The translations under genes were made by a program, and so were the position numbers. Positions 1 to 64,000 of a DNA stretch of 64,000 bases are shown in pieces. The stretch's first letter is position 1. Every line of letters starts with the position of its first letter. Origin of the DNA: Nitrospira sp. (GTDB lineage: Bacteria > Nitrospirota > Nitrospiria > Nitrospirales > Nitrospiraceae). Location of the stretch: NCBI GenBank assembly GCA_018242665.1, contig JAFEBL010000045.1, positions 1 through 64,000 of the forward strand, written 5' to 3'. The notes beneath the pieces are model-generated. The model worked only from the letters and a program-made list of their open reading frames with translations, made no database searches and was not told the DNA's origin.

Positions 1-1
1 G

Positions 2-1732
2 ACCCATGCGCCGGAAGACGAAGTGATATTTAGCGATTTCATGGCCAAGCTCGATAAGGGCGAGGTCATGAAGGTGACGATCAAGGCCAACCATATCAGC
101 GCGATTTTAAAGGATCAAAGCCGGATTCGAACCTATACGGCGGAGTATCCGGAGCTGGTCAAACATTTGCGCGAAAAGGATGTCCAGATCGAAGCCCGCC
201 CGCCTGACGAAAGTCCTTGGTACATCACGTTCTTAGTGACGTGGGGACCCTTCATCCTGTTCCTTGGTTTGTGGTTTTTCCTCATGCGCCAGATGCAGAT
301 CGGCGGCAATAAGGCCCTGTCGTTCGGGAAGAGCCGCGCGCGCATGCTGACCGAGGAGCGCAAGAAGGTGACGTTCTCGGATGTGGCCGGCATCGAAGAA
401 GCCAAGGAAGAAGTCCTTGAGATCATTGAGTTTCTAAAGGATCCGAGAAAGTTTCAGAAATTGGGCGGTCGTATTCCTAAGGGCGTGCTGATCGTCGGCC
501 CTCCGGGCACGGGGAAAACTCTCCTGGCCAAGGCGATTGCCGGCGAAGCGGGTGTGCCGTTCTTCAGCATCAGCGGGTCAGATTTCGTGGAAATGTTCGT
601 AGGCGTTGGAGCGTCACGGGTGCGTGATCTCTTCGAACAGGGAAAGAAACATGCGCCCTGTATCATCTTCATCGACGAGATCGATGCCGTCGGTCGGCTG
701 CGGGGCGCGGGGCTTGGCGGAGGCCACGACGAGCGCGAGCAGACACTCAACCAGCTGCTGGTGGAGATGGATGGATTTGATACGACGGAAGGCGTCATTT
801 TGATCGCGGCGACCAACCGCCCTGACGTACTCGATCCAGCGTTATTGCGCCCGGGTCGTTTCGACCGCCAGGTGGTGGTCAATCGCCCGGATTTGCGCGG
901 CCGATCAGAAATCCTGAAGGTTCATACCAAGAAAGTGCCGCTGGCTGCCGATGTGGAACTCGAGAAGATCGCGCGAGGCACCCCGGGATTCTCCGGCGCT
1001 GACTTGGAGAATCTGGTGAATGAGGCGGCGTTGTGGGCGGCCCGGCTGAACAAGAAGGAAGTCGAATTTATCGACTTCGAAATGGCCAAAGATAAAGTCC
1101 TGATGGGCGCAGAGCGGAAGAGCATGGTGCTCACGGATGAGGAGAAGCGCACCACGGCCTACCATGAGGCAGGACATGCGCTCATGGCCAAGCTCCTGCC
1201 CGGGACGGATCCGGTTCACAAGGTCACAATCATTCCGCGAGGCCGGGCGCTTGGTGTGACCATGCAGCTGCCGACCGACGATCGCCACAATTATTCGAAG
1301 GACTTCCTCTACAACAATCTCGCGATTTTGATGGGCGGGCGAGTGGCGGAAGAGTTGGTCCTGCACGATGTGACGACTGGGGCGGGGAATGACCTGGAAC
1401 GGGCCACAGACCTTGCCCGTAAGATGGTGTGCGAGTGGGGCATGAGTGAAAAATTGGGCCCCTTGACCTTTGGCCGCAAGGAAGAGGAAATCTTTCTGGG
1501 CCGGGAGATCGGTTCGAAACGTGATTTCAGCGAGCAGGTCGCGATTGAAATCGATCACGAGGTCAGGCGTCTGGTTACGGAGAACTATGAGCGCGCGAAA
1601 CGCATCTTGACGGATAACATGACCAGCCTGAAGGCTCTTGCTGAGGCCTTGCTGGAAAAGGAAGTGTTGGACGCGTTGGAGATTGATCAGATCCTCATTC
1701 AGGGGTCTTCATCACAGACGGTTCCTGCCTAA
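2..1732 (+). CDS. ftsH: ATP-dependent zinc metalloprotease FtsH (5' end outside window)
   Basis: Membrane-anchored AAA+ protease that degrades misfolded and short-lived membrane and cytosolic proteins. The frame is open to the window edge, so the N-terminus and first membrane helix are missing. Counting from the GTG at 23, one membrane segment lies near residues 66-88. The AAA domain follows with Walker A GPPGTGKT (about 159-166) and Walker B IIFIDEID. The arginine-rich second region of homology ([10 protein letters not shown]) is present. The zinc site HEAGH is near 381-385. The peptidase domain runs to the C-terminus without truncation. A folate and amino-sugar gene pair follows. Confidence 0.97.
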
Positions 1733-1744
1733 TTTGTACCCGAC

Positions 1745-1785
1745 CTGCTTCGCAGGGGCTCCGAACGGTGAGTCCTGCGAAGCAG
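1745..1785. repeat. Perfect 12-bp inverted repeat after ftsH
   Basis: CTGCTTCGCAGG (1745-1756) is followed after 17 nt by its exact reverse complement CCTGCGAAGCAG (1774-1785). Each arm is itself a small CTGC-NNN-GCAG palindrome, so either one long hairpin or two short ones can form. It sits 13 nt after the ftsH stop and could act as a transcript end or RNA stabiliser. There is no T-tract, so a classical intrinsic terminator is not demonstrated. Confidence 0.55.
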
Positions 1786-1920
1786 AGAGCTTCTATACGT
1801 TTCATGCCAGTGGTTGGGAAAACATTGCGGTTCTAGTCACCTGCGCCCTCCTTTCCCTTCCGTAGACGGCTCGCATTGTTCCTAGGCGTCCGTTCCTCGT
1901 TCTCATTCTACGGACTCGCT

Positions 1921-2817
1921 GTGACCCTGACGAACAAAACCTCGCACACACCGCTTATCCTGACGGCCGGCTCTCGAACCTTCACCTTCGATTCGGGGCC
2001 GCTGATCATGGGGGTGCTCAATGTCACCCCGGACTCCTTTTCCGATGGAGGCGCCTATTTGGCGGTGGACCAAGCAGTCAGCCATGCCAAACAGATGCAG
2101 GAGGAAGGCGCCGATCTCATCGACCTCGGTGCGGAATCCTCCAGGCCCGGCGCACAGCCTATCGATGAGCGTGAGGAACTGAATCGGCTCATGCCAGTCC
2201 TGGAAGCGGTGCGTCAGGCAGTCTCGCTCCCGCTGTCCGTCGATACCAGCAAGGCTGAGGTCGCTCGTCGGGCCATTCAGGCCGGTGCATCTATCGTCAA
2301 TGACATCACGGCTTTGCGCGGGGATCCCTTAATGGCCACGCTGGTGGCTGAAACCGGAGCTGGAGTTGTGCTGATGCATATGCAAGGGACTCCGCCCACC
2401 ATGCAACGGGCGCCTCGCTACGAACAGGTGACGGAGGAGATCTCCGTGTTTCTGCAAGAGCGAAGACAGGCGGCGTTGGACGCCGGCATCCAGGCAAGTC
2501 AGATCATTCTTGACCCCGGCTTCGGTTTTGGTAAGCTCCAGGAACATAACCTCCGATTACTCGCGGAGTTTGATGCCTTCACGCGACTCGGGCATCCCCT
2601 CTTGGTTGGAGTTTCTCGGAAGCAATTCATCGGAAACCTGGTCGGGAGGCCGGTGCACGAGCGAGGATATGGGACCGCCGGCGCAGTGGCCGTGGCGGTG
2701 TTCAAGGGGGCGCATATCCTTCGGGTGCATGATGTCCGAGCGATGAAAGAGACAGCAGCAGTCGTGTCAGCCATTTCCCGTCACGCGCGTTCTTCTGTAG
2801 AGGTACCCCATGCGTAA
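1921..2817 (+). CDS. folP: Dihydropteroate synthase
   Basis: Condenses dihydropterin pyrophosphate with p-aminobenzoate to form dihydropteroate in folate synthesis (cytosol). The N-terminal family signature [15 protein letters not shown], the middle motif [17 protein letters not shown] and the C-terminal GVSRKQFIG are all visible. The protein is 298 aa from the GTG at 1921, normal for the family and leaving about 29 residues before the signature. The frame is open back to a TTG at 1876, but those extra 15 codons do not look conserved and neither start has a clear ribosome site. The stop overlaps the glmM start by 8 nt, suggesting translational coupling. Confidence 0.95.
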
Positions 2818-4159
2818 ATTGTTCGGCACAGACGGCGTTCGCGGAGTCGCGAATCTCGAACCCATGACTAGCGAAATCGCGATGCAACTCGGCCGCGCCG
2901 CCGCCCATATTTTCATGCGGCGGGCGGGCCGGCATCAGGTCGTCATCGGCAAAGATACGCGCCTCTCCGGCTACATGCTGGAATCCGCGCTGACCTCGGG
3001 TATCTGCTCGATGGGCGTCGATGTCTTGCTGGTCGGTCCCATGCCGACGCCGGCGATTGCGTTTCTCACGAGAAGCCTGCGGGCTGACGCCGGTGTGGTG
3101 ATCTCCGCTTCGCACAATCCTTACCAGGACAACGGGATCAAGTTCTTTTCGAGTCAAGGATTCAAACTGCCTGATGAGGTCGAGGCGCGCATCGAGCAGC
3201 TGATCGTGTCTGATGAGATCAAACATCTGCGGCCGACGGCGGATGCGATCGGGAAGGCCTATCGGATCGGCGATGTGGAAGGGCGCTACATTGAATTCGT
3301 GAAACGGTCCGTTCCCCGCGACCTCGATTTTCAGGGGATCAAATTGGTGGTGGATTGCGCCAATGGCGCGGCGTACAAAGTCGCGCCGGCCGTGTTGCGG
3401 GAACTCGGGGCGGAAATCGAAGTCATTGCCAACACCCCGGACGGCATGAACATCAATGAGAAGTGCGGCGCCGTGCATCCGGAGCGGTTGCAGGAGGCAG
3501 TCCGGCGCCATGGTGCGCATGTCGGCATTGCCTTGGATGGTGATGCGGATCGGGCGATCTTTGTCTGCGAACAGGGCGAGATCGTTGACGGGGACCATGT
3601 CATGGCGGCGCTGGGGCTCGATTTGCATGCGCAGGGGCGTCTGGCGTCCAAGACTGTCGTCGGTACTGTGATGAGCAACTTCGGGTTGGAGCTTGCCATG
3701 AAGCGGGCTGGCATTCAGCTGATGCGCACGCCTGTCGGTGACCGCTATCTCATGGAGCGTATGCTGGCCGACGGCTATAACTTCGGCGGGGAGCAATCGG
3801 GGCATTTCATTTTCCTCGATCACAACACAACCGGTGACGGCCTGATCTCCGCCTTGCAGATCCTTTCCCTGATGAAGCGAACCGGCAAGCCGCTGTCGGA
3901 GTTGGCGAAAGCGATGACGGCGGTTCCACAAATCCTGCTCAACGTGCAAGTGAAGCATAAGCCGGACTTAACTCAAATCCCGGATATCCAGCAGGCCATC
4001 AAGTCTGCCGAAGCCACCTTGAATGGCAGTGGTCGGGTGTTGGTGCGGTATTCCGGGACCGAAGCCCTCCTGCGGATCATGGTCGAGGGCGAGCGGGATT
4101 CCACGATTCGTGAGGTGGCCGATCATCTTGCGAGTATCGTGCGTGCTCGCATCGGCTAG
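2810..4159 (+). CDS. glmM: Phosphoglucosamine mutase
   Basis: Interconverts glucosamine-6-phosphate and glucosamine-1-phosphate on the way to UDP-GlcNAc for peptidoglycan and LPS. The 449 aa length is typical. It opens with the [10 protein letters not shown] signature, carries the phosphoserine loop SASHNP (Ser about 101), the metal-binding DGDADR loop near residue 240, a sugar-binding GGEQSGH, and the phosphate-binding [12 protein letters not shown] near the C-terminus. The ATG lies inside the end of folP. Confidence 0.97.
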
Positions 4160-4185
4160 CATCGGCGTCATGCCGCAGGCACCGG

Positions 4186-6714
4186 ATGTTGCCCTCCCTG
4201 ACGATCACGTTCATCATCGGGTTGGCGCTCGGTTCCTACTTCAACTATTTCCCTCTCAGTAGTGCGATGCTCCTCACGGCCTGTGCGGGTGTCACTCTGC
4301 GCTTGGAGCAGCAGGGACGAATCTCGTCACGACGGGGAAGCCTGTGGCTGGCCTGCCTGTGCGGTGGATGTCTCTACTGGATGTTCTGTGGATGGTTCGC
4401 GCCGCACCGTCCGGTGCCGGATCATCACGGCGCCTTACCGGCCAGACTCATCGGCACAATCGTGGACTCGGTCCGTCATGCGCCAGGAAGGCAGACCGCT
4501 CTGGTGCAGGTGACGGCCAGCGATGATCCGGATTTGGCCGTGCCGGTCCTGCTTCGTCTCACTTGGCGTGATCCCGACCGCGAGCTGCAGCGCGGTCTTC
4601 ACATTCGCGTCCGAACCCGTATCCACGCTCCCACCGGAACCATCAATCCGAGAGGGTTTGACTACGCGGCCTACTTGGATCTGCAGGGAGTCGAGGCGGT
4701 CGGGTCGGTCTCGGGAGCCGGTGCCATTGAGGTGCTCGCTGCGGAAGAATCCTCGTGGTTTCTGATGCTGTCAGGCCTGGTTGAACGGGGACGCAGTTGG
4801 GTCAGGAGTGCGGCGGAGTCGCTCCCGCAACCAAGCCGCGGCCTCTTTCTCAGTTTGACCATCGGAGAGCAAGGATTCCTGGAGCCGGAGGTCCGAGAGT
4901 GGTTCATGACCACCGGAACGGTACATATTCTTTCTATTTCCGGCTCCCATCTCGGGCTCATCGCGCTGTTGTCCTTCGCGTTGGTGAGGAAGGCTTGTCT
5001 CCTGCTTCCGCCGATGGTGCTCCTGGGCCTGTCCCGATGGCTCACGCCGACCCGTTTGGCAGCCTTGCTGACCGTGTTTCCGGTCGGGGGGTATGCCTTG
5101 TTGGCCGGCGCAGAAACGGCGACCATTCGTTCCTCGATCATGATCATGATCGGTCTCTGGACGGTTTGGCTCGGGGCGCCGCACTATTTGCTGCATGCCC
5201 TGGCTGCAGCAGCCGGCCTCACCTTGTTGGTAGATCCCGCCGCCTTATACGACATCTCGTTCCAACTCTCCTATGTGTCGGTATGGGTCTTGGCGTTGGC
5301 GCTGCGGCAGGAACCGGCGAGGGAGTTGCCGCCCCCTCCGCAATCGAAGGTTTCCCGGCTGGTCTACTGGTTGCGTGAGTCCATGAGACTGACGGCCTGG
5401 GTGACGCTAGCGACCCTGCCGTTGGTTGCCTGCTATTTCAATCAGGTGGCCTGGATGGGACTCGTTGCCAATATGATCCTGGTACCGTTTGTCGGACTGG
5501 TATTTCTTCCGCTCAGTCTGGTGGCAGCCCTGTGGGCGATGGCCACACATGCGAACAGCCTTCCCGGCGCTGAACTCATCAATCTCCTTGGCCGCGGATT
5601 GATTGACGGGACGCACTGGTTGGCCGGTCTGCCGGGGGCCGAATGGTTTGTGGCCGCGCCGACCCTTCCCATGATGGCACTCTTCTATCTGTTGGGTTGG
5701 ATCTGGCTGTCCGGTCGCGTCGCGACTGCGACGCCCGCGGTGCGAGGGGCGTTGCTGGTTTCTCTGGCCGTGATCCTGTTGTGGTGGCTGTGGTCCCCGC
5801 GTCCGTTCAAGCAAGACGGGCATGTGCGGGTGACGTTTCTCGATGTGGGGCAGGGAGATAGTGCGGTCATCGAAGGGCCGCAGGGCGGTGTGATTTTAAT
5901 AGACGGCGGGGCGACATATGAGCGAATCGATATGGGACGGAGCGTGGTGGCGCCTTTTCTCTGGAATCGCGGAATTCGACGCGTGGATCAGGTGATTGGG
6001 ACCCATCCGCAATTAGATCATGTCGGGGGGCTAGCCTGGATCCTCGACCACTTCCAGGTCGCACACTTCTGGACGAATGGAGTTACACGACCGGAGGAGT
6101 TTTGGCGCAAGATCGAGCGGACATTGGTTCAACGAGGCCTGCCGGCGACCGTGGCCGAGGAAGGACGGCTGATGGTCGAGGAGGGCAATTGTCGCCTGGT
6201 CTCGCTCAACCCTGTGCCGGCCGGAACGGTACGCTCCGGTGGAAAACGCGAGTCGCTGAACAACTTGTCGGTCGTGACGCAACTCACCTGCGGGGAGCAC
6301 CGGGCGTTGTTCACCGGCGATGCGGAGCGTGAAACCTTGTCCCGGCTGGCTGAGGCTGAGGCACTCGGGCCCATTGCCCTGCTGAAAGTTCCGCATCACG
6401 GAGCCAAGAGTTCACTGGAGCGAGGCTGGCTGGAGATGATTCGACCGGAGGTGGCAGTGGTGTCCGTCGCCCGGCGTAATCCCTATGGACATCCGGCAGG
6501 AGAAGTTCTGGCGGCCTATGAAACGGTACGGGCGCAGGTCTGGAGAACGGATCGAGATGGAGCGGTGTGGGTAGATATCGACCCGGCGAAGCCAGGACTG
6601 ACCGTGCACAGTGCCAAGGGATGGATGCTTCAACCGGTGTCGTTCTCCTCGCCCATCTGGGCTGCTGAGCGGGAAAATTGGTACCGACTGTGGCGCCGGT
6701 GGAATTGGCTGTAG
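4186..6714 (+). CDS. comEC: DNA internalisation-related competence protein ComEC/Rec2
   Basis: Inner-membrane channel for single-stranded DNA during natural transformation. The 842 aa protein has the usual order: N-terminal membrane helices and a DUF4131-like soluble region, a multi-helix competence domain containing SISGSHLGLIALL, and a C-terminal metallo-beta-lactamase-like domain starting near residue 550 (DVGQGDS, LIDGG, GTHPQLDHVGG, VPHHGAKSS). It begins with ATG 27 nt after glmM. Its likely partner ComEA is encoded at 14687-15226. The intact length suggests a working gene. Confidence 0.94.
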   Translation: MLPSLTITFIIGLALGSYFNYFPLSSAMLLTACAGVTLRLEQQGRISSRRGSLWLACLCGGCLYWMFCGWFAPHRPVPDHHGALPARLIGTIVDSVRHAPGRQTALVQVTASDDPDLAVPVLLRLTWRDPDRELQRGLHIRVRTRIHAPTGTINPRGFDYAAYLDLQGVEAVGSVSGAGAIEVLAAEESSWFLMLSGLVERGRSWVRSAAESLPQPSRGLFLSLTIGEQGFLEPEVREWFMTTGTVHILSISGSHLGLIALLSFALVRKACLLLPPMVLLGLSRWLTPTRLAALLTVFPVGGYALLAGAETATIRSSIMIMIGLWTVWLGAPHYLLHALAAAAGLTLLVDPAALYDISFQLSYVSVWVLALALRQEPARELPPPPQSKVSRLVYWLRESMRLTAWVTLATLPLVACYFNQVAWMGLVANMILVPFVGLVFLPLSLVAALWAMATHANSLPGAELINLLGRGLIDGTHWLAGLPGAEWFVAAPTLPMMALFYLLGWIWLSGRVATATPAVRGALLVSLAVILLWWLWSPRPFKQDGHVRVTFLDVGQGDSAVIEGPQGGVILIDGGATYERIDMGRSVVAPFLWNRGIRRVDQVIGTHPQLDHVGGLAWILDHFQVAHFWTNGVTRPEEFWRKIERTLVQRGLPATVAEEGRLMVEEGNCRLVSLNPVPAGTVRSGGKRESLNNLSVVTQLTCGEHRALFTGDAERETLSRLAEAEALGPIALLKVPHHGAKSSLERGWLEMIRPEVAVVSVARRNPYGHPAGEVLAAYETVRAQVWRTDRDGAVWVDIDPAKPGLTVHSAKGWMLQPVSFSSPIWAAERENWYRLWRRWNWL

Positions 6715-6775
6715 TGGGTGCCCTCGTTTTTGTGAACAACGCTCCGTCTCTTGCCTACACGTTTCTGCCACCACC

Positions 6776-6868
6776 CTGTCAATTTTGCCGACAGTGTTGC
6801 CGATCTCCGTTGTAAGCCGTCAATTTTATGAGACTGCGTTGCAGCGTCGGCAAGGCATAGCCCATGCA
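6776..6868 (+). promoter_or_regulatory. Candidate sigma-54 promoter with two upstream dyads
   Basis: A GG-N10-GC element (AAGGCATAGCCCATGCA, 6852-6868) resembles the -24/-12 sigma-54 consensus. Upstream are two related sites: CTGTCAATTTTGCCGACAG (6776-6794), a dyad with 5-bp arms, and CGTCAATTTTATGAGAC (6818-6834), which shares GTCAATTTT. That layout is what an enhancer-binding activator would use. The next gene starts at 6983. This is inferred from pattern only. Confidence 0.4.
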
Positions 6869-6982
6869 GACAATCAACATGTTTACGCACGGTTTCGGAT
6901 CCCCGGTGCCGACGCCTCTCAGGCGCGGTTGTGAGCAGCTGACAGGCGGGAAGGTGGTGCCACCAGAAATGGGCAGCGATCG

Positions 6983-8164
6983 ATGACGAAACGATTGTTG
7001 TTTCTCGCTCCGGAACCTCCGTCCGATCGTGAGGGCGGGGATGCCTTACGGATGCTCCACTTGCTCCGGTTTCTCGGCAGCCGGTTTCTTGTGGATCTGA
7101 TTGTCCCGGCGCAAGCCGGGGCGGAGGAAGCCGCATCCCTGGTGAACGATGTCTGTGGCGTCACGTCGGTCCCGCTCCAAGGGCCGAGTCTGTTTGATCG
7201 GTTCCGGCGGATCGGCTCCTATTCGAAGGATCGAGCCCTGGCTTCGGTAGTGCACGAACGTCTGGCCTGTGGCGCATATGGTGCGATCCATGTGAACACC
7301 CTGTCAATGATGCCCTATGTACCGGAAGACAGCGCGCTTCCGATTGTCCTGGACCTTCAATCATCCAGCGGCGAGATGCAGCAGGGGCCACGATCTGCCA
7401 GTCGGTCGAGCCAAGCGATCCACCGACTGACGCATCGGTTCGTTGATCAGTGGTACTGGCCCATGACCCACTGCGTGACAGTGCCCTTGGAGGAAGACCG
7501 CATCCGCTGTGAGCGAGCCCATCCCGGACAACGTGTGCTGGTCGTTCCCAACAGCGTAGATTGTCGGCAGATCCGTCCAAAACCAAATCAGGTCATGGCG
7601 TCACCTATTTTGCTCTTCACCGGAGACATGGGTGCCGAACACAATATTGAGGCGGCGATGTCCCTGGCGACAGAGGTGTTTCCGGCAATCCGACGGGAAT
7701 TTCCCAAATCGGAATTGCGCTTGATTGGGAAAAATCCGGACGCCCGTGTGTCCCGGTTGGCCGGTCGGGGTATCGTCGTGATAGGGGCGGAGGCTGATCT
7801 GCCCCGCCATCTGGGTGAGGCCACTCTCTATGTCGCGCCCTATACCACTGCCGTGGGCGCACAAGCCACACTCCTCGCGGCGATGGCCGGGGGACTCCCG
7901 ATCATTACCACCTCGCTGGGGCTCGAAGGCATGAAGGCGCAGGCGGGACGGGACGTGCTGGTCGCCGACCAGCCGGCCGACATCATTGAATCCATCCAGA
8001 CGTTGCTCGCGAGCCAGCCGGATCGGGAGCGGTTCGGTCAGGCGGCTCGTCATATGGTGGAGATCTGGTATGACTGGAGTCGCTGTCTGTGGCCGCTGGA
8101 CGCGCTCTACCAACCGCTACTGACCTCGAAACATCCCCCTGAGGCGAAGGCGATGGCCTGTTGA
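6983..8164 (+). CDS. Glycosyltransferase, GT4-like (GT-B fold)
   Basis: Probably transfers a sugar from an activated donor during surface polysaccharide synthesis. The 393 aa protein starts LLFLAPEPPSDREGGDALR, a pattern I associate with glycosyltransferases of exosortase/PEP-CTERM polysaccharide loci. The C-terminal half has the GT-B donor site: VVPNSVD near residues 189-195, a TGDMGAEHN strand, and PYTTAVGAQATLLAAMAGGLPIITT around 280-310, where the usual catalytic Glu region is diverged. It lies downstream of a possible sigma-54 promoter and upstream of an aminotransferase. The sugar and acceptor are unknown. Confidence 0.8.
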   Translation: MTKRLLFLAPEPPSDREGGDALRMLHLLRFLGSRFLVDLIVPAQAGAEEAASLVNDVCGVTSVPLQGPSLFDRFRRIGSYSKDRALASVVHERLACGAYGAIHVNTLSMMPYVPEDSALPIVLDLQSSSGEMQQGPRSASRSSQAIHRLTHRFVDQWYWPMTHCVTVPLEEDRIRCERAHPGQRVLVVPNSVDCRQIRPKPNQVMASPILLFTGDMGAEHNIEAAMSLATEVFPAIRREFPKSELRLIGKNPDARVSRLAGRGIVVIGAEADLPRHLGEATLYVAPYTTAVGAQATLLAAMAGGLPIITTSLGLEGMKAQAGRDVLVADQPADIIESIQTLLASQPDRERFGQAARHMVEIWYDWSRCLWPLDALYQPLLTSKHPPEAKAMAC

Positions 8165-8330
8165 CGGCTGCCTGTCATCGGCTGCGCAGGGCCGATGAGG
8201 TTGCGCCGTTTTCCAGCGACCTGCGGTGGCACGGCAGGGTGTTGTCTTCCGACAGGTCTTCCACGTAGAATTTCCTCCCGGTAAGGGTCATTACTCTGGC
8301 GACGGATTGTCCGCCTTCTGTCCTGACACG

Positions 8331-9398
8331 ATGACGATGATTCCCCATTCCAAGCCATCTCTGGGGCAAGAAGAAATTCGTGCGGTCACCGAGGTGCTGC
8401 AATCGGGCCATATCAGCGAAGGCCCGGTCGTGGCGCAATTCGAGCGGGGCATGGCCGCCTATCTGGGGCTCCACGAGGGCGTGGCGGTCAGTTCCGGGAC
8501 CGTGGCGCTGGAATTGGCCCTACGCGCCTTGGGGGTGGGACACGGCGACAACGTCATTCTCCCCAGCTATGTCTGTTCGGCTCCCTGGCTGGCGGTGCAG
8601 CGTGTCGGCGCCCAAGCCAGAATCGTCGACATCAATCCAGCGACGTTCAACCTGGATCCGCAGAAGGTCCGCAAGGCTCGCACCCCTAGAACTCGCGCGA
8701 TCATCGTCCCGCATCTCTTCGGCTTGCCCGCGGATCTGACCGGTTTGCAGGCCCTAGGCATCCCGCTCATCGAAGATTGCGCGCACACCCTCGGCGCGAC
8801 GGAGCAGGGGCGTGCGGTCGGGACGGTCGGGCTGCTGACGGTCTGCTCGTTTTACGCCACCAAATTACTCTGCACCGGCGAAGGAGGCATGGTGCTCTCG
8901 AACGACGAGGCGTTGCTTGAACGGGTCCGCGAGCTTCGGGAATATGATCAAGCGCCCTCGCTCAATCCCGCTGCGTTCAACTGCAAGATGACGGACCTTC
9001 ATGCCGCGATCGGTGTCGTGCAGTTGAATCAACTGGGGGAGTTTCTTGAGAAGCGGGCGGCGTTGGCCGCGGTGTATCGCGCGCACCTTTCGGAAGAACT
9101 GTTCATACTCCCAGCGGTTCCCGATGGGCGAACGCACGTCTACTATCGCTTTGTCGTGCGACTGCCGAAGGGGCTCCAATCAGCGGATGACTGCGCCGCC
9201 TACCTGTCGCGGTTGGCGCATCGCGGAGTGCATTGCCGTAAACCCGTCTTCCGTCCCTTGCATCGGTATCTTGAATTGCCGGATTTTCCCGCCTGCGATG
9301 AGGTCGATGCTACCGCCGTCTCTCTGCCCATTCATCCTTTCTTGGACGAAGGCGCGGTACGGCACATCGCTCAGATCCTCCAAGAGGAATTTCGGTAG
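8331..9398 (+). CDS. DegT/DnrJ/EryC1/StrS-family sugar aminotransferase
   Basis: PLP-dependent enzyme that likely aminates a keto-sugar nucleotide. The 355 aa protein begins MTMIPHSKPSLGQEEI, has the conserved substrate region SGHISEGPVVAQFE, the EDCAHTLGA strand that contacts PLP, and the Schiff-base Lys in FYATKLLCTGEGGM. The frame is open 35 codons further upstream to 8226, but the family-like sequence starts at the ATG at 8331. It probably works with the preceding glycosyltransferase on a modified sugar. The substrate cannot be read from sequence. Confidence 0.88.
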   Translation: MTMIPHSKPSLGQEEIRAVTEVLQSGHISEGPVVAQFERGMAAYLGLHEGVAVSSGTVALELALRALGVGHGDNVILPSYVCSAPWLAVQRVGAQARIVDINPATFNLDPQKVRKARTPRTRAIIVPHLFGLPADLTGLQALGIPLIEDCAHTLGATEQGRAVGTVGLLTVCSFYATKLLCTGEGGMVLSNDEALLERVRELREYDQAPSLNPAAFNCKMTDLHAAIGVVQLNQLGEFLEKRAALAAVYRAHLSEELFILPAVPDGRTHVYYRFVVRLPKGLQSADDCAAYLSRLAHRGVHCRKPVFRPLHRYLELPDFPACDEVDATAVSLPIHPFLDEGAVRHIAQILQEEFR

Positions 9399-9456
9399 AT
9401 CAGCCGGCGTCTATGGTTCAGTTGCCGGTTACGGCCAGCATGGCTCTGCGCCGCAC

Positions 9457-9485
9457 TTGACCCGTCTCGGTGGGATCGGCATGAT
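9457..9485 (+). promoter_or_regulatory. Possible sigma-70 promoter for mtnA
   Basis: TTGACC (9457-9462) and CATGAT (9480-9485) are 17 nt apart, about 75 nt upstream of mtnA. The -35 is close to consensus and the -10 is weak. Confidence 0.3.
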
Positions 9486-9558
9486 GGGCTCGTTTCGGCA
9501 AGACGTCGTATCGCGACGGCGTGCATGACTCGTTCATGTGAATTGGAGACTTCCTTAC

Positions 9559-10590
9559 ATGGTGCCTACTGTCGAGTGGAAAGCGGGCGCAGTCCGGTTA
9601 TTGGATCAGAGCCGGCTTCCCACGGCCGTCGAGTTTCTCGATTGTCGAGACTACCGTGCCGTGGCCCAGGCCATTCGCGAGTTGAAAGTGCGGGGCGCTC
9701 CGGCGATTGGCGTGACAGCCGCGATGGGTGTCGCCCTCGGTGCGCAGACGGTGACGGCGTCTGATTACGAGTCATTGGTCAAATCGGTGGAGGAGATCTG
9801 TGACCATTTGGCCGCGGCGCGCCCTACGGCCGTCAACTTGTTTTGGGCCATTGGACGCATGAAGCAGAAGCTGGCGACACTGAGGAGCCGATCAGTTGGA
9901 CAGATCAAAGCCGAGCTGGTCCGCGAATCTCAGGCGATCCTGGACGAGGATATCGCATTGTGCAAAGCGATGGGCGCCTATGGAGCTGAAGTAATCAAGG
10001 ATGGTCAGACGGTGTTGACTCACTGCAACGCCGGCGCGTTGGCGACTGCCGGGTATGGCACGGCGCTGGGAGTGATTCGGGCAGCGTGGGAGCAGGGAAA
10101 GAAGATTGATGTGATCGCCGACGAAACCAGGCCTGTGCTTCAGGGCGCGCGATTGACCGCCTGGGAGCTCATGCAGGATAAGATCCCCGTGACGCTGATT
10201 ACCGACAATATGGCCGGCAGCCTCATGCGGCAGGGGAAGATTCACGTCTGCGTCGTCGGGGCAGATCGCATCGCCGCAAACGGCGATGTGGCCAATAAGA
10301 TCGGCACCTACTCCGTCGCGGTTCTGGCGCGGGCGCATGGCATTCCATTTTATGTGGCGGCACCGTACAGCACGATTGATCTGGCGACCAAGACCGGCGC
10401 CGATATTCCCATTGAGGAGCGGAATCCGCTCGAAGTGACGTCCATCCACGGTAGTCATCCTGTCGCGCCGGCGGGTGTGGCTGTCTACAATCCGGCGTTC
10501 GACGTGACGCCGGCTGAACTGATCACCGGTATCATCACCGAACGTGGCATCTTCAAGCCGGGTGAGCTCGCCCGTGCGTTTGGGCCGTAG
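9559..10590 (+). CDS. mtnA: S-methyl-5-thioribose-1-phosphate isomerase
   Basis: Isomerises methylthioribose-1-phosphate to methylthioribulose-1-phosphate in methionine salvage. Family hallmarks are [13 protein letters not shown], the catalytic Cys in [11 protein letters not shown], and the catalytic Asp in [20 protein letters not shown]. The 343 aa length is normal. I chose the ATG at 9559 because GGAG lies about 11 nt upstream; an upstream in-frame GTG at 9538 has no ribosome site. No other salvage genes are adjacent, so here it is a stand-alone gene. The related eIF2B-like ribose-1,5-bisphosphate isomerases are less likely. Confidence 0.93.
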
Positions 10591-10692
10591 CGGCCGGAGA
10601 ATGAGTGCCGGCGGCTTCTGGTGTCGCGCTCGAGGGTGGGGCGGGTTTCTTGGTAACCCTATCGCAGCCGAGAACGCTCGCAGTCCTTTTTC

Positions 10693-10722
10693 TTGCCAGT
10701 CCTTCCGGCGCTTCTTTATAAT
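10693..10722 (+). promoter_or_regulatory. Sigma-70 promoter for ndk
   Basis: TTGCCA (10693-10698), an 18-nt spacer and a perfect TATAAT (10717-10722) lie about 60 nt before the ndk start. This is the best match to consensus in this part of the window. Confidence 0.6.
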
Positions 10723-10784
10723 GCCGCGAGAGTTTCCCGAACACCATTGTTGCGATATTTTCTAGCGAAGGAGCCTGACGATCC

Positions 10785-11204
10785 ATGAGTGAACGTACCC
10801 TTGCCATCATCAAGCCGGACGCCGTGAAGAAGAACGCCATCGGCGACATTATCAACCGATATGAGAAGGCAGGGTTGAAGCCGGTCGCCATGCGTCTGAT
10901 GCACCTGTCCAAGACAACCGCCCAGGGCTTCTATGCGGTGCACAAGGCGCGTCCGTTCTTCGACAGCCTCTGTACATTCATGTCGTCTGGGCCCTGCGTG
11001 GTGCTCGTGTTGCAAGGTGACAACGCCGTGAAGAAAAATCGTGAGCTGATGGGCGCAACGGATCCGGCCAAGGCGGAGAATGGTACGATCCGGGCGGCGC
11101 ATGGGGCGAACATTGAATTCAACGCAGTACACGGGTCCGATGCGCCGGAGACGGCCAAGTTTGAAATCGGGTATTTCTTTCCCGAAATGGAGTTGGTCGG
11201 GTAG
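10785..11204 (+). CDS. ndk: Nucleoside diphosphate kinase
   Basis: Balances nucleoside triphosphate pools by phosphate transfer through a histidine. The 139 aa protein begins [14 protein letters not shown] and carries the catalytic His in NAVHGSD near residue 115, followed by the nucleotide-binding [15 protein letters not shown]. The start ATG is preceded by GAAGGAG at good spacing, and a strong promoter-like element lies further upstream. A lipoprotein gene follows almost immediately. Confidence 0.97.
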
Positions 11205-11211
11205 GCGCACG

Positions 11212-12759
11212 TTGAGCGCGGACTCCTTTCACCGGTTCGACGCTCGGTGGCTCCTCGTGGGCCGCCGAGCCATCCTGTCACTTCTCTGTGTGTCCTCCCT
11301 GGTGTCTGGCTGCGCGGGGTCGACTCCGATCCCCGCACCAGTGTCCCAACCTACTCAGAACCCTTCCGTTGAAGCCGAAACGCGCCTCTGGTATCAGGCC
11401 TCCACGGCGTTTTCCGACGGACGCTACTCCGCCGCGATCCATCTCTATGAACGCTATCTGACGACCTATCCAAAATCCCGGCGTGCGAATGAGGCGCATT
11501 GGGAGTTGGGACAGTCCTATGAGCAGATGGGGGAGGTGACGGGGGCGTTGAAAGAGTACCGGATATTGGCCGGTCCTGAGGGGACCCAGGTTTCGACACC
11601 AAGCGCCTATGGGGAGCGAGCGCTGCATCGTATCGAGGCGTTGCGGAATCAATCCACGGCACCAGCCGGTGCGAGATCCGGTCATACCGCGCTCTATGTG
11701 TCGTTCAGTCATTTGCCTCCGATGGCTCAGGTGGAGTCCTGGGTCCGGCAGTTGAGCGCGCAGGGAGTCAGTGCGATTCTCGTGGATGCCAGTTTGGAGT
11801 CGTCGTTTACCCGGCCATCAACTCCCACCGCTGCTCAGACCAGCACCCCCTTGCCGGCACTCCCGACGGGCGCGTTGTTTGCGACGTCACAAGGTCCGGT
11901 GATGACTGATTGGTTGAGTGTGCTGGTGCCGCAGGCGCATGAATTGGGGATCTCTGTGTTTGCCGTGCTGGATCTGTTTCACGCGCCCCTGTCGGACCAG
12001 CGCCAGGAATCCCGGATGTTGCTGTATGATCCGACGAGGCGCAAGGTCCATTCCTGGACGCAGTTCGATCTCCTGGCTCCGCCGGTGCAGCAGGAACTGG
12101 CGCAGCTGTTGGCCGATTTGCTCAGGAGCGGGGTCGATGGGATGGTGTTTCGGGCGCGCGCGGAAAATAGTTTTGCGTATGAGGTGAGTGACGGGGTCTT
12201 GCGTCAGTTTGAAACCCAGGTGCGCCAGCCGTCATCGGAAGTGGCACAGGCCCTTCGCGAACGCATGATGGTTCGCCAGGATGCGGGCGCACTAGCCTCG
12301 GACAAGACGCTGTGGCGATGGGTGGGATGGAAGGCCCGTCAGGAACTCGATGTGCTCGCTCGGCTGAAGAAATATCTGCAGAAGGCGGTGCCGCGGTTGC
12401 GCATGGTGCTGGAAATTCATCCTGAAGCCTTGTCGAATCCGACCTCAGCCTTAGTCAATTATGGCGAAGACGCCGCCGAAGCGCGTCGCCGCGGATTTGA
12501 TTTGTTGTTGGGCGGGCCGTCCCGTGAGGCGTCGGATGTCCGGACATTCGCGGGTGCATTCAAGGGCTGGAGTCGCGATGTGATTCAATCCGAGAAGGGG
12601 GAACCGCAAACCCTCCCGCAAGGCTGGGTGCTGCTGCGGCCGCCGGCTGAGCACGGTGGGGGTATGTTCACGGGCCTGGCTCAGCAGGCGGATGAGTTAC
12701 GAACACCGGATATTCGCCACCTGGTGTTTGTGCTGGACGCGCCGCCGGCTGTTCCTTGA
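11212..12759 (+). CDS. TPR lipoprotein with PgaB C-terminal-like glycosidase domain
   Basis: The predicted 515 aa protein starts with a lipoprotein signal (two Arg, hydrophobic core, lipobox LVSGC with Cys about 34). TPR-like repeats follow in residues 60-120 (FSDGRYSAAIHLYERYL, EAHWELGQSYEQMG), as in YfgO/YbgF-type proteins. The remaining two-thirds looks like a TIM-barrel segment related to the C-terminal hydrolase domain of PgaB (ALYVSFSHLPP, GVSAILVDAS, VDGMVFRARAE). I infer an outer-membrane lipoprotein acting on a polysaccharide. The TTG at 11212 is the first plausible start after ndk. The frame is open further upstream inside ndk, so the start is uncertain. Confidence 0.65.
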   Translation: MSADSFHRFDARWLLVGRRAILSLLCVSSLVSGCAGSTPIPAPVSQPTQNPSVEAETRLWYQASTAFSDGRYSAAIHLYERYLTTYPKSRRANEAHWELGQSYEQMGEVTGALKEYRILAGPEGTQVSTPSAYGERALHRIEALRNQSTAPAGARSGHTALYVSFSHLPPMAQVESWVRQLSAQGVSAILVDASLESSFTRPSTPTAAQTSTPLPALPTGALFATSQGPVMTDWLSVLVPQAHELGISVFAVLDLFHAPLSDQRQESRMLLYDPTRRKVHSWTQFDLLAPPVQQELAQLLADLLRSGVDGMVFRARAENSFAYEVSDGVLRQFETQVRQPSSEVAQALRERMMVRQDAGALASDKTLWRWVGWKARQELDVLARLKKYLQKAVPRLRMVLEIHPEALSNPTSALVNYGEDAAEARRRGFDLLLGGPSREASDVRTFAGAFKGWSRDVIQSEKGEPQTLPQGWVLLRPPAEHGGGMFTGLAQQADELRTPDIRHLVFVLDAPPAVP

Positions 12760-12784
12760 CAAAGAAATTCTCAGCTTCTACGAT
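12756..12784 (+). promoter_or_regulatory. Sigma-70 promoter for gcvH
   Basis: A perfect TTGACA (12756-12761), a 17-nt spacer and TACGAT (12779-12784) lie about 70 nt before gcvH. The -35 overlaps the stop codon of the upstream lipoprotein gene. Confidence 0.6.
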
Positions 12785-12855
12785 CGCGCCTCGTGTTTCG
12801 GAAGCGCGTTTTATTCATGTAGGTCGCGATGCAGGCGGCCGCCAAGAGGAGTCTC

Positions 12856-13242
12856 ATGATACCGTCCAATCTTCGTTATCACCAGGAGCACGAATGGGTT
12901 CGCACTGAGGGCCAGCAGGCCACGGTCGGCATCAGTCATTTTGCCCAGGATGCGCTGGGAGATATCGTGTTCATCGATCTTCCCAAGGTCGGCGTCAAGG
13001 TGACCGCCGGTCAACAGATCGGCGAAGTCGAGTCCACCAAGACGACGTCAACCATCTATACGCCGGTGAGTGGGACGATCAGCACTATCAATGCCGAGCT
13101 GAAAGATCATCCGGAGGCTGTGAACTCCGACCCCTATGGGAAGGGATGGATGGTGACCATCGAGCTGACGACTCCGGCTGAGGTAGAGCAACTGATGACC
13201 GCCGCTCAGTACGAGACGTTCTTGAGCAAACAGAAGCACTAG
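12856..13242 (+). CDS. gcvH: Glycine cleavage system H protein
   Basis: Lipoylated carrier that shuttles the aminomethyl group between P, T and L proteins; related H-like proteins can serve lipoate metabolism. The 128 aa protein has the lipoyl-domain fold signature GEVESTKTTS with the lipoylated Lys at about residue 62. The ATG at 12856 is preceded by AAGAGGAG; an upstream in-frame start at 12829 lacks such a site. lpdA follows after 20 nt, supplying the L-protein activity. gcvP and gcvT are not in the window. Confidence 0.93.
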   Translation: MIPSNLRYHQEHEWVRTEGQQATVGISHFAQDALGDIVFIDLPKVGVKVTAGQQIGEVESTKTTSTIYTPVSGTISTINAELKDHPEAVNSDPYGKGWMVTIELTTPAEVEQLMTAAQYETFLSKQKH

Positions 13243-13262
13243 GCCCGATTCACTCCAATCAT

Positions 13263-14690
13263 ATGTCGAAACACATTGCAATTCTCGGCGCCGGTCCCGG
13301 GGGGTATGTGGCGGCGATTCGGGCCGCTCAGCTGGGCGCGCGTGTGACCGTGATCGAGAATCAGGTGCTGGGTGGAGTGTGCCTCAACTGGGGCTGCATA
13401 CCGAGTAAGGCTCTGTTGTCGGTCGTCGAGCTCGGAGATAAAGCCAAAAAGGCGAAGGATTTCGGGCTTCTCCTCAACGGCTCGGTCGCATATGATCCCG
13501 CCATCATGGTGGCGAGAAAAAATAAAGTCGTCTCGACTTTGGTCAAAGGCATTGCCACGCTGTTCAAGACCTGGAACATCGAACATGTGGAGGGTCGAGG
13601 TGAATTGCTGGATGCGCGGACCGTTCGTGTGACCAAGCCGGATGGGACCATCATGCAGGTCGCCGCCGACGGGGTCATCATTGCCACTGGCTCCTCATGG
13701 CCGAACCTGCCGCTCTTTCCCATCGATGGAACCCAGATCATCACCAGTAAACAGGCGCTAGATCTCGCGCGGGTTCCCGCAAGTCTGCTTATCGTAGGCG
13801 GCGGGGTCGAAGGCTGTGAGTTCGCATCCCTGTACAGTGGATTGGGGACGCAGGTCACGGTGGTCGAGCTTGTGCCGCGGCTGCTCCCCCTGGAGGATGA
13901 AGAGATTAGCCAGATGATGGAGCGTGAGCTCAAGAAGCGGGGCGTCGATATCCGGACAGGTGTGACGGTAGAGCACATCGTCCGGCAGCCGGATGCCGTC
14001 ACGGCCCATTTGCGGGACGGGTTGTCGCTCAATGTGGAACAGGTGCTGGTGTCCGTTGGGCGTGGATTCAATTCGCGAGGCATCGGGCTGGAGCAGGTCG
14101 GCGTACAGACTGGGGCGCGTGGCGAAATCCTCGTCAATGATCGGATGGAAACGAACGTGCCCGGGGTGTATGCCATCGGCGACGTCGTCGGCAAAGCCAT
14201 GCTCGCGCATGTGGCGTCGCAGCAGGGCAAGGTCGCGGTGGAGAACTTCCTGGGGCGCACACGCAGCATCGACTATGATGTGATCCCGACCGGTATCTTT
14301 ACGTTACCTGAAATCGGACGAGTGGGGCTGACGGAACAACAGGCCCGTGACCGATGCGTTGGCGCTGGGAAAGATCCTCAGCAGGGCGTGAAGGTTGGAC
14401 GCTTTCGCTATGGCGGATTGGGGAAGGCGCAGGCGACGGGAGATATTCAAGGATTGGTAAAAGTGGTGGCGGATGGATCGAACGACCGGATTCTGGGCGT
14501 GCACATTCTCGGCGCCCATGCCACAGATCTCATCCACGAGGCTGCATTGGCGATGCATGCCGGCGCGACGGTCGGCCGGGTGGCGGAGATGATTCATGCG
14601 CATCCCACGCTGGCCGAGGGGTTGATGGAGGCGATGGAAGACGTGCACGGGCACGCCATCCATTTGGCGCGGAAAACGATGGCGTCATGA
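13263..14690 (+). CDS. lpdA: Dihydrolipoamide dehydrogenase (E3/L protein)
   Basis: FAD enzyme that reoxidises dihydrolipoyl groups using NAD+. The 475 aa protein has the FAD motif GAGPGG near residues 9-14 and the redox pair in GGVCLNWGC (Cys 40 and 45). The NAD-binding segment reads LLIVGGGVEGCEFA. The second FAD motif is GVYAIGDVVG, and the dimer-interface catalytic motif is HAHPT. It is complete. It is placed directly after gcvH and overlaps comEA by the 4-nt ATGA. Confidence 0.95.
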   Translation: MSKHIAILGAGPGGYVAAIRAAQLGARVTVIENQVLGGVCLNWGCIPSKALLSVVELGDKAKKAKDFGLLLNGSVAYDPAIMVARKNKVVSTLVKGIATLFKTWNIEHVEGRGELLDARTVRVTKPDGTIMQVAADGVIIATGSSWPNLPLFPIDGTQIITSKQALDLARVPASLLIVGGGVEGCEFASLYSGLGTQVTVVELVPRLLPLEDEEISQMMERELKKRGVDIRTGVTVEHIVRQPDAVTAHLRDGLSLNVEQVLVSVGRGFNSRGIGLEQVGVQTGARGEILVNDRMETNVPGVYAIGDVVGKAMLAHVASQQGKVAVENFLGRTRSIDYDVIPTGIFTLPEIGRVGLTEQQARDRCVGAGKDPQQGVKVGRFRYGGLGKAQATGDIQGLVKVVADGSNDRILGVHILGAHATDLIHEAALAMHAGATVGRVAEMIHAHPTLAEGLMEAMEDVHGHAIHLARKTMAS

Positions 14691-15226
14691 TGCATTCCCT
14701 CCTCATCAAGGTGGCGATGCTGGCTGTGACACTTGGCGCCTTGATCTGGATTGCCTCGGTGACGCCAGTCACAAAGGTCATGCCCCCTCAGGCGCACCTG
14801 CCGTCGCTGTCCCCCATGACCACTGCCTCTTCGCCGCCGTCGGTGTCTGTGACGCCGAAGCCAAGTGGCGGCGTCTCCAGCCCACCAGCTTCCGCGCCGG
14901 TTCGGCCTGTGGCCAAACCCGTGGAGGTGGTGGAGCGGTCAGTGGTGCGAGAAACGGCTCCCGCTGAACTGCGCCCAACCCATCAAGGCCTGGTGCGACA
15001 GGTTGATCTGAATCAGGCCACAGTCGCCGATCTGGAAGCCTTGCCAGGCATCGGGCCAAAATTGGCCCAGCGGGTCATTGAGCACCGTGATGAGCGTGGC
15101 CCGTTCCACAGCGTAGACGATCTTCGACAGGTGAGGGGAATCGGCCGCAAGAAGTTTGATCGTCTTCGCCCCCATGTCCTCGTGACCAATACTCGTTCGT
15201 TGGCTCGACATAAAGGAACCCTGTGA
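14687..15226 (+). CDS. comEA: ComEA-like helix-hairpin-helix DNA-binding protein
   Basis: Likely periplasmic DNA receptor feeding ComEC. The 179 aa protein has one N-terminal membrane anchor (residues 5-25), a long Pro/Ser/Thr/Val-rich linker (about 30-100), then the ComEA signature [18 protein letters not shown] and paired helix-hairpin-helix motifs ([26 protein letters not shown]). The start ATG overlaps the lpdA stop. The frame extends upstream within lpdA but only this part is convincing. It also overlaps tyrS by GTGA. Confidence 0.88.
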
Positions 15227-16431
15227 CACCGTTAGCGCAGCAGCTCGATCTTATACTTCGAGGGATTGTTGAGGTTATTCAGCCCAATGAGCTGGAAGCC
15301 AAGTTGACTCGATCTATCAAGGAAAACCGCCCGCTTCGCGTGAAGGCGGGGTTCGACCCCACGGCGCCGGACCTTCACCTCGGCCATACGGTCTTGATTC
15401 ACAAGCTGAAGCATTTCCAAGACCTCGGGCATCAGGTGATCTTTCTCATCGGCGATTTCACCGGCATGATCGGCGATCCGACGGGACGATCCGAGACCCG
15501 CGTGGCGCTGTCGAAAGAGAAAGTGCTGGAGAACGCCAAGACCTACGAGCGCCAGATTTTCAAAATTTTGGACCCGCACAAGATACAAGTCGAATTTAAT
15601 AGTCGCTGGATGAGTGCCATGACGGCCGATGGCTTGATTGAGCTGAGCGCCCATTACACCGTAGCCCGGATGCTGGAGCGCGAGGACTTCCATAAGCGAT
15701 ATACGGAGAGGACTCCCATCAGCATTCACGAGTTCATGTATCCCTTGATCCAGGGCTACGATTCGGTTGCGCTGAAAGCGGATATTGAATTAGGCGGGAC
15801 GGATCAAAAGTTCAATCTTCTGATGGGTCGGGACCTGCAGCGGGATTACGGACAGGAGGCCCAGGTGGTGATCACCATGCCGTTGCTTGAGGGGACCGAC
15901 GGGGTTCGCAAGATGAGCAAGAGCTTCGGCAATTATATTGCCTTGGAGGACAAGCCCGCGGATATGTTCGGCAAGTTGATGTCGATCAGCGATGTGCTGA
16001 TGCATCGTTACTATGAATTGCTGACGACAGAAGATTTGGTGCGGGTTAAATCAGCCCATCCGATGGAGGCGAAACAAGGCCTGGCTGAGCAGATCGTCGC
16101 TCGGTATCATGGGGATGAGGCGGGTCGTGAGGCCCGTGGCGGATTTCAGCAGAAATTTCAGGCGCGGGAGTTTCCCGATGAGCCGGATGTGCGTGTCAAA
16201 TTATCGGCTCAAGACCTGAAAGGCGGGGAGTCGATCGGGATGGTTGAACTAGTGGCGAAGACGGGTTTGGTCCCAAGCAAGAGTGAGGCGCGGCGGCTCA
16301 TCGTTCAAGGCGGTGTGGAGTTCGATCAGAAGAAACAGATCGATGGGAATGCTATCGTGAAGCTAGAGGTGGGCCGACAGTATCAGATGAAAGTCGGCCG
16401 GCGCAAGTTTGCGCTGATTGAGCGAATATGA
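15223..16431 (+). CDS. tyrS: Tyrosyl-tRNA synthetase
   Basis: Class I synthetase charging tRNA-Tyr. The 402 aa protein shows the HIGH-type motif HLGH (52-55), the KMSKS motif near residues 229-233, and a C-terminal S4 RNA-binding domain ([19 protein letters not shown]). The arrangement matches the TyrZ/short-insert subtype. It starts at GTG 15223, overlapping the comEA stop, so the lpdA-comEA-tyrS run is probably co-transcribed. Confidence 0.96.
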
Positions 16432-16595
16432 TGCTATCTCTGGCATGGATGCGGCGGCATGGTCTAAATGATCGATGGGATGCGGGGACGGATCTGAGGC
16501 CTCCGGTATCTCTTGGTTTCCTATCAGGTTTATTCGAAGCACTGCCGCCCCACTTCTAGTTTCCACCGTCCCAAGGTTCCCAGCGAGGCCCTCCA

Positions 16596-17507
16596 ATGCC
16601 TGCCGGTACCTCAGCTTCTTCACACATTGAACGGTTGTACCATCGGTATCGACGGGGGACGGTTGAAACGCTTCATCCGCTGGTGGTGGCTTATTATCCC
16701 GCCCTGTACCAGACGCACCAGGATGAATACCGGAAGATGATGGAGCTCAGCGCCAAAATGACCGTTGTCGGGCATGCCTGCGCGGAGATCAGCGGATATG
16801 CGTACGATGAACGACGTCAAATGATCGCTCATCTGTTCGGTGGGTGCTGTTTTCTGGCGGATAGCTTCATTGACGATTTCGGTATGGCGGCCGCCGAAGA
16901 GTATCTCGGTCGGCTCGAGCGGCTGTTGACGGACGGGTGGTTTGATGCCAGAACTCCTCGGGAAGAGCTCTTTTATGTCATCATCGCTCGGCTGTTCGCC
17001 GAGCGGAATGTGCTGAACCTGGATCTTCGGCAAGCAATCTTGTTGTTGCTGCGGGCCCAGCAACGTGATGTCAGCTTGCGAGGGGAACTTCGGTCGTTCC
17101 GTCGCACCTCCCGCAGGCAGCAATTGGGTCTCTTGAGAGAAATTGCAAGGAATCGAAGCGGCCACGCAATCCTCGTACTTACGGGATTTCTTGTCCCAAG
17201 AATCCCCTCCGCTGTTCTACGCTATATTTTTTTGGCTGGTTCCATTATCATGCATATCGATGATCACGGAGATCATTATTCGGATCTCCATTATCGGCGA
17301 GTGACCTACATGAATCAGGTATCCTGCCCAGCCAAGACTCTCGGGCGCATCGTTCGGTCGGGGATCCGGGAATTGCTAACGGGACTCCCCGAAGGGAACG
17401 GCCGGAATATTCTGGTTGAATTTCTGACGAAATATTATGTGACACGGCTCAAGAAGCATCGCGCGGTGAAAGCTCAACGTGCGGTTGCGTGGGCCGTGTA
17501 CGAATAG
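16596..17507 (+). CDS. Putative class I isoprenoid synthase-like protein
   Basis: I do not recognise a named family with certainty. The 303 aa protein is mostly helical and carries two acidic DxxxD motifs: LADSFIDDFG (Asp 89, 93, 94) and HIDDHGDHYSD (Asp 222, 226, 230). They are about 133 residues apart. Squalene/phytoene-synthase-type enzymes use two such motifs at similar spacing to bind Mg-diphosphate. This suggests a prenyl-diphosphate substrate, but overall similarity is low and activity is inferred. It is the first gene of a run of unusual genes that also contains a geranylgeranyl-reductase-family flavoprotein at 21435. Confidence 0.6.
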   Translation: MPAGTSASSHIERLYHRYRRGTVETLHPLVVAYYPALYQTHQDEYRKMMELSAKMTVVGHACAEISGYAYDERRQMIAHLFGGCCFLADSFIDDFGMAAAEEYLGRLERLLTDGWFDARTPREELFYVIIARLFAERNVLNLDLRQAILLLLRAQQRDVSLRGELRSFRRTSRRQQLGLLREIARNRSGHAILVLTGFLVPRIPSAVLRYIFLAGSIIMHIDDHGDHYSDLHYRRVTYMNQVSCPAKTLGRIVRSGIRELLTGLPEGNGRNILVEFLTKYYVTRLKKHRAVKAQRAVAWAVYE

Positions 17508-17794
17508 CGGGTCTCATGACGTCCATTGCAGGGTGGGGAGATGCGTTGGCCATTGCCATCCAGCGTTCCCACGTGCAAGGTCGATTGAATGGGGACCAGC
17601 CGCTAATCAGGATCGATGCCCAGCGTGAGGCCGCGCAGGCTCCTTTCCAATTCGATCCGGTTCGCGGCCGCCTTCATCGAAGGGACTGTCATGCCATTCC
17701 GTCCGATGCGCGATCGGCGCTTTTGGGGCGATGGAAGATGGATGCGCATGATGTCCTACTGGCGTGCCCATCCTGTCGCCCCGTGCCACAGGGC

Positions 17795-18214
17795 ATGAGA
17801 CCTGAGGGTGAAAGGATCGAAAGTGTGGAATTCCTCTACGGGGTGGCCTCAATTCTGGGTCAGTTTGGAACGCTGTTACGCGAGCGTGGCAGGGAGTTTC
17901 GAAATTCCGATGAGGGGCGTCAACTTGAGCAACAGGTGGAACGCTTCTATACGCAGCTCGATGTCCAACAACGGCACGTTGTCGACTTGGTCGTGACCTC
18001 ACTGGATCAACTTGTGAAGGCGGTTCAGGAATGTGATCGGAATTTGCAAACGGCCAATAGAACCGGAAAGGGTTCGCAGCCCAACATGAACGGGGGGGGG
18101 CACCCTGGTGGAGCGACTGGCAAGCCTCCCGTGTCCGGTCCCCGTCGCAGCTCCCGTCATGCAAAGACGGGAGCACAATTGAATGGAAGACGACAAGCTC
18201 GAAAGCGTTCGTGA
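17795..18214 (+). CDS. Hypothetical helical protein with basic tail
   Basis: Unrecognised. From the ATG at 17795 the 139 aa product has two predicted amphipathic helices (VEFLYGVASILGQFGTLLRE; QRHVVDLVVTSLDQLVKAVQ) and then a disordered Gly/Pro/Arg/Lys-rich tail ending in RRQARKRS. The frame is open further upstream to an ATG at 17516, but that segment reads poorly as protein, apart from a CPSC motif. The start is therefore uncertain. The basic tail suggests contact with nucleic acid, an acidic protein or membrane. Confidence 0.55.
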   Translation: MRPEGERIESVEFLYGVASILGQFGTLLRERGREFRNSDEGRQLEQQVERFYTQLDVQQRHVVDLVVTSLDQLVKAVQECDRNLQTANRTGKGSQPNMNGGGHPGGATGKPPVSGPRRSSRHAKTGAQLNGRRQARKRS

Positions 18215-18245
18215 TCAGGCACTGTTGACATGAAAGGGTGGGACC

Positions 18246-18452
18246 ATGGCCGCCTCGATGATTCTTCGGATTAAGCTCGGCCCTTTTGTCTCCTTTGAAG
18301 TGGAGGGAGAAAACTGTGAGGAAATTTGCGAATCGCTGAAAGGCTTCGAACAGTTGAACGAGCGGGTTGACGGCATGTGCAGCGATCTCGTGGAGCGGCT
18401 GTACCCTGATGGGTTGGCGGTCGAGTCTGACTCCGAACAGGAGGCGAAGTAA
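18246..18452 (+). CDS. Small acidic hypothetical protein (68 aa)
   Basis: Unrecognised small protein. It starts ILRIKLGPFVSFEVEGEN, which could form a beta hairpin, followed by a helix with a CEEICESL segment and an acidic C-terminus. An AAAGGGTGGG stretch precedes the ATG. The stop TAA shares its last base with the next ATG (TAATG), so translation of the two genes is probably coupled. Confidence 0.6.
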   Translation: MAASMILRIKLGPFVSFEVEGENCEEICESLKGFEQLNERVDGMCSDLVERLYPDGLAVESDSEQEAK

Positions 18453-18883
18453 TGAAGCTGCGCGCACGAATCGGAATGGAGAGCAATCCTGAGCTGCATT
18501 TGCACGCCACCACGGGGCCCGTGGCGTTCAAGACCAAAGCGCGAGGGACCCTGACGGGAAAGGTCAGTGCCATTGCCATCCGAGTCAGCGAAATCCCCAT
18601 TCATGTGGTGGTGCCATTTTCTCGCCGACGTGGCGGCCTTCATCAGATTGCAGCCATCGGAAGTTTCGGGATCAAGGTGGCGCCGTTTTCGGTATCGGTG
18701 GAAGGGGCGGAGTTTCAACTGGTCGGCGTGCTCGGTCAAAAGGACGGAATCAAGACCGCAGTCGAGGGACGAGTGTGTTGCCAGTCCAAGTTAAGGGTAG
18801 AGGGGAAGCTATACGGAAAAATCGCCGGTGCGTCTTTGGAATTGCCTGAGGAGGAATTCGAAGAAGGCGTGGATCCCATGTAA
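18452..18883 (+). CDS. Hypothetical beta-rich protein (143 aa)
   Basis: Unrecognised. The sequence alternates hydrophobic and polar residues throughout (KVSAIAIRVSEIPIHVVVPF, GIKVAPFSVSVEGAEFQLVG), as expected for an all-beta fold. It contains a VCCQS pair of cysteines and an acidic C-terminal tail (PEEEFEEGVDP). No signal peptide is visible. A GGAGGCGAAG ribosome site lies before the ATG, inside the end of the preceding small gene. Confidence 0.6.
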   Translation: MKLRARIGMESNPELHLHATTGPVAFKTKARGTLTGKVSAIAIRVSEIPIHVVVPFSRRRGGLHQIAAIGSFGIKVAPFSVSVEGAEFQLVGVLGQKDGIKTAVEGRVCCQSKLRVEGKLYGKIAGASLELPEEEFEEGVDPM

Positions 18884-18912
18884 GCTGTCGACGTCCACAG
18901 AGCGGAGGGGGT

Positions 18913-19626
18913 ATGTATTCCTCGAGGGATGGAGGGACGCACTGCTGTAAGAATACCAAGGTGGTTCGCCATCTGGTTTGCCAGCACCGGATCGAAGTCG
19001 AGCTTTGGCCCGCCAAGGCTGAAGTGTATTTTTGCGATGAACACGACGTGGATCCGGTGAACACCTACGTCCGGTTTGAAGCAGCGGTGTTCAATGGATC
19101 AACGAGTCGCGTGGAGTGGACGGTTGAGAGGGCTGGGGGAGGGCCGGCAGCCGGGTCGATCGATTCCACCGGCCTGTATGTGGCCCCGCCGAAAGGCCTG
19201 CTTCCCTACAGCCTCACCGACATGGTGGTGGCCACGTCGGCGGAAGACCCGTTGCGGAAGGCCGTCGCGTTCGTGACGGTGATCGGCCATGGGCCGGCAC
19301 CACTTCCACCTGCTCAGATCGAGATCGCTCCAAAACAGATTTATCTCTATTACCCCGAGGGGCAGGACAACGCCTACATGGATCTCAGCAACACCATGCA
19401 GATGTTCCGGGCGTTCCCTCGCCACAGTGATTCGTTGGCGGTGGAATGGCTCGTTGATGGGATGGTCCAGGCGGGAGCCGGACCCGATCCATGGTTTCTC
19501 TATCGCCTGATCGGGACTGGATCGATCAAGACGACAACGGTGACGGCCCGTCTGAAGAATCATCCGCTCGTGGAGGATGCGGCCAAGGTGATTCAGCTAA
19601 ATTATTCCTGGCCCGGCTTGGTGTGA
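18913..19626 (+). CDS. Hypothetical Ig-like domain protein (237 aa)
   Basis: Two tandem beta-sandwich-like segments are suggested: residues about 30-125, where VEWTVERAGGGPAAGSIDSTGLYVAP (in shortened form WTV...GSID..G.Y.AP) follows the bacterial Ig-like pattern, and about 130-235. The N-terminus carries a CC pair and further cysteines (THCCKN, LVCQH, YFCDEH) that could bind metal or crosslink. There is no Sec signal. GGAGGGGGT precedes the ATG. It is probably a structural component of the same cluster; function unknown. Confidence 0.6.
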   Translation: MYSSRDGGTHCCKNTKVVRHLVCQHRIEVELWPAKAEVYFCDEHDVDPVNTYVRFEAAVFNGSTSRVEWTVERAGGGPAAGSIDSTGLYVAPPKGLLPYSLTDMVVATSAEDPLRKAVAFVTVIGHGPAPLPPAQIEIAPKQIYLYYPEGQDNAYMDLSNTMQMFRAFPRHSDSLAVEWLVDGMVQAGAGPDPWFLYRLIGTGSIKTTTVTARLKNHPLVEDAAKVIQLNYSWPGLV

Positions 19627-19670
19627 TGTCTACGGCCATTGTGAGAGAAGCTGACTAGGGAGGGGCGATC

Positions 19671-20369
19671 ATGGGTGACATCAAGATCAAAGAAGCCAAG
19701 AATATTGAAAAGCTGAGAATCGGGGAAGTCAGCCATATCGATCCGCTTGTGATAAAGGAAGTCCAGGCGATTGCGCCGGCTGCAGTCCACATCAAGGAAC
19801 TGAACCATATCGATCCCCTGTCAATCGAATCGCTTCGGGTCAGCGAGGTGCGGAATCTCGACCCGATTCGCGTCGAACAATTCAATGTCACGAACCTGCC
19901 GACCGTGAATCTCTCGATTCGCCAACTGCCGGCTGCCGATCTCAACATTCGCCGGCTGCCTCCAGTCTCAATCGGATTTCATCAAGATCTGTGTCTGCCC
20001 TCGACGTACACCGTGCGAGCCAAGGTATTAGGGGTTGAAGTGTTTCGCGTACACCTGGAGGGTCATACGGCGGTCAAGCCCAGGGCACAATTCCGACGGG
20101 AGCAAGCGCGAGTGCCATCTCAGAGTTTCCCTGATGTGGCGGTGGCCGGCAATCCGGGGATTCCCAGCACGCTCAAACAGGCCTCAGCCCACGTCCGCTC
20201 AACTTGTGTGCACCCCCTAAGCCTCGGGTCTGTTCATCGACATACTGCTCATGGACCCGGACATGCGCCGAGGCTTCATGCGGGGAGTCCGGCCCAGCGA
20301 TTCTCCATGACGAATTCTCAATCCGTAAGCCGTAACGACGGCAGTTCTATAAGCAGCGGGGAGGTGTAA
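19671..20369 (+). CDS. Hypothetical protein built of short I/V-x-I repeats (232 aa)
   Basis: The first about 105 residues consist of degenerate repeats of roughly 10-16 residues with hydrophobic residues at fixed positions and a recurring HIDPL or LDPI motif (VSHIDPLVIKEV, LNHIDPLSIESL, VRNLDPIRVEQF, then NLPTVNLSIRQLPAADLNIR). Such a pattern suggests stacked beta strands. A second region (FHQDLCLPSTYTVRAKVLGV, then FRVHLEGH) looks like a separate domain, followed by a low-complexity Ser/His-rich tail. A GGAGGGG ribosome site is present. The stop and next start form TAATG. Confidence 0.6.
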   Translation: MGDIKIKEAKNIEKLRIGEVSHIDPLVIKEVQAIAPAAVHIKELNHIDPLSIESLRVSEVRNLDPIRVEQFNVTNLPTVNLSIRQLPAADLNIRRLPPVSIGFHQDLCLPSTYTVRAKVLGVEVFRVHLEGHTAVKPRAQFRREQARVPSQSFPDVAVAGNPGIPSTLKQASAHVRSTCVHPLSLGSVHRHTAHGPGHAPRLHAGSPAQRFSMTNSQSVSRNDGSSISSGEV

Positions 20370-20650
20370 TGATGGGACACTCAGGGAACCCCGTATACGG
20401 ATCATGTGCTCACGGCAGACCCGCCATGTGGATCGGCACCACCATCGGTGAGATCGTCCGGTTGGGGGGGGCGGTAGCCCAGCTCGGTTTCGTGGTCGCC
20501 TCGTATGTAATGCGGCGTGGCCGGCGGGGTGATGAGTGTCATGGTGGACGGGGGCGGTCCGATTGCGGTGGCTGCGCCTGTTGTTCGGTTTGTATGCATC
20601 AATGTGTCGAGTGCCGGCCTCGTGTCTATCCAAGGGGGTGTTGCCAGTGA
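20369..20650 (+). CDS. Small Cys-rich protein with hydrophobic helix (93 aa)
   Basis: Unrecognised. It has a hydrophobic helix near residues 20-48 (IGTTIGEIVRLGGAVAQLGF) followed by an Arg-rich turn and a tail with ten cysteines in about 40 residues (SDCGGCACCSVCMHQCVEC, ending GCCQ). The tail could coordinate metal or be crosslinked. The layout, helix then cysteine tail, repeats in the protein at 24272. It is coupled to both neighbours by TAATG and GTGA overlaps. Confidence 0.55.
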   Translation: MMGHSGNPVYGSCAHGRPAMWIGTTIGEIVRLGGAVAQLGFVVASYVMRRGRRGDECHGGRGRSDCGGCACCSVCMHQCVECRPRVYPRGCCQ

Positions 20651-21396
20651 CCCGCAAAGCACGAATCGGTAAGACGACAAGGAGCGCGGGGCGCACTTCC
20701 GACAAGCAGGCGCGCGGGACAACGGCAGGGCAGGCCGCTGAGGACAAGTCTTCGAAGGCCTCGTCAAGTACCGCCGCGGGCACGGCTCAGGAACATCGTC
20801 CATTCCTTCAGACGGAGCAGCTCGGAGCGACTCTCGCGAAGGGGCTCGATTTGGCCGAAGCCAGTTTGAGCCTTGGTTTGACGTTGATGACGCGGTTGGG
20901 CTCCATGGTACAGGAGTCGGTCATGGAAAAGGTGGGAGAACATTTCCCGGGACCGGACTCGCCCGTACAGTCCGATGGAGGGCAGGACAGGCAAGCGACT
21001 GCTGCGCCGACTCCATCTCCATCCCCAGCTGCATCCGGAGTTCCGTCGGGGGACGATGTCGCCTATAGCATCAACAATCGGCTACCGCTCTTTCCCGGAC
21101 AACCGGTGTCCGTATCGTTTTCTATTAACAATGATTCTGAAGAGGGGGCGAAACGGGTCAAACTTCGGGTGGAAGGTTTTGTCGGTCAGATCAGTGCCGT
21201 GCGCCTTCCGAGCGAGGGCTTCAGCGTGAAACCCGGCATATGTGCCATTGCCCCGATGGACTTCGAAAAATTTATGCTGAAGGGTACATTGCCCTCCGAT
21301 ATTCCCTCCGACATCTACATTGGGAAAGTGGTGGTGACAGCTGATCACAACTTGGAAATTCCTGTCCGGCTGGTGGTGGGGCCTCCAACGCCATAA
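20647..21396 (+). CDS. Hypothetical protein: disordered N-terminus, helix, C-terminal beta domain (249 aa)
   Basis: From the GTG at 20647 (preceded by AAGGGGG) the product has a Lys/Ser/Ala-rich disordered N-terminus, then an amphipathic helix around residues 58-95 (GLDLAEASLSLGLTLMTRLG). A Pro/Ser-rich linker follows. The last about 100 residues form a beta-sandwich-like domain (PGQPVSVSFSINNDSEEG, VGQISAVRLPSEGFSV). The C-terminal part resembles CARDB/Ig-like adhesive folds in style only. The helix resembles one in the protein at 24272. Confidence 0.6.
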   Translation: MTRKARIGKTTRSAGRTSDKQARGTTAGQAAEDKSSKASSSTAAGTAQEHRPFLQTEQLGATLAKGLDLAEASLSLGLTLMTRLGSMVQESVMEKVGEHFPGPDSPVQSDGGQDRQATAAPTPSPSPAASGVPSGDDVAYSINNRLPLFPGQPVSVSFSINNDSEEGAKRVKLRVEGFVGQISAVRLPSEGFSVKPGICAIAPMDFEKFMLKGTLPSDIPSDIYIGKVVVTADHNLEIPVRLVVGPPTP

Positions 21397-21434
21397 TCTG
21401 CCGGGAACAGAAAAAGGAGCCTGAGGAATTGGGC

Positions 21435-22901
21435 GTGAATAAGCTGTACGACGTGATCGTAGTCGGCGCGGGTCCCGGCGGGAGCAGTGCGGCGACCTTT
21501 GCAGCCAAACAAGGGTTGTCGACCTTGCTGGTCGACCGGGCTGATTTTCCCCGGGACAAAGTCTGCGGCGATGGGTTGACCCCTCAGGCCATCTATTGGT
21601 TGGATCGTCTGGGCTGTGTTGACGAAGTCTTGACCCTCACCAAATCGTGTATCAAGACGTGCGATCTCTTCATCAACGGTGAATTGGTTCTCTCAGGAGG
21701 ATTCCCGCCGAATACCCCTTATCCTGATTTTTGTATTCTGCTTGATCGCCGACGGTTCGACCATGTGCTCGTTAAACATGCGGTGGCGTCAGGGGCCGAG
21801 TTTCTACCTCAGTGCACGGTCCGGTCCATTTGCCGGAATCTGGATCACATCGATGTGGTGACCGATGTCGGCAGGCAGGCGACGGTCTTGAAAGCCCGTG
21901 TGGTTATCGGTGCCGACGGCGTGAGTTCGGTGGTGTCGCGTTCCATTGGAAATGTGTTGAACAACGGCGCAACAGCGATTTCGCTCAGGACGTACTATCG
22001 GAATGTCAGGCTGGACGGCGCCCAGATCAAAGTGTATTTCGATACACGCTTTTTCCCAGGGTATGGGTGGGTGTTTGTGGATGATGAGGGATTTGCCAAT
22101 ATTGGGTTAGGATATGCCTTCGACAAGACCTTCCCTATGCAATCCCAGCTCAAACGGACTTTCAATGTGTTTGTGCAGGAGGAATTAGGGAATCTGCTTG
22201 CCGGGGCGGACCGCTGCGGGCCGGTGGCGGGTGGAGTGGTGTCATTCTATCGCCCCAAGGCGATCGTGGATGATCGGGTCATGCTCGTGGGCGATGCCGC
22301 AAACCAGGCTGATCCGTTAAATGGTGGGGGCATTCATAAGGCGATGGAGAGTGCGTATTTGGCTGCGCAGGCCGCCGGACGGGCGGTGGCCTCCGGCGAT
22401 TATTCGGCGCAGGCCCTCCGGTGGTATCAGGAGCGCTGGGAAGAACAGTACGAACTGGATTGGCGGACAGCCGAGCTGTTCTTGTCGATTGCGAAAAATC
22501 CCGATCTGAGGGATGTGTGCCTGTTTGTGTTGGCCGGCATCGCACGGCTGACGACCTCGGACCGGCAATTCCAAGAATTTTGTAGTGGGGTGTTTAGCGG
22601 AGTCATCTCGCAGAGTTCCTGCCTGGTTCCGCAGGCACTCGTTCATGCCCTGCCGCGGGATCCTCATGCATGGGCCAGCCTCCTCGAGATGGACCGGCAG
22701 GGAATGTTGCGGGGACCTGCGGGGGTTCTTGCCGAGGCATCAAAGCACCTGGCTCAAGCGTCGGGGCGGTTGATACAGAAGCCCTGGCAAAGCCTGGATT
22801 GGGGAATGGAAGTAGCGGCGAAGTTTCTCCGATTGGTTAATGGACAGATTGGCGGACCGATCTCGCCGCAACGGCCGCTCGCGGCCATACCGGTTTCGTG
22901 A
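21435..22901 (+). CDS. FAD-dependent oxidoreductase, geranylgeranyl reductase family
   Basis: Family members reduce double bonds of prenyl chains (chlorophyll, archaeal lipids, quinones) or act as related monooxygenases. The 488 aa protein has the N-terminal FAD motif VVGAGPGGSSAA, the family motif DKVCGDGLTPQA, a central GADGVSS and the second FAD motif LVGDAANQADPLNGGGI. GTG 21435 is chosen because GAGGA lies 8 nt upstream; TTG at 21429 is an alternative. It is the clearest enzyme in this cluster. With the DxxxD protein at 16596 it hints at isoprenoid modification. The substrate is unknown. Confidence 0.85.
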   Translation: MNKLYDVIVVGAGPGGSSAATFAAKQGLSTLLVDRADFPRDKVCGDGLTPQAIYWLDRLGCVDEVLTLTKSCIKTCDLFINGELVLSGGFPPNTPYPDFCILLDRRRFDHVLVKHAVASGAEFLPQCTVRSICRNLDHIDVVTDVGRQATVLKARVVIGADGVSSVVSRSIGNVLNNGATAISLRTYYRNVRLDGAQIKVYFDTRFFPGYGWVFVDDEGFANIGLGYAFDKTFPMQSQLKRTFNVFVQEELGNLLAGADRCGPVAGGVVSFYRPKAIVDDRVMLVGDAANQADPLNGGGIHKAMESAYLAAQAAGRAVASGDYSAQALRWYQERWEEQYELDWRTAELFLSIAKNPDLRDVCLFVLAGIARLTTSDRQFQEFCSGVFSGVISQSSCLVPQALVHALPRDPHAWASLLEMDRQGMLRGPAGVLAEASKHLAQASGRLIQKPWQSLDWGMEVAAKFLRLVNGQIGGPISPQRPLAAIPVS

Positions 22902-22951
22902 GAGAACTGGCTGAACCGGGTGGCGAACACAGACAAGAAAGGACGACCATC

Positions 22952-23146
22952 ATGGCTTCAGTTTTCGCACCGGTCAACAAGCTCATTCATGAAGCCTCGA
23001 CCCAACTGCTGGCCAACAACATACCCAAGCAAATCTCGGATCTGGTCACGACGGCTGTGGGCTCGAGCTTCCATATTGTCGAAGATGTGCTCAAGATTGT
23101 CGGAGAGTTGACCAAGGAAGACAGTCCGAACGGAGGAGGCGCGTGA
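22952..23146 (+). CDS. Small helical hypothetical protein (64 aa)
   Basis: Unrecognised. It reads as two amphipathic helices (VNKLIHEASTQLLANNIPKQ; SSFHIVEDVLKIVGELTKED) and a short Gly-rich end, with no cysteine. GAAAGGACG precedes the ATG. The stop overlaps the next start as TGATG, so it is co-translated with the beta-rich protein that follows. Confidence 0.6.
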   Translation: MASVFAPVNKLIHEASTQLLANNIPKQISDLVTTAVGSSFHIVEDVLKIVGELTKEDSPNGGGA

Positions 23147-23580
23147 TGGCTCATTATACTTCGTCAGGATGCCGGGGATTGTCAGTATGGCATGCGACGG
23201 GCTGTTGCGGGGGCTGGTATCCCGTACCCGTTCCTCTTCACCCGGTGGGGTTCCACGGAGGGATCGAATCAGCAGGTATTGTGGTGGTACTCGAGGCGGT
23301 GGCGGATAGTACGACAACGACGAAGAAAGTCTTTGTCGGGGGGACGACTCCCGTGCGGCTGACGTTAGAGTATCTGCCGGATGACGGGGCGACGGCTCCT
23401 TCCGTGGCCGTGACCGTCGTGGAAGGGGGGAGTTCGACATCGACGTGGAACGAGACAGCGATCACGCCCGGGTATCACGTGAAGGCCGAATGGGTCTCGG
23501 TGGCGCCGGGCTCGCTGGTGACGTTGGAGGTGGCCGAGGCCAGCGCGCGCCTGCGATGGTGTGAAACCGTCTGTTGCTAA
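23146..23580 (+). CDS. Hypothetical beta-rich protein ending in a WC-E-CC motif, paralogue A
   Basis: The 144 aa product has an N-terminal Cys/Gly region (SSGCRGLSVWHATGCCGGW) and a C-terminal beta-rich domain (VFVGGTTPVRLTLEYLPDDG) ending in ARLRWCETVCC. The C-terminal about 75 residues match the end of the next gene: an FVGG start, LxxEY, a central strand pair, and AR-x-RWCE at the end. The two are tandem paralogues. No signal peptide is seen. Confidence 0.65.
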   Translation: MAHYTSSGCRGLSVWHATGCCGGWYPVPVPLHPVGFHGGIESAGIVVVLEAVADSTTTTKKVFVGGTTPVRLTLEYLPDDGATAPSVAVTVVEGGSSTSTWNETAITPGYHVKAEWVSVAPGSLVTLEVAEASARLRWCETVCC

Positions 23581-23617
23581 CTGCCATGATGTGGCGGGTG
23601 AAAGGAGCGGTGCTGTC

Positions 23618-24247
23618 ATGCATGCAGGAAATGCGTTTTATTCAGGGGCTTCGGTTCATCCGAGTCCGGCTCATGGTGGAGGCGGGGGCATGTCCGGCAC
23701 TTCGGGGTTTTGCCTGGGCTGTGCGCATCCCAGGGTGAAGTGCTGTTGCTGGATCAGGGAGTGTCGGAAGGAATCCAAAGAGTTGTTGGTACAGGCCACC
23801 GTCGGCTTAGATCAAAAGGTGGAAGGGAGCAGCGATGCCCTGTCTCATGTCAAAGTGCTGGCACCGATGATGGCCTATATGAACATCGGGCAATCGGCTG
23901 ACGGCCAGTCTTTTGACGCCAAATCGGCACAGGGGCTTGAGTCGGCGGCCGCAGCGGGCAAGCTGGGCCCAGCGGGGATCGGGACAGCCTTTGTCGGCGG
24001 CGGCTGCTGTGTGCATTTGTCGATCGAGTACACACCGACCAATCCAGCCTCCAACCAGCCGGCCTTGGTGTTTGTGCTCGTGCGGGATAGTGAAGGGACT
24101 CTCTTGGCCTGGGTCAAGCAGGTTACCGCTCAGGGCGGGTATCAAATCAAAGAAGGCATTATCACGACAAAGCCGGGGGCGCATCTGACGGTGTTGGTGC
24201 TCAACGTGACAGCTCGCGTCCGCTGGTGTGAGGTGTTCAGCTGTTAA
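23618..24247 (+). CDS. Hypothetical beta-rich protein ending in a WC-E-C motif, paralogue B
   Basis: The 209 aa product starts with a Gly/Ser/His-rich stretch, then a cysteine knot-like segment (GFCLGCAHPRVKCCCWIREC), a linker, and a C-terminal beta domain (FVGGGCCVHLSIEYTPTNP) ending in ARVRWCEVFSC. The domain is paralogous to that of the preceding gene. The ATG at 23618 has GAAAGGAGCGG upstream. Shared cysteine placement suggests a conserved metal site or disulfides. Confidence 0.65.
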   Translation: MHAGNAFYSGASVHPSPAHGGGGGMSGTSGFCLGCAHPRVKCCCWIRECRKESKELLVQATVGLDQKVEGSSDALSHVKVLAPMMAYMNIGQSADGQSFDAKSAQGLESAAAAGKLGPAGIGTAFVGGGCCVHLSIEYTPTNPASNQPALVFVLVRDSEGTLLAWVKQVTAQGGYQIKEGIITTKPGAHLTVLVLNVTARVRWCEVFSC

Positions 24248-24271
24248 CGTCGAACGAAAAGGAGATGCATC

Positions 24272-24793
24272 ATGGCTGAACGACGGACACCCAAAGAGTC
24301 GCCGTCCGGGTCGAAGGGCGATCAAGGGGGTGAGGCGAAGGCAGAATTTCGTGCGTATAAAAATCGGATTGAACAAGCGGCTACCTCGAGTCAGGCCTCT
24401 GCCGCTTTTCAAGCAGGCTCTCCAGTCTGGCCTCAGATGGGCGTTGGTCCCAGGCCTGGGCATTCTATGGGGCTCCCACGGCCTGGGGTAGGTATGCCAT
24501 CCTATCCAGTCGCATCGGATTTACAGGAACGGGATACGGCTGCGACTCTCCTCGGTGGCCTTGGCACCACGCTGCGCCTGGCAGTGGATCTGCTGAATGT
24601 CGGATTAGCGGGCGGGACGCGTGTGCTCCAGGAATTGGCTTCATCAGGTTTTGGGCCGCATGACAGCTGCGGCTGTCATGGCTGCGGGAATTGTTGCAGT
24701 GGGTGCTGTGAGCCCTGCTGCCAGCCAAGTTGTTGCCAACCGTCCTGTTGTGGTTGTGACTCCTGTACGCCGAGCGTCGGGACCTGTTGCTGA
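24272..24793 (+). CDS. Hypothetical protein with extreme Cys-rich C-terminal tail (173 aa)
   Basis: The N-terminal half is polar, then Pro/Gly/Met-rich. An amphipathic helix follows around residues 92-125 (TLLGGLGTTLRLAVDLLNVG). The last 44 residues hold 17 cysteines in CC and CxxC patterns (GNCCSGCCEPCCQPSCCQPS). Such a tail resembles metallothioneins or crosslinked coat proteins in composition, but no family is recognised. An AAAAGGAGA ribosome site precedes the ATG. The tail's DNA also lies inside the open frame of the following amylase gene. Confidence 0.65.
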   Translation: MAERRTPKESPSGSKGDQGGEAKAEFRAYKNRIEQAATSSQASAAFQAGSPVWPQMGVGPRPGHSMGLPRPGVGMPSYPVASDLQERDTAATLLGGLGTTLRLAVDLLNVGLAGGTRVLQELASSGFGPHDSCGCHGCGNCCSGCCEPCCQPSCCQPSCCGCDSCTPSVGTCC

Positions 24794-26363
24794 CTGTCCG
24801 GAGCTGTATGAGGAGAGTGATGCGAGGACGGGTTGCCCCGAGACAGAGAGCCCGAGCCCATTCGTTGGATTCCACGGACCAGCTCATAAGATCGTAACCT
24901 TGGGGAACGCGGTGAGGTTTCGTCGGGCCGTGACCGCTTCGTGCCGGTGGGTGCCGGACGCGGTCATGTACCAAATTTTTGTCGATCGCTTTTCGAGGGT
25001 TCCGCAGTCGCGTTCCCACCCATCGTATGCCGATTGGGGATCGCGACCGACGCGAACTCATTTTATGGGAGGTACCCTTCGGGGGATTACTTCCCGGCTC
25101 ACGTATCTCCAGGACCTCGGTGTCAATCTCCTCTACTTGACACCTATCTTTCTTGCCTCATCCAATCACCGGTACAACGTCTTTGATTATTACCGGATCG
25201 ATCCTCGTCTTGGGAGCCTGGATGATTTCGATGCGTTGATCGAGCAAGCCCATGGCCGGCACATCCGGATTATTCTCGACGGGGTCTTCAATCATTGTGG
25301 CCGTGGATTTTTCCCATTCTATGATGTGATGGAGAACGGCCGGCATTCAGTCTATTGCGACTGGTTTCATCTGCGGCGTTTCCCCGTGGATGCTTACGGG
25401 GAGGCCCATTACCGAGGGTGGCAGGGGCGGCCGCTCATGCCGATTCTCAATTTGGCCAATCGCCAAGTTCAAACGTATTTTCTGAATGTCGCCCGCTATT
25501 GGACGGCGCGTGGGATTGATGGGTGGCGGCTGGACGCGGTGGGGGAAGTGCCTGGTCATGCGTTCTGGAAAGCATTTCGTCGAACGGTGAGACAGGTCAA
25601 CCCGGAAGCCTATGTGCTGGGGGAATTTTGGGGGGATGGCAAGGGTTGGCTCAAGTCCGATCAGTTTGATGGCGGGACCAATTATGTGTGGCGAGATACT
25701 GTGCTTGAGTTCGTCGTTCATCGTACGATTCGGGCGGATGAGTTTGCCAGGCGGCTCCTTTCTTTGGCTATGCGATACCCACGGGATCAAACGAGAGGGA
25801 TGGCCAATCTGCTCGGCTCCCATGACACGCCCCGGCTTTGGACGGTGGCGAAGGGAGACGCGGCATCGGTACGGCAGGCGTTGGTGCTGCAATTCAGCTT
25901 TCCCGGCATTCCCGCATTGTACTATGGCGATGAGATTGGACTGGAGGGAGGCGAGGATCCTGCCAACCGCTGTGCGATGCGATGGAAAGCTGGTTCTCCG
26001 AAGACAGATCTGCGCGCCGACATTCGACGGCTGGTCGCGATGCGACAGGAATCGCGAGTGTTACGGTATGGGGACTGGCACACGGCATTTGTCGACGCAG
26101 CGTTGAATCTCTGTGTGTTCAGTCGGAGGCACGGTGCGAGTCAGGCTCTCATCGTGGTGCATAATGATCGCCGACCCTTCTCCGGTACCGTTGCCCTTTC
26201 CCTTGCAGAAGGCCGTCACCGCATTCCGGCGCGATGGAAAGATCTCCTGTCACAGCAAGTGTATACGGTAGAGAAGAGCCGGCTGCACTTACGCAATCTT
26301 CCTCCTCGCGCCAGTCTTGTGTTGATCCCCGAACGACATCGCCGAACGACTTCCTTGACTTAG
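24660..26363 (+). CDS. GH13 alpha-amylase family glycosidase
   Basis: Hydrolyses or rearranges alpha-glucans. GH13 regions are clear: DGVFNHCG (region I), GWRLDAV with the nucleophile Asp (about 292), VLGEFW with the acid Glu (about 322), and GSHDTPR with the third carboxylate. ALYYGDEIGLEGGEDP is typical of neopullulanase/cyclomaltodextrinase types. The start is unclear. The ATG at 24660 gives a signal-peptide-like N-terminus (MTAAAVMAAGIVAVGAVSPA) but overlaps the upstream Cys-rich gene by 134 nt. Later candidates are a TTG near 24900 and a GTG near 24912. Secretion is therefore unproven. Confidence 0.85.
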   Translation: MTAAAVMAAGIVAVGAVSPAASQVVANRPVVVVTPVRRASGPVADCPELYEESDARTGCPETESPSPFVGFHGPAHKIVTLGNAVRFRRAVTASCRWVPDAVMYQIFVDRFSRVPQSRSHPSYADWGSRPTRTHFMGGTLRGITSRLTYLQDLGVNLLYLTPIFLASSNHRYNVFDYYRIDPRLGSLDDFDALIEQAHGRHIRIILDGVFNHCGRGFFPFYDVMENGRHSVYCDWFHLRRFPVDAYGEAHYRGWQGRPLMPILNLANRQVQTYFLNVARYWTARGIDGWRLDAVGEVPGHAFWKAFRRTVRQVNPEAYVLGEFWGDGKGWLKSDQFDGGTNYVWRDTVLEFVVHRTIRADEFARRLLSLAMRYPRDQTRGMANLLGSHDTPRLWTVAKGDAASVRQALVLQFSFPGIPALYYGDEIGLEGGEDPANRCAMRWKAGSPKTDLRADIRRLVAMRQESRVLRYGDWHTAFVDAALNLCVFSRRHGASQALIVVHNDRRPFSGTVALSLAEGRHRIPARWKDLLSQQVYTVEKSRLHLRNLPPRASLVLIPERHRRTTSLT

Positions 26364-26402
26364 CGCGGACGCCGGCGTAGGATTCGCATTCTCGATCTCG
26401 GG

Positions 26403-26477
26403 GCGGGCGTAGCTCAGTGGTAGAGTCCTTGCTTCCCAAGCAAGTTGTCGTGGGTTCAAATCCCATCGCCCGCTCCA
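26403..26477 (+). tRNA. tRNA-Gly(CCC)
   Basis: The acceptor arms GCGGGCG (26403-26409) and CGCCCGC pair fully. The D-arm GCTCAGTGGTAGAGT, an anticodon stem CTTGC/GCAAG with loop TTCCCAA (anticodon CCC), the T-arm with GTTCAAATC, and an encoded CCA end are present. It marks the end of the unusual gene run. Confidence 0.93.
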
Positions 26478-26779
26478 ACTACCATTCCGTTGAACTTCAC
26501 ATACTTCCTTGCGGCTCCATGGTTTCTGACTAGCCCTTACCATCGCCTTCGTGCGGAACTCTATGGTGTTGATGCCTAGCAGACATGGCGTTGCCCGAAG
26601 ATTCAGCGCTGAAATCAGTCGACCGCCGTCCTGTCTTCGTCACAGCAGCCTGCGGCGATCCACTAATCGTAGACTGAGGCATTCTTTGCCTATGCAGGGC
26701 GCCGAGCCAATATCGACCCGTAGGTTCAGGAGTCGAGCAGGTTAGGGGAGTTAGGGGGAGGCGTTCGTGGGTTCCCTAC
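26478..26779. other. Intergenic stretch after tRNA-Gly
   Basis: About 300 nt between the tRNA and the end of the LuxR-type gene. I see no convincing ORF, no copy of the tRNA 3' end that would mark an attachment site, and no clear terminator. Confidence 0.4.
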
Positions 26780-27487
26780 TCAGGCCAGTGCCGGCGGTCT
26801 GGTGAAACCGTTCTGATGAGCGCGGATAAGTAGTTTCTGGCGATTCGACACACCAAGCTTGTCGAAAATACTGGTGAGGTGATGCCTGACCGTAATGCTC
26901 GAAATGCACAGGCGATCTGCAATGTCTTTGTTGGACAGCCCTTCGCTCACGAGCCGTACTACCTCTTGTTCCCGCTCTGTCAGTCCGTCAAATCGTTTGA
27001 TCTGTATGGAGGCGCGGGGAATCAACGAGGGAAGTATCGCCGGATTGCTCAAGCTCTGTCCCTGGTCTTGTCTGCCGAAGCTCAGCGCAACGTCTTCATC
27101 CGTTCTGGCAAGGTGGGCAATCGTCGCGATGAGCACAGCAGAGGGTTGTATCTTCAGCACAATGCCGTCGATTCCGGATGCAAATGCTTGACGGGTGCGA
27201 TCGACGTCATCGAATCCGCTCAATAGAATGAGTTTAATGGTGGGAATGACACGCCTGATCTTCCGAATCAGCTCGGGAATAGCCTGATCATTTTCCGTCT
27301 CAAGAATGGCGATATCCGGACGATCGTTCGTCAACACGTCTTCCAGATTGGCTCCGTGGGCGGTTTGCCCAATGAGCTTAATCCAGGTTTCCGCTTCCAC
27401 GATCCTCTGCAAGCCCAGCCGCAGGAGATAGTTACTGCTCAGAATTGCCACTACCGTTTTGGCCACTGCTGCTTCGGGTCCGTTCAT
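26780..27487 (-). CDS. LuxR/NarL-family regulator with atypical receiver domain
   Basis: A 235 aa protein with an N-terminal CheY-like receiver fold and a C-terminal LuxR HTH (LTEREQEVVRLVSEGLSNKD, ITVRHHLTSIFDKL). The receiver lacks key residues. The acidic pair at the end of strand 1 is Ser-Ser-Asn (about 17-19), and the phospho-acceptor position in RPDIAILE is Glu 63. It probably does not respond to phosphorylation. The ATG at 27487 is preceded by AGGAGGCG; the longer frame upstream is unlikely. It may control the neighbouring polysaccharide locus, but the target is not shown. Confidence 0.88.
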   Translation of the reverse strand: MNGPEAAVAKTVVAILSSNYLLRLGLQRIVEAETWIKLIGQTAHGANLEDVLTNDRPDIAILETENDQAIPELIRKIRRVIPTIKLILLSGFDDVDRTRQAFASGIDGIVLKIQPSAVLIATIAHLARTDEDVALSFGRQDQGQSLSNPAILPSLIPRASIQIKRFDGLTEREQEVVRLVSEGLSNKDIADRLCISSITVRHHLTSIFDKLGVSNRQKLLIRAHQNGFTRPPALA

Positions 27488-27563
27488 TACGCCTCCTGAC
27501 TGGCACACTCCATCTGTAAACGTCGAAGCTTCGGAAAGCATGCTACGTAATAAGTCAAATACT

Positions 27564-27635
27564 ACGCAGTAAATGCTAGGTTGAACAAGTGATTCCAGAG
27601 ACCTTCGACGGCGCATAATCGCATACTTACTGCGT
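27564..27635. repeat. Spaced inverted repeat upstream of the LuxR-type gene
   Basis: ACGCAGTAA (27564-27572) and TTACTGCGT (27627-27635) are perfect reverse complements 54 nt apart, each flanked by further partial matches (ATGC side, TATGC side). They lie 75-150 nt upstream of the regulator start, where operator half-sites would be expected. The surrounding 27488-27888 interval otherwise shows no gene. Confidence 0.35.
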
Positions 27636-27888
27636 GTCAGGCAATCGGTAACTTCCACCAGGAAATCGACCTAAAGGCTTGCCCATCGTCGCTTTGCGCA
27701 GACGTTCTGTCTACGTAGAGAGAAATGGCAATGTGCACAAAAATGTACGCACGTCTTCTTACTGGAGGACAACCTCGTGCCATAGCTAGGGTGACGACGG
27801 ACGGGAGCAGATCTCGCACGTGATTCTCCGGCGTGCCATCCGCTATTCGTACGTCGATTAGGCATGACGGCGCGAGTCCACGAGCCTA

Positions 27889-28179
27889 TCAAAAGATTTT
27901 TGACAACACGGCGCCAGGAATTGACGCAGGAAGTGTGAGCGGCTGCTCATGCGGCTTCACCATCCGCGCTTCGGTGCCGGGCCTGTTTTTCTGCCGCTCC
28001 AGCCAAAAGATCCATCTGTTTAACGTCGCACAGGGTACAAATCCCATTTTCCCAGGATCCTTGTACGCAAACGCCGGAACCAGGCCGCGGACGAGAAATT
28101 TAGCAATAGTCTCTCTGGTCCAGACTACGAGGGCTGTTCCTGGTGTGTCTACGAGGTTGAATCGCGGGGGTTGTCTCAT
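27889..28179 (-). CDS. Small hypothetical protein, possibly DNA-binding (96 aa)
   Basis: Unrecognised. The middle (VRGLVPAFAYKDPGKMGFVP, then LNRWIFWLERQK) is loosely reminiscent of the excisionase/MerR-like winged helix in which a short strand is followed by LxxWL. The ATG has AGGAA at suitable spacing and an AT-rich TATTTAAAT further up. Codon content is not strongly gene-like, and this could be a remnant or a chance frame. Confidence 0.35.
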   Translation of the reverse strand: MRQPPRFNLVDTPGTALVVWTRETIAKFLVRGLVPAFAYKDPGKMGFVPCATLNRWIFWLERQKNRPGTEARMVKPHEQPLTLPASIPGAVLSKIF

Positions 28180-28560
28180 GCTTCCGGATTCCTGAGAGAT
28201 TTAAATAGACGCATTTCTCAGGGCGCCATATCTGCCGGGAGGCGTGAAGTCCGGGACCAGCACAAACGTACGAGAGACGATCCGTGTCCGGCGGTGATGA
28301 CAGGCACCAATATCCGATGTGTGGCGCGGCGCGACCCTGTATAAGTGGCCGGCCATGAAACCGGACGGCCGGGGTGGATGGCCGCTGTGAACAAGACGTC
28401 GACAAGACTGTTGACGGATAGAGCGTTCAAGAAGGCGGTTCCTGTTTGGTCGGGAAATGATGTGGTTTCCTCACTCGGCGAATGTCGAAGTTCACACCAA
28501 GGCAGGTTAATGGTGTTGCGAAGCACTGTCGCGAATGAGATTTGATCGGATTGGTAAAGG
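28180..28560. other. Intergenic region before the orphan OrfA-like gene
   Basis: About 380 nt with no convincing gene. A short CCGGCC/GGCCGG hairpin with a 12-nt loop lies near 28350-28375. I see no good -35/-10 pair or sigma-54 element. Confidence 0.3.
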
Positions 28561-28836
28561 ATGCGCTCCCGTTTTACTGACCAAAAAAAACAACAGATTC
28601 TGAAAGAAGGATGCCTGAAAGGCGGCATCGAGCGCGTGTGCAGGAAGTACGGCATTTCTGTGAGCACGTTCTATCGCTGGAGAAGCCGTCTAGGCGTCAG
28701 AGGTTCAGACCCGATCGTTCATCTGCGTTCTCTGCAACAGGAAAATCGACGGCTCAAGCATCGGGTGGCTGAACTCTCGTTGGACTACACCATTCTTCGA
28801 TCGGCATTGATCAACGATAGAGAAAGTGAATGTTGA
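28561..28836 (+). CDS. Orphan IS3/IS911 OrfA-like HTH protein (91 aa)
   Basis: It matches the OrfA type of IS3-family transposases: an N-terminal HTH (RSRFTDQKKQQILKEG, ERVCRKYGISVSTFYRWRSR) followed by a leucine-zipper-like coil (LRSLQQENRRLKHRVAELSL). Length is normal for OrfA. No OrfB with a DDE domain follows, and no terminal inverted repeats are visible. It is therefore a solo remnant or a co-opted DNA-binding protein. It sits just upstream of the polysaccharide operon. Confidence 0.75.
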   Translation: MRSRFTDQKKQQILKEGCLKGGIERVCRKYGISVSTFYRWRSRLGVRGSDPIVHLRSLQQENRRLKHRVAELSLDYTILRSALINDRESEC

Positions 28837-28873
28837 TGCACACGGCTCTATGGTCCGTCGACAGGAGGTCCCA

Positions 28874-28999
28874 ATGAGCATGGGGCTGGATGCCATGTCG
28901 CTGCCCCGGCGAACGTCGACCGACGTGTCTCGCACACTAGGGACCGATCGGGCTTCCTGTGCCGCGCCTCTGTCCTCGAACAGAGGAGGCATGGCATGA
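28874..28999 (+). CDS. 41-codon leader ORF coupled to the polysaccharide operon
   Basis: A strong ribosome site (ACAGGAGGTCCCA) precedes ATG 28874. The frame encodes 41 residues (starting MSMGLDAMSLPRRTS) and stops in ATGA overlap with the next start at 28996. A second AGAGGAGG lies just before that start. The peptide has no recognisable motif. The layout suggests translational coupling or leader control. Confidence 0.45.
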   Translation: MSMGLDAMSLPRRTSTDVSRTLGTDRASCAAPLSSNRGGMA

Positions 29000-30726
29000 A
29001 AGCAGTGATTATGGATGGCGCGCCGTGGGCCGGAACGATGTTGGCGTTTCCTGTCGGACACGAATTGTTGATCCATCATTTGCTGTCTCTGTTGAGGAGA
29101 CACGGTGTCCGTGAGGTGGCGATCGTCTCCTGTGAGCAGGACCCGCATATCCGTGAGTTGGCTTGTCAGGCCGGTGCCTCGCAAAACATGACGGTATTGT
29201 GGCGAACGGAGGCCATCTACCGTGGCACTGCCGGCAGTGTAGAGGTCGTGAAGGACTTTCTCGATACGCCAACCTTCCTGGGCATACATGCCAACGTGTA
29301 TGTGCGGGATGTGGATTTCACGGCAGCCTTGTCCTTTCACCGCCAGCATCACGCGAGCATCACGTTGGTCGTGCAACGCCGGGAGGGGGCTGACGATGCT
29401 CTGGAAACCGTGGAAATGGATCCGGCCGGATTGGTGTCCCGGGTCAATATTCTGCATTGGTCGAGAAATCGTCGCAGCCGGCTTGCTCCTTGCGGACTCT
29501 ATGTGTTCGACCGCGACGTGCTCTCACAGATCCCTCGCGATGAATACTTTGACGTGAATGAGCAACTCGTGCCCCTGATTCGAAGCCGGGGCGGCGTCAT
29601 TCGTGCGTATGAGATAGACGGAGGGGTGCACGCCATCCAGGGGCCCGAAGATTTTCTTTGGTTGAACCGGGAAATCCTCTTGAAGGATCTGCCAAGCCCT
29701 GCTCGCGGCGATGGCCACCAGCCTGGCCTAGATGAGATTGTCATAGGTGAGAATGCGGACATTTCCCCCCATTCGTTCTTGCTTGGCCCTCTGGTTATCG
29801 GACCGAATTGTATCGTGGAGGACTACGTTCAGCTGATTGGACCGGCGGTGATCGGGCCGACTTCGCACTTAGAAAAGGGAAGTCTGGTACGGGAAAGTGT
29901 GCTGCGATCCGGCACGAGGGTGCGAGGCAATGCCCGAGTGGAATATTCGGTAGTCGGCGGAGATGAAACGGTGCCTGAGGGGATGCGGCTGCGCAGCACC
30001 TATTGGACCACCGTGAATCCGGACATGCGCGAATCACGGGGTGCGATCGAGCACAGCCCTTCCAGTCACATGTTGCCTCGTCTCCGGCAGACGCCACGTG
30101 CGGTGATCACGTCAGGGGGCAAGCGGGTGCGATCGGTCTATGAGGGCTTGAAATCGGTCATCGACCGGACGGGCGCCGCGATCGGCATAGTTCTGGTCGG
30201 CCCCCTTCTGCTCCTCATTGCCGCCGCAGTCAAATTGGATTCTCCCGGGCCGATATTTTTTTCGCAAAAGCGATGCGGAAAAGATGGCCGAGAATTCTGG
30301 ATGCATAAGTTTCGAACGATGGTGCCGGATGCGGAGCAACGGCAACAGGATTTGAAAGCCCGCAATAGCGTCGATGGACCGATGTTCAAGTTGGAAGAAG
30401 ATCCGCGCATCACTCGGGTCGGCAAGTTGCTTCGTAAAACGAGTCTCGATGAATTGCCGCAATTGCTGAATGTGTTGCGCGGGGACATGAGCCTGGTGGG
30501 GCCTCGCCCGCTTGCGTATGACGAAATGAAGTTCTGCCCTACATGGCGGGATGCGCGCCTCACGGTTCATCCCGGCTTGACCGGACTTTGGCAGGTGAAG
30601 GCACGCAATCGCAATCGATTCTCAGAGTGGATCCGATATGACCTCGAGTACGTTCGTCGGCGCTCATTGTTGCTGGATATGTACATTCTGATCCGGACCG
30701 CCCGCGTGCTGTTGAAAGGAGTGTGA
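28996..30726 (+). CDS. Fused nucleotidyltransferase-like / beta-helix / phosphoglycosyltransferase
   Basis: The 576 aa protein has three parts. Residues 1-230 resemble sugar-nucleotide pyrophosphorylases but lack the GGxGTRLxP loop (it reads MKAVIMDGAPWAGTM), so this part is probably inactive in nucleotidyl transfer. Residues about 250-335 form hexapeptide left-handed beta-helix turns (VIGENADISPHSFLLGPLVI). Residues about 375-576 are a WcaJ/ExoY-type phosphoglycosyltransferase with a membrane helix, KFRTM, KTSLDELPQL and LVGPRPL. The last part would start repeat-unit assembly on undecaprenyl phosphate at the inner membrane. Confidence 0.85.
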   Translation: MKAVIMDGAPWAGTMLAFPVGHELLIHHLLSLLRRHGVREVAIVSCEQDPHIRELACQAGASQNMTVLWRTEAIYRGTAGSVEVVKDFLDTPTFLGIHANVYVRDVDFTAALSFHRQHHASITLVVQRREGADDALETVEMDPAGLVSRVNILHWSRNRRSRLAPCGLYVFDRDVLSQIPRDEYFDVNEQLVPLIRSRGGVIRAYEIDGGVHAIQGPEDFLWLNREILLKDLPSPARGDGHQPGLDEIVIGENADISPHSFLLGPLVIGPNCIVEDYVQLIGPAVIGPTSHLEKGSLVRESVLRSGTRVRGNARVEYSVVGGDETVPEGMRLRSTYWTTVNPDMRESRGAIEHSPSSHMLPRLRQTPRAVITSGGKRVRSVYEGLKSVIDRTGAAIGIVLVGPLLLLIAAAVKLDSPGPIFFSQKRCGKDGREFWMHKFRTMVPDAEQRQQDLKARNSVDGPMFKLEEDPRITRVGKLLRKTSLDELPQLLNVLRGDMSLVGPRPLAYDEMKFCPTWRDARLTVHPGLTGLWQVKARNRNRFSEWIRYDLEYVRRRSLLLDMYILIRTARVLLKGV

Positions 30727-32948
30727 GGAACGTGTCGTACCCCAATGGCCTCCGAGAAGCGAAGTCCGCGGATACGCCAAGCCAGTCTGCGTTTGGCCTG
30801 AGAGAGCATCTGATTACCATCTTCCGGCAAAAACGGACATTGCTCACTATCATCGGAGTCGCGACCATGGTGGCGGGTCCTGGCTCCTTCCTGATGACGA
30901 ACATGTATAGCGCGGAAGTTCGTCTGCTCATCCAGAATGCGAGGACTCCGTTCAGCATGAGCACGCCATTGACTGGTCAGGTATTCACCCCCTCCGAGAT
31001 CACGCAGAAAGATGACGTCGCGACAGAAGTGCAAATCTTCACCAGTCCGATCCTGCTCGACAAACTGGTTGACTATTACGGGAACGAGCGGGTGTTGGCC
31101 TCCATGCGCACTCGATGGGACTGGTTTGCTGAATTACAGAGCGCCGCGTTCAACCAGATATCCGGACTACAGCCAGTCGCACAGTTGATGAGGTCGGTGG
31201 GATATTCCCCAAAGCCTCCGGATCTCCACTATGAAGCCGTGCAAAAACTTCGAGCCCACTTAAATGTGGAAGGGGTGCGACAAACCCATGTGTTTGTCGC
31301 CAGCCTTGATTCACCCGATCCCAACTTTTCCGCAGATGCGCTCAATGCATTGGTCGGCATCTATATGGACCATCAGTTGTCCGTTCGCAAAGGAAAGGGA
31401 GCGCGTGAGTTCTTTGACGAGCAGACGGAGCAAATGCGAGGCGAACTTCAAAAAGCCGAACTCCGGCTGCAGGCATTCAAAGACAAATGGAACATCGTCT
31501 CGATCGAGGACCAGAAACGGCATCTCTTGCAGCAAGTCACGCATACCGAAGCCGCCCTTCGTGAGAGTCAAGTCCTGGTGGCCGAAACCGAAGTGCGCAT
31601 TGCGAAATTGAAAGAACGATTGGCGGGGCAACAGGAAGCCATTCCATTGACCAACGTCTCGGAACGGAATCCGATGTTGGATCAGCTCAAAAACCGGTTG
31701 ATGCAGATGGAGTTGGAATATTCGCAGTATGTGCCTGATAGTCCGGCTGCGGCGGAGCTGGTTCGGGAGATTGCCACCGTGCGGGCTCGTCTCCAGGCGG
31801 AGAGCTCAAAAGTCACGGGCGCAGCCACCTCCGGCCTGAATCAAAATTATCAGGAATTGAAGCGCATCTTGGTCACCGAGGAAGGCCGCCGAGAAAGCTT
31901 GAGGCCCCGGCTTTCCGAGCTCACCAAGCAAGTGAAAGCCTACCGAGACTCGCTCAATACGCTGGATCAGCGGGAAATGGAATTACGCGGGCTTATGCGA
32001 GAGGTCAAGGTCAAGCAAGAGGCGTTTGATATTTACCTCAAGAAGGAAGAAGAGTCCCGCATCAATGAAGTGTTGGATCGCAAAGGTATCTCGAACGTCA
32101 CCGCGATTGAGCATGCCGCGGTTCCTCAAACGCCCGTCCGGCCTCGCAAGTTCTTGAATCTTGTCATGGGATTGTTAATTGGCCTGATCGGAGGATTTGG
32201 ATCGGCCTATGTGTCCGAGTACATGCGTCGATCGTTCGTGACGCGGGAAGATCTTGAAGTCGGCCTCAGACGCCCGGTGATTGCGGCGCTTCCCCTCATT
32301 CGATCCCAAACCAACGACGCTGGAATCTATGCCGTTGAATTGCGGCGAGCAGCACAACATGTCGTGCGTGCTTACCATGAACGAGGGCTGAGAACACTCC
32401 TCGTCACGAGCGCATTTCGTGGCGAGGGGCGGTCTCAAGTGGCGGATGCCCTCTCAAAAACGCTGAGCGAACAGAAGTTTCGCGTGTTGTTGATAGTCTT
32501 TGAGTCGGCTGAGCCACAGGCGCACGCAAAGATGGATGCTTCGGCGAAACCGGCGTACGGAGCGGGACGAGAAGTTGTAAACCTCCCTGAGCCCACTGAT
32601 CGACCACATCTCCATTGCCTGCGCGTCCAATCTCGTGAGGGAACCTCGCTGGATTTTGCCGAACGTCTTGCAGAGGTTGCCAAAACGATGCGTGATCGAT
32701 TTGACCTCATCGTCATCGACGGGCCCCCATTGATTTCATTCCCGGAAATGCAGGTCGCGATTGCGAGTGTCGACGGCACGGTGCTGGTCGTGGAGGCTGA
32801 GCGGACGGTCTCAGTCGCGGCGGCTCAGGCTGTGACTTCGATTGAAAGTGCTGGTGGACACTTGTTGGGACTTGTGTTGAACAAGCGGCACTATGTGATT
32901 CCAGACTGGATTTACGATCGATGGTTAGCGGCCTGCGGAAGAGAATGA
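30723..32948 (+). CDS. Wzc-like polysaccharide co-polymerase with degenerate kinase domain
   Basis: Controls chain length in Wzy-dependent export. The 741 aa protein has an N-terminal Wzz-type membrane segment (residues about 38-58), a long periplasmic coiled coil (about 200-440), a second membrane helix with the Pro-rich PVRPRKFLN approach (about 475-500), and a cytoplasmic BY-kinase-like domain. In that domain the P-loop reads TSAFRGEGRS, with Arg in place of the Walker Lys, while VIDGPP is kept. No Tyr cluster ends the protein. It overlaps the previous stop (GTGA). Confidence 0.85.
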   Translation: MRNVSYPNGLREAKSADTPSQSAFGLREHLITIFRQKRTLLTIIGVATMVAGPGSFLMTNMYSAEVRLLIQNARTPFSMSTPLTGQVFTPSEITQKDDVATEVQIFTSPILLDKLVDYYGNERVLASMRTRWDWFAELQSAAFNQISGLQPVAQLMRSVGYSPKPPDLHYEAVQKLRAHLNVEGVRQTHVFVASLDSPDPNFSADALNALVGIYMDHQLSVRKGKGAREFFDEQTEQMRGELQKAELRLQAFKDKWNIVSIEDQKRHLLQQVTHTEAALRESQVLVAETEVRIAKLKERLAGQQEAIPLTNVSERNPMLDQLKNRLMQMELEYSQYVPDSPAAAELVREIATVRARLQAESSKVTGAATSGLNQNYQELKRILVTEEGRRESLRPRLSELTKQVKAYRDSLNTLDQREMELRGLMREVKVKQEAFDIYLKKEEESRINEVLDRKGISNVTAIEHAAVPQTPVRPRKFLNLVMGLLIGLIGGFGSAYVSEYMRRSFVTREDLEVGLRRPVIAALPLIRSQTNDAGIYAVELRRAAQHVVRAYHERGLRTLLVTSAFRGEGRSQVADALSKTLSEQKFRVLLIVFESAEPQAHAKMDASAKPAYGAGREVVNLPEPTDRPHLHCLRVQSREGTSLDFAERLAEVAKTMRDRFDLIVIDGPPLISFPEMQVAIASVDGTVLVVEAERTVSVAAAQAVTSIESAGGHLLGLVLNKRHYVIPDWIYDRWLAACGRE

Positions 32949-33043
32949 CAGGAGCGAAGACAATGCTTCCATCGGACAGTCGGATCGGCTCTGGTATGTC
33001 GGCAGGGCTAGCTGTCGGTCGGTGACCTGGCAAGGAACACAGG

Positions 33044-34318
33044 GTGCGTCAGTTGAACCAAAAATGTGGAACGAGATGTTGGTGGGGCTTGCTTCTGGTG
33101 CCAAGCCTGTGGTTCTGCGCAACGGGCATCAAACCGTTGCTGACACCTGAGGCTGTCGCAGGTTGCCGTAGCGACGTGTCTTCGCCGACCACCAACGGTC
33201 TGCCGTCGGTTGATCGTGTCACCCTTGCGCCCCCTTCGAATGGCGCCTATATCGGGCTCTATAGCATCGGCTCCGTCGTGGAGGATCACAGGAGTTTTAT
33301 GGCCAAAACTGGTCATACTCCTGCGGTCGTCTTTACGTTCCATGATTGGGTGTCCGATGAAGACTGGGCCTCCTCCCATCCGCACCTCCGGACATTCACG
33401 GATCCGTTGGAATCATCCGCCATCAGTCCGCTCGAGTTTGCCGCGGAGCTCAGGAAGGAAGGCGCGATGCTGGCAGTGGCATGGGCCATCCAGTGCTGCG
33501 ACTGGGAGTCCAGACTATTCTGGCATGGTTTCCGTAAACCAACGGTAACCGTTTCCCGCCTGCTCCGAGGCGATTTCGATCCGTATATTAAGACTGTGGC
33601 TCGCCAAATCAAAGCCTATCAACACCCGCTGATGCTGACTCTGTTTAGTGAATTCAACTATCAAGGGATGATGAGCTTCGGGACGGGAGGTATTGATCGT
33701 TTGGGCGATGTTGATCATCTCTGCCGGCTGTATGGCGATCCGACTTGGCCGGACGGGCCCGAACGGATTCGAGATGCCTTCATTCATGTCATTCAGTTGT
33801 TCAGGCAAGAAGAGGTTCGAAACGTGACCTGGTTCATGTATGCCGGTTCACATTACATGAATCTGCATCACGAGGACTCGAGTCCATGGTTGCATCCGAA
33901 ATACTTCTATCCTGGCGATGAGTATATCGATTGGGTCGGACAGAGCGCCTATTTCGTCGACCCTCAGGCCCATCAAAACATTCGGCAGGAGGATCTTGCG
34001 ACCTCCCTCACGGAAGCACTGGAGCCTGGGTATGAAGCCTGGGGCTCAGTCACACAGCGTCCGTTGTTTCTTCCAGAGTTTGGAGTGCTCGGCGATCGAT
34101 CATCAAGCAGAGCCCGCATGATCCAAGAGGCGTTCGGCGAGGTGTTGCCACGTATGCCTCGAGTGAAGGCCGTCACAGTCGCCGACTTCAAGATTGCGGA
34201 AGATTTTTACGAGGTCCCTCGTCTCGCTACCTTCGACGATGAAACCGCGGCATGGAAGGGGGCAGTGCGGGACAATCCGCACTACATCACCCGTGCCGTA
34301 TTCAAGGCCGGTGAGTAA
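33044..34318 (+). CDS. Secreted GH26-like glycoside hydrolase
   Basis: The 424 aa product has an N-terminal hydrophobic segment (residues 12-28) compatible with a signal or anchor, then a TIM-barrel resembling GH26 mannanase-type enzymes: AVVFTFHDW, the putative acid Glu in LFSEFNYQG (about 202), GQSAYF, and the putative nucleophile Glu in LFLPEFGV (about 344). Within a polymer synthesis operon it could trim or release the nascent polysaccharide in the periplasm. Family assignment is by motif pattern. Start GTG 33044. Confidence 0.7.
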   Translation: MRQLNQKCGTRCWWGLLLVPSLWFCATGIKPLLTPEAVAGCRSDVSSPTTNGLPSVDRVTLAPPSNGAYIGLYSIGSVVEDHRSFMAKTGHTPAVVFTFHDWVSDEDWASSHPHLRTFTDPLESSAISPLEFAAELRKEGAMLAVAWAIQCCDWESRLFWHGFRKPTVTVSRLLRGDFDPYIKTVARQIKAYQHPLMLTLFSEFNYQGMMSFGTGGIDRLGDVDHLCRLYGDPTWPDGPERIRDAFIHVIQLFRQEEVRNVTWFMYAGSHYMNLHHEDSSPWLHPKYFYPGDEYIDWVGQSAYFVDPQAHQNIRQEDLATSLTEALEPGYEAWGSVTQRPLFLPEFGVLGDRSSSRARMIQEAFGEVLPRMPRVKAVTVADFKIAEDFYEVPRLATFDDETAAWKGAVRDNPHYITRAVFKAGE

Positions 34319-34325
34319 CGCGACG

Positions 34326-35705
34326 ATGGCTCTGCACGGGAAATGGACCCGCATGCTTGCGATGTTCACCCTCTGTTTCGTGCTACGCCTGTTGGTCGGA
34401 TTGCTCATTGACGCCACGGTGCCGGTCATCAAGCGTGCGGATGTATATTCCGACATTGCCGCACATATGGTTCGAGGTCATGGCTTTGTGGCCGAAGTGA
34501 ACGGAGCACCGATCACCTGGAGAGCTCCGCTGTATCCGACCTTTCTCGCTGCGATCTATAGCCTGTTTGGCGAGTACAACGGGACCGCGGTCTTCATCGC
34601 GCAAGCGGCACTGGATTCGATCAGCGCCGTCCTGCTCTTTTGGATGGGCACGCGACTCTTTGGCGAGTCTGTGGGGGGCCTGTCAGCCGTGGCATTTGCA
34701 TTGCACCCGATTTCCGCCTACTACTCTCTTCGATTCATGCCCGAACCGCTCTTTACTCTGGCATTTGTGGCGACAACTGCTGCCTGGCTTATAGCAGTGC
34801 AATCATTGCGTGCCAGTATGTTTGCGGGTGTTGGAACCTTGGTTGCCGTTGCGGCGTTGGTGAAGCCAGTGGCGTTAGGGCTGTGTCCCGTTTTGGCGGG
34901 CTGTGCCTGGTACCGCATACGGAATGAACCGCGTCGCGGGATGACGGCTGCGATGGCACTGATCGCGGCCTGCTTGCTCGTGTTAGGTCCCTGGGCTGTT
35001 CGTAACTATCACGTCACAGGGCATGTGGTCGCCGTGGCAACCGGGGGAGGGTATACCCTGTGGTTGGGAAATCAGATGGTGAGTAAGGGCCAGGAAGACT
35101 GGGAAGTCGACGACCTGACAAGGGCGAATCTCACTGAACTGCGCGATGCCGTGTTCGAAACAGCGGAGATCTCCCTTTATCGTGTGCCCCAGGCTTGGAA
35201 CGGCAGGATGGTCGGCTCGTTCGTTCAACCGGTGAATATCATCGTTGAAGAAGATCGAGCGTTTCTTCGTGCGGCATGGAACGAGATTTCGTCTCACCCG
35301 TTGGATAGCGTGGTGTTGCTGGTTCGGAAGTTCTTCAGATTCTGGTTCAGCATATTCCTACCGGAACATCGATGGGCGCAGTCCTACATCGTCATCTTTC
35401 AAACCCTATTCCTGGCATTGGCTGTCCTGGGCATGATGGAGGCCAGAAGACGGGGTGGGATTCTGTTTCTCTTGCTGCCTCCGGTGATGTTTCTTGCGGC
35501 GATCCATGCCGTGACCTTTGCCACCATTCGGTACAGTCTTCCGGCACTCGCCATCCTGACCATCTTTATGTCGGCCGGGCTGCGAGAAGCCATGCGTGTG
35601 CTGAGTGAAAAGTTTGGGATATCGGTTGATGTGTCATTCGTACGGTCGCTCTTGGCCGTGTCCCTGGCGCAAGCGGATATGCCGCGCCGAAGGCGTCGTC
35701 CATGA
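34326..35705 (+). CDS. GT39/PMT-like membrane glycosyltransferase
   Basis: A 459 aa polytopic protein with about ten hydrophobic segments. The first periplasmic loop carries DVYSDIAAHMVRGHGF, the acidic site typical of polyprenyl-phosphate-dependent enzymes of the PMT/ArnT type, followed by RAPLYPTFLA. It probably adds a sugar to the lipid-linked unit. The ATG at 34326 follows the preceding stop by 7 nt; a GTG at 34311 overlapping that gene is also possible. Confidence 0.8.
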   Translation: MALHGKWTRMLAMFTLCFVLRLLVGLLIDATVPVIKRADVYSDIAAHMVRGHGFVAEVNGAPITWRAPLYPTFLAAIYSLFGEYNGTAVFIAQAALDSISAVLLFWMGTRLFGESVGGLSAVAFALHPISAYYSLRFMPEPLFTLAFVATTAAWLIAVQSLRASMFAGVGTLVAVAALVKPVALGLCPVLAGCAWYRIRNEPRRGMTAAMALIAACLLVLGPWAVRNYHVTGHVVAVATGGGYTLWLGNQMVSKGQEDWEVDDLTRANLTELRDAVFETAEISLYRVPQAWNGRMVGSFVQPVNIIVEEDRAFLRAAWNEISSHPLDSVVLLVRKFFRFWFSIFLPEHRWAQSYIVIFQTLFLALAVLGMMEARRRGGILFLLLPPVMFLAAIHAVTFATIRYSLPALAILTIFMSAGLREAMRVLSEKFGISVDVSFVRSLLAVSLAQADMPRRRRRP

Positions 35706-35748
35706 TCGAGCAAGTTTGTGGTCCTCTCGATGAAAGAAATAGGGTAGC

Positions 35749-37065
35749 GTGAGCATCCACATGTTGCAGTCGGGCATGAAGGCATTGTTGCGGCAGACGG
35801 CGCTTGTCTTTGCCGGGAAAATGACTGCGGCCTGTCTGGGTTTCGCGATGAGTCTCGTCGTGGCGAGGCTCATGGGACCTGAGGCATTTGGATTGTTTTC
35901 TCTCTTTATTGTGATCTTGATTCTTGGGAACGATCTGCTGGGTGACGGTTTGAATCCCGGCGTGGTTCGTTTTTACTCGATGCATAGTGTGACCAATCCG
36001 ATTCGCGCGTCCGAACTGTTGACCAATGCCCTTGCGCTGCGGCTTGTCCTGGGTACTCCTGTCGTGTTGCTGGGAGTGGTGCTTGGCAGTCAGGTCGCCG
36101 AACGGCTCTTCCAGAATCCAGCATATGTCCTCCCCATCATATTGGGACTCGTCGGTTCTCTTGGTGCGGCCTTGTGGAGTTTCGATCTCGCCGCATGGCA
36201 ATCCCGGGAAGACTTTGTGACCTATGCGGTGATGGTCGGGCTGGTGAATGTTCTCCGAGTGCTCAGCCTGCCGATTTTGATCGTGATAGGACACCTGACA
36301 CTCGAGGCCGTCATGGGGCTACATGTGGCGCTATTCTATCTGTGCACTCTCGCGGGCCTGTGGCTCCTTCGCCGGCACCTGGCGCCACTTCAGCTCAATG
36401 GAGCACTTCTTCGCGAGCTATTCCGTTTCAGCAAATGGCCTGCGATGGCAAGCACCTGCTTTCTCCTTCAAGTGAACCTCGGCGTGCCGATTCTCAACTA
36501 CTTTTATGATTCGCGAGAGGCGGGGGTGTATGCGGCAGGAACGTCTCTCTTGCAAGGCATCGATTTTTTAACCATCAGTCTGCTGACCACGCTACTTCCG
36601 AAAGTCAGTCAGTTGACTGGCCTGGAGCAATGTCGTGCGTATGTCCAACGCTCCTTTCCGATCTATCTGGGGCTTGCTGTCTGTCTCGTTCCGGTCATGT
36701 TTCTTGCGCGACCTCTCGTCATCGGCCTCTTCGGGCCGGCGTATGAGGGCACCATTCCGGTGTTTCAAATTTTGTTTCTCGGGGCGCTGGGAACGCTGGT
36801 CACGCATCCGTTGTATCTTGTGCTGTACACGATCAATCGTCCGCATCTGTATACGTATTCCGGGATCGTGGCGTTGTCAGTGTGGGTCTTGGCCGGCCTC
36901 TGGCTCATTCCCGAATATGGAGCGGTGGGTGCCGCTTGGACGACGTTGTGTGCTCGCCTCATCCAATCGGTGATGATCGTTGTGATCCTCTGGTACGCCT
37001 TGGGGTTCAGCCGGGCCACGGAGGTCGGTGCTCGTTCCATGATGCCGAATGTAAGGGAATCATGA
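35749..37065 (+). CDS. Polysaccharide flippase, Wzx/MOP family
   Basis: Predicted to flip undecaprenyl-linked repeat units across the inner membrane. The 438 aa protein has 12-14 hydrophobic helices and begins with the family's characteristic QTALVFAGKMTAACLGFAMS, then RLMGPEAFGLFSLF. It starts at GTG 35749, with ATG 35761 as an alternative, and overlaps the ligase gene by ATGA. Confidence 0.87.
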   Translation: MSIHMLQSGMKALLRQTALVFAGKMTAACLGFAMSLVVARLMGPEAFGLFSLFIVILILGNDLLGDGLNPGVVRFYSMHSVTNPIRASELLTNALALRLVLGTPVVLLGVVLGSQVAERLFQNPAYVLPIILGLVGSLGAALWSFDLAAWQSREDFVTYAVMVGLVNVLRVLSLPILIVIGHLTLEAVMGLHVALFYLCTLAGLWLLRRHLAPLQLNGALLRELFRFSKWPAMASTCFLLQVNLGVPILNYFYDSREAGVYAAGTSLLQGIDFLTISLLTTLLPKVSQLTGLEQCRAYVQRSFPIYLGLAVCLVPVMFLARPLVIGLFGPAYEGTIPVFQILFLGALGTLVTHPLYLVLYTINRPHLYTYSGIVALSVWVLAGLWLIPEYGAVGAAWTTLCARLIQSVMIVVILWYALGFSRATEVGARSMMPNVRES

Positions 37066-38462
37066 AGTCCGTACAGACATCAATCGCCGTTCCCACCGTT
37101 GCCGGCGCGGCACTCGGTGCGTCGGTTCTGGCCCTTTCGATGAAAGCCGTGGCGATTGTGATTGCTGGAATGGCCTTTGCCGCGATGGCTTCGGCAGCAG
37201 CATTTCCCTATTACATTCTTGTCGCCACAATTCCAGTCCAAGTCGATCTCCTGGGCGGTATTACGGTTACCAAATTGATCACGCCATTGGCGATTGCCAT
37301 GGTGATTATGAATGCCTTGACCAACCGGGGTCCTTGGCCGGTAGTCACGCGGTGGCCGGTCGGTTACCTCGCAACCCTGTTCTTTGTGACCTCCATGGTG
37401 TCGTTGTTCCTTGCAGAGGGGGTACGAGGGTTTCCTGGTGAAGCCGCAAAGATTCCCGTCTATTGGGCACTCTTTTTCTTCACGCTGACCTTCAATCGAA
37501 CCACAGATGATCTTCGCCGGCTCCTTTGGGTCATTACTATCACCGGGGTCGCGGAGGCTCTCATCACGGCTGCGCAAGTGAAGTATGGGTTTGTCATGCC
37601 TGGAGACTGGCGGAGAAACATCGGCCTGCCGAGCGAGGGAGGCATGGATGGCGCATTTATGTCATTTTCTGAAGGAAAAATGAGAGCGGAAGGCACCACA
37701 GCCCATCCGATTCTTCTCGCAAGTTTTTTCTTGATGGCAATCCCGTGCACGACCTTTCTGTTTATGACGGAAACGTGCGTCCGGATCAAAGTGTTCCTAG
37801 GCGGTGCGCTGGCATTGATGGCCTATGCCTGGTTTTACACATTCGCGCGAAGTTCCGTCATTGGTTTTGCGTTCGCCCTTGTCGTGACCATGTGGTTTCA
37901 TTCGAAGCTCACTCGAAACCTGGTCTTGGCCGGTGTCGTAGTCTTCGTCACAGGCTTGGTGAGTCAGCAAGTGCTTTCGGAAGTGTTTCAAACTGGTATT
38001 CAGCTATTTGATAGTCAGAATCTCTTTGGAAAAGCTGACTTGAATGAGGGCAGTGGAAGTTTCGATTTTCGACTTGAATCCATTGTCGGCGGGTGGAATC
38101 TCTTTTGGGCTCATCCCTGGTTCGGTGTCGGATTTGGTCAGTCTATCAATCACTATGTGAAATATTTGCCGGCTTGGGCTACTCACCCCTTTCACCCTGC
38201 CACGATTCACAATGTTTTTCTCGAGGTGGCGTGCGAGCTCGGACTTATTGCGGCCTCTGCGTTCATCGGGCTGTGGGCCTGGGCATTCATCTCCGTTGGG
38301 CGCGCGCTTCGTACTGTCGAACTGCGGCCATACGCGGTGTTGCTCAGCAGCATTCTAGTAGGGCAGGTGGCGTTTCTGATGATCACCCCGATGGTGAGAG
38401 AAATTTGGCTCACGTTGGCCATGGCGAGCGCGATCGGGCACATGGCGAGGAGGACAACATGA
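37062..38462 (+). CDS. O-antigen ligase / Wzy-like polymerase
   Basis: A 466 aa membrane protein with ten or more helices and the Wzy_C periplasmic loop: residues about 325-380 contain RLESIVGGWNLFWAHPWFGV and GFGQSINHY, then HPATIHNVFLEVACELGLI, where the His is conserved in ligases and polymerases. In a Wzx/Wzc/Wza context a polymerase role is more likely than LPS ligation. The start overlaps the flippase stop. Confidence 0.85.
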   Translation: MKSVQTSIAVPTVAGAALGASVLALSMKAVAIVIAGMAFAAMASAAAFPYYILVATIPVQVDLLGGITVTKLITPLAIAMVIMNALTNRGPWPVVTRWPVGYLATLFFVTSMVSLFLAEGVRGFPGEAAKIPVYWALFFFTLTFNRTTDDLRRLLWVITITGVAEALITAAQVKYGFVMPGDWRRNIGLPSEGGMDGAFMSFSEGKMRAEGTTAHPILLASFFLMAIPCTTFLFMTETCVRIKVFLGGALALMAYAWFYTFARSSVIGFAFALVVTMWFHSKLTRNLVLAGVVVFVTGLVSQQVLSEVFQTGIQLFDSQNLFGKADLNEGSGSFDFRLESIVGGWNLFWAHPWFGVGFGQSINHYVKYLPAWATHPFHPATIHNVFLEVACELGLIAASAFIGLWAWAFISVGRALRTVELRPYAVLLSSILVGQVAFLMITPMVREIWLTLAMASAIGHMARRTT

Positions 38463-39709
38463 CACAGCTTCGGGTGCTTCATCTGCGGAATTGCCGTGGG
38501 ATCAGCGACGTGACCGGTAGCGAAACTTACCTGATGTCTCTCATCCCCGGCCTTGCTGCGCGCAACTGTGAGTCAACGCTCGCCTGCGTAGTCGATCCTC
38601 GTCACGGTGAAACGCCATGGTTGAAGGAGGCCAGGCGTCTGCAGTTGCCGCTCGTCACGATTCCGGTCGGAAATCTGTTCAGTTGGCACGATGTCTCCGC
38701 TACGGTGCGACTGATCCGGAATCTTGAAGCCGACATCGTTCATACCCATGACCATCGTGCCGACCTGGTGGGAGCCATTGCCGCGAAGCTGACAGGCCGA
38801 CCGGTCGTCGCGACCTTTATGGGCTGGACCAATTTCCCCGCCGGTTCCCTTCGGGCGAGGCTGTACCCGGTGGTCAATCGATTGGCCCATCGGTTGTTTG
38901 ATGCCGTCATTTCCGATTCCGGCACGATGGCGGCTCAAGTGAAGCAGGAGAGTGGAGGGCCTCCCGTCCTCGTCATTCATGGAGGAGTCGACCTTACCGC
39001 GTTCACCGCGGAGGTACCGCCTGTGCTTCGTTCCACGTGGTTTGGTGCGGGCGACATCAAAGTGCTGGGAATGGTAGGCCGGATTCATCCGGTCAAGGGA
39101 CAGTGGGAGTTTTTGCAAGCGGCTGCGGCTATTGCGCAACGTCATCCAGAGTGCCGGTTCGTGATCGTCGGGGAAGCGCCGCCGGGATACGAAACCTATA
39201 AGCAGACACTCATCAAGTTTGTTGAGGAGCAAGGTCTGCAGTCTCGTGTGGTCTTCACGAAAGTCGCCAAGGAGTTCGTGCCGCAAGTCATGGCCTCGTT
39301 GGACATATTGGTGGCGCCATCCTTTGCTGAAAGCTTCAGCTTTACCCTCATTGAAGGGATGGCTATGGGAAAAGCTGTGGTGACCACGGATGTCGGAGGA
39401 ACGCACGAGATGATTACCGATGGAGTAACGGGAATCCTCCTTCAGCCTGGCGATGTCAGAGGATTGACGCAGACGCTCGTTCAATTGATCGAGGATCCAC
39501 GCAAAGGATCTGAGCTGGGCCGTCGAGCGCAGCGGCATGTCGCGCAGGAATTGAGTGTCGACGTCATGGCGTCACGCACCCGCAATGTCTATAGAGAGGT
39601 CATCAGTTGGCGTGAACAACGGCGGAACGGGGCAACCGGAGCGACAGGTTTGGATGAGCGACTTCAACGGGCATTGATTCTTGAGTCCGGAAAGAATTCG
39701 GAAGCGTAA
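38459..39709 (+). CDS. GT4-family glycosyltransferase
   Basis: A cytosolic GT-B enzyme of 416 aa. The N-terminal acceptor half includes LRNCRGISDVTGSETYLMSL and HTHDHRADL. The donor half has GMVGRIHPVKGQWEFLQA, a VIVGEAPPG strand and the EX7E-like site in PSFAESFSFTLIEGMAMGKA. The ATG overlaps the ligase stop. The sugar is unknown. Confidence 0.9.
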   Translation: MTQLRVLHLRNCRGISDVTGSETYLMSLIPGLAARNCESTLACVVDPRHGETPWLKEARRLQLPLVTIPVGNLFSWHDVSATVRLIRNLEADIVHTHDHRADLVGAIAAKLTGRPVVATFMGWTNFPAGSLRARLYPVVNRLAHRLFDAVISDSGTMAAQVKQESGGPPVLVIHGGVDLTAFTAEVPPVLRSTWFGAGDIKVLGMVGRIHPVKGQWEFLQAAAAIAQRHPECRFVIVGEAPPGYETYKQTLIKFVEEQGLQSRVVFTKVAKEFVPQVMASLDILVAPSFAESFSFTLIEGMAMGKAVVTTDVGGTHEMITDGVTGILLQPGDVRGLTQTLVQLIEDPRKGSELGRRAQRHVAQELSVDVMASRTRNVYREVISWREQRRNGATGATGLDERLQRALILESGKNSEA

Positions 39710-39754
39710 CTGTGTTCACGGTTCAAACCGTCGCATGGCAGAAACGAGGACAGG

Positions 39755-40759
39755 ATGGAAATACGTGTCACAGTCGTCATTCCGGCCTATAACGCGACCA
39801 AGACGATTCATGACGGTCTGGATGCCTTCGCTCGGCAATCCTTCCCGGCCGAAGCCGTCGAGCTCATCCTGGTCGATGATGAATCGACGGATGGCACGCC
39901 GGAATATATCGAACGTTACGTCGCAGGATGGGGCTGCTCACAGCCGAAAGTGCGTGTGCTGCGCCAGGAGCATCGAGGTCCGGCTGCGGCGCGGAACCTT
40001 GGGGCGGCGGCGGCGCAAGGAGAATTTCTCCTGTTTACGGACGCTGACTGCGTGCCGCATGTGGACTGGATCAAGGAAATGGTGGCGCCTTTTGCCTCCC
40101 CGGAAATCGCCGCGGTGAAGGGGGCGTACAAGACGAAGCAGCGGAGCCTGGTTGCGAGGTTTGCGCAGGCTGAGTTTGAAGCCCGCTATCGCCAGCTCGC
40201 GTTGGCGGACTATGTGGATGTGGTGTTTTCGTATTCGGCGGGATTTCGTCGTCAGGTATTTCGCTCGATCGGCGGATTCGATACGAGTTTTCCGGTTGCC
40301 GACAATGAAGATACGGACCTGTCCTACCGCGTCGCCACGGCCGGCTACAAGATCAAGTTCAACCCGTCGGCCATTATCTATCATCAACATCCGTCGACAC
40401 TGCGGCAGTATCTTCGGAAAAAACATAGCCGGGCCTACTGGCGCGTCATGGTGTACAAGCGATTTCCAGGCAAGGCAATCCGTGACTCGTATACGCCGCA
40501 AACGTTGAAGCTGCAGATCGGCTCCGTGATGTTGGGGGCGGGCGCGCTGGTGGTGAGTCCCCTCATCCCGTATGCCGTCTCTGTCGCCGGGGTGGCCGGC
40601 GGGCTGTTTGTTGCCACGGCGGTTCCGTTTTTGTGGCAGCTTCCGCGAGAAGATCCCGGATTGCGGCTGGCTGCGCCATTTCTCTTGATGTGCCGGGCTG
40701 CCGTCATGGCCACTGGGTTGATGCGAACCGTGCCGATGTTAATGAGTAAGACCAATTAA
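39755..40759 (+). CDS. GT2-family glycosyltransferase with C-terminal membrane segments
   Basis: A 334 aa GT-A enzyme: VTVVIPAYNATKTI at the N-terminus, LVDDESTDGT for nucleotide binding, the DxD motif as FTDADCVPH, and NEDTDLSYR for the acceptor base. Two hydrophobic helices in residues about 255-290 anchor it to the inner membrane. It probably adds a sugar to the lipid-linked unit. Confidence 0.9.
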   Translation: MEIRVTVVIPAYNATKTIHDGLDAFARQSFPAEAVELILVDDESTDGTPEYIERYVAGWGCSQPKVRVLRQEHRGPAAARNLGAAAAQGEFLLFTDADCVPHVDWIKEMVAPFASPEIAAVKGAYKTKQRSLVARFAQAEFEARYRQLALADYVDVVFSYSAGFRRQVFRSIGGFDTSFPVADNEDTDLSYRVATAGYKIKFNPSAIIYHQHPSTLRQYLRKKHSRAYWRVMVYKRFPGKAIRDSYTPQTLKLQIGSVMLGAGALVVSPLIPYAVSVAGVAGGLFVATAVPFLWQLPREDPGLRLAAPFLLMCRAAVMATGLMRTVPMLMSKTN

Positions 40760-40785
40760 GATTCATGTTACAGAGGGGGCGAGTC

Positions 40786-41388
40786 ATGCGAGGTATGCGT
40801 CACACGATGTGGGTGGTTCTGTTCATGGTGTTCTGCGTTGCGGGAGGTGCGGAGGCCTCTGAAACCGAATCGGCGGCAGCACCGGCAGCGGAGGCGGGCT
40901 GGAGCGGTCCGTTTCGATTGGGTGCGGGAGATGTCCTCAATGTGTTCATTTGGAAGCACAAGGAACTTTCGACCATTGTCACGGTTCGTCCTGACGGAAA
41001 GATCAACTATCCATTGATCGGCGAGATCGAGGCGAAAGGCCTCACGCTGGGTGAGATCGAAGAACGGATCAATAAGCAACTGAAGAACCAGATCCAAGAT
41101 CCGCAAGTGACCGTGATCCTGGAAGCCACGCATAGTTTTCGAATTTTTGTGCTGGGCGAAGTGATGCAACCAGGGGTCTTCGATCTGAAGGGCCCAGTGA
41201 CCGTCATCCAGGCCTTGGCCATGGCTCGTGGGCTCACCACCTTTGCTTCGCGGAATAAGATTTTTATCGTCAATCCCGCGCGCGGCAACGAGCAACGCAT
41301 TCCGTTCAGCTACAGCAAGTTTGTGCAGGGGGAGGACACGAATCAAAATGTCCTGCTTCGTCCCGGAGATACTGTGATTGTGCCGTAA
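40786..41388 (+). CDS. Polysaccharide export protein (OPX/Wza-like)
   Basis: The 200 aa product has a cleavable signal peptide, then a Poly_export domain (FRLGAGDVLNVFIWKHKELS, RPDGKINYPLIGEI) and one SLBB domain (IFVLGEVMQPGVFDLKGP). Compared with Wza it is short and lacks the C-terminal amphipathic helix. The barrel protein encoded next may therefore form the outer-membrane pore. The ATG at 40786 has GAGGGGGCG upstream. Confidence 0.9.
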   Translation: MRGMRHTMWVVLFMVFCVAGGAEASETESAAAPAAEAGWSGPFRLGAGDVLNVFIWKHKELSTIVTVRPDGKINYPLIGEIEAKGLTLGEIEERINKQLKNQIQDPQVTVILEATHSFRIFVLGEVMQPGVFDLKGPVTVIQALAMARGLTTFASRNKIFIVNPARGNEQRIPFSYSKFVQGEDTNQNVLLRPGDTVIVP

Positions 41389-41426
41389 TGACGGTCAATC
41401 CACATTTCGGACGAAGGTAGATTCGA

Positions 41427-42752
41427 GTGGCACAAGGGATGTTAGACCTGCGCTTTTTTGTGGGCAGGGAGGCCGGATCCGTTTCGGTGTCTGGGTGGAC
41501 CGGGGTTCGCCAGGCAGCAGTTGGTGCGATTCTGGCCATCGGGGGCCTGCTGGCTCCGACGATAGCGCTCGGGCAAGAGTCCGAGCATACGGAGTTCGTT
41601 CGTCCGCAGCGGGAGTTTGGCGAGGTGCCATCGTGGCAGAATCAAATGGGATATGACCGGATGCCCGAGTCTGAAAAATTGCTCTTGGGAATTCCCACAC
41701 GCCGCGATGGATTTACTCCTCGTCTTGCGATGACGGAGCAATATACCGACAACGTGTTCTTTACGGCCCGCAATCGCGGGACCGACTATATTACAAAAGT
41801 CACGCCGGGACTCGGCTACGTGACATCGGGACGATATGGACAGCTCTTCGCGGACTACGCCGTGGAGTCCCGGACCTATGCCAACAACACGAATCAAAAT
41901 CGAGCCGTCTCGCGGCAAAACGGGGAATTGCTGGCTCTGCTGGACTTGACGAGTCGGACTTCGTTGACGATTTTCGAACGCTTCGAGTCCTTCCAGGATC
42001 CGACCGAGCAGCAGGTGCCCGGTCTTCTCGGATCATTCGGTCGTACGTCTATCAACATCGGCGCCTTGATGGTCAGGCACCGCTTGACACCGTCTGTGGA
42101 TCTCCTCGTTAACTATGGAAACTTTCTTTGGTCCGTCGATGCACCGGGAGCGATCAATAGCATGACCCATGAGGGTGAGCTCGGTGTCAGAGTGCGTGAG
42201 TCACAGTGGGGACGAACCACGGTCAAATATCGGTTTCGATTTTTCGATTTTCAACAGAGCCGCGATCTCCAATCTCATTCAGCAATGGTGGGACATGAGA
42301 TGGACCTCTCTGAAACGCTGACTGTGAGTGGAACACTCGGCGCGGTTCGTGTGGCTCCGACCCCCTCGACAATCAATCTCATGGCTCAAGCTTCCATTAA
42401 GAAATCTATTGGAGAGGCGCTCTACGAACTGAGCTATATGCGGGATGTATTCCCGCCTTCGGGAGGCATCAGCCAGCCACTCGTTGGCGATTTTGTGAAA
42501 GCCTCAGCCAAAATCAGGATCGCAAACGGGTTTCTCTTGGATGCCGGACTTGTGTGGGTGTTGACCAGTACGAGTTCGGATGATCTGAAGGTGAACACAT
42601 TGAAATGGAACGCGGGAATCTCGTATTCCCCCGCATCCTGGCTTGTGGCAAGGCTGGGATACGACATGTTTAATCAGCGAGAGGAATTCTTTGGGGTCAA
42701 CGCGGATCGTTTAGCCAACAAAGTGACCTTGCGCTTGACGGCTACCTTTTAA
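41427..42752 (+). CDS. Outer-membrane beta-barrel protein of the polysaccharide locus
   Basis: A 441 aa protein with an N-terminal signal-like helix (residues 27-48, AAVGAILAIGGLLAPTIALG) and a series of amphipathic strands (TSLTIFERFESF, TTVKYRFRFFDF, VTLRLTATF at the C-terminus ending in Phe). It looks like the GumB-adjacent/EpsL-type barrel proteins common in such loci. It likely completes the export channel with the upstream OPX protein. Confidence 0.72.
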   Translation: MAQGMLDLRFFVGREAGSVSVSGWTGVRQAAVGAILAIGGLLAPTIALGQESEHTEFVRPQREFGEVPSWQNQMGYDRMPESEKLLLGIPTRRDGFTPRLAMTEQYTDNVFFTARNRGTDYITKVTPGLGYVTSGRYGQLFADYAVESRTYANNTNQNRAVSRQNGELLALLDLTSRTSLTIFERFESFQDPTEQQVPGLLGSFGRTSINIGALMVRHRLTPSVDLLVNYGNFLWSVDAPGAINSMTHEGELGVRVRESQWGRTTVKYRFRFFDFQQSRDLQSHSAMVGHEMDLSETLTVSGTLGAVRVAPTPSTINLMAQASIKKSIGEALYELSYMRDVFPPSGGISQPLVGDFVKASAKIRIANGFLLDAGLVWVLTSTSSDDLKVNTLKWNAGISYSPASWLVARLGYDMFNQREEFFGVNADRLANKVTLRLTATF

Positions 42753-42820
42753 ATCAGATCGCGCGACGTCGAATGTGGATGGCATGGGGCAAAGTCAAAC
42801 AGCGATGGCGGTAGGAATCT

Positions 42821-43972
42821 ATGACTATTTCCAGTGACGGACTGCGGATCATGTTCATTGCGCCGGCTCCCCGAGCTGGGACGGTGCAGTATACCCATAA
42901 TTTGGCCAATGCCCTGGCGGATCGAGGGCATCACGTGACACTCGTGACCGGATTGGGGTTCGAGTTGGCTGAGTACCCACGAAAATACACGGCCCTGGAA
43001 GTGTTCGACCGTTATCGGCCCAGACCCGGCAGGCTTGTGAAATTGTTCTGGCATTGCCTGACCTTCCGGCCCCAGATTATTCACCTGCAGGGCGCCCAAC
43101 ACCCGGCTCTCTATATTCTGCTCTGGATGGTCTTAAGGGTGATGACTCGCGCGACGTTTGTGTACACCCCGCAAGATGTCTTGCCCAACTCTTTGCGTCC
43201 CTATCACATCAAGGCATTTCGGTTCCTCTACGCGCGGATGCGGCACGTGTTTCTGAACGCGAAGCAGAATGAATCGCTGGTGGTCGAACACTTCGGGGTA
43301 CCTCGCGAGCGGATCACGGTGCTTCCGATCGCTGATCTGACGGCGTTTGTGCGAACACATGTGGCGAGGGAAACGCCGAATATCCCGGACGGGGCACAAG
43401 TGGTGCTGTGCTTCGGACTGATTGAGCCAAGGAAAGGCATCCATACCTTACTCGCTGCTGCACCAGATGTGATTCGACAGGTGCCGAATGCGCTGATCTT
43501 GATTGTGGGGAAGCCGCTGATGGATATCGCGCCCTTGCAGCGCCAACTGGAGCAATCAGGAATGCAGGAACATGTGCGCCTCGTGCCGGAGTATGCCAGT
43601 TTTGCCCAGATGGCCGGCTACTTCACCTCCGCCAAATTTCTTGTTCTGCCGTATGAAAACGGATGGAACAGCGGAGTATTGGCTTCGGCATTTGGGTTCG
43701 GGAAGCCAGTGGTTGCAACGCGAGTCGGTGGATTTGATGAGGTGGTGACGGATGAGTCGACCGGCTTGCTGGTAGCTCCGAAAGATCCAGGGGCGTTGGC
43801 GACAGCTATCGTGCGACTACTGAATGATCAGGGGTTGTACGCGCGTCTGCGCGCGAACGTCCAAGCCGCGGCGGGCGACATCTCCTGGGAGACCATTGCC
43901 GGTCTGACCGAGAGGCGATATGGAGATCTTCTCAGGACGGGAGCTGACTGTGCAGTATCGCAGGCTCGGTAA
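42821..43972 (+). CDS. GT4-family glycosyltransferase
   Basis: A 383 aa GT-B enzyme. The N-terminal half contains APRAGTVQYTHNLANALADR and IIHLQGAQH. The donor half contains LCFGLIEPRKGIHTLLAA, VPEYASFAQMAGYFTSAKFL, an acidic-poor donor site PYENGWNSGVLASAFGFGKP and a DEVVTDESTGLLV loop. GGTAGGAATCT precedes the ATG. It overlaps the aldo/keto reductase start. Confidence 0.88.
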   Translation: MTISSDGLRIMFIAPAPRAGTVQYTHNLANALADRGHHVTLVTGLGFELAEYPRKYTALEVFDRYRPRPGRLVKLFWHCLTFRPQIIHLQGAQHPALYILLWMVLRVMTRATFVYTPQDVLPNSLRPYHIKAFRFLYARMRHVFLNAKQNESLVVEHFGVPRERITVLPIADLTAFVRTHVARETPNIPDGAQVVLCFGLIEPRKGIHTLLAAAPDVIRQVPNALILIVGKPLMDIAPLQRQLEQSGMQEHVRLVPEYASFAQMAGYFTSAKFLVLPYENGWNSGVLASAFGFGKPVVATRVGGFDEVVTDESTGLLVAPKDPGALATAIVRLLNDQGLYARLRANVQAAAGDISWETIAGLTERRYGDLLRTGADCAVSQAR

Positions 43973-44816
43973 TACAGATCTGACCCCCTCCCTGCTGGGC
44001 TTCGGGTGTTCGATGATCGCCTCCCTGGCTACTCGCCATTCACGTGGAGAAGTCGAGGCAACGCTCCGTGCGGCGCGCGATGCCGGCGTGACATTCTTTG
44101 ATACGGCGGATGTGTATGGACAGGGCGATAGCGAACGTCTGCTCGGACGGCTGTATCGTGAACGGGGCAAAGGTATGATTCTTTGTACCAAGGCTGGCTT
44201 GACGGTTGGTCCGATTGAGGGCCTCGTACGCATGGTCAAGCCGGTACTGAATGGGTTGATGCGCCGTTGGTCATCCGCCCGAAGCGCGGCGACACAGAGG
44301 CGGCGTCACCAAGAACGTCAGTGTTTCGCCCCGGACTATCTGCGGCGCCGGATCGAAGGAAGTATTCGACGCCTCGGCGTGGATCGCCTCGATCTGTTTC
44401 TTCTGCACAATCCTCCGGTTGATCTTCCGGAGCGCGATGACGTGTTTGAACTGTTGCTACGCCTGAAGGCGAGCGGCACACTTCGTCACATCGGCGTCTC
44501 ATGCGGTTCGTTGGAGGACGCTGATGTGTGGGTGACGCAGGCACATGTCGCCTGCGTGCAGGTTCCTCTTGATCGAAGCCGGATGGCATTAGCGCGGCCG
44601 TTTTTGGAACGTGCCGGTGCGCTCGGGGTCGGAGTCATTGCACGTGAAATCTTGTCTCGTGACGCGCTGGCCCTCGGGTCGATTTCAGACGCATTTAGAC
44701 CGCTCCTGGAGAGGCAAGAGATCGGGGTGATGTTGGCCGGCATGGGATGTCGGACTCATTTACGCGAAAATCTCGGTGCGATCGATGAATCGTTGAGGTG
44801 TGTCCATGTTGCGTGA
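43950..44816 (+). CDS. Aldo/keto reductase family protein
   Basis: NAD(P)H-dependent carbonyl reductase with a TIM barrel. The 288 aa protein shows the catalytic set: Asp and Tyr in FDTADVYGQGDSERLL, Lys in ILCTKAGL, and His in LFLLHNPPVD. A basic insertion around residues 100-125 (SSARSAATQRRRHQERQC) is unusual. GTG 43950 has GGGAG at 6 nt; ATG 43920 would overlap the previous gene further. Its role in the polysaccharide locus is unknown; it may reduce a sugar intermediate. Confidence 0.85.
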   Translation: MQYRRLGNTDLTPSLLGFGCSMIASLATRHSRGEVEATLRAARDAGVTFFDTADVYGQGDSERLLGRLYRERGKGMILCTKAGLTVGPIEGLVRMVKPVLNGLMRRWSSARSAATQRRRHQERQCFAPDYLRRRIEGSIRRLGVDRLDLFLLHNPPVDLPERDDVFELLLRLKASGTLRHIGVSCGSLEDADVWVTQAHVACVQVPLDRSRMALARPFLERAGALGVGVIAREILSRDALALGSISDAFRPLLERQEIGVMLAGMGCRTHLRENLGAIDESLRCVHVA

Positions 44817-46464
44817 TGCGGCTACAGTGCCAGACGGGCACAGGCTGTCCGCGGACGTCTGCATCGTCGGGGCAGGGGCGGCGGGTATTACGCTGGCCAT
44901 GGAACTCAGGGCGACCGGATTGACGGTGATTCTGCTCGAGGCCGGTGGGAAGACCCGAGCCGGCCAAAGCCAGGCGTTGTATCAAGGCGCGCTCAACGAT
45001 GCCGTCCGCCACGTACCTCTGGACCAGGCTCGCTATCGTCAACTCGGAGGCACCACTTCGCTATGGGGTGGGCGTTGTCTTCCATTTGATTCGCTCGATT
45101 TTGACCGACGCGAGTGGGTTCCGCACAGCGGCTGGCCGTTTCCGCAGAAGGAGTTCGACGACTACTATCGAAGAGCGCATGTCTATTGCGAGTGCGGGGA
45201 ATACGACTATCAGGTGGCTTCGGCGATTCCCGGCGCTTCTCCCACGATGTTGCCGGGCTTCGAAGATGGAGAGGTCAGCACGTCGTGCATCGAACGATGG
45301 AGCCCGCCCACACAATTCGGCAAGACCTATCGCGCGGATCTAGCCAGTGACGACAATGTGCGAGTGTTCTTGCATGCGCCGGTCGTTGAATTACACGCAT
45401 CGCCGGACGGCACGCGCATTGAATCCGTCGAAGTGGCGACGTTCACGGGAGGCCGGTTTCACGTATGCGCGCGTACCGTTGTGCTGGCAGGGGGAGGATT
45501 GGAAACTACGCGGCTGCTACTGGCTTCCCGGCGTGTGCATGGAGCAGGAATCGGCAACCACTCTGACTGGCTGGGCCGCGGGTACATGTCCCACATTCAC
45601 GGCGTGATCGCCAGCGTGACGTTCACGGCCGGTCAAGAGGTGATGTTCGGATATGAGGCGGATCCTCAAGGGGTATTTTGCCGTCGACGGATCGGCTTTT
45701 CCGAAGCCGCTCAGCGGCGTCACGAACTGCTGAATCTCTACATGCTCCTAGATCGGCCGCTGCTCGGAGATCCAGGTCATGGCAATGCCGTGTTATCGGC
45801 CACGTTCCTGCTGAAACGGCTGCTGGGCGGTAGACAGCAAGAAGCACTGGGAAAAGGGAAGTACGCGTTATATTGGCGGCATGTCAAGAACATCCTGATG
45901 GGATCACCCCAAGCTCTGTCGGTGCTTCCCAAGTTCGGGCGAAAACGGCTGCTTCAAAGACGGCGCATCCCCTCCCTGCTCATGCGGTCGCGGTCGAATA
46001 CGTATTATCTGTATTTTCAAAGCGAGCAGATTCCGCATCGTGACAACCGCGTGACGTTGGATGAGATGCGAGATGAGCTGGGCATGCCTCGACTTCGCCT
46101 GCACTTTCACGCCACCGACCAAGATCGGGAAAGTGTCCAGCGAGCGCACCAGCTTTTGGACCAAGAGCTTCGCCGGCAGCAGTGCGGCTATCTGACGTAT
46201 CTCGGGAATGACGTGCCGCAGTTGCTGCGGGACGTGAAAGCCGTCTTGGGGCATCACATCGGAACCACACGGATGTCGGCCGATCCTTCCCTGGGAGTGG
46301 TCGATGAACAGTGCCGGGTGCATGGCCTTACCAATCTGTTTGTCGCCAGCGCGTCGGTGTTTCCGACCTCCAGCCATGCCAATCCGACGTTGACGATCGT
46401 CGCACTGGCGGTGCGCGTCGCAGATCATCTGAAGAAGAGACATTCGGGGGCCATGCAAGACTGA
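44806..46464 (+). CDS. GMC-family FAD oxidoreductase
   Basis: Flavoprotein that oxidises alcohols or sugar hydroxyls. The 552 aa protein has the FAD motif CIVGAGAAGITLAMEL, the GMC segment GGTTSLWGGRCLPFD and the C-terminal catalytic region GHHIGTTRMS...FPTSSHANPTLT. No signal peptide is visible. It overlaps the aldo/keto reductase stop, so the pair may form an oxidation/reduction module acting on a sugar. Confidence 0.88.
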   Translation: MLRDAATVPDGHRLSADVCIVGAGAAGITLAMELRATGLTVILLEAGGKTRAGQSQALYQGALNDAVRHVPLDQARYRQLGGTTSLWGGRCLPFDSLDFDRREWVPHSGWPFPQKEFDDYYRRAHVYCECGEYDYQVASAIPGASPTMLPGFEDGEVSTSCIERWSPPTQFGKTYRADLASDDNVRVFLHAPVVELHASPDGTRIESVEVATFTGGRFHVCARTVVLAGGGLETTRLLLASRRVHGAGIGNHSDWLGRGYMSHIHGVIASVTFTAGQEVMFGYEADPQGVFCRRRIGFSEAAQRRHELLNLYMLLDRPLLGDPGHGNAVLSATFLLKRLLGGRQQEALGKGKYALYWRHVKNILMGSPQALSVLPKFGRKRLLQRRRIPSLLMRSRSNTYYLYFQSEQIPHRDNRVTLDEMRDELGMPRLRLHFHATDQDRESVQRAHQLLDQELRRQQCGYLTYLGNDVPQLLRDVKAVLGHHIGTTRMSADPSLGVVDEQCRVHGLTNLFVASASVFPTSSHANPTLTIVALAVRVADHLKKRHSGAMQD

Positions 46465-46494
46465 GGACTTATTGTCGTAGGAAAGGGGAGCAGG

Positions 46495-47502
46495 ATGTAC
46501 TGGAACAACAAGCGCGTACTCGTCACAGGAGGGGCTGGGCAGATCGGATCTCATCTGGTGGCCCGGCTTACTGCCGCTGGGGCGCAGGTGACGGTCGCGG
46601 ACAATCTCTGGCGGGGAAAAAAGACGAATTTACTCGGCGACAATGGTGTTCCGGTCATCGATATGGAATGTAGGTTCCTGGAGCTCGACCTCACGGACTA
46701 TCGAAACTGTGAACGGGCCACGGAGGGGCAGGATGTCATCTATCATCTGGCCGACGTGGTGGCCGGCATCAACTATGTGTTCGGTAACCAGTTCTCGCTC
46801 TTCAACACGAACCTGCTCATCGATTCCAATATGTTGCGGGCATCCATCGCCAATCACGCGGCCTCCTACGTGTATGTCGGGACCGCGTGCAGTTATCCCG
46901 CAGAGCGTCAGAGCAAGTTGAATCCGCCGCCCTTCAAAGAAGAGGAGGCCTATCCCGCGTCACCCGAATCTTCCTATGGATGGAGCAAGCTCATGGGAGA
47001 AATGGGCTGTGAGTTGGCGAGGAAGGAGCAACTGCTCGACATTGGCATTCTGCGCTTCCACAACGTCTACGGTCCGCATTGTGAAATGTCGCCTGAAAAA
47101 TCGCAGGTTATTCCCTCCCTTATTCGCAAGGCCATTCGTTACCCGGATGAAGAATTTGTGGTGTGGGGATCGGGAAAGCAGCGCCGAGCGTTCGTGTTCG
47201 TGAGCGATATTGTAGATGCCCTCGTTTCTGTAGCCACGAAGGGCATGAACCAAGGCGTGATTCAGATCGGCCCGGATTACAGTACGTCGATCAAGGAGAT
47301 TGCGGAACGGGTCTGCGCCATTTCCGGGAAACAGATTGATATTCGCTTCGACACCAGCAAGCCGGAGGGTGATGTCGATCGAGCGGCCGATTGGACCAGG
47401 GCTCGCACCATCCTGGATTGGTCCCCTACGACGAGTATTCAAGAAGGACTGGAACAGACCTACGCCTGGTGCGAGCGGCAGATCCTTGAACGTGTGGGAT
47501 GA
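46495..47502 (+). CDS. NAD-dependent sugar-nucleotide epimerase/dehydratase
   Basis: Extended short-chain dehydrogenase, 335 aa: N-terminal VLVTGGAGQIGSHL, a YHLADVVAG strand, the catalytic Thr/Ser region VGTACSYPAE and YxxxK in SSYGWSKLMGE. The HLAD...YV.....FNTN and ACSYP features are reminiscent of GDP-mannose 3,5-epimerases, which would fit the GDP-mannose 4,6-dehydratase encoded next. The exact substrate is inferred. AAAGGGGAG precedes the start. Confidence 0.85.
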   Translation: MYWNNKRVLVTGGAGQIGSHLVARLTAAGAQVTVADNLWRGKKTNLLGDNGVPVIDMECRFLELDLTDYRNCERATEGQDVIYHLADVVAGINYVFGNQFSLFNTNLLIDSNMLRASIANHAASYVYVGTACSYPAERQSKLNPPPFKEEEAYPASPESSYGWSKLMGEMGCELARKEQLLDIGILRFHNVYGPHCEMSPEKSQVIPSLIRKAIRYPDEEFVVWGSGKQRRAFVFVSDIVDALVSVATKGMNQGVIQIGPDYSTSIKEIAERVCAISGKQIDIRFDTSKPEGDVDRAADWTRARTILDWSPTTSIQEGLEQTYAWCERQILERVG

Positions 47503-47613
47503 GGAGACAGGGCTGATCTTCCTCGTCGGAAAGAGTCGGCATACCGTTCATGGCCACAGGACAGGTGAGTTAGTCTGCACAGTCGAGTTGTTACAACGGA
47601 GTGAGGCAACATC

Positions 47614-48642
47614 GTGAAAAAGGCATTGATTACCGGCATCAGCGGACAGGATGGCTCCTATCTCGCAGAATTGTTGTTGGCAAAAGGGTACGAAGTCCAT
47701 GGCATCATCCGGCGGTCTAGCTCCTTCAATACCGCCAGGATCGACGCCATCTATCAAGATCCACACGTCGCGGAGCCGAGGTTGCGGCTCGTGTATGGGG
47801 ATCTGAACGACGCGAGTTCGCTGAATAAGATTCTTCGCATGATCCAGCCGGATGAAATTTACAATTTGGGGGCGCAAAGCCACGTGCGCGTCAGTTTCGA
47901 CGTTCCCGAATATACGGCGGAAGTGACGGCGCTGGGAACGGTTCGCCTCTTGGAGGCAATTCGTGAATCGGGCATCCAACCGAAGTTTTATCAGGCCTCA
48001 TCCAGCGAAATGTTCGGCATGGTGCAAGAGATTCCTCAACGGGAGAGCACGCCCTTTTATCCGCGCAGTCCGTATGGGGCGGCCAAAGTCTATGCGCATT
48101 GGATCACGGTCAACTATCGCGAAGCGTACAACCTGTTTGCCTGCAGCGGAATCCTGTTCAACCACGAGTCACCCAGGCGGGGAGAGACCTTTGTCACGAG
48201 GAAAATCACCCGAGCGGCCGCCCGCATCAAGCTGGGGGTTCAGCAGGAGTTGTTTCTCGGCAATCTGGATGCGAAACGAGATTGGGGTTTTGCCGGCGAT
48301 TATGTCACGGCGATGTGGATGATGCTGCAAGCGGAAAAACCGGACGACTATGTGATCGCCACCGGTGAGACCCATACCGTGCGGGAGTTCTTGGAACGAA
48401 CGTTCAGCTATCTTGATCTGGACTGGGAGCGGTATGTGAAGATCGATCCTCGATACTATCGGCCTACTGAAGTGGACCTGCTGATCGGCGATGCGTCGAA
48501 GGCCAAACGGGTGCTCGGCTGGGAGCCCAAGGTTTCATTTGAGGAACTGATTCGAATGATGGTCGAAGCCGATCTTCGCGCCGAGCGAAGCATTCTCGAC
48601 GGTACGCGGGGATGCGATAAACCAGTCTTCTCTCTTGGATGA
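47614..48642 (+). CDS. gmd: GDP-mannose 4,6-dehydratase
   Basis: Converts GDP-mannose to GDP-4-keto-6-deoxymannose, precursor of GDP-fucose or GDP-rhamnose. The 342 aa protein matches Gmd closely: [30 protein letters not shown], the catalytic [18 protein letters not shown] and [16 protein letters not shown]. It starts at GTG 47614. It is the only sugar-nucleotide enzyme of certain specificity in the locus, so the polymer probably contains a 6-deoxyhexose or a derivative. Confidence 0.95.
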
Positions 48643-48681
48643 CCACCTGGTCGTGGTGAGGCTGGAATCGGCCTACGGCAA

Positions 48682-48704
48682 TGACGGTTCATAGGACCGT
48701 GTCA
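48682..48704. terminator. Possible bidirectional terminator between convergent genes
   Basis: TGACGGT (48682-48688) and ACCGTGTCA (48696-48704) can form a short hairpin with a bulge, between the ends of gmd and the convergent hydrolase gene. No T-tract follows, so this is weak. Confidence 0.25.
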
Positions 48705-48732
48705 CAGCGATCGAGAACGACTCTGAGCCAGA

Positions 48733-50130
48733 CTAATTGGTGCAGTTGGGGTGCAGTTTCCCATCGGATAAATAGACGCACGACAGAAATTTTGACGGCG
48801 TTGCCGCGAACACATTTTTCAACGCCGTGCCCTGTTGCGTATCTGAACGGATGAGGCAGTCATACGGGAAGACTCCCGGAACCATCCAAGAGGGATGGTT
48901 CGACCACATTGCAAAGCCATTGATCTGTGGGTATGTCGTTACGAAGCGTGAGAAGGCCTGGGTGATTTTTTGTGCTGCCCATGCTGAATCCTGTTGGGTA
49001 CCGTCTGGAAATCCCAGCTCCATAAAGAAGACTGGCTTGTTGGGTGCTACGGCTCGAACTTCGCCGAGCATCGCATCCAGTGCTGCGAAGTGATTCTCAA
49101 TCGGAGTCACATAGTCCTGTGTGAGACCTGGCCAGTCCTTGGCATAATAATCCAGCATGTAGAAGTTCAAGCTGACCCAATCTACATACAGATCGCCAGG
49201 ATAAAAATTGGCGAATGAATGGCAGCTTTGGAGAAGTTGCTTCGCGTAGACCTTGTCGAGGGTCTGCGGAAGATCATTCACATCATAGTCGATCTGGTTG
49301 ATTTGTTTCACTGCCCATCCCATGGTGTCGAATGTTAGGAACTTCAATCCTTCCCGGCGGACAAAAAAATCGTAGTAATAGCGTTGTGCCGCCTTCAGGC
49401 GCTCCACGCCGTCGCATGTTTGAGGCGTTCCGATATCGCTGTAAAGCGCGCTGTAAGGAAAGGTCGACGGGTTAAATTCTGCAAAGCCCCGTTTGTTTTC
49501 CATTGCCCACAGTAACGACTTGTCCCCGGCCGGCCCGAAGCCACCAAAGTAATCCGCCCCGATCCCATTGGGTTCTCGTCCCGCGATAAAGAATACCGGT
49601 TTCCCATATTGCCTGAGTTCGCCGGCAAACCTCTTCAACTCCGTGTCATACACACCGTTGAGCAGCTTATCGACGGTAAAGCCTATCGGAGCTTCGGATT
49701 CACCGGGAGCAGGGTAGGTGTTATAAGCCTGAACCACGATCACCTTGCCTTCCTGCCAAGCAAGATTCGCAGCCTGCACATCGAAATGTGGCTGTCCAGC
49801 CGCATCGTACCCACTGGCCCAGGTGCCGCGATATTTCGACCAGAGCGCTGTTTTTCGCCCACCAGCCGATTCAAACGATGCAATATCATTCTGGACCCAT
49901 TCGTACTGGCCGATATAGAGGCCAGCCGCAGGAGGCGGGGCGATCTTGAGCACTGAATAGTCACGGGCGGTTGTTGTTTGGCTCGCCGGAGAGGTGACCG
50001 GTTGCGTTTGCACCTGGCGTTTTTTCCGGGATTGCCAAGTTTGAGCTTCTGCGGGTGAAACGGTGTCGAAGGAAATCCAGAGACCTGCGAGAAAGCTCAG
50101 TGCGAGTATGGCGGCAATGTGCATTTTCAC
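48733..50130 (-). CDS. Secreted TIM-barrel glycoside-hydrolase-like protein
   Basis: A 465 aa product with a clear signal peptide (residues 1-29, ending SPAEA). A TIM-barrel-like domain has two candidate catalytic acids, in FFIAGREPNGIGA and in PVFFMELGFPDG. The LYIGQYEWVQNDIASFE start resembles the LYSIGSVVEDHRSF start of the hydrolase at 33044, so the two may be distant relatives. It is transcribed towards gmd at the edge of the polysaccharide locus and probably acts on that polymer. Confidence 0.7.
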   Translation of the reverse strand: MKMHIAAILALSFLAGLWISFDTVSPAEAQTWQSRKKRQVQTQPVTSPASQTTTARDYSVLKIAPPPAAGLYIGQYEWVQNDIASFESAGGRKTALWSKYRGTWASGYDAAGQPHFDVQAANLAWQEGKVIVVQAYNTYPAPGESEAPIGFTVDKLLNGVYDTELKRFAGELRQYGKPVFFIAGREPNGIGADYFGGFGPAGDKSLLWAMENKRGFAEFNPSTFPYSALYSDIGTPQTCDGVERLKAAQRYYYDFFVRREGLKFLTFDTMGWAVKQINQIDYDVNDLPQTLDKVYAKQLLQSCHSFANFYPGDLYVDWVSLNFYMLDYYAKDWPGLTQDYVTPIENHFAALDAMLGEVRAVAPNKPVFFMELGFPDGTQQDSAWAAQKITQAFSRFVTTYPQINGFAMWSNHPSWMVPGVFPYDCLIRSDTQQGTALKNVFAATPSKFLSCVYLSDGKLHPNCTN

Positions 50131-50352
50131 GATACACCCTCCGAGTAGCTGCGAGAGATACTCAGCAAGCGTCGTACCGTGCAGAAAGGGAGTGACTTAC
50201 CGCAGAAAATGCCCTAAAACGAGCCATTTTCCTCAAGACCTCTGTCCGGAGTGGGCACATTCTTGTACATACTGCTGGTTGGATCCTTCAACCTGAACGT
50301 GGACCCCAGGCTTCGAGACTTCTGGTCGCAGTGGTAGGCACAAAGTGCCGCG

Positions 50353-50721
50353 CTATTTCATAGTGTCGATTCCAGGAATACATTCCTCCGGCATGAGTTC
50401 GCCGCCGTGGAAATGGGAAACCTGTTTCCACGTTTGCAAGACGGCCTTGTCGTCGAAGGTGAGCTGGTATTCTTCGCACCAGGTACCGGGCGGGGTATAG
50501 CGGTTGCCGGATTGTTGTTCGCGAATCTCATAGACCCACACCGTCTCTCCCTCTTCGCTCTTTCGCACCGCTTTAGGAGCGCCAAGCTCCTGCCTCACCT
50601 CAGTTTGTGTCGCCCGCCCTTTGACTGAATCCAGATACGCCGCTTCTCTATTTTGGAAATGGCTGCATGCGGTGATGCCGATGAAGAGGGCCATCAGGCC
50701 GAAGGTCCAAGAGCGTTTCAT
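50353..50721 (-). CDS. Small BamE/SmpA-like lipoprotein (122 aa)
   Basis: Signal with lipobox IGITAC (Cys about 19), then GRATQTEVRQELGAPKAV and TVWVYEI. This is the pattern of SmpA/OmlA domains, in which a helix is followed by LG-x-P and a Tyr strand. Outer-membrane location is inferred. GGGAGGT lies upstream; of two adjacent ATGs the inner has the better spacing. It need not be BamE itself. Confidence 0.7.
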   Translation of the reverse strand: MKRSWTFGLMALFIGITACSHFQNREAAYLDSVKGRATQTEVRQELGAPKAVRKSEEGETVWVYEIREQQSGNRYTPPGTWCEEYQLTFDDKAVLQTWKQVSHFHGGELMPEECIPGIDTMK

Positions 50722-51013
50722 CATCTACCTCCCGATTCGACGGTGATCCGGTCTGCGCGGTCCACGGGGTATCTGAGGAGTTGTACACCGATGGAATGCA
50801 TCCGTTTTCCCCGCGCGTCATTGTGCCTGTGCGCAGAACAGCATAACTGGAACATGGCACATGAAATCAGGAAAGGCGAGAGTCATATTCGGAACGACCA
50901 GGCGAAGTGGCCAGGTCGTAGGTTGTTTAGGAACGAGGCAACGGCGAGTGGGTACACCCCGAATGTGAAATGGGAGAAGGTGCTGAGTGATGGAAGGGAA
51001 AGCGCGGGGAGAA

Positions 51014-51205
51014 TCAGACCGCTTTTTTGACCAACCCGGAACGCAGGCAGCGGGTACACACGCGAATGCGCAAGGCCGATCCGTTGACAAGCGCTTTCAC
51101 GCGTTGCAAGTTGGGATTGAAGACGCGCTTCGTTCGGTTGTTCGCGTGGCTGACGTTGTTACCGGTTTGGTGCTTCTTTCCACAGAGATCACAGGCAAAT
51201 GCCAC
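51014..51205 (-). CDS. rpmB: 50S ribosomal protein L28
   Basis: A 63 aa ribosomal protein: [20 protein letters not shown], then [24 protein letters not shown]. The CxxC pairs mark the zinc-binding form. No rpmG (L33) is adjacent. The 290 nt between this gene and the small lipoprotein contain no clear gene. Confidence 0.95.
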
Positions 51206-51365
51206 GGCCCTACTCCTTTGTTGCGGCGTCTTTCAACGACTAGTTCTGAATGGAAGGGGATGCTACCATAGCGCCACGGGCTAAGACAAGCTGCCGGGGT
51301 GAATTCTCCTCTGTGGATACCCTCCTTCCTGTACTCGGCCCTTCACCGTCATGGAGGCTCCATCG

Positions 51366-51623
51366 ATGGATATGGTCACGCTGGTTGGTCTGATCGCAGG
51401 CACCCTCACCACGATTGCGTTTATCCCTCAGCTCCAGCAGACCTGGCGCACCCGCTCCGCGCAAGATGTGTCGTTGGGAATGTTACTCACCTTTGTGACC
51501 GGAGTCTTTCTCTGGTTGATCTATGGACTGCTCCTCGGCGCCCTTCCCATCATCCTCGCGAACCTCGTCACGCTCGTCCTCACCCTCGCCATCCTCATCC
51601 TCAAACTGCGTTACCGTTCGTAG
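51366..51623 (+). CDS. SemiSWEET / PQ-loop transporter (85 aa)
   Basis: Three predicted membrane helices with the PQ motif in IAFIPQLQQTWRTRSAQDVS between helices 1 and 2, as in bacterial SemiSWEETs, which dimerise to move sugars. ATG 51366 has GGAGG at 8 nt; an upstream in-frame ATG at 51351 lacks one. It precedes the first cobalamin riboswitch by about 120 nt but is not under its control. Substrate unknown. Confidence 0.85.
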   Translation: MDMVTLVGLIAGTLTTIAFIPQLQQTWRTRSAQDVSLGMLLTFVTGVFLWLIYGLLLGALPIILANLVTLVLTLAILILKLRYRS

Positions 51624-51745
51624 CTCTCTTCCATGCGCGTCAGGCGCTGATCGTCTCGTAACGGGAATGCCGCGGGGGCGCTCGCTTCCGAGTCCCCTTG
51701 ACAAGATCGCCCATCCTCTCCTACAGTTTGCCTCGTTTCACGACA

Positions 51746-51958
51746 CCTCGGGTCAAGGGAAGAGGGTGCGATACCCTCGCGGTCCCGCCGCTGTAAATGG
51801 GGACGAAACCCGCAGGCGCCACTATCTGGCGAAGCCGTCAGTGATCAGCGTTCAGCACTCAGGCACATCCTGATCGCTGAAGGTTGTGAGCTGACCGCTT
51901 CAAAGACGGGAAGGCGCGGGGAGTAGGACGAACCATAAGCCAGAAGACCTGCCCGGGG
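51746..51958 (+). promoter_or_regulatory. Cobalamin riboswitch 1 (upstream of btuFCD)
   Basis: The conserved core reads GGGTGCGATACCCTCGCGG, then CCCGCCGCTGTAAATGGGGA, and ends with the B12 box AGCCAGAAGACCTGCC (51938-51953). Closing stem CCTCGGG (51746-51752) pairs with CCCGGGG (51952-51958) with one wobble. The variable arm (about 51837-51894) is a long hairpin of TCAGC/GCTGA repeats. It controls the corrinoid importer, probably lowering expression when cobalamin binds. Confidence 0.9.
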
Positions 51959-52051
51959 AAGACCCTTTATTCCCTCGTGGGCTGGGGAATAGGCGAGGAT
52001 GATGATGCGGGTAATCCTCAGGGTTCCACGTTGGCCCTGGGGATTTTTTAT

Positions 52052-53074
52052 TTGCGCGCGGGTCGTCTGATTTCCCTTCCCCGAGGCTTTACCGGAGTTC
52101 TTGGAGTTGTCTGCTATGTGGTGCTGGCCTGCGTGGTTCCCTCGTTTGCGCAATCTCCGGAGGATGGAGCAGTGATGAAACGGCGCCAACAGGGCATCCT
52201 CACCGGGATGCCGTTCATGGCGAATATCACGCCGCGCACGTTTATCGACGATGCGGGGAGAAAACTCTATGTGGCCAAGCCGCCTGCGCGCGTCGTCTCG
52301 CTCGCACCGAGCATCACCGAGATGTTGTTTGCGCTCGGATTAGATGAACAGATTGTCGGAGTCACCGACTTTTGTAATTTTCCCGAGGCGGCCAAGGCCA
52401 AATCCAAGGTCGGCTACGCCAATCCCAATCTTGAATCGTTGATCGCGCTCCGACCTGAGTTGATCGTCGCCCCCCGAGAATTTCACCGGGCCAACGTTCT
52501 CGCCAAGCTGGAAGAACTTAAAATTCCGGTGTTGCTCCTGGATGCTACGTCGCTGGAAAGTATTTTTTCCCATCTGCATACGCTGGGCCGCATCTTCGAC
52601 CGCTCCACAGCTGCGCATGCGATGACAGCAGCTATGCGAAACCGGATGGCGGAACTCACTGCCAGAACCCAGCACCTCGCGCGCGTCCGGGTCTTGTACG
52701 TCATCAACAGCCAGCCGCTCATCACGGTGGGGCCGGGAAGCTACATTCATCAAATGATCGGGTTGGCAGGCGGACTCAATATCGCCTCCGAAGCCATGGC
52801 GCCCTATCCGCGCCTCACCATGGAAACGGTACTGAAGGAAGATCCCGAAGTCCTGCTGTTTCCAAAAGGATCGGTCGAGACCGTGCCGAGAAGTGAGCAA
52901 GAGGCCTGGAGGCAATGGACGACCGTAACCGCCGTTCGAGAGAACCGGTTGCGTGACGTGTCAGCCGATGCCCTGAACCGCCCGGGTCCGCGCGTCATGG
53001 AAGGACTAGAAGCGCTCGCCAGGGCCATCCACCCGGAAGCCTTTGCCTCCAAACCAGCGTCCGGACAGCCATGA
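52052..53074 (+). CDS. btuF: Cobalamin ABC transporter substrate-binding protein
   Basis: Periplasmic corrinoid-binding protein that delivers to BtuC. From TTG 52052 the 340 aa product has a signal peptide (residues about 15-34, ending SFAQ). The type III binding fold follows: RVVSLAPSITEMLFALGLD, VGVTDFCNFP, NLESLIALRPELIVAP, and SYIHQMIGLAGGLNI. The frame opens at GTG 51977, just after the riboswitch, but without a ribosome site. A separate 23-codon ORF (51999-52070) overlaps the start region in another frame. The long spacer and TTG make the start uncertain; the gene is not. Confidence 0.88.
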   Translation: MRAGRLISLPRGFTGVLGVVCYVVLACVVPSFAQSPEDGAVMKRRQQGILTGMPFMANITPRTFIDDAGRKLYVAKPPARVVSLAPSITEMLFALGLDEQIVGVTDFCNFPEAAKAKSKVGYANPNLESLIALRPELIVAPREFHRANVLAKLEELKIPVLLLDATSLESIFSHLHTLGRIFDRSTAAHAMTAAMRNRMAELTARTQHLARVRVLYVINSQPLITVGPGSYIHQMIGLAGGLNIASEAMAPYPRLTMETVLKEDPEVLLFPKGSVETVPRSEQEAWRQWTTVTAVRENRLRDVSADALNRPGPRVMEGLEALARAIHPEAFASKPASGQP

Positions 53075-54228
53075 TGCCATCAGCCAGCCACCCCACATCG
53101 TCTGCGCCTGCCTTCACCACACCAACCCTCTCCACCGATCCACGGCCATCCGATACTCCGCCGCTCACCGACGCGCAGCCGTTTCATGGCTCGATCCTGA
53201 CGCCGTCGCGCTGGTGGCGTGTGATGACTCTGCTGTTGCTCGTTGCAGGTCTGTTGACCGTCGTGTGTCTGCAGCTAGGGACCCAATACATCGGAATCGG
53301 GCCCATCATCGGTCACCTCTCTTCCCTGCTGTTTGGTCGATCGGTGGACCAGATGGTCGACACCACCGGCGTGATTCTCTTCCAGGTGAGGCTGCCGCGG
53401 GTTTTGCTTGGGTTTCTGGTGGGGAGTTGTCTGGCTTCAGTCGGCGTGGCGCTGCAGGCCTTGCTCCGGAATCCGCTTGCCGATCCGTATGTCCTGGGTG
53501 TCTCGAGCGGGGCGGCCTTGGGTGTCGCCGTCGCCGTCTTGTTCGGCGTCGGCACCACGGTGCTGGCACTGTCTCTGTTACCGGTGTGTGGGTTTCTCGG
53601 CGGGCTGGTGGCCCTCGCGGTGATCTATCGAATGGCGGCCTCCTATGATCGACTTCCGATCCATTCGGTGCTCCTGGCCGGGGTCATTCTCAATGCCATT
53701 TTCTCTGCGCTCATCATGTTCATCACCTCCATCATGGAGCCGAATCGGTCGTTCGGTATGATGGCCTGGTTGATGGGGTCGCTCACGGCGCCGGCCTACC
53801 CGGTGCTGATGGCATTAGCCGGGTATCTGTTGCTGGGACTGGTCCTGCTCTTCAAGCAGGTCCGGGTGCTCAATATTCTGGCCTTAGGAGAAGAGCCGGC
53901 ACGCTCGTTGGGCATCGACACGGAACGGACCAAACGGTTCATCTTTCTGTTGTCGGCCCTCATGACCGGGGCGGTGGTATCGTTCAGCGGGATGATCGGC
54001 TTCATCGGGATGATTGTGCCCCACGCCGTCCGTCTCGTGGTTGGAGCCGACCACCGATTGTTGCTACCGGCCTCGGCGTTGGTCGGGGGGATGTTCCTGA
54101 TGGTGGCAGATACCATGGCACGCACGCTGTTCGTCCCGTCGGAGGTGCCGGTCGGCGTCATTACGGCCCTAGCCGGGGGCCCGTTTTTCGTCTACTTACT
54201 GGTATGGCGAAAGGATCGTTTGGCATGA
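53071..54228 (+). CDS. btuC: Cobalamin ABC transporter permease (FecCD family)
   Basis: Inner-membrane channel of the BtuCD-F importer. The 385 aa protein has an unusually long Ser/Thr/Pro-rich cytosolic N-terminus (residues 1-48), then ten membrane helices with RLPRVLLGFLVGSCLASVGV, NPLADPYVLGVSSGAALG and the C-terminal coupling region GEEPARSLGID. The ATG overlaps the btuF stop. A shorter start at 53224 (MTLLLLVAGL) would remove the tail. Confidence 0.92.
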   Translation: MMPSASHPTSSAPAFTTPTLSTDPRPSDTPPLTDAQPFHGSILTPSRWWRVMTLLLLVAGLLTVVCLQLGTQYIGIGPIIGHLSSLLFGRSVDQMVDTTGVILFQVRLPRVLLGFLVGSCLASVGVALQALLRNPLADPYVLGVSSGAALGVAVAVLFGVGTTVLALSLLPVCGFLGGLVALAVIYRMAASYDRLPIHSVLLAGVILNAIFSALIMFITSIMEPNRSFGMMAWLMGSLTAPAYPVLMALAGYLLLGLVLLFKQVRVLNILALGEEPARSLGIDTERTKRFIFLLSALMTGAVVSFSGMIGFIGMIVPHAVRLVVGADHRLLLPASALVGGMFLMVADTMARTLFVPSEVPVGVITALAGGPFFVYLLVWRKDRLA

Positions 54229-55097
54229 CCTTAGGTGGCGGCCCAGTCTCAGATCTGGCGGCGAACCGTGCCTATGCAGTTCGCGGAGTGCACTTCCGGT
54301 ATGGATCAGGGCGGCCACAGGGAGAGCCGTGGGTGCTTCAGGATGTGACGCTGGACGTCACACAAGGCGAGATCCTTGGCATCGTCGGTCCGAATGGTTC
54401 GGGCAAGACCTCGTTGCTCAAATTGCTGGCCAAATTGGCTGCGCCACAGGAAGGAGACATCGCGTTGTTCGGACGATCGTTGAGCGACCTCTCTCACGAG
54501 GAGGTGGCGCACCGCGTCGCCGTGGTCCCGCAGGACAGTCCGCAGATGTTTCCGTTCACAGTCGCCGAGACCGTTCTGATGGGACGATTTCCCCATCGAC
54601 GGCGCTCGGGATGGAGCCCGGGCTTCGGGTGGGAGGATCGCGATGATTGTCAGGCGGCAGCGCAGGCCATGTTCACGATGGACGTGGCCCATCTCGCCTC
54701 ACGAGCCGTGACCGATGTGTCCGGTGGAGAGCGCCAGCGTATCATGATTGCCCGGGCGTTGACGCAAGCTCCCCGGGTGTTGCTGCTCGATGAACCCACG
54801 GCGTTTCTCGATCTGCAGCACCAGTTGGGGATCTGTTCAACCTTGCGCCGTCTCTGTGACGAGTGCGGGTTAACGGTCGTCATCGTGTCGCACGATTTGA
54901 ATCTCGCCAGTCAGTACTGTGATCGAGTGGCAATGCTGAGGGCTGGCCAGGTGTGCAGGATCGGCTCACCCGCCGAAGTCATGTCGACGGACGTGCTGCG
55001 GGAGGTGTATGGCTGCGAGGTGTTGATCGACGCGCATCCGCAGTCGGGGCTGCCGAGAATTACGCTACCGAGCTCGCGCGAGCCGGCTGTCCGCTGA
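54225..55097 (+). CDS. btuD: Cobalamin ABC transporter ATPase
   Basis: Powers the BtuC channel. The 290 aa protein has Walker A GPNGSGKTS near residue 65, Q-loop VVPQDSPQMFP, signature VSGGERQR, Walker B VLLLDEPT and the switch His in VSHDLN. ATG 54225 overlaps the btuC stop (ATGA) and has AAAGGATC upstream, favoured over ATG 54204. Confidence 0.94.
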   Translation: MTLGGGPVSDLAANRAYAVRGVHFRYGSGRPQGEPWVLQDVTLDVTQGEILGIVGPNGSGKTSLLKLLAKLAAPQEGDIALFGRSLSDLSHEEVAHRVAVVPQDSPQMFPFTVAETVLMGRFPHRRRSGWSPGFGWEDRDDCQAAAQAMFTMDVAHLASRAVTDVSGGERQRIMIARALTQAPRVLLLDEPTAFLDLQHQLGICSTLRRLCDECGLTVVIVSHDLNLASQYCDRVAMLRAGQVCRIGSPAEVMSTDVLREVYGCEVLIDAHPQSGLPRITLPSSREPAVR

Positions 55098-55192
55098 TGA
55101 ATGCGTGTGTTGCGAGAGGGGTTCGCGCCCGGCCCCCTCGTGTGAAGTGAAGGGGCGAGTGTATCACTGGAGAATGGAGTATCAGGAAGACG

Positions 55193-55408
55193 CCGTCAGC
55201 GTCGGGGAAGATGGTGCAAATCCATCACGGTGCCGCCACTGTAAGCGGGGAGTGACTCTGCAAGACGCCACTGTTGGGAGAAGCTGTGAGCCATCAGCGG
55301 TCAGCTATCAGTCAGAAGCTGATTACTGAAAGCTGAGTGCTGTGAGCTTTTTCGGATGGGAAGGCGCAGAGACGCAATGATCCGCAAGTCAGGAGACCCA
55401 ACTGACGG
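55193..55408 (+). promoter_or_regulatory. Cobalamin riboswitch 2 (upstream of btuB and cob operon)
   Basis: Closing stem CCGTCAG (55193-55199) pairs perfectly with CTGACGG (55402-55408). The core shows GGTGCAAATCCATCACGG, then GCCGCCACTGTAAGCGGGGA, and the B12 box AAGTCAGGAGACCCA (55386-55400). The variable arm (about 55281-55351) is a long hairpin of TCAGC/GCTGA repeats similar to that in riboswitch 1. It ends 40 nt before btuB. Confidence 0.92.
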
Positions 55409-55448
55409 AAGGTACGACTGAACCCTTCGAGCGAAAGGGAATGTCAGG

Positions 55449-57431
55449 ATGTGGTCTCTTGTCTGGAGATGGTCTGTTTGTTGTGTGTGCGTGTGCCTTG
55501 TGAATGTCGCACCGGTTTGGGCGGCGGAAAGCCCTGCCGAGCCTCAATCTGAAGCGATTCCCATCGTCGAGACGGAAGAAGTCGTGGTGTCGGCCACGAA
55601 AACCCCGGTGCCGGTCAATCAGGTGACCAGCGCGGTTGAGGTCATCACCGCGCAGGACATGAAAAAGCAAAATATCCGGAGCGTCGTTGACGCGCTGCGT
55701 CTGGCTCAAGGGCTCGCGGTCTTTTCGAGCGGCGGCCCGGGGACTGAAGTCAGCGCGAGAATTCGCGGCGGCAGTGCCAACCAGACGCTCGTGCTGATCG
55801 ATGGTGCCATCGTCAACAGCGCCACCCTGGGAAGTTACGACTTTGCCAACTTGACGACCGACAATATCGAACGCGTCGAGATTCTGCGCGGCGCGCAAAG
55901 CATGTTGTGGGGATCGGATGCGATGGGAGGCGTCATCAACATCGTTACGAAGCGCGGCCAGGGGCCACTGACCGCGACCGGATTCATGGAATACGGGTCC
56001 TTCGCCTCTCTTCGTGAAGGTGGAACGGTCTCGGGCAAACAGGGGATCGTCGATTACAGTCTGTCTCTCTCCCGCTGGGACACCTCCTCCTTTTCCGCGG
56101 TCAACTACCGACGCGGGGCTACGGAACGTGATGCTTATCGCAATTGGCAGGGATCGGGGCGCATTGGCGTCGAACTACCGCATGACGGACGGCTCGATTT
56201 CACCATGCGCTGGATGAATGCCGATACACAACTCGACAATGTGTCGGCGACGTTTCCTGCGGATGTGTATGGATCGAAGCTGCGCAGTCAGCAATATGTG
56301 TTCAGCGGCAGTTATGAGCAGCCGATCACCGGCTGGTGGTCGCAGAAACTGACCCTGTCCCGGTCACAGGAAGCCTCCCTATTTCTGCCGGGGACACTGC
56401 AGCGCAATCTCATCGACGGGTCTTTCAGCACGCCGTTCGGGTCGCCGAACGAAACGCGGGTGTTGTCGAATCGTCTGGAGTGGCAGCACAATGTTCAAAT
56501 CACCAAGTTGTTGTTGGTGAGCGCGGGGTATCAATTTCGTGAGCAGCAGGGAGAGAATGACACGGGACTTACGAACAAGGTGCTTAGTTCCCATGCCGGT
56601 TTTGCGCAAGCGCAATTCAACCTGTGGGATCGTGTATTCGCGACGGCGGGCGTGCGGCACGACAGTTACAACGTGTTCGGCGATGCGACCACCTATCGGC
56701 TGACGGGGGGATATTATCAGAAGGAGACCGATACCAAACTTCGCGTCGGTTATGCCACCGGCTTCCGGGCGCCCAGTATGAACGAACTGTACTTTCCGAA
56801 TTTCGGCAATCCCAATCTGGGCCCGGAAAAGAATCAAAGTATGGATGCGGGGATCGATCAGTACTTTCTCTCGAAGCAGTTGAAACTCTCGGGAGGCCTG
56901 TTCTGGAACCACTACCGCAATCTCATCGTGACGACGTTTGATCCGGGGTTCTGTGCGCCGTTCAGCACCTTCGGGTTCTGTCCGCAACAAGTCGGGACGG
57001 CATCGACCAAAGGATGGGAAGCGGGGCTGACCTACACGTATGCCAGCGATCGGCCATTCCTGCGGGGTGTGGTTGTGCAGGCTCAATATACGAATACGAT
57101 GACGCGTGATTTAGAGTCCCACAGCAGATTGCCCCGTTGGCCGACCGATCAGTGGAGCGCCTCGGTCAGTTATCAGCCGATCGATCCCCTGTGGATTACC
57201 ATCATCGGGCGATACGTTGGATCGCGCTTCAATACGACCGGCGAACAGCAGAATCTGCAGGCCTTCGACGTGTGGTCGCTGGCTGTGACCTATGATGTGA
57301 CGAAGCAGCTCCAGGCCTATCTTCGCGCCGAGAACCTGTTCAATGAGAAGTATGAAGAAATCGCCAGCGCCGGCACGCCCATCCGATCGATTTTCGGCGG
57401 CGTCCGGGTCACGTTCGGCGGCAAATCGTGA
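55449..57431 (+). CDS. btuB: TonB-dependent corrinoid receptor
   Basis: Outer-membrane receptor for cobalamin uptake. The 660 aa protein has a Cys-rich signal peptide (residues 1-26), a TonB box (EEVVVSATKTP), a plug domain (RSVVDALRLAQGLAVFSSGG, IERVEILRGAQSMLWGSDAM, GGVINIVTKRG), and a 22-strand barrel ending in FGGVRVTFGGKS. The riboswitch upstream supports a corrinoid substrate. The next gene begins 13 nt later. Confidence 0.93.
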   Translation: MWSLVWRWSVCCVCVCLVNVAPVWAAESPAEPQSEAIPIVETEEVVVSATKTPVPVNQVTSAVEVITAQDMKKQNIRSVVDALRLAQGLAVFSSGGPGTEVSARIRGGSANQTLVLIDGAIVNSATLGSYDFANLTTDNIERVEILRGAQSMLWGSDAMGGVINIVTKRGQGPLTATGFMEYGSFASLREGGTVSGKQGIVDYSLSLSRWDTSSFSAVNYRRGATERDAYRNWQGSGRIGVELPHDGRLDFTMRWMNADTQLDNVSATFPADVYGSKLRSQQYVFSGSYEQPITGWWSQKLTLSRSQEASLFLPGTLQRNLIDGSFSTPFGSPNETRVLSNRLEWQHNVQITKLLLVSAGYQFREQQGENDTGLTNKVLSSHAGFAQAQFNLWDRVFATAGVRHDSYNVFGDATTYRLTGGYYQKETDTKLRVGYATGFRAPSMNELYFPNFGNPNLGPEKNQSMDAGIDQYFLSKQLKLSGGLFWNHYRNLIVTTFDPGFCAPFSTFGFCPQQVGTASTKGWEAGLTYTYASDRPFLRGVVVQAQYTNTMTRDLESHSRLPRWPTDQWSASVSYQPIDPLWITIIGRYVGSRFNTTGEQQNLQAFDVWSLAVTYDVTKQLQAYLRAENLFNEKYEEIASAGTPIRSIFGGVRVTFGGKS

Positions 57432-57444
57432 TCTGGGAGGCAGC

Positions 57445-58851
57445 GTGACACCGAGGCACCGACCACGACTCGTCATTGCCGGCACCCAGAGCGGTGTCGG
57501 CAAGACCACGGTAACTCTGGCGCTGCTCGCCGCGTTGAAAGGGAAGGGGCTGGTCGTGCAGCCATTCAAGGCCGGGCCGGATTTTATCGACCCTGGTCAC
57601 CATCAGCTGGCGACCGGCCGGCCGTCGCGCAACCTGGATGGCTGGTTACTGGAGGAAGCCGTCAATCGCTCGCTCTTCGCGCGTGCCTCAGCGGATGCGG
57701 ACCTGTCGATCATCGAAGGCATGATGGGCCTCTTCGACGGGAGTTCACCGACGCAGGACAAGGGCAGCACGGCCGAATTGGCCAAGCAGCTCCAGGCTCC
57801 GGTTCTCCTGGTGATCGACGGCAGCGCCATGGCCCGCTCGGCGGCGGCCATGGCATCCGGGTATGCCAGGTTCGATCCCCCTGTGCGAGTGGCGGGTGTC
57901 CTCTTCAATCGTGTACGAAGTGAGGGGCACTACCAGTTGCTGCGAGACGCCGTGACATCGGCCACGGATCTGGAGGTGGTCGGCTATCTGGAGCCGGATT
58001 CGGCCATGACGATTGCCGATCGGCATCTCGGCCTCAAGACGGCGATCGAAGAAGGAGAAAGCGAAGTCTATGCTCGATTAGCCCGGTCCGCGGCACGGAC
58101 GATCGATCTGGATCGAATCGTCGCGCTGGCACGCTCTGCCGCGGACCTTGTCCTATCGGATGAGCCAACGTGTGCTGCACCGGAGCAGCCGCAGACCGTG
58201 CGGGTGGGGGTGGCCTATGATGCGGCCTTCTGTTTTTATTATGAGGACAACCTGGAGTTGCTGAGAGCCGCCGGGGCCGAGCTCGTGCGGTTTTCACCTC
58301 TGCGCGATGCTACTCTACCCGATGTCGATCTGCTCTATCTTGGTGGCGGGTATCCCGAGCTGTACGGTGAGGTCCTGGCGGCCAACGTGCGCATGCGATC
58401 CGCAGTGCGGACATTCAGCGACCGGGGCGGGGCGATCTACGCCGAGTGCGGCGGGTTGATGTATCTCACACAGGCGATCCGCGATATGGCGGGGCGTCGG
58501 CATGAGATGGTGGGCGTCGTGTCGGCAGAAGCGGTCATGCGGAAGGCCGGGATGACGCTGGGGTATCGCACCGTGCGTCTGACAGCGCCCTGTCTGCTCG
58601 GTCCGGCTGGCACGGTCTTACGGGGGCATGAGTTCCACTATTCGCTGCTGGAGCCTACCGGCGACCTGCACTATGCCTGCGCATTATCGGATGCGGATGG
58701 CAAGCCGGTGGGATCGGATGGAGTGATGAGGCGAAACACCTTGGCGGTGTATAGTCATCAACACTTTGCCAGTTGCCCGGAGGTGGTCGTCCATCTGCTC
58801 GCGGCTGCGTGTCGAGCGCGACGGGAGTTGGCTGCGGCGGGAAGCGCATGA
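57445..58851 (+). CDS. cbiA: Cobyrinic acid a,c-diamide synthase
   Basis: Amidates the a and c side chains of the corrin ring using glutamine and ATP. The 468 aa protein has an N-terminal P-loop (IAGTQSGVGKTTVTLALL), PFKAGPDFIDPGHH, the family motif EGMMGLFDG, and a C-terminal class I glutaminase domain with Cys in YAECGGLMYL and a terminal His region (YSHQHFASCPE). GTG 57445 has GGAGG upstream. Whether earlier corrin-ring genes exist elsewhere cannot be seen. Confidence 0.92.
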   Translation: MTPRHRPRLVIAGTQSGVGKTTVTLALLAALKGKGLVVQPFKAGPDFIDPGHHQLATGRPSRNLDGWLLEEAVNRSLFARASADADLSIIEGMMGLFDGSSPTQDKGSTAELAKQLQAPVLLVIDGSAMARSAAAMASGYARFDPPVRVAGVLFNRVRSEGHYQLLRDAVTSATDLEVVGYLEPDSAMTIADRHLGLKTAIEEGESEVYARLARSAARTIDLDRIVALARSAADLVLSDEPTCAAPEQPQTVRVGVAYDAAFCFYYEDNLELLRAAGAELVRFSPLRDATLPDVDLLYLGGGYPELYGEVLAANVRMRSAVRTFSDRGGAIYAECGGLMYLTQAIRDMAGRRHEMVGVVSAEAVMRKAGMTLGYRTVRLTAPCLLGPAGTVLRGHEFHYSLLEPTGDLHYACALSDADGKPVGSDGVMRRNTLAVYSHQHFASCPEVVVHLLAAACRARRELAAAGSA

Positions 58852-58852
58852 G

Positions 58853-59452
58853 ATGACGGAACAAGACGACTATACGGCCAAGATGCAGCGCCTGAAGGTG
58901 TCGGTGGATCGTCGTATTGAGGCGGCTCAAGACGAGAAAGGCCTGCTGATTGTCTATACTGGCGCGGGAAAGGGGAAGACCACCGCTGCGCTCGGCATGG
59001 CCCTGCGCGTGCTGGGCCATGGGATGAAGGTGGCGGTCGTGCAATTCATCAAGGGCGCCATCGATACGGCGGAAGAACGCATGCTCCGGTCATTCGGTGA
59101 GTCTGTGACGTTTCTTCGCATGGGTGAGGGATATACCTGGGAAACACAGGATCGCGAGCGTGATACGAGATTCGCTCAGGAGGCCTGGAACAAAGCCTGC
59201 GAGTTCATGGCTGATCCCTCTTATGCGATGGTCATTCTCGACGAATTCAATATCGTCCTCCAGCACGGGTACACCAATTTCGACGAGGTGCTACCGCGCT
59301 TGCAGGCCCGTCCGGCCATGCAGCACGTGGTCATCACTGGCCGAGGGGCTCCTCCCGCGCTGATCGAGGCGGCAGACCTGGTCACGGAAATGAAACAGGT
59401 CAAACATCCCTTTCGGAAAGGGATCAAAGCACAGGCGGGAGTGGAATTTTGA
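58853..59452 (+). CDS. cobO: Corrinoid adenosyltransferase, CobO/BtuR type
   Basis: Attaches the 5'-deoxyadenosyl group to cobalt. The 199 aa protein carries the P-loop YTGAGKGKTTAALGMALR near residues 37-54, VVQFIKGA, VILDEFNIVLQHG, VITGRGAP and DLVTEMKQVKHPF. ATG 58853 follows the cbiA stop by one base. A second, unrelated adenosyltransferase (PduO type) is encoded at 59735. Confidence 0.94.
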   Translation: MTEQDDYTAKMQRLKVSVDRRIEAAQDEKGLLIVYTGAGKGKTTAALGMALRVLGHGMKVAVVQFIKGAIDTAEERMLRSFGESVTFLRMGEGYTWETQDRERDTRFAQEAWNKACEFMADPSYAMVILDEFNIVLQHGYTNFDEVLPRLQARPAMQHVVITGRGAPPALIEAADLVTEMKQVKHPFRKGIKAQAGVEF

Positions 59453-59643
59453 GAGGTCCAGTCAGCAAGACCTGCGAACAGTGCCGGCAGCCCTTTGAAT
59501 GTGGGGGGTATCAATGCTGGTGCGGGAAGATCGGAATCACCGAGGCTCAGATGGATTGGATTGCGGCACGCTATCAGGATTGTCTGTGCCCCGCCTGCTT
59601 GCAGCAGGTGGTAGACGGGACGCTAGGGCCGGAGTGTTCGTAG
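59449..59643 (+). CDS. Cysteine-rich CWC-family small protein (64 aa)
   Basis: A small protein with KTCEQCRQPFECG, CWCGK and CLCPACL. This matches the cysteine-rich CWC pattern (three paired Cys sites and a Cys-Trp-Cys core), probably a metal-binding fold. The function is unknown in the family. It starts at TTG 59449, overlapping the cobO stop, and is followed by pduO, so it is inside the operon. Confidence 0.75.
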   Translation: MRGPVSKTCEQCRQPFECGGYQCWCGKIGITEAQMDWIAARYQDCLCPACLQQVVDGTLGPECS

Positions 59644-59734
59644 CGAGCTCCTTCAGATCAAGAGGATGTGCGACGCGGCGCGGCGTTGCCGGGGGCGGGA
59701 CTGTCGGAGAAACAGGAAAAGATTGGAGCGGATG

Positions 59735-60331
59735 ATGCGGATCACCAAGGTCTATACAAGAACCGGCGATGCGGGCCAAACCAGACTGGCCGGAGGGCAG
59801 CAGGTGTGGAAAGACTGTCTGCGAGTGGAAGCCTATGGGACGGTCGATGAGCTGAATGCGTCCGTAGGATTAGTTCGCGCCATGAATGCCGAGGGCCGAG
59901 GAACCTCTCCGGCGTCCGCGCAGCTCGAAGCAGACCTGCGCTGGATTCAGAATAAATTGTTCGATGTCGGGAGTCTGCTCGCCACGGCTCCAGGCCAGAC
60001 CTTCCCGAACATGCCGACCGTCACGGAGGGCGATGTCATCAGGCTCGAGCAGATGATTGATCGCTGCCAGGAGGAACTGGCTCCGCTCAAGGAGTTTATT
60101 CTGCCGGGCGGGGGGAAAGTCTCGGCGACGTTGCATCAAGCGCGTACGATTTGCCGGCGAGCCGAGCGCGAGTGCATCAGGCTGAGCCGGGAAGAGGAAG
60201 TCGCGGCCGAGCTCAATAAGTATCTCAACCGGTTGAGTGATGCCTTGTTTGTCATGGCGCGCTGGGTGGCCAAGACGCAGGGAGAGCCGGAATTTTTGTG
60301 GCAGCGGGAATCCAATGCCTCGACCACGTAA
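59735..60331 (+). CDS. pduO: ATP:cob(I)alamin adenosyltransferase, PduO type
   Basis: A trimeric helical enzyme that also makes adenosylcobalamin, unrelated in fold to CobO. The 198 aa protein starts RITKVYTRTGDAGQTRLAGG, with YGTVDELNASVGL and the C-terminal RRAERECIRLSREE then YLNRLSDALFVMAR. ATG 59735 has GGAG at 6 nt. Its last 17 nt overlap cobU. It may be specialised for salvaged corrinoids. Confidence 0.94.
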   Translation: MRITKVYTRTGDAGQTRLAGGQQVWKDCLRVEAYGTVDELNASVGLVRAMNAEGRGTSPASAQLEADLRWIQNKLFDVGSLLATAPGQTFPNMPTVTEGDVIRLEQMIDRCQEELAPLKEFILPGGGKVSATLHQARTICRRAERECIRLSREEEVAAELNKYLNRLSDALFVMARWVAKTQGEPEFLWQRESNASTT

Positions 60332-60872
60332 GTTGGCGACGCAGCGCCGAGCGGCAGGATCCCGTCTCATCCTGATGCTGGGGGGAGCCGCTTCGGGAAA
60401 AAGCCAAGCGGCGTTGGACAAGGCCGGTCGCAGGGGGCCCAAGGCGTTCGTGGCGACCGGGCAAGCGCTGGATGGCGAAATGAACGCGCGTATCGAGCGG
60501 CACCGGGCAACCCGTGCGGCCGATTGGGCTACGGCGGAGGTTCCGCGATCGTTGGAGAACTGGTTTCGATCGGAGGGCGCTCGATACCGCACGATTGTGG
60601 TGGATTGCCTGACCCTCTGGGTGAGCAATATGTGTGGCCGTCGCATTGTCGGGAAAGATCTGACCAGCGACGTGGATGAACTGATACAGGCGATTCGCCG
60701 GACTCCGGCGCGAGTCGTGTTGGTGAGCAACGAGCTGGGGTTTGGGTTGGTGCCGACCAGCCGGGATGCCCGCGCCTTTCGCGACCTCGCGGGTCGCGTC
60801 AATCAGCAGTTCGCCGCTGCGGCCGACGAAGTCTATTTCATCGTGGCCGGTCAATCGCTCAAGCTGAAATGA
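60315..60872 (+). CDS. cobU: Adenosylcobinamide kinase / guanylyltransferase
   Basis: Phosphorylates adenosylcobinamide and converts it to GDP-cobinamide. The 185 aa protein has the P-loop [13 protein letters not shown], the guanylylation His in [20 protein letters not shown], and [11 protein letters not shown]. The start lies inside pduO by 17 nt in another frame, implying coupled translation. Confidence 0.93.
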
Positions 60873-60888
60873 AGGGGAGAACCATCTG

Positions 60889-61944
60889 ATGACGATCGAT
60901 GAGGCGGTGCGGCTGATTCAACCGGTGAATGGGCAGATCGCTGAGAAGGCTCAGGCTCGCTTGGACGGATTGACCAAACCCCTCGGGAGTCTCGGGCGAT
61001 TGGAAGAGACGGCGGTGCGGTACGCCGCCATCACCGGCGAGGTGAAACCGAATGTGCCGCGCGGGGTGGTGTTCACGTTTGCCGCCGATCACGGGGTGGC
61101 AATGGAAGGGGTGAGCGCCTATCCCAGTGAAGTCACACCGCAGATGGTCCTGAATTTTCTTCGAGGCGGCGCCGGGGTGAATGTCTTGGCGCGACATACC
61201 GGAGTCGAGGTCCGGGTGGTGGATATTGGTGTGGCCTACGACTTCGGGACGGTTCCTGGCCTTATCCAGAAGAAAGTCATGCGGGGGACGAGAAACCTCC
61301 GGCGGGAACCGGCCATGAGTCGAACAGAAGCAGCGCAGGCGTTGCAGATCGGCATTGAGCTGGCGACCGAGGCGGCGCGCGAAGGTATCGGGATGATCGG
61401 TACCGGCGAAATGGGCATCGGGAACACGACTCCGAGCGCGGCGATCGCGGCGGTGATGACAGGACGACCCGTGGCTGACGTGACGGGACGCGGTACCGGC
61501 ATTGACGACGCTGGTCATGTCCATAAGATTCAGGTCATTCAGGAGGCATTGGAGCGGCATTGTCCCGATCGGACTGATGCGCTCGATGTGCTGGCTAAGG
61601 TGGGCGGTCTGGAAATCGCCGGACTGGCCGGGCTGATCCTGGGCGCCGCAGCGGCACGGGTCCCGGTGGTGTTGGATGGATTTATTGCCGGCGCCGCCGC
61701 CGTGATTGCTGCGGGGATGCAACCGCTCTGCCGCGACTATCTGATTGCGTCGCATCGATCGGTTGAACGGGGACATCAGGTGATCCTGGATCACCTCGGC
61801 CTTAAGGCGCTGTTGGATCTCGATCTGCGGCTCGGGGAAGGAACGGGAGCCTGCCTGGGCATGGGGCTGGTGCAGGCCTCGATCAAGATTCTCACCGAGA
61901 TGGCGACGTTTGGCGAAGCCGGTGTCTCGCAACGGGAGGCGTGA
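60889..61944 (+). CDS. cobT: Nicotinate-nucleotide:dimethylbenzimidazole phosphoribosyltransferase
   Basis: Activates the lower ligand base of cobalamin as its alpha-ribotide. The 351 aa protein is typical: [58 protein letters not shown] and the catalytic Glu region [24 protein letters not shown] precedes the ATG. Confidence 0.96.
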
Positions 61945-61947
61945 ACG

Positions 61948-62826
61948 GTGAAACGTGACATGCCGAACGAGGGAACCGTAGAAACGGTGCGTTCCTATCC
62001 GGCAGAATCCGGGCTCCGTATGCAGTCTGAGCGTGGCGATGTTGCTCGCGGTTCACATGTCATGCGTGACGTGTTCCGTTCGTTCGTCCTGGCCTGGCAT
62101 TTTCTGACGGCCATTCCGATCAGTCGTCGTCACCATGATCCGACGGCGAATGAGCTGGCGGCGTCGATGGCCTGGTATTCGACGGTCGGACTCCTGATCG
62201 GCGGCCTTCTCGCGCTGGTGGATCAGACGTTACGCTGGTGGATGGCGAGTGAGGTGGTGAGCGTGCTGCTGATCGTGCTGTTGGTCTTGCTCACGCGTGG
62301 ACTCCATCAAGACGGGCTCGCGGACACGGTCGATGGGTTGGCCGGTGGACGGACGGTGGAAGACCGGCTGCGCATCATGCGTGATCCAAGTGTGGGAGCC
62401 CTCGGCGCGACCGGCCTCTTTCTGTCCCTGCTCCTGCGCTATGCTGGTTTGATGGCGTTGCCGCAAGCCTGGCGTTTCCCTGTGCTGCTCTGCATGCCGG
62501 CGGTTGGTCGGTGGGCAATGGTCTGTGTGGCCTGGGCCTCTCCCTCTGCGCGGCGCGATGGAGGCTTGGCCTCGGCCTTCCTCACAAACCTGTCGTGGCA
62601 CCATGTTCTGCTCGCGAGCCTCGTGTTGGCGGTGGCCTTAACCGCAGGACTAGGCGCCGTTCCGGCAGTCGTCACGATGGGGGTGGGGGCGGGGGTGATT
62701 CTGTTCGTGCGATACAGGTGCCGTCAGTGGTTCGGCGGCGTGACCGGCGATCTGCTCGGCGCCACTAATGAGTTGATCGAAATTCTGTTTCTGTTGCTGA
62801 TTCCGGTCTTGGTGATGGCTCGATGA
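61948..62826 (+). CDS. cobS: Cobalamin synthase (adenosylcobinamide-GDP ribazoletransferase)
   Basis: Integral inner-membrane enzyme that joins GDP-cobinamide and alpha-ribazole. The 292 aa protein has an N-terminal polar extension of about 40 residues, then FLTAIPIS, LVLLTRGLHQDGLADTVDGL (the conserved acidic loop), and VTGDLLGATNELIEI near the C-terminus, with six or so membrane helices. GTG 61948 has GGGAGGCG upstream. It overlaps cbiB by 4 nt. Confidence 0.93.
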   Translation: MKRDMPNEGTVETVRSYPAESGLRMQSERGDVARGSHVMRDVFRSFVLAWHFLTAIPISRRHHDPTANELAASMAWYSTVGLLIGGLLALVDQTLRWWMASEVVSVLLIVLLVLLTRGLHQDGLADTVDGLAGGRTVEDRLRIMRDPSVGALGATGLFLSLLLRYAGLMALPQAWRFPVLLCMPAVGRWAMVCVAWASPSARRDGGLASAFLTNLSWHHVLLASLVLAVALTAGLGAVPAVVTMGVGAGVILFVRYRCRQWFGGVTGDLLGATNELIEILFLLLIPVLVMAR

Positions 62827-63779
62827 CCGGCGTCGATTTGTTCCTGGCTGTCTTGCTCGATGTGGCCGCGGGTGACCCTCGCTGGCTGCCTCATCCGGTG
62901 CGGGGCATGGGGGCCGTGATCGGTTGGATCGATTATCGCATTCGAGACATCTGTAAAAGCGAGCAGGCGCTTCAGATTGCCGGTGTTTGTCTGGCGCTCG
63001 GCCTTCCGGCTGCAGTCTATGCGGCAGCCACCTGGCTGATTACCCAGGCTGCTGCAACGAGTCCGATCTTGGGACAGGCAATCGGTATCGGCTTGGCCTA
63101 TACCACGCTGGCCGGGCGCGACCTCTACGACCATGTTCAGGCAGTCACAGGCGCCTTGGCGGCCGGTGATCTGGCTGGGGCACGAAAAGCGGTCGCCATG
63201 ATTGTGGGTCGTGACAGTGCCGCGCTGACCGAGTCGGAGATTGCGCGCGCGACGGTTGAGACGATCGCGGAAAGCGCCTCTGACGGGATCATCGCCCCAT
63301 TGGTCTATCTCTCGCTCGGTGGCGCGCCGCTGGCGCTGGCCTATAAAGCCGTCAACACCCTCGACTCCATGATCGGGCATCGCGATGAGCGATATGAACA
63401 CTTCGGCTGGGCCTCCGCCCGACTCGACGATGTGGTGAACTGGGTGCCCGCTCGACTGACCGGTGGCTTCATTGCGCTGGCTGCTGGTTTATCCACCGGG
63501 CAATGGCATCGCATTCATGAGAGTTGGTATATCCTGCATCGGGACGGGGACAAGCATCCCAGCCCGAACAGCGGACAGCCTGAGGCCGCCATGGCCGGCG
63601 CGTTGGGCGTGCAACTTGGCGGACGGAATTATTACGACGGCGTGCCGCACGATACCGAACTCCTCGGTGATGGGTCCGCGGAATTGGCTCCCGAACATAT
63701 TAGTCATGCCACCCGAATCATGCAGGTCACCTATGCGCTCGGCCTGTTCTTTGCCGCCTTGTCCCTGTGGGTAGCATGA
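62823..63779 (+). CDS. cbiB: Adenosylcobinamide-phosphate synthase
   Basis: Inner-membrane enzyme attaching the aminopropanol (phosphate) arm to cobyric acid. The 318 aa protein has VLLDVAAGDPRWLPHPVRGM at the N-terminus, ARKAVAMIVGRDSAALTESE, ETIAESASDGIIAPL and HPSPNSGQPEAAMAGALGVQ. It shares ATGA overlaps with cobS and with the next gene. Confidence 0.95.
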   Translation: MTGVDLFLAVLLDVAAGDPRWLPHPVRGMGAVIGWIDYRIRDICKSEQALQIAGVCLALGLPAAVYAAATWLITQAAATSPILGQAIGIGLAYTTLAGRDLYDHVQAVTGALAAGDLAGARKAVAMIVGRDSAALTESEIARATVETIAESASDGIIAPLVYLSLGGAPLALAYKAVNTLDSMIGHRDERYEHFGWASARLDDVVNWVPARLTGGFIALAAGLSTGQWHRIHESWYILHRDGDKHPSPNSGQPEAAMAGALGVQLGGRNYYDGVPHDTELLGDGSAELAPEHISHATRIMQVTYALGLFFAALSLWVA

Positions 63780-64000
63780 CGCGAATGATCCACGGCGGGG
63801 ATGTGTACGGTGCAGCTCGTGAATTAAAGCGCACGCCCGATCACCTCCTCGACTTTAGCGCCAGCATCAACCCGTTAGGCCCCGCACCGGCTGTGCTCCG
63901 AATGCTCAAGGGTGCCGCAACCCTGCTGCGCCATTATCCCGATCCTCTATGTTGGGACCTTCGGCAGGCACTTGCGGCGTATTGGCGCCGCCATCCCGAT
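63776..64000 (+). CDS. cobC: L-threonine-O-3-phosphate decarboxylase (CobC/CobD), 3' end outside window
   Basis: A PLP-dependent enzyme that makes aminopropanol phosphate for the CbiB step. Only the first 75 residues are present: MIHGGDVYGAARELKRTPDH, LLDFSASINPLGPAPAVL and HYPDPLC. These match the N-terminus of this aminotransferase-like family. The start overlaps the cbiB stop. Truncation is by the window edge. Confidence 0.9.
   Translation, partial: MTRMIHGGDVYGAARELKRTPDHLLDFSASINPLGPAPAVLRMLKGAATLLRHYPDPLCWDLRQALAAYWRRHPD

Follow-up and report, generated by a model that had tools for sequence, protein, structure and literature searches.

We identified a block of fourteen genes in Nitrospira sp. 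that forms one conserved genetic unit, gained and lost as a whole, which is firmly shown by its conservation and by its insertion and deletion sites. The block (g01 to g14) occupies positions 16596-26363 of the window, the 64,000-nucleotide stretch of DNA that was analyzed. All genes lie on the + strand, most of them preceded by clear Shine-Dalgarno-like sequences, and the successive intergenic distances from g01 to g14 are -19, +31, -1, +29, +44, -1, -4, +32, +50, -4, +37, +24 and approximately +118 nt. Coordinates, strand and spacing were re-checked and agree with the roughly fourteen co-directional, tightly packed genes described in an earlier note made from the DNA sequence. Starts within the cluster were corrected on the basis of orthologues: g08 begins at GTG 20647 and not at 20536, g10 at ATG 22952, g12 at ATG 23618, and g14 most likely at GTG 24912, which removes an overlap with g13. 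The features, including the two borders, are as follows.

Left border, 16432..16595, no strand: from the tyrS 3' end to g01; probable leader/promoter region, in which a sigma-70 match was looked for and not found
g01, 16596..17507, +: 303 aa; divergent protein with a predicted trans-isoprenyl-diphosphate-synthase fold (fold and motif positions)
g02, 17489..18214, +: 241 aa; possible Zn site in the form of an H-x3-C...C-x2-C element; C-terminal half helical by appearance; no family
g03, 18246..18452, +: small protein of 68 aa without a family; conservation 71-75%
g04, 18452..18883, +: 143 aa; beta-rich by appearance; no family
g05, 18913..19626, +: 237 aa; domains that look Ig-like/beta; no family
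g06, 19671..20369, +: 232 aa; N-terminal short repeats I-D-P-L-x-I-x-x-L-x-I; no family
g07, 20369..20650, +: 93 aa; Gly-rich amphipathic helix with a Cys-rich tail ending CCQ
g08, 20647..21396, +: 249 aa; phasin-like layout of a K/R-rich N-terminus, an amphipathic helix, a Pro-rich linker and a C-terminal beta part
g09, 21429..22901, +: 490 aa; predicted geranylgeranyl-reductase-family FAD protein with a long C-terminal extension
g10, 22952..23146, +: 64 aa; amphipathic helical protein
g11, 23143..23580, +: 145 aa; Cys/His-containing N-terminus and beta-sandwich; C-terminus RWCETVCC
g12, 23618..24247, +: 209 aa; Cys-rich N-terminus and beta-sandwich 119-207; C-terminus RWCEVFSC
g13, 24272..24793, +: 173 aa; Gly-rich amphipathic helix with a Cys-rich tail ending SVGTCC
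g14, 24912..26363, +: predicted GH13 glycosidase, cyclomaltodextrinase/maltodextrin-glucosidase-like; starts most likely at GTG 24912
Right border, 26364..26402, +: promoter of tRNA-Gly(ccc)

All fourteen genes occur in identical order in distant Nitrospirales, with identities mostly of 42-72%. By tblastn this order was found in four other genome records, some of them interrupted at contig ends, and among the copies of these four records dN/dS was 0.04-0.39 for every cluster gene, short ones included. Each of the fourteen genes is under purifying selection, and the kept order together with the low dN/dS throughout argues that the arrangement is not due to chance. Of 396 Nitrospirota genomes, one and the same set of 3 contained the profile matches to g01 and g11/g12 and the close matches to g09, always jointly; g06 matches were restricted to cluster carriers, and exact 8-residue words of g06, in one scan of genome contigs, gave matches in Nitrospirota only. 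The distribution of the cluster in Nitrospirales is patchy. In the present genome the whole cluster sits in the spacer between tyrS and tRNA-Gly, and in approximately 20 Nitrospira relatives tRNA-Gly directly follows tyrS, representing the empty site. Whole-cluster deletions in two genomes of another genus (G094 and G089) represent two independent losses. The earlier note had proposed that the genes serve a single system. A check for scattered, unlinked homologues, run across genomes, did not refute this idea, which is well supported by the joint occurrence of the markers and by the whole-block insertion and deletion sites.

Compared with the copies in another genome (G081), g01 and g09 showed 64% and 67% identity, respectively, and the host isoprenoid enzymes 50-64%. 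These divergences are similar and so do not prove a simple recent transfer; the cluster may reflect old inheritance with many losses, or transfer from an unsampled donor. Several types of mobile or accessory elements were considered and rejected. No direct repeat of at least 8 nt, such as a transposon with target duplication would leave, was common to both borders; the cluster contains no integrase or terminase and, among the ten proteins scanned, no PHROG family, and no viral contig was found for g01, g06 or g12, which argues against a phage or satellite; no PADLOC match pointed to a defense system; and plasmid-borne relatives were found for neither g01 nor g06, with one insignificant match for g12. 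A search of the literature for such a cluster found no description.

The earlier note described the cluster as containing isoprenoid-type enzymes, and this is supported for two of its genes: the fold and the placement of the motifs point to it for g01, and a family cut-off for g09. The g01 sequence had no Pfam (E<=1), NCBIfam or PDB match, and hhalign comparisons with the host PF00348 and PF00494 proteins gave probabilities below 1%. Its AlphaFold model is all-helical (pTM 0.67); the 50 best matches in a VIA fold search were prenyl synthases (Z 14.9-16.5), and Foldseek (E 3.7e-3, probability 1.0) ranked terpene synthases high. Two motifs were present, D89-SFI-DD94 and D222-DHGD226-HYSD230. In the first (DSFIDD, 89-94), Ser replaces the second Asp of DDx2-4D, and its position matches DDVVDD 94-99 of the host polyprenyl synthase. 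The second (DDHGD, 222-226) conforms to DDxxD and corresponds to DDTLD 221-225 in the host enzyme and DDHLD in L067. The model and motifs support assignment of g01 to the isoprenoid-synthase fold, probably in the trans-isoprenyl diphosphate synthase class; a squalene/phytoene synthase was rejected, since polyprenyl synthases are the better fit for both the type and the spacing of the motifs.

The g09 protein scored 191.7 bits against TIGR02032, above the curated cut-off of 158.8, in a match reaching residue 315. It also matched FAD_binding_3 (E 6.8e-22) and scored against monooxygenases such as QhpG. These profile matches support g09 as a predicted member of the geranylgeranyl reductase superfamily, with reduction of prenyl double bonds a putative activity. 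Both g01 and g09 are among the most conserved cluster genes (64-68%). A more distant g09 relative, with 30% identity over 410 residues including the C-terminal extension, was detected in G089 in a separate isoprenoid locus. This parallel locus also encodes a polyprenyl synthase, as well as an unknown amphipathic protein that is likened to g08 by layout alone (hhalign probability 0.4), and it lies near IspH, FadL and an IDI-like NUDIX protein. The last gene, g14, matched PF00128 (GH13, E 2.5e-58) and scored 336.9 bits against NF041090 (cyclomaltodextrinase), below the equivalog cut-off of 540; by these matches it is a predicted GH13 enzyme, cyclomaltodextrinase-like.

Only g01, g09 and g14 could be identified; a Pfam search gave no family for the other eleven of the fourteen proteins, in line with the earlier impression of mostly short proteins lacking a recognizable family. 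These proteins are amphipathic, beta-rich or Cys-rich. Orthologues of g02 showed 42-45% identity, and g06 was highly conserved, with 72-76% identity across its N-terminal part. A bactofilin assignment of g04 was rejected, since the match was sub-threshold (E 0.053) and present in one of five members. The g11 and g12 proteins are paralogous (hhalign probability 98.2%); the g12 model had a pTM of 0.59, with domain pLDDT of 64-86. The Gly-rich amphipathic helices of g07, g08 and g13 are weakly related (hhalign E 6e-4 and 1e-3, probability 21-29%). Cys content reached 11.8% in g07, 9.8% in g13, 4.8% in g12 and 4.1% in g11, versus 1.27% across 44 ORFs from other parts of the window. These four proteins also have a C-terminal or adjoining Cys (CC in g11 and g13, SC in g12, and CCQ in g07, which is SCC in orthologues), conserved among orthologues as SCC/CC/SC; a single one of the 44 ORFs outside the cluster ends in Cys. 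Hydropathy revealed no transmembrane or Sec-like segments in the cluster proteins (maximum 19-residue Kyte-Doolittle mean 1.6), in line with the absence of Sec signals noted earlier for most of them.

Our preferred, although tentative, reading is that the cluster is a self-contained operon that builds a cytoplasmic isoprenoid-protein particle. Isoprenyl diphosphates would be condensed by g01, and the chain, as its putative substrate, would then be saturated by g09. The product may be sequestered by the amphipathic g07, g08, g10 and g13 together with the beta-rich or repeat-containing g04, g05, g06, g11 and g12, whose Cys-rich segments could crosslink or bind metal and hold a coat together. An alpha-glucan might be trimmed by g14, a predicted GH13 enzyme by family, near or inside the particle. 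The earlier guess of a lipid- or glucan-associated inclusion, coat or surface layer is still something we infer, with an inclusion weakly favored because of the amphipathic helices, the lack of Sec-like segments and the parallel locus in G089. Against a particle, no known phasin or coat family was matched, the amphipathic helices compare weakly, and no lipid-transferring enzyme was present within the cluster. Moreover, where the cytoplasm is reducing, Cys-rich proteins more commonly bind metal than form disulfide-linked coats.

Other explanations were weighed on the same evidence. The g12 model matched Ena2A fibre subunits (9i0y, Z 8.2, rank 2), and with the Cys-rich N-termini of g11 and g12 this suggests a surface or extracellular fibre or coat, in which these two proteins would polymerize by intermolecular disulfides like the subunits of Bacillus endospore appendages, with the isoprenoid enzymes supplying an anchor lipid. 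Inter-chain disulfides hold Ena rings together (PMC12921279). However, 893 of 1000 compared chains had Z >= 5 and the best only 8.3, a level common to beta-sandwiches, no Pfam DUF3992 match was found for g11 or g12, and the cluster has neither Sec-like segments nor a secretion gene; we regard this explanation as rather unlikely. A specialized-metabolite cluster, in which g01 and g09 would produce a diffusible terpenoid and the small proteins would act as carriers, resistance or regulatory factors, is quite unlikely. The high Foldseek rank of terpene synthases and the occurrence of tailoring flavoenzymes in the g09 family fit such a cluster, but eleven conserved proteins have no recognized enzyme family, no transporter, regulator or transferase is present, and the DDxxD of the second g01 motif belongs to the chain-elongation type. 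Storage or detoxification of a soft metal by the Cys/His-rich g07, g11, g12, g13 and g02, with the lipid enzymes incidental, would agree with the high Cys and His content and the H-x3-C...C-x2-C element of g02; yet the cluster lacks a metal transporter, ATPase or sensor, and the isoprenoid enzymes are among its most conserved genes, making a metal-handling assembly very unlikely.

Protein prenylation would also account for the C-terminal Cys residues: g01, or its product and a transferase, would put an isoprenyl group on g07, g11, g12 and g13, later saturated by g09, to give lipidated structural proteins. A terminal Cys or CCQ is seen in four of the fourteen proteins, a conserved feature rare among the outside ORFs, the cluster has no other acceptor enzyme, and ComQ, a prenyl-synthase-like enzyme, modifies a peptide (PMC5331326). 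Such motifs (CaaX, CC, CxC type) by themselves prove nothing. The ComQ type is defined by a kept FARM and a degenerate SARM (PMC5331326), whereas the second aspartate motif of g01 is full; g01 therefore looks like a chain-making synthase. In addition, no Pfam match to a eukaryote-type protein prenyltransferase (alpha/beta subunit) was found among the fourteen cluster proteins, and in the g12 model the C-terminus forms the end of a strand. We consider prenylation by this route very improbable. The most far-reaching version is a bacterial lipid-protein organelle in which isoprenyl groups on C-terminal Cys, made by a dedicated synthase and reductase, would anchor the structural proteins, all inherited as one mobile 14-gene unit. 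This version is highly improbable; if true, it would represent S-prenylation of proteins in a prokaryote.

If the unit builds an assembly that is filled with isoprenoid or anchored by it, this would represent a bacterial compartment or inclusion of a new kind, and g01 would then add a prenyl-synthase lineage invisible to sequence searches. In any case, eleven protein families lacking a match in the searched libraries form one genetic unit with two predicted isoprenoid enzymes. This unit is directly testable, as its ten kilobases can be moved into a laboratory strain. Its carriers are nitrite-oxidizer-type Nitrospirota, which are central to nitrification.

Among known systems, ComQ/ComX likewise combines a prenyl-synthase-fold protein with possible peptide substrates, and g11 and g12 have a conserved Trp near the C-terminus (RWCE); however, ComQ keeps FARM with a degenerate SARM, whereas DDxxD is intact in g01, and the g11/g12 Trp is 7th from the end, whereas ComQ accepted a Trp at the 2nd-4th positions in vitro (PMC5331326). 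Family 2 encapsulins whose cargo is a terpene cyclase or polyprenyl transferase (PMC8346489) also pair an isoprenoid-synthase-fold enzyme with putative structural proteins, but at the sequence level no encapsulin/HK97-capsid match was found for the fourteen proteins by Pfam or for ten by PHROGs, and the structural proteins of the cluster belong to several small unrelated families. Ena endospore appendages (DUF3992) share a beta-sandwich with a Cys-bearing N-terminal extension and the weak fold match to g12; they differ in operon context and show no sequence match. Nitrospirota are not known to form spores. Phasin-bearing lipid inclusions (PHA granules, wax/triglyceride bodies) may be compared in that they likewise have Sec-less amphipathic small proteins beside enzymes for a hydrophobic product, but the cluster has no phasin, PHA synthase or acyltransferase matches by Pfam, its enzymes are of the isoprenoid type, and many of its proteins are beta-rich and Cys-rich. 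Finally, although g01 lacks detectable sequence similarity to trans-isoprenyl diphosphate synthases (PF00348) and its first motif is DSFIDD rather than DDxxD, its model shares their fold (Z up to 16.5), with motifs at 89-94 and 222-226, where the host enzyme has them at 94-99 and 221-225.

Fourteen co-directional genes (g01-g14) occupy the interval between the end of tyrS (16431) and a tRNA-Gly gene (26403) in this 4.06-Mb Nitrospirota genome, and they form a conserved unit whose genes are under selection. The limits proposed from the sequence in the earlier note, 16596-26363, coincide with the borders of this block. Intergenic gaps range from -19 to about +118 nt, good Shine-Dalgarno sequences precede most of the genes, and four starts were corrected using orthologues (g08, 20647; g10, 22952; g12, 23618; g14, about 24912). 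Protein searches identified the cluster in two genomes from another family of the same order and in two further records; among 49 genomes of that family it was present in four, all from one genus. When all fourteen proteins were used in tblastn, gene order was identical wherever contigs extended far enough, with identities mostly 42-72%, and pairwise dN/dS was 0.04-0.39 for every cluster gene. Profiles of g01, g11/g12 and g09 each matched the same three of 396 Nitrospirota genomes, the exception being one distant g09 relative in G089, a genome that has lost the cluster. Given this shared distribution and the conserved order, the cluster genes co-occur and are not scattered and unlinked, the pattern that by the earlier note would have refuted a single system.

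We further compared the flanking regions. In about 20 Nitrospira genomes, the tRNA-Gly(ccc) gene with its promoter comes shortly after a tyrS orthologue, at 80-88% identity in most of them, and it is this spacer that the cluster occupies in the window; no direct repeat was found at its borders there. In the other genus, the cluster is flanked by a Rieske/flavodoxin-like gene on one side and a glucose-6-phosphate-dehydrogenase-type gene on the other (names suggested by the sequence). Two independent deletions were detected in this genus. One genome (G094) lacks everything from within the Rieske-like gene to the dehydrogenase, leaving the truncated former gene as a scar, and G089 lacks a different, overlapping stretch and retains nothing of the cluster but a 3' remnant of g14. 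Between the two families the cluster has diverged to a similar degree as host isoprenoid genes, which fits transfer as well as old inheritance followed by loss.

Other features were also observed. At about position 2750-2830 of L014 and L015, loci from relatives, the tRNA-Gly(ccc) behind tyrS is broken in its anticodon stem, where CTTCCCAAGC gives way to unrelated sequence, and ARAGORN detected no tRNA at this site; an integrated element or intron is possible. The window contains an IS3-type transposase OrfA (Pfam HTH_Tnp_1, 28561-28836) near the tRNA-Gly/LuxR region, an unusual triple fusion of nucleotidyltransferase domain, hexapeptide repeats and bacterial sugar transferase in a single ORF (28996-30726), and a pair of cobalamin riboswitches (51733-51970 and 55180-55420) separated by about 3.2 kb.

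Enzyme classes could be assigned within the cluster. g09 belongs to the geranylgeranyl reductase family (191.7 bits, cut-off 158.8), and g14 encodes a glycosidase of family GH13 that resembles cyclomaltodextrinases. For g01 no sequence family was found. Its model, built from four orthologues, is all-helical (pTM 0.67) and matched isoprenoid synthases in both Foldseek and VIA (VIA Z up to 16.5); mean pLDDT was only 64, and model details were therefore left unused. DSFIDD (89-94) and DDHGDHYSD (222-230) of g01 are positioned as DDVVDD (94-99) and DDTLD (221-225) of the host polyprenyl synthase, and we read g01 as a probable divergent trans-isoprenyl diphosphate synthase. A diffusible terpenoid as the product appears quite improbable.

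For the remaining eleven proteins, Pfam yielded no credible family match, and neither did NCBIfam, PHROGs or PADLOC for those also scanned there. A weakly similar Gly-rich amphipathic helix is common to g07, g08 and g13. g07, g11, g12 and g13 are rich in Cys and carry it at or next to the C-terminus, as do their orthologues. g11 and g12 are paralogues, and the g12 model has a beta-sandwich at residues 119 to 207. The scores of its fold matches, among them a phage capsid (4dmi, Z 8.3), the endospore appendage fibre subunit Ena2A (Z 8.2) and many others, are of the order usual for common beta-sandwiches. In our view a fibre or surface coat linked by disulfides is unlikely, and there is only a slight chance that the cluster serves metal handling. 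We favor a model in which g01 and g09 would produce a saturated polyprenyl lipid that the small proteins may coat and hold as a cytoplasmic particle; we infer the lipid product, the assembly and what g14 contributes.

A parallel isoprenoid locus is present in G089:

L094 12403-18123 (G089 C1:532400-538100), second isoprenoid locus

Here the g09 relative (aligned over 410 residues, C-terminal extension included) adjoins an amine-oxidase-type flavoprotein, an unknown protein of 254 residues and a canonical polyprenyl synthase. The locus also encodes an ADC-domain protein, and close by are IspH, a FadL-type porin and a NUDIX protein that resembles IDI. By appearance, the 254-residue protein shares the layout of g08, with a basic N-terminus, an amphipathic helix and a beta part at the C-terminus; it has no detectable homology to g08. 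This locus lends modest support to an isoprenoid-lipid role of this reductase subtype alongside amphipathic proteins.

Our literature search found no described system with this combination of parts, and to our knowledge no known system joins them. Sensitive searches covered Nitrospirota, and relatives may occur beyond this phylum. Protein prenylation has little probability as the function. The type carried out by ComQ, a prenyl-synthase-like enzyme that modifies a peptide, is disfavored because g01, unlike ComQ, retains the second aspartate motif (PMC5331326).
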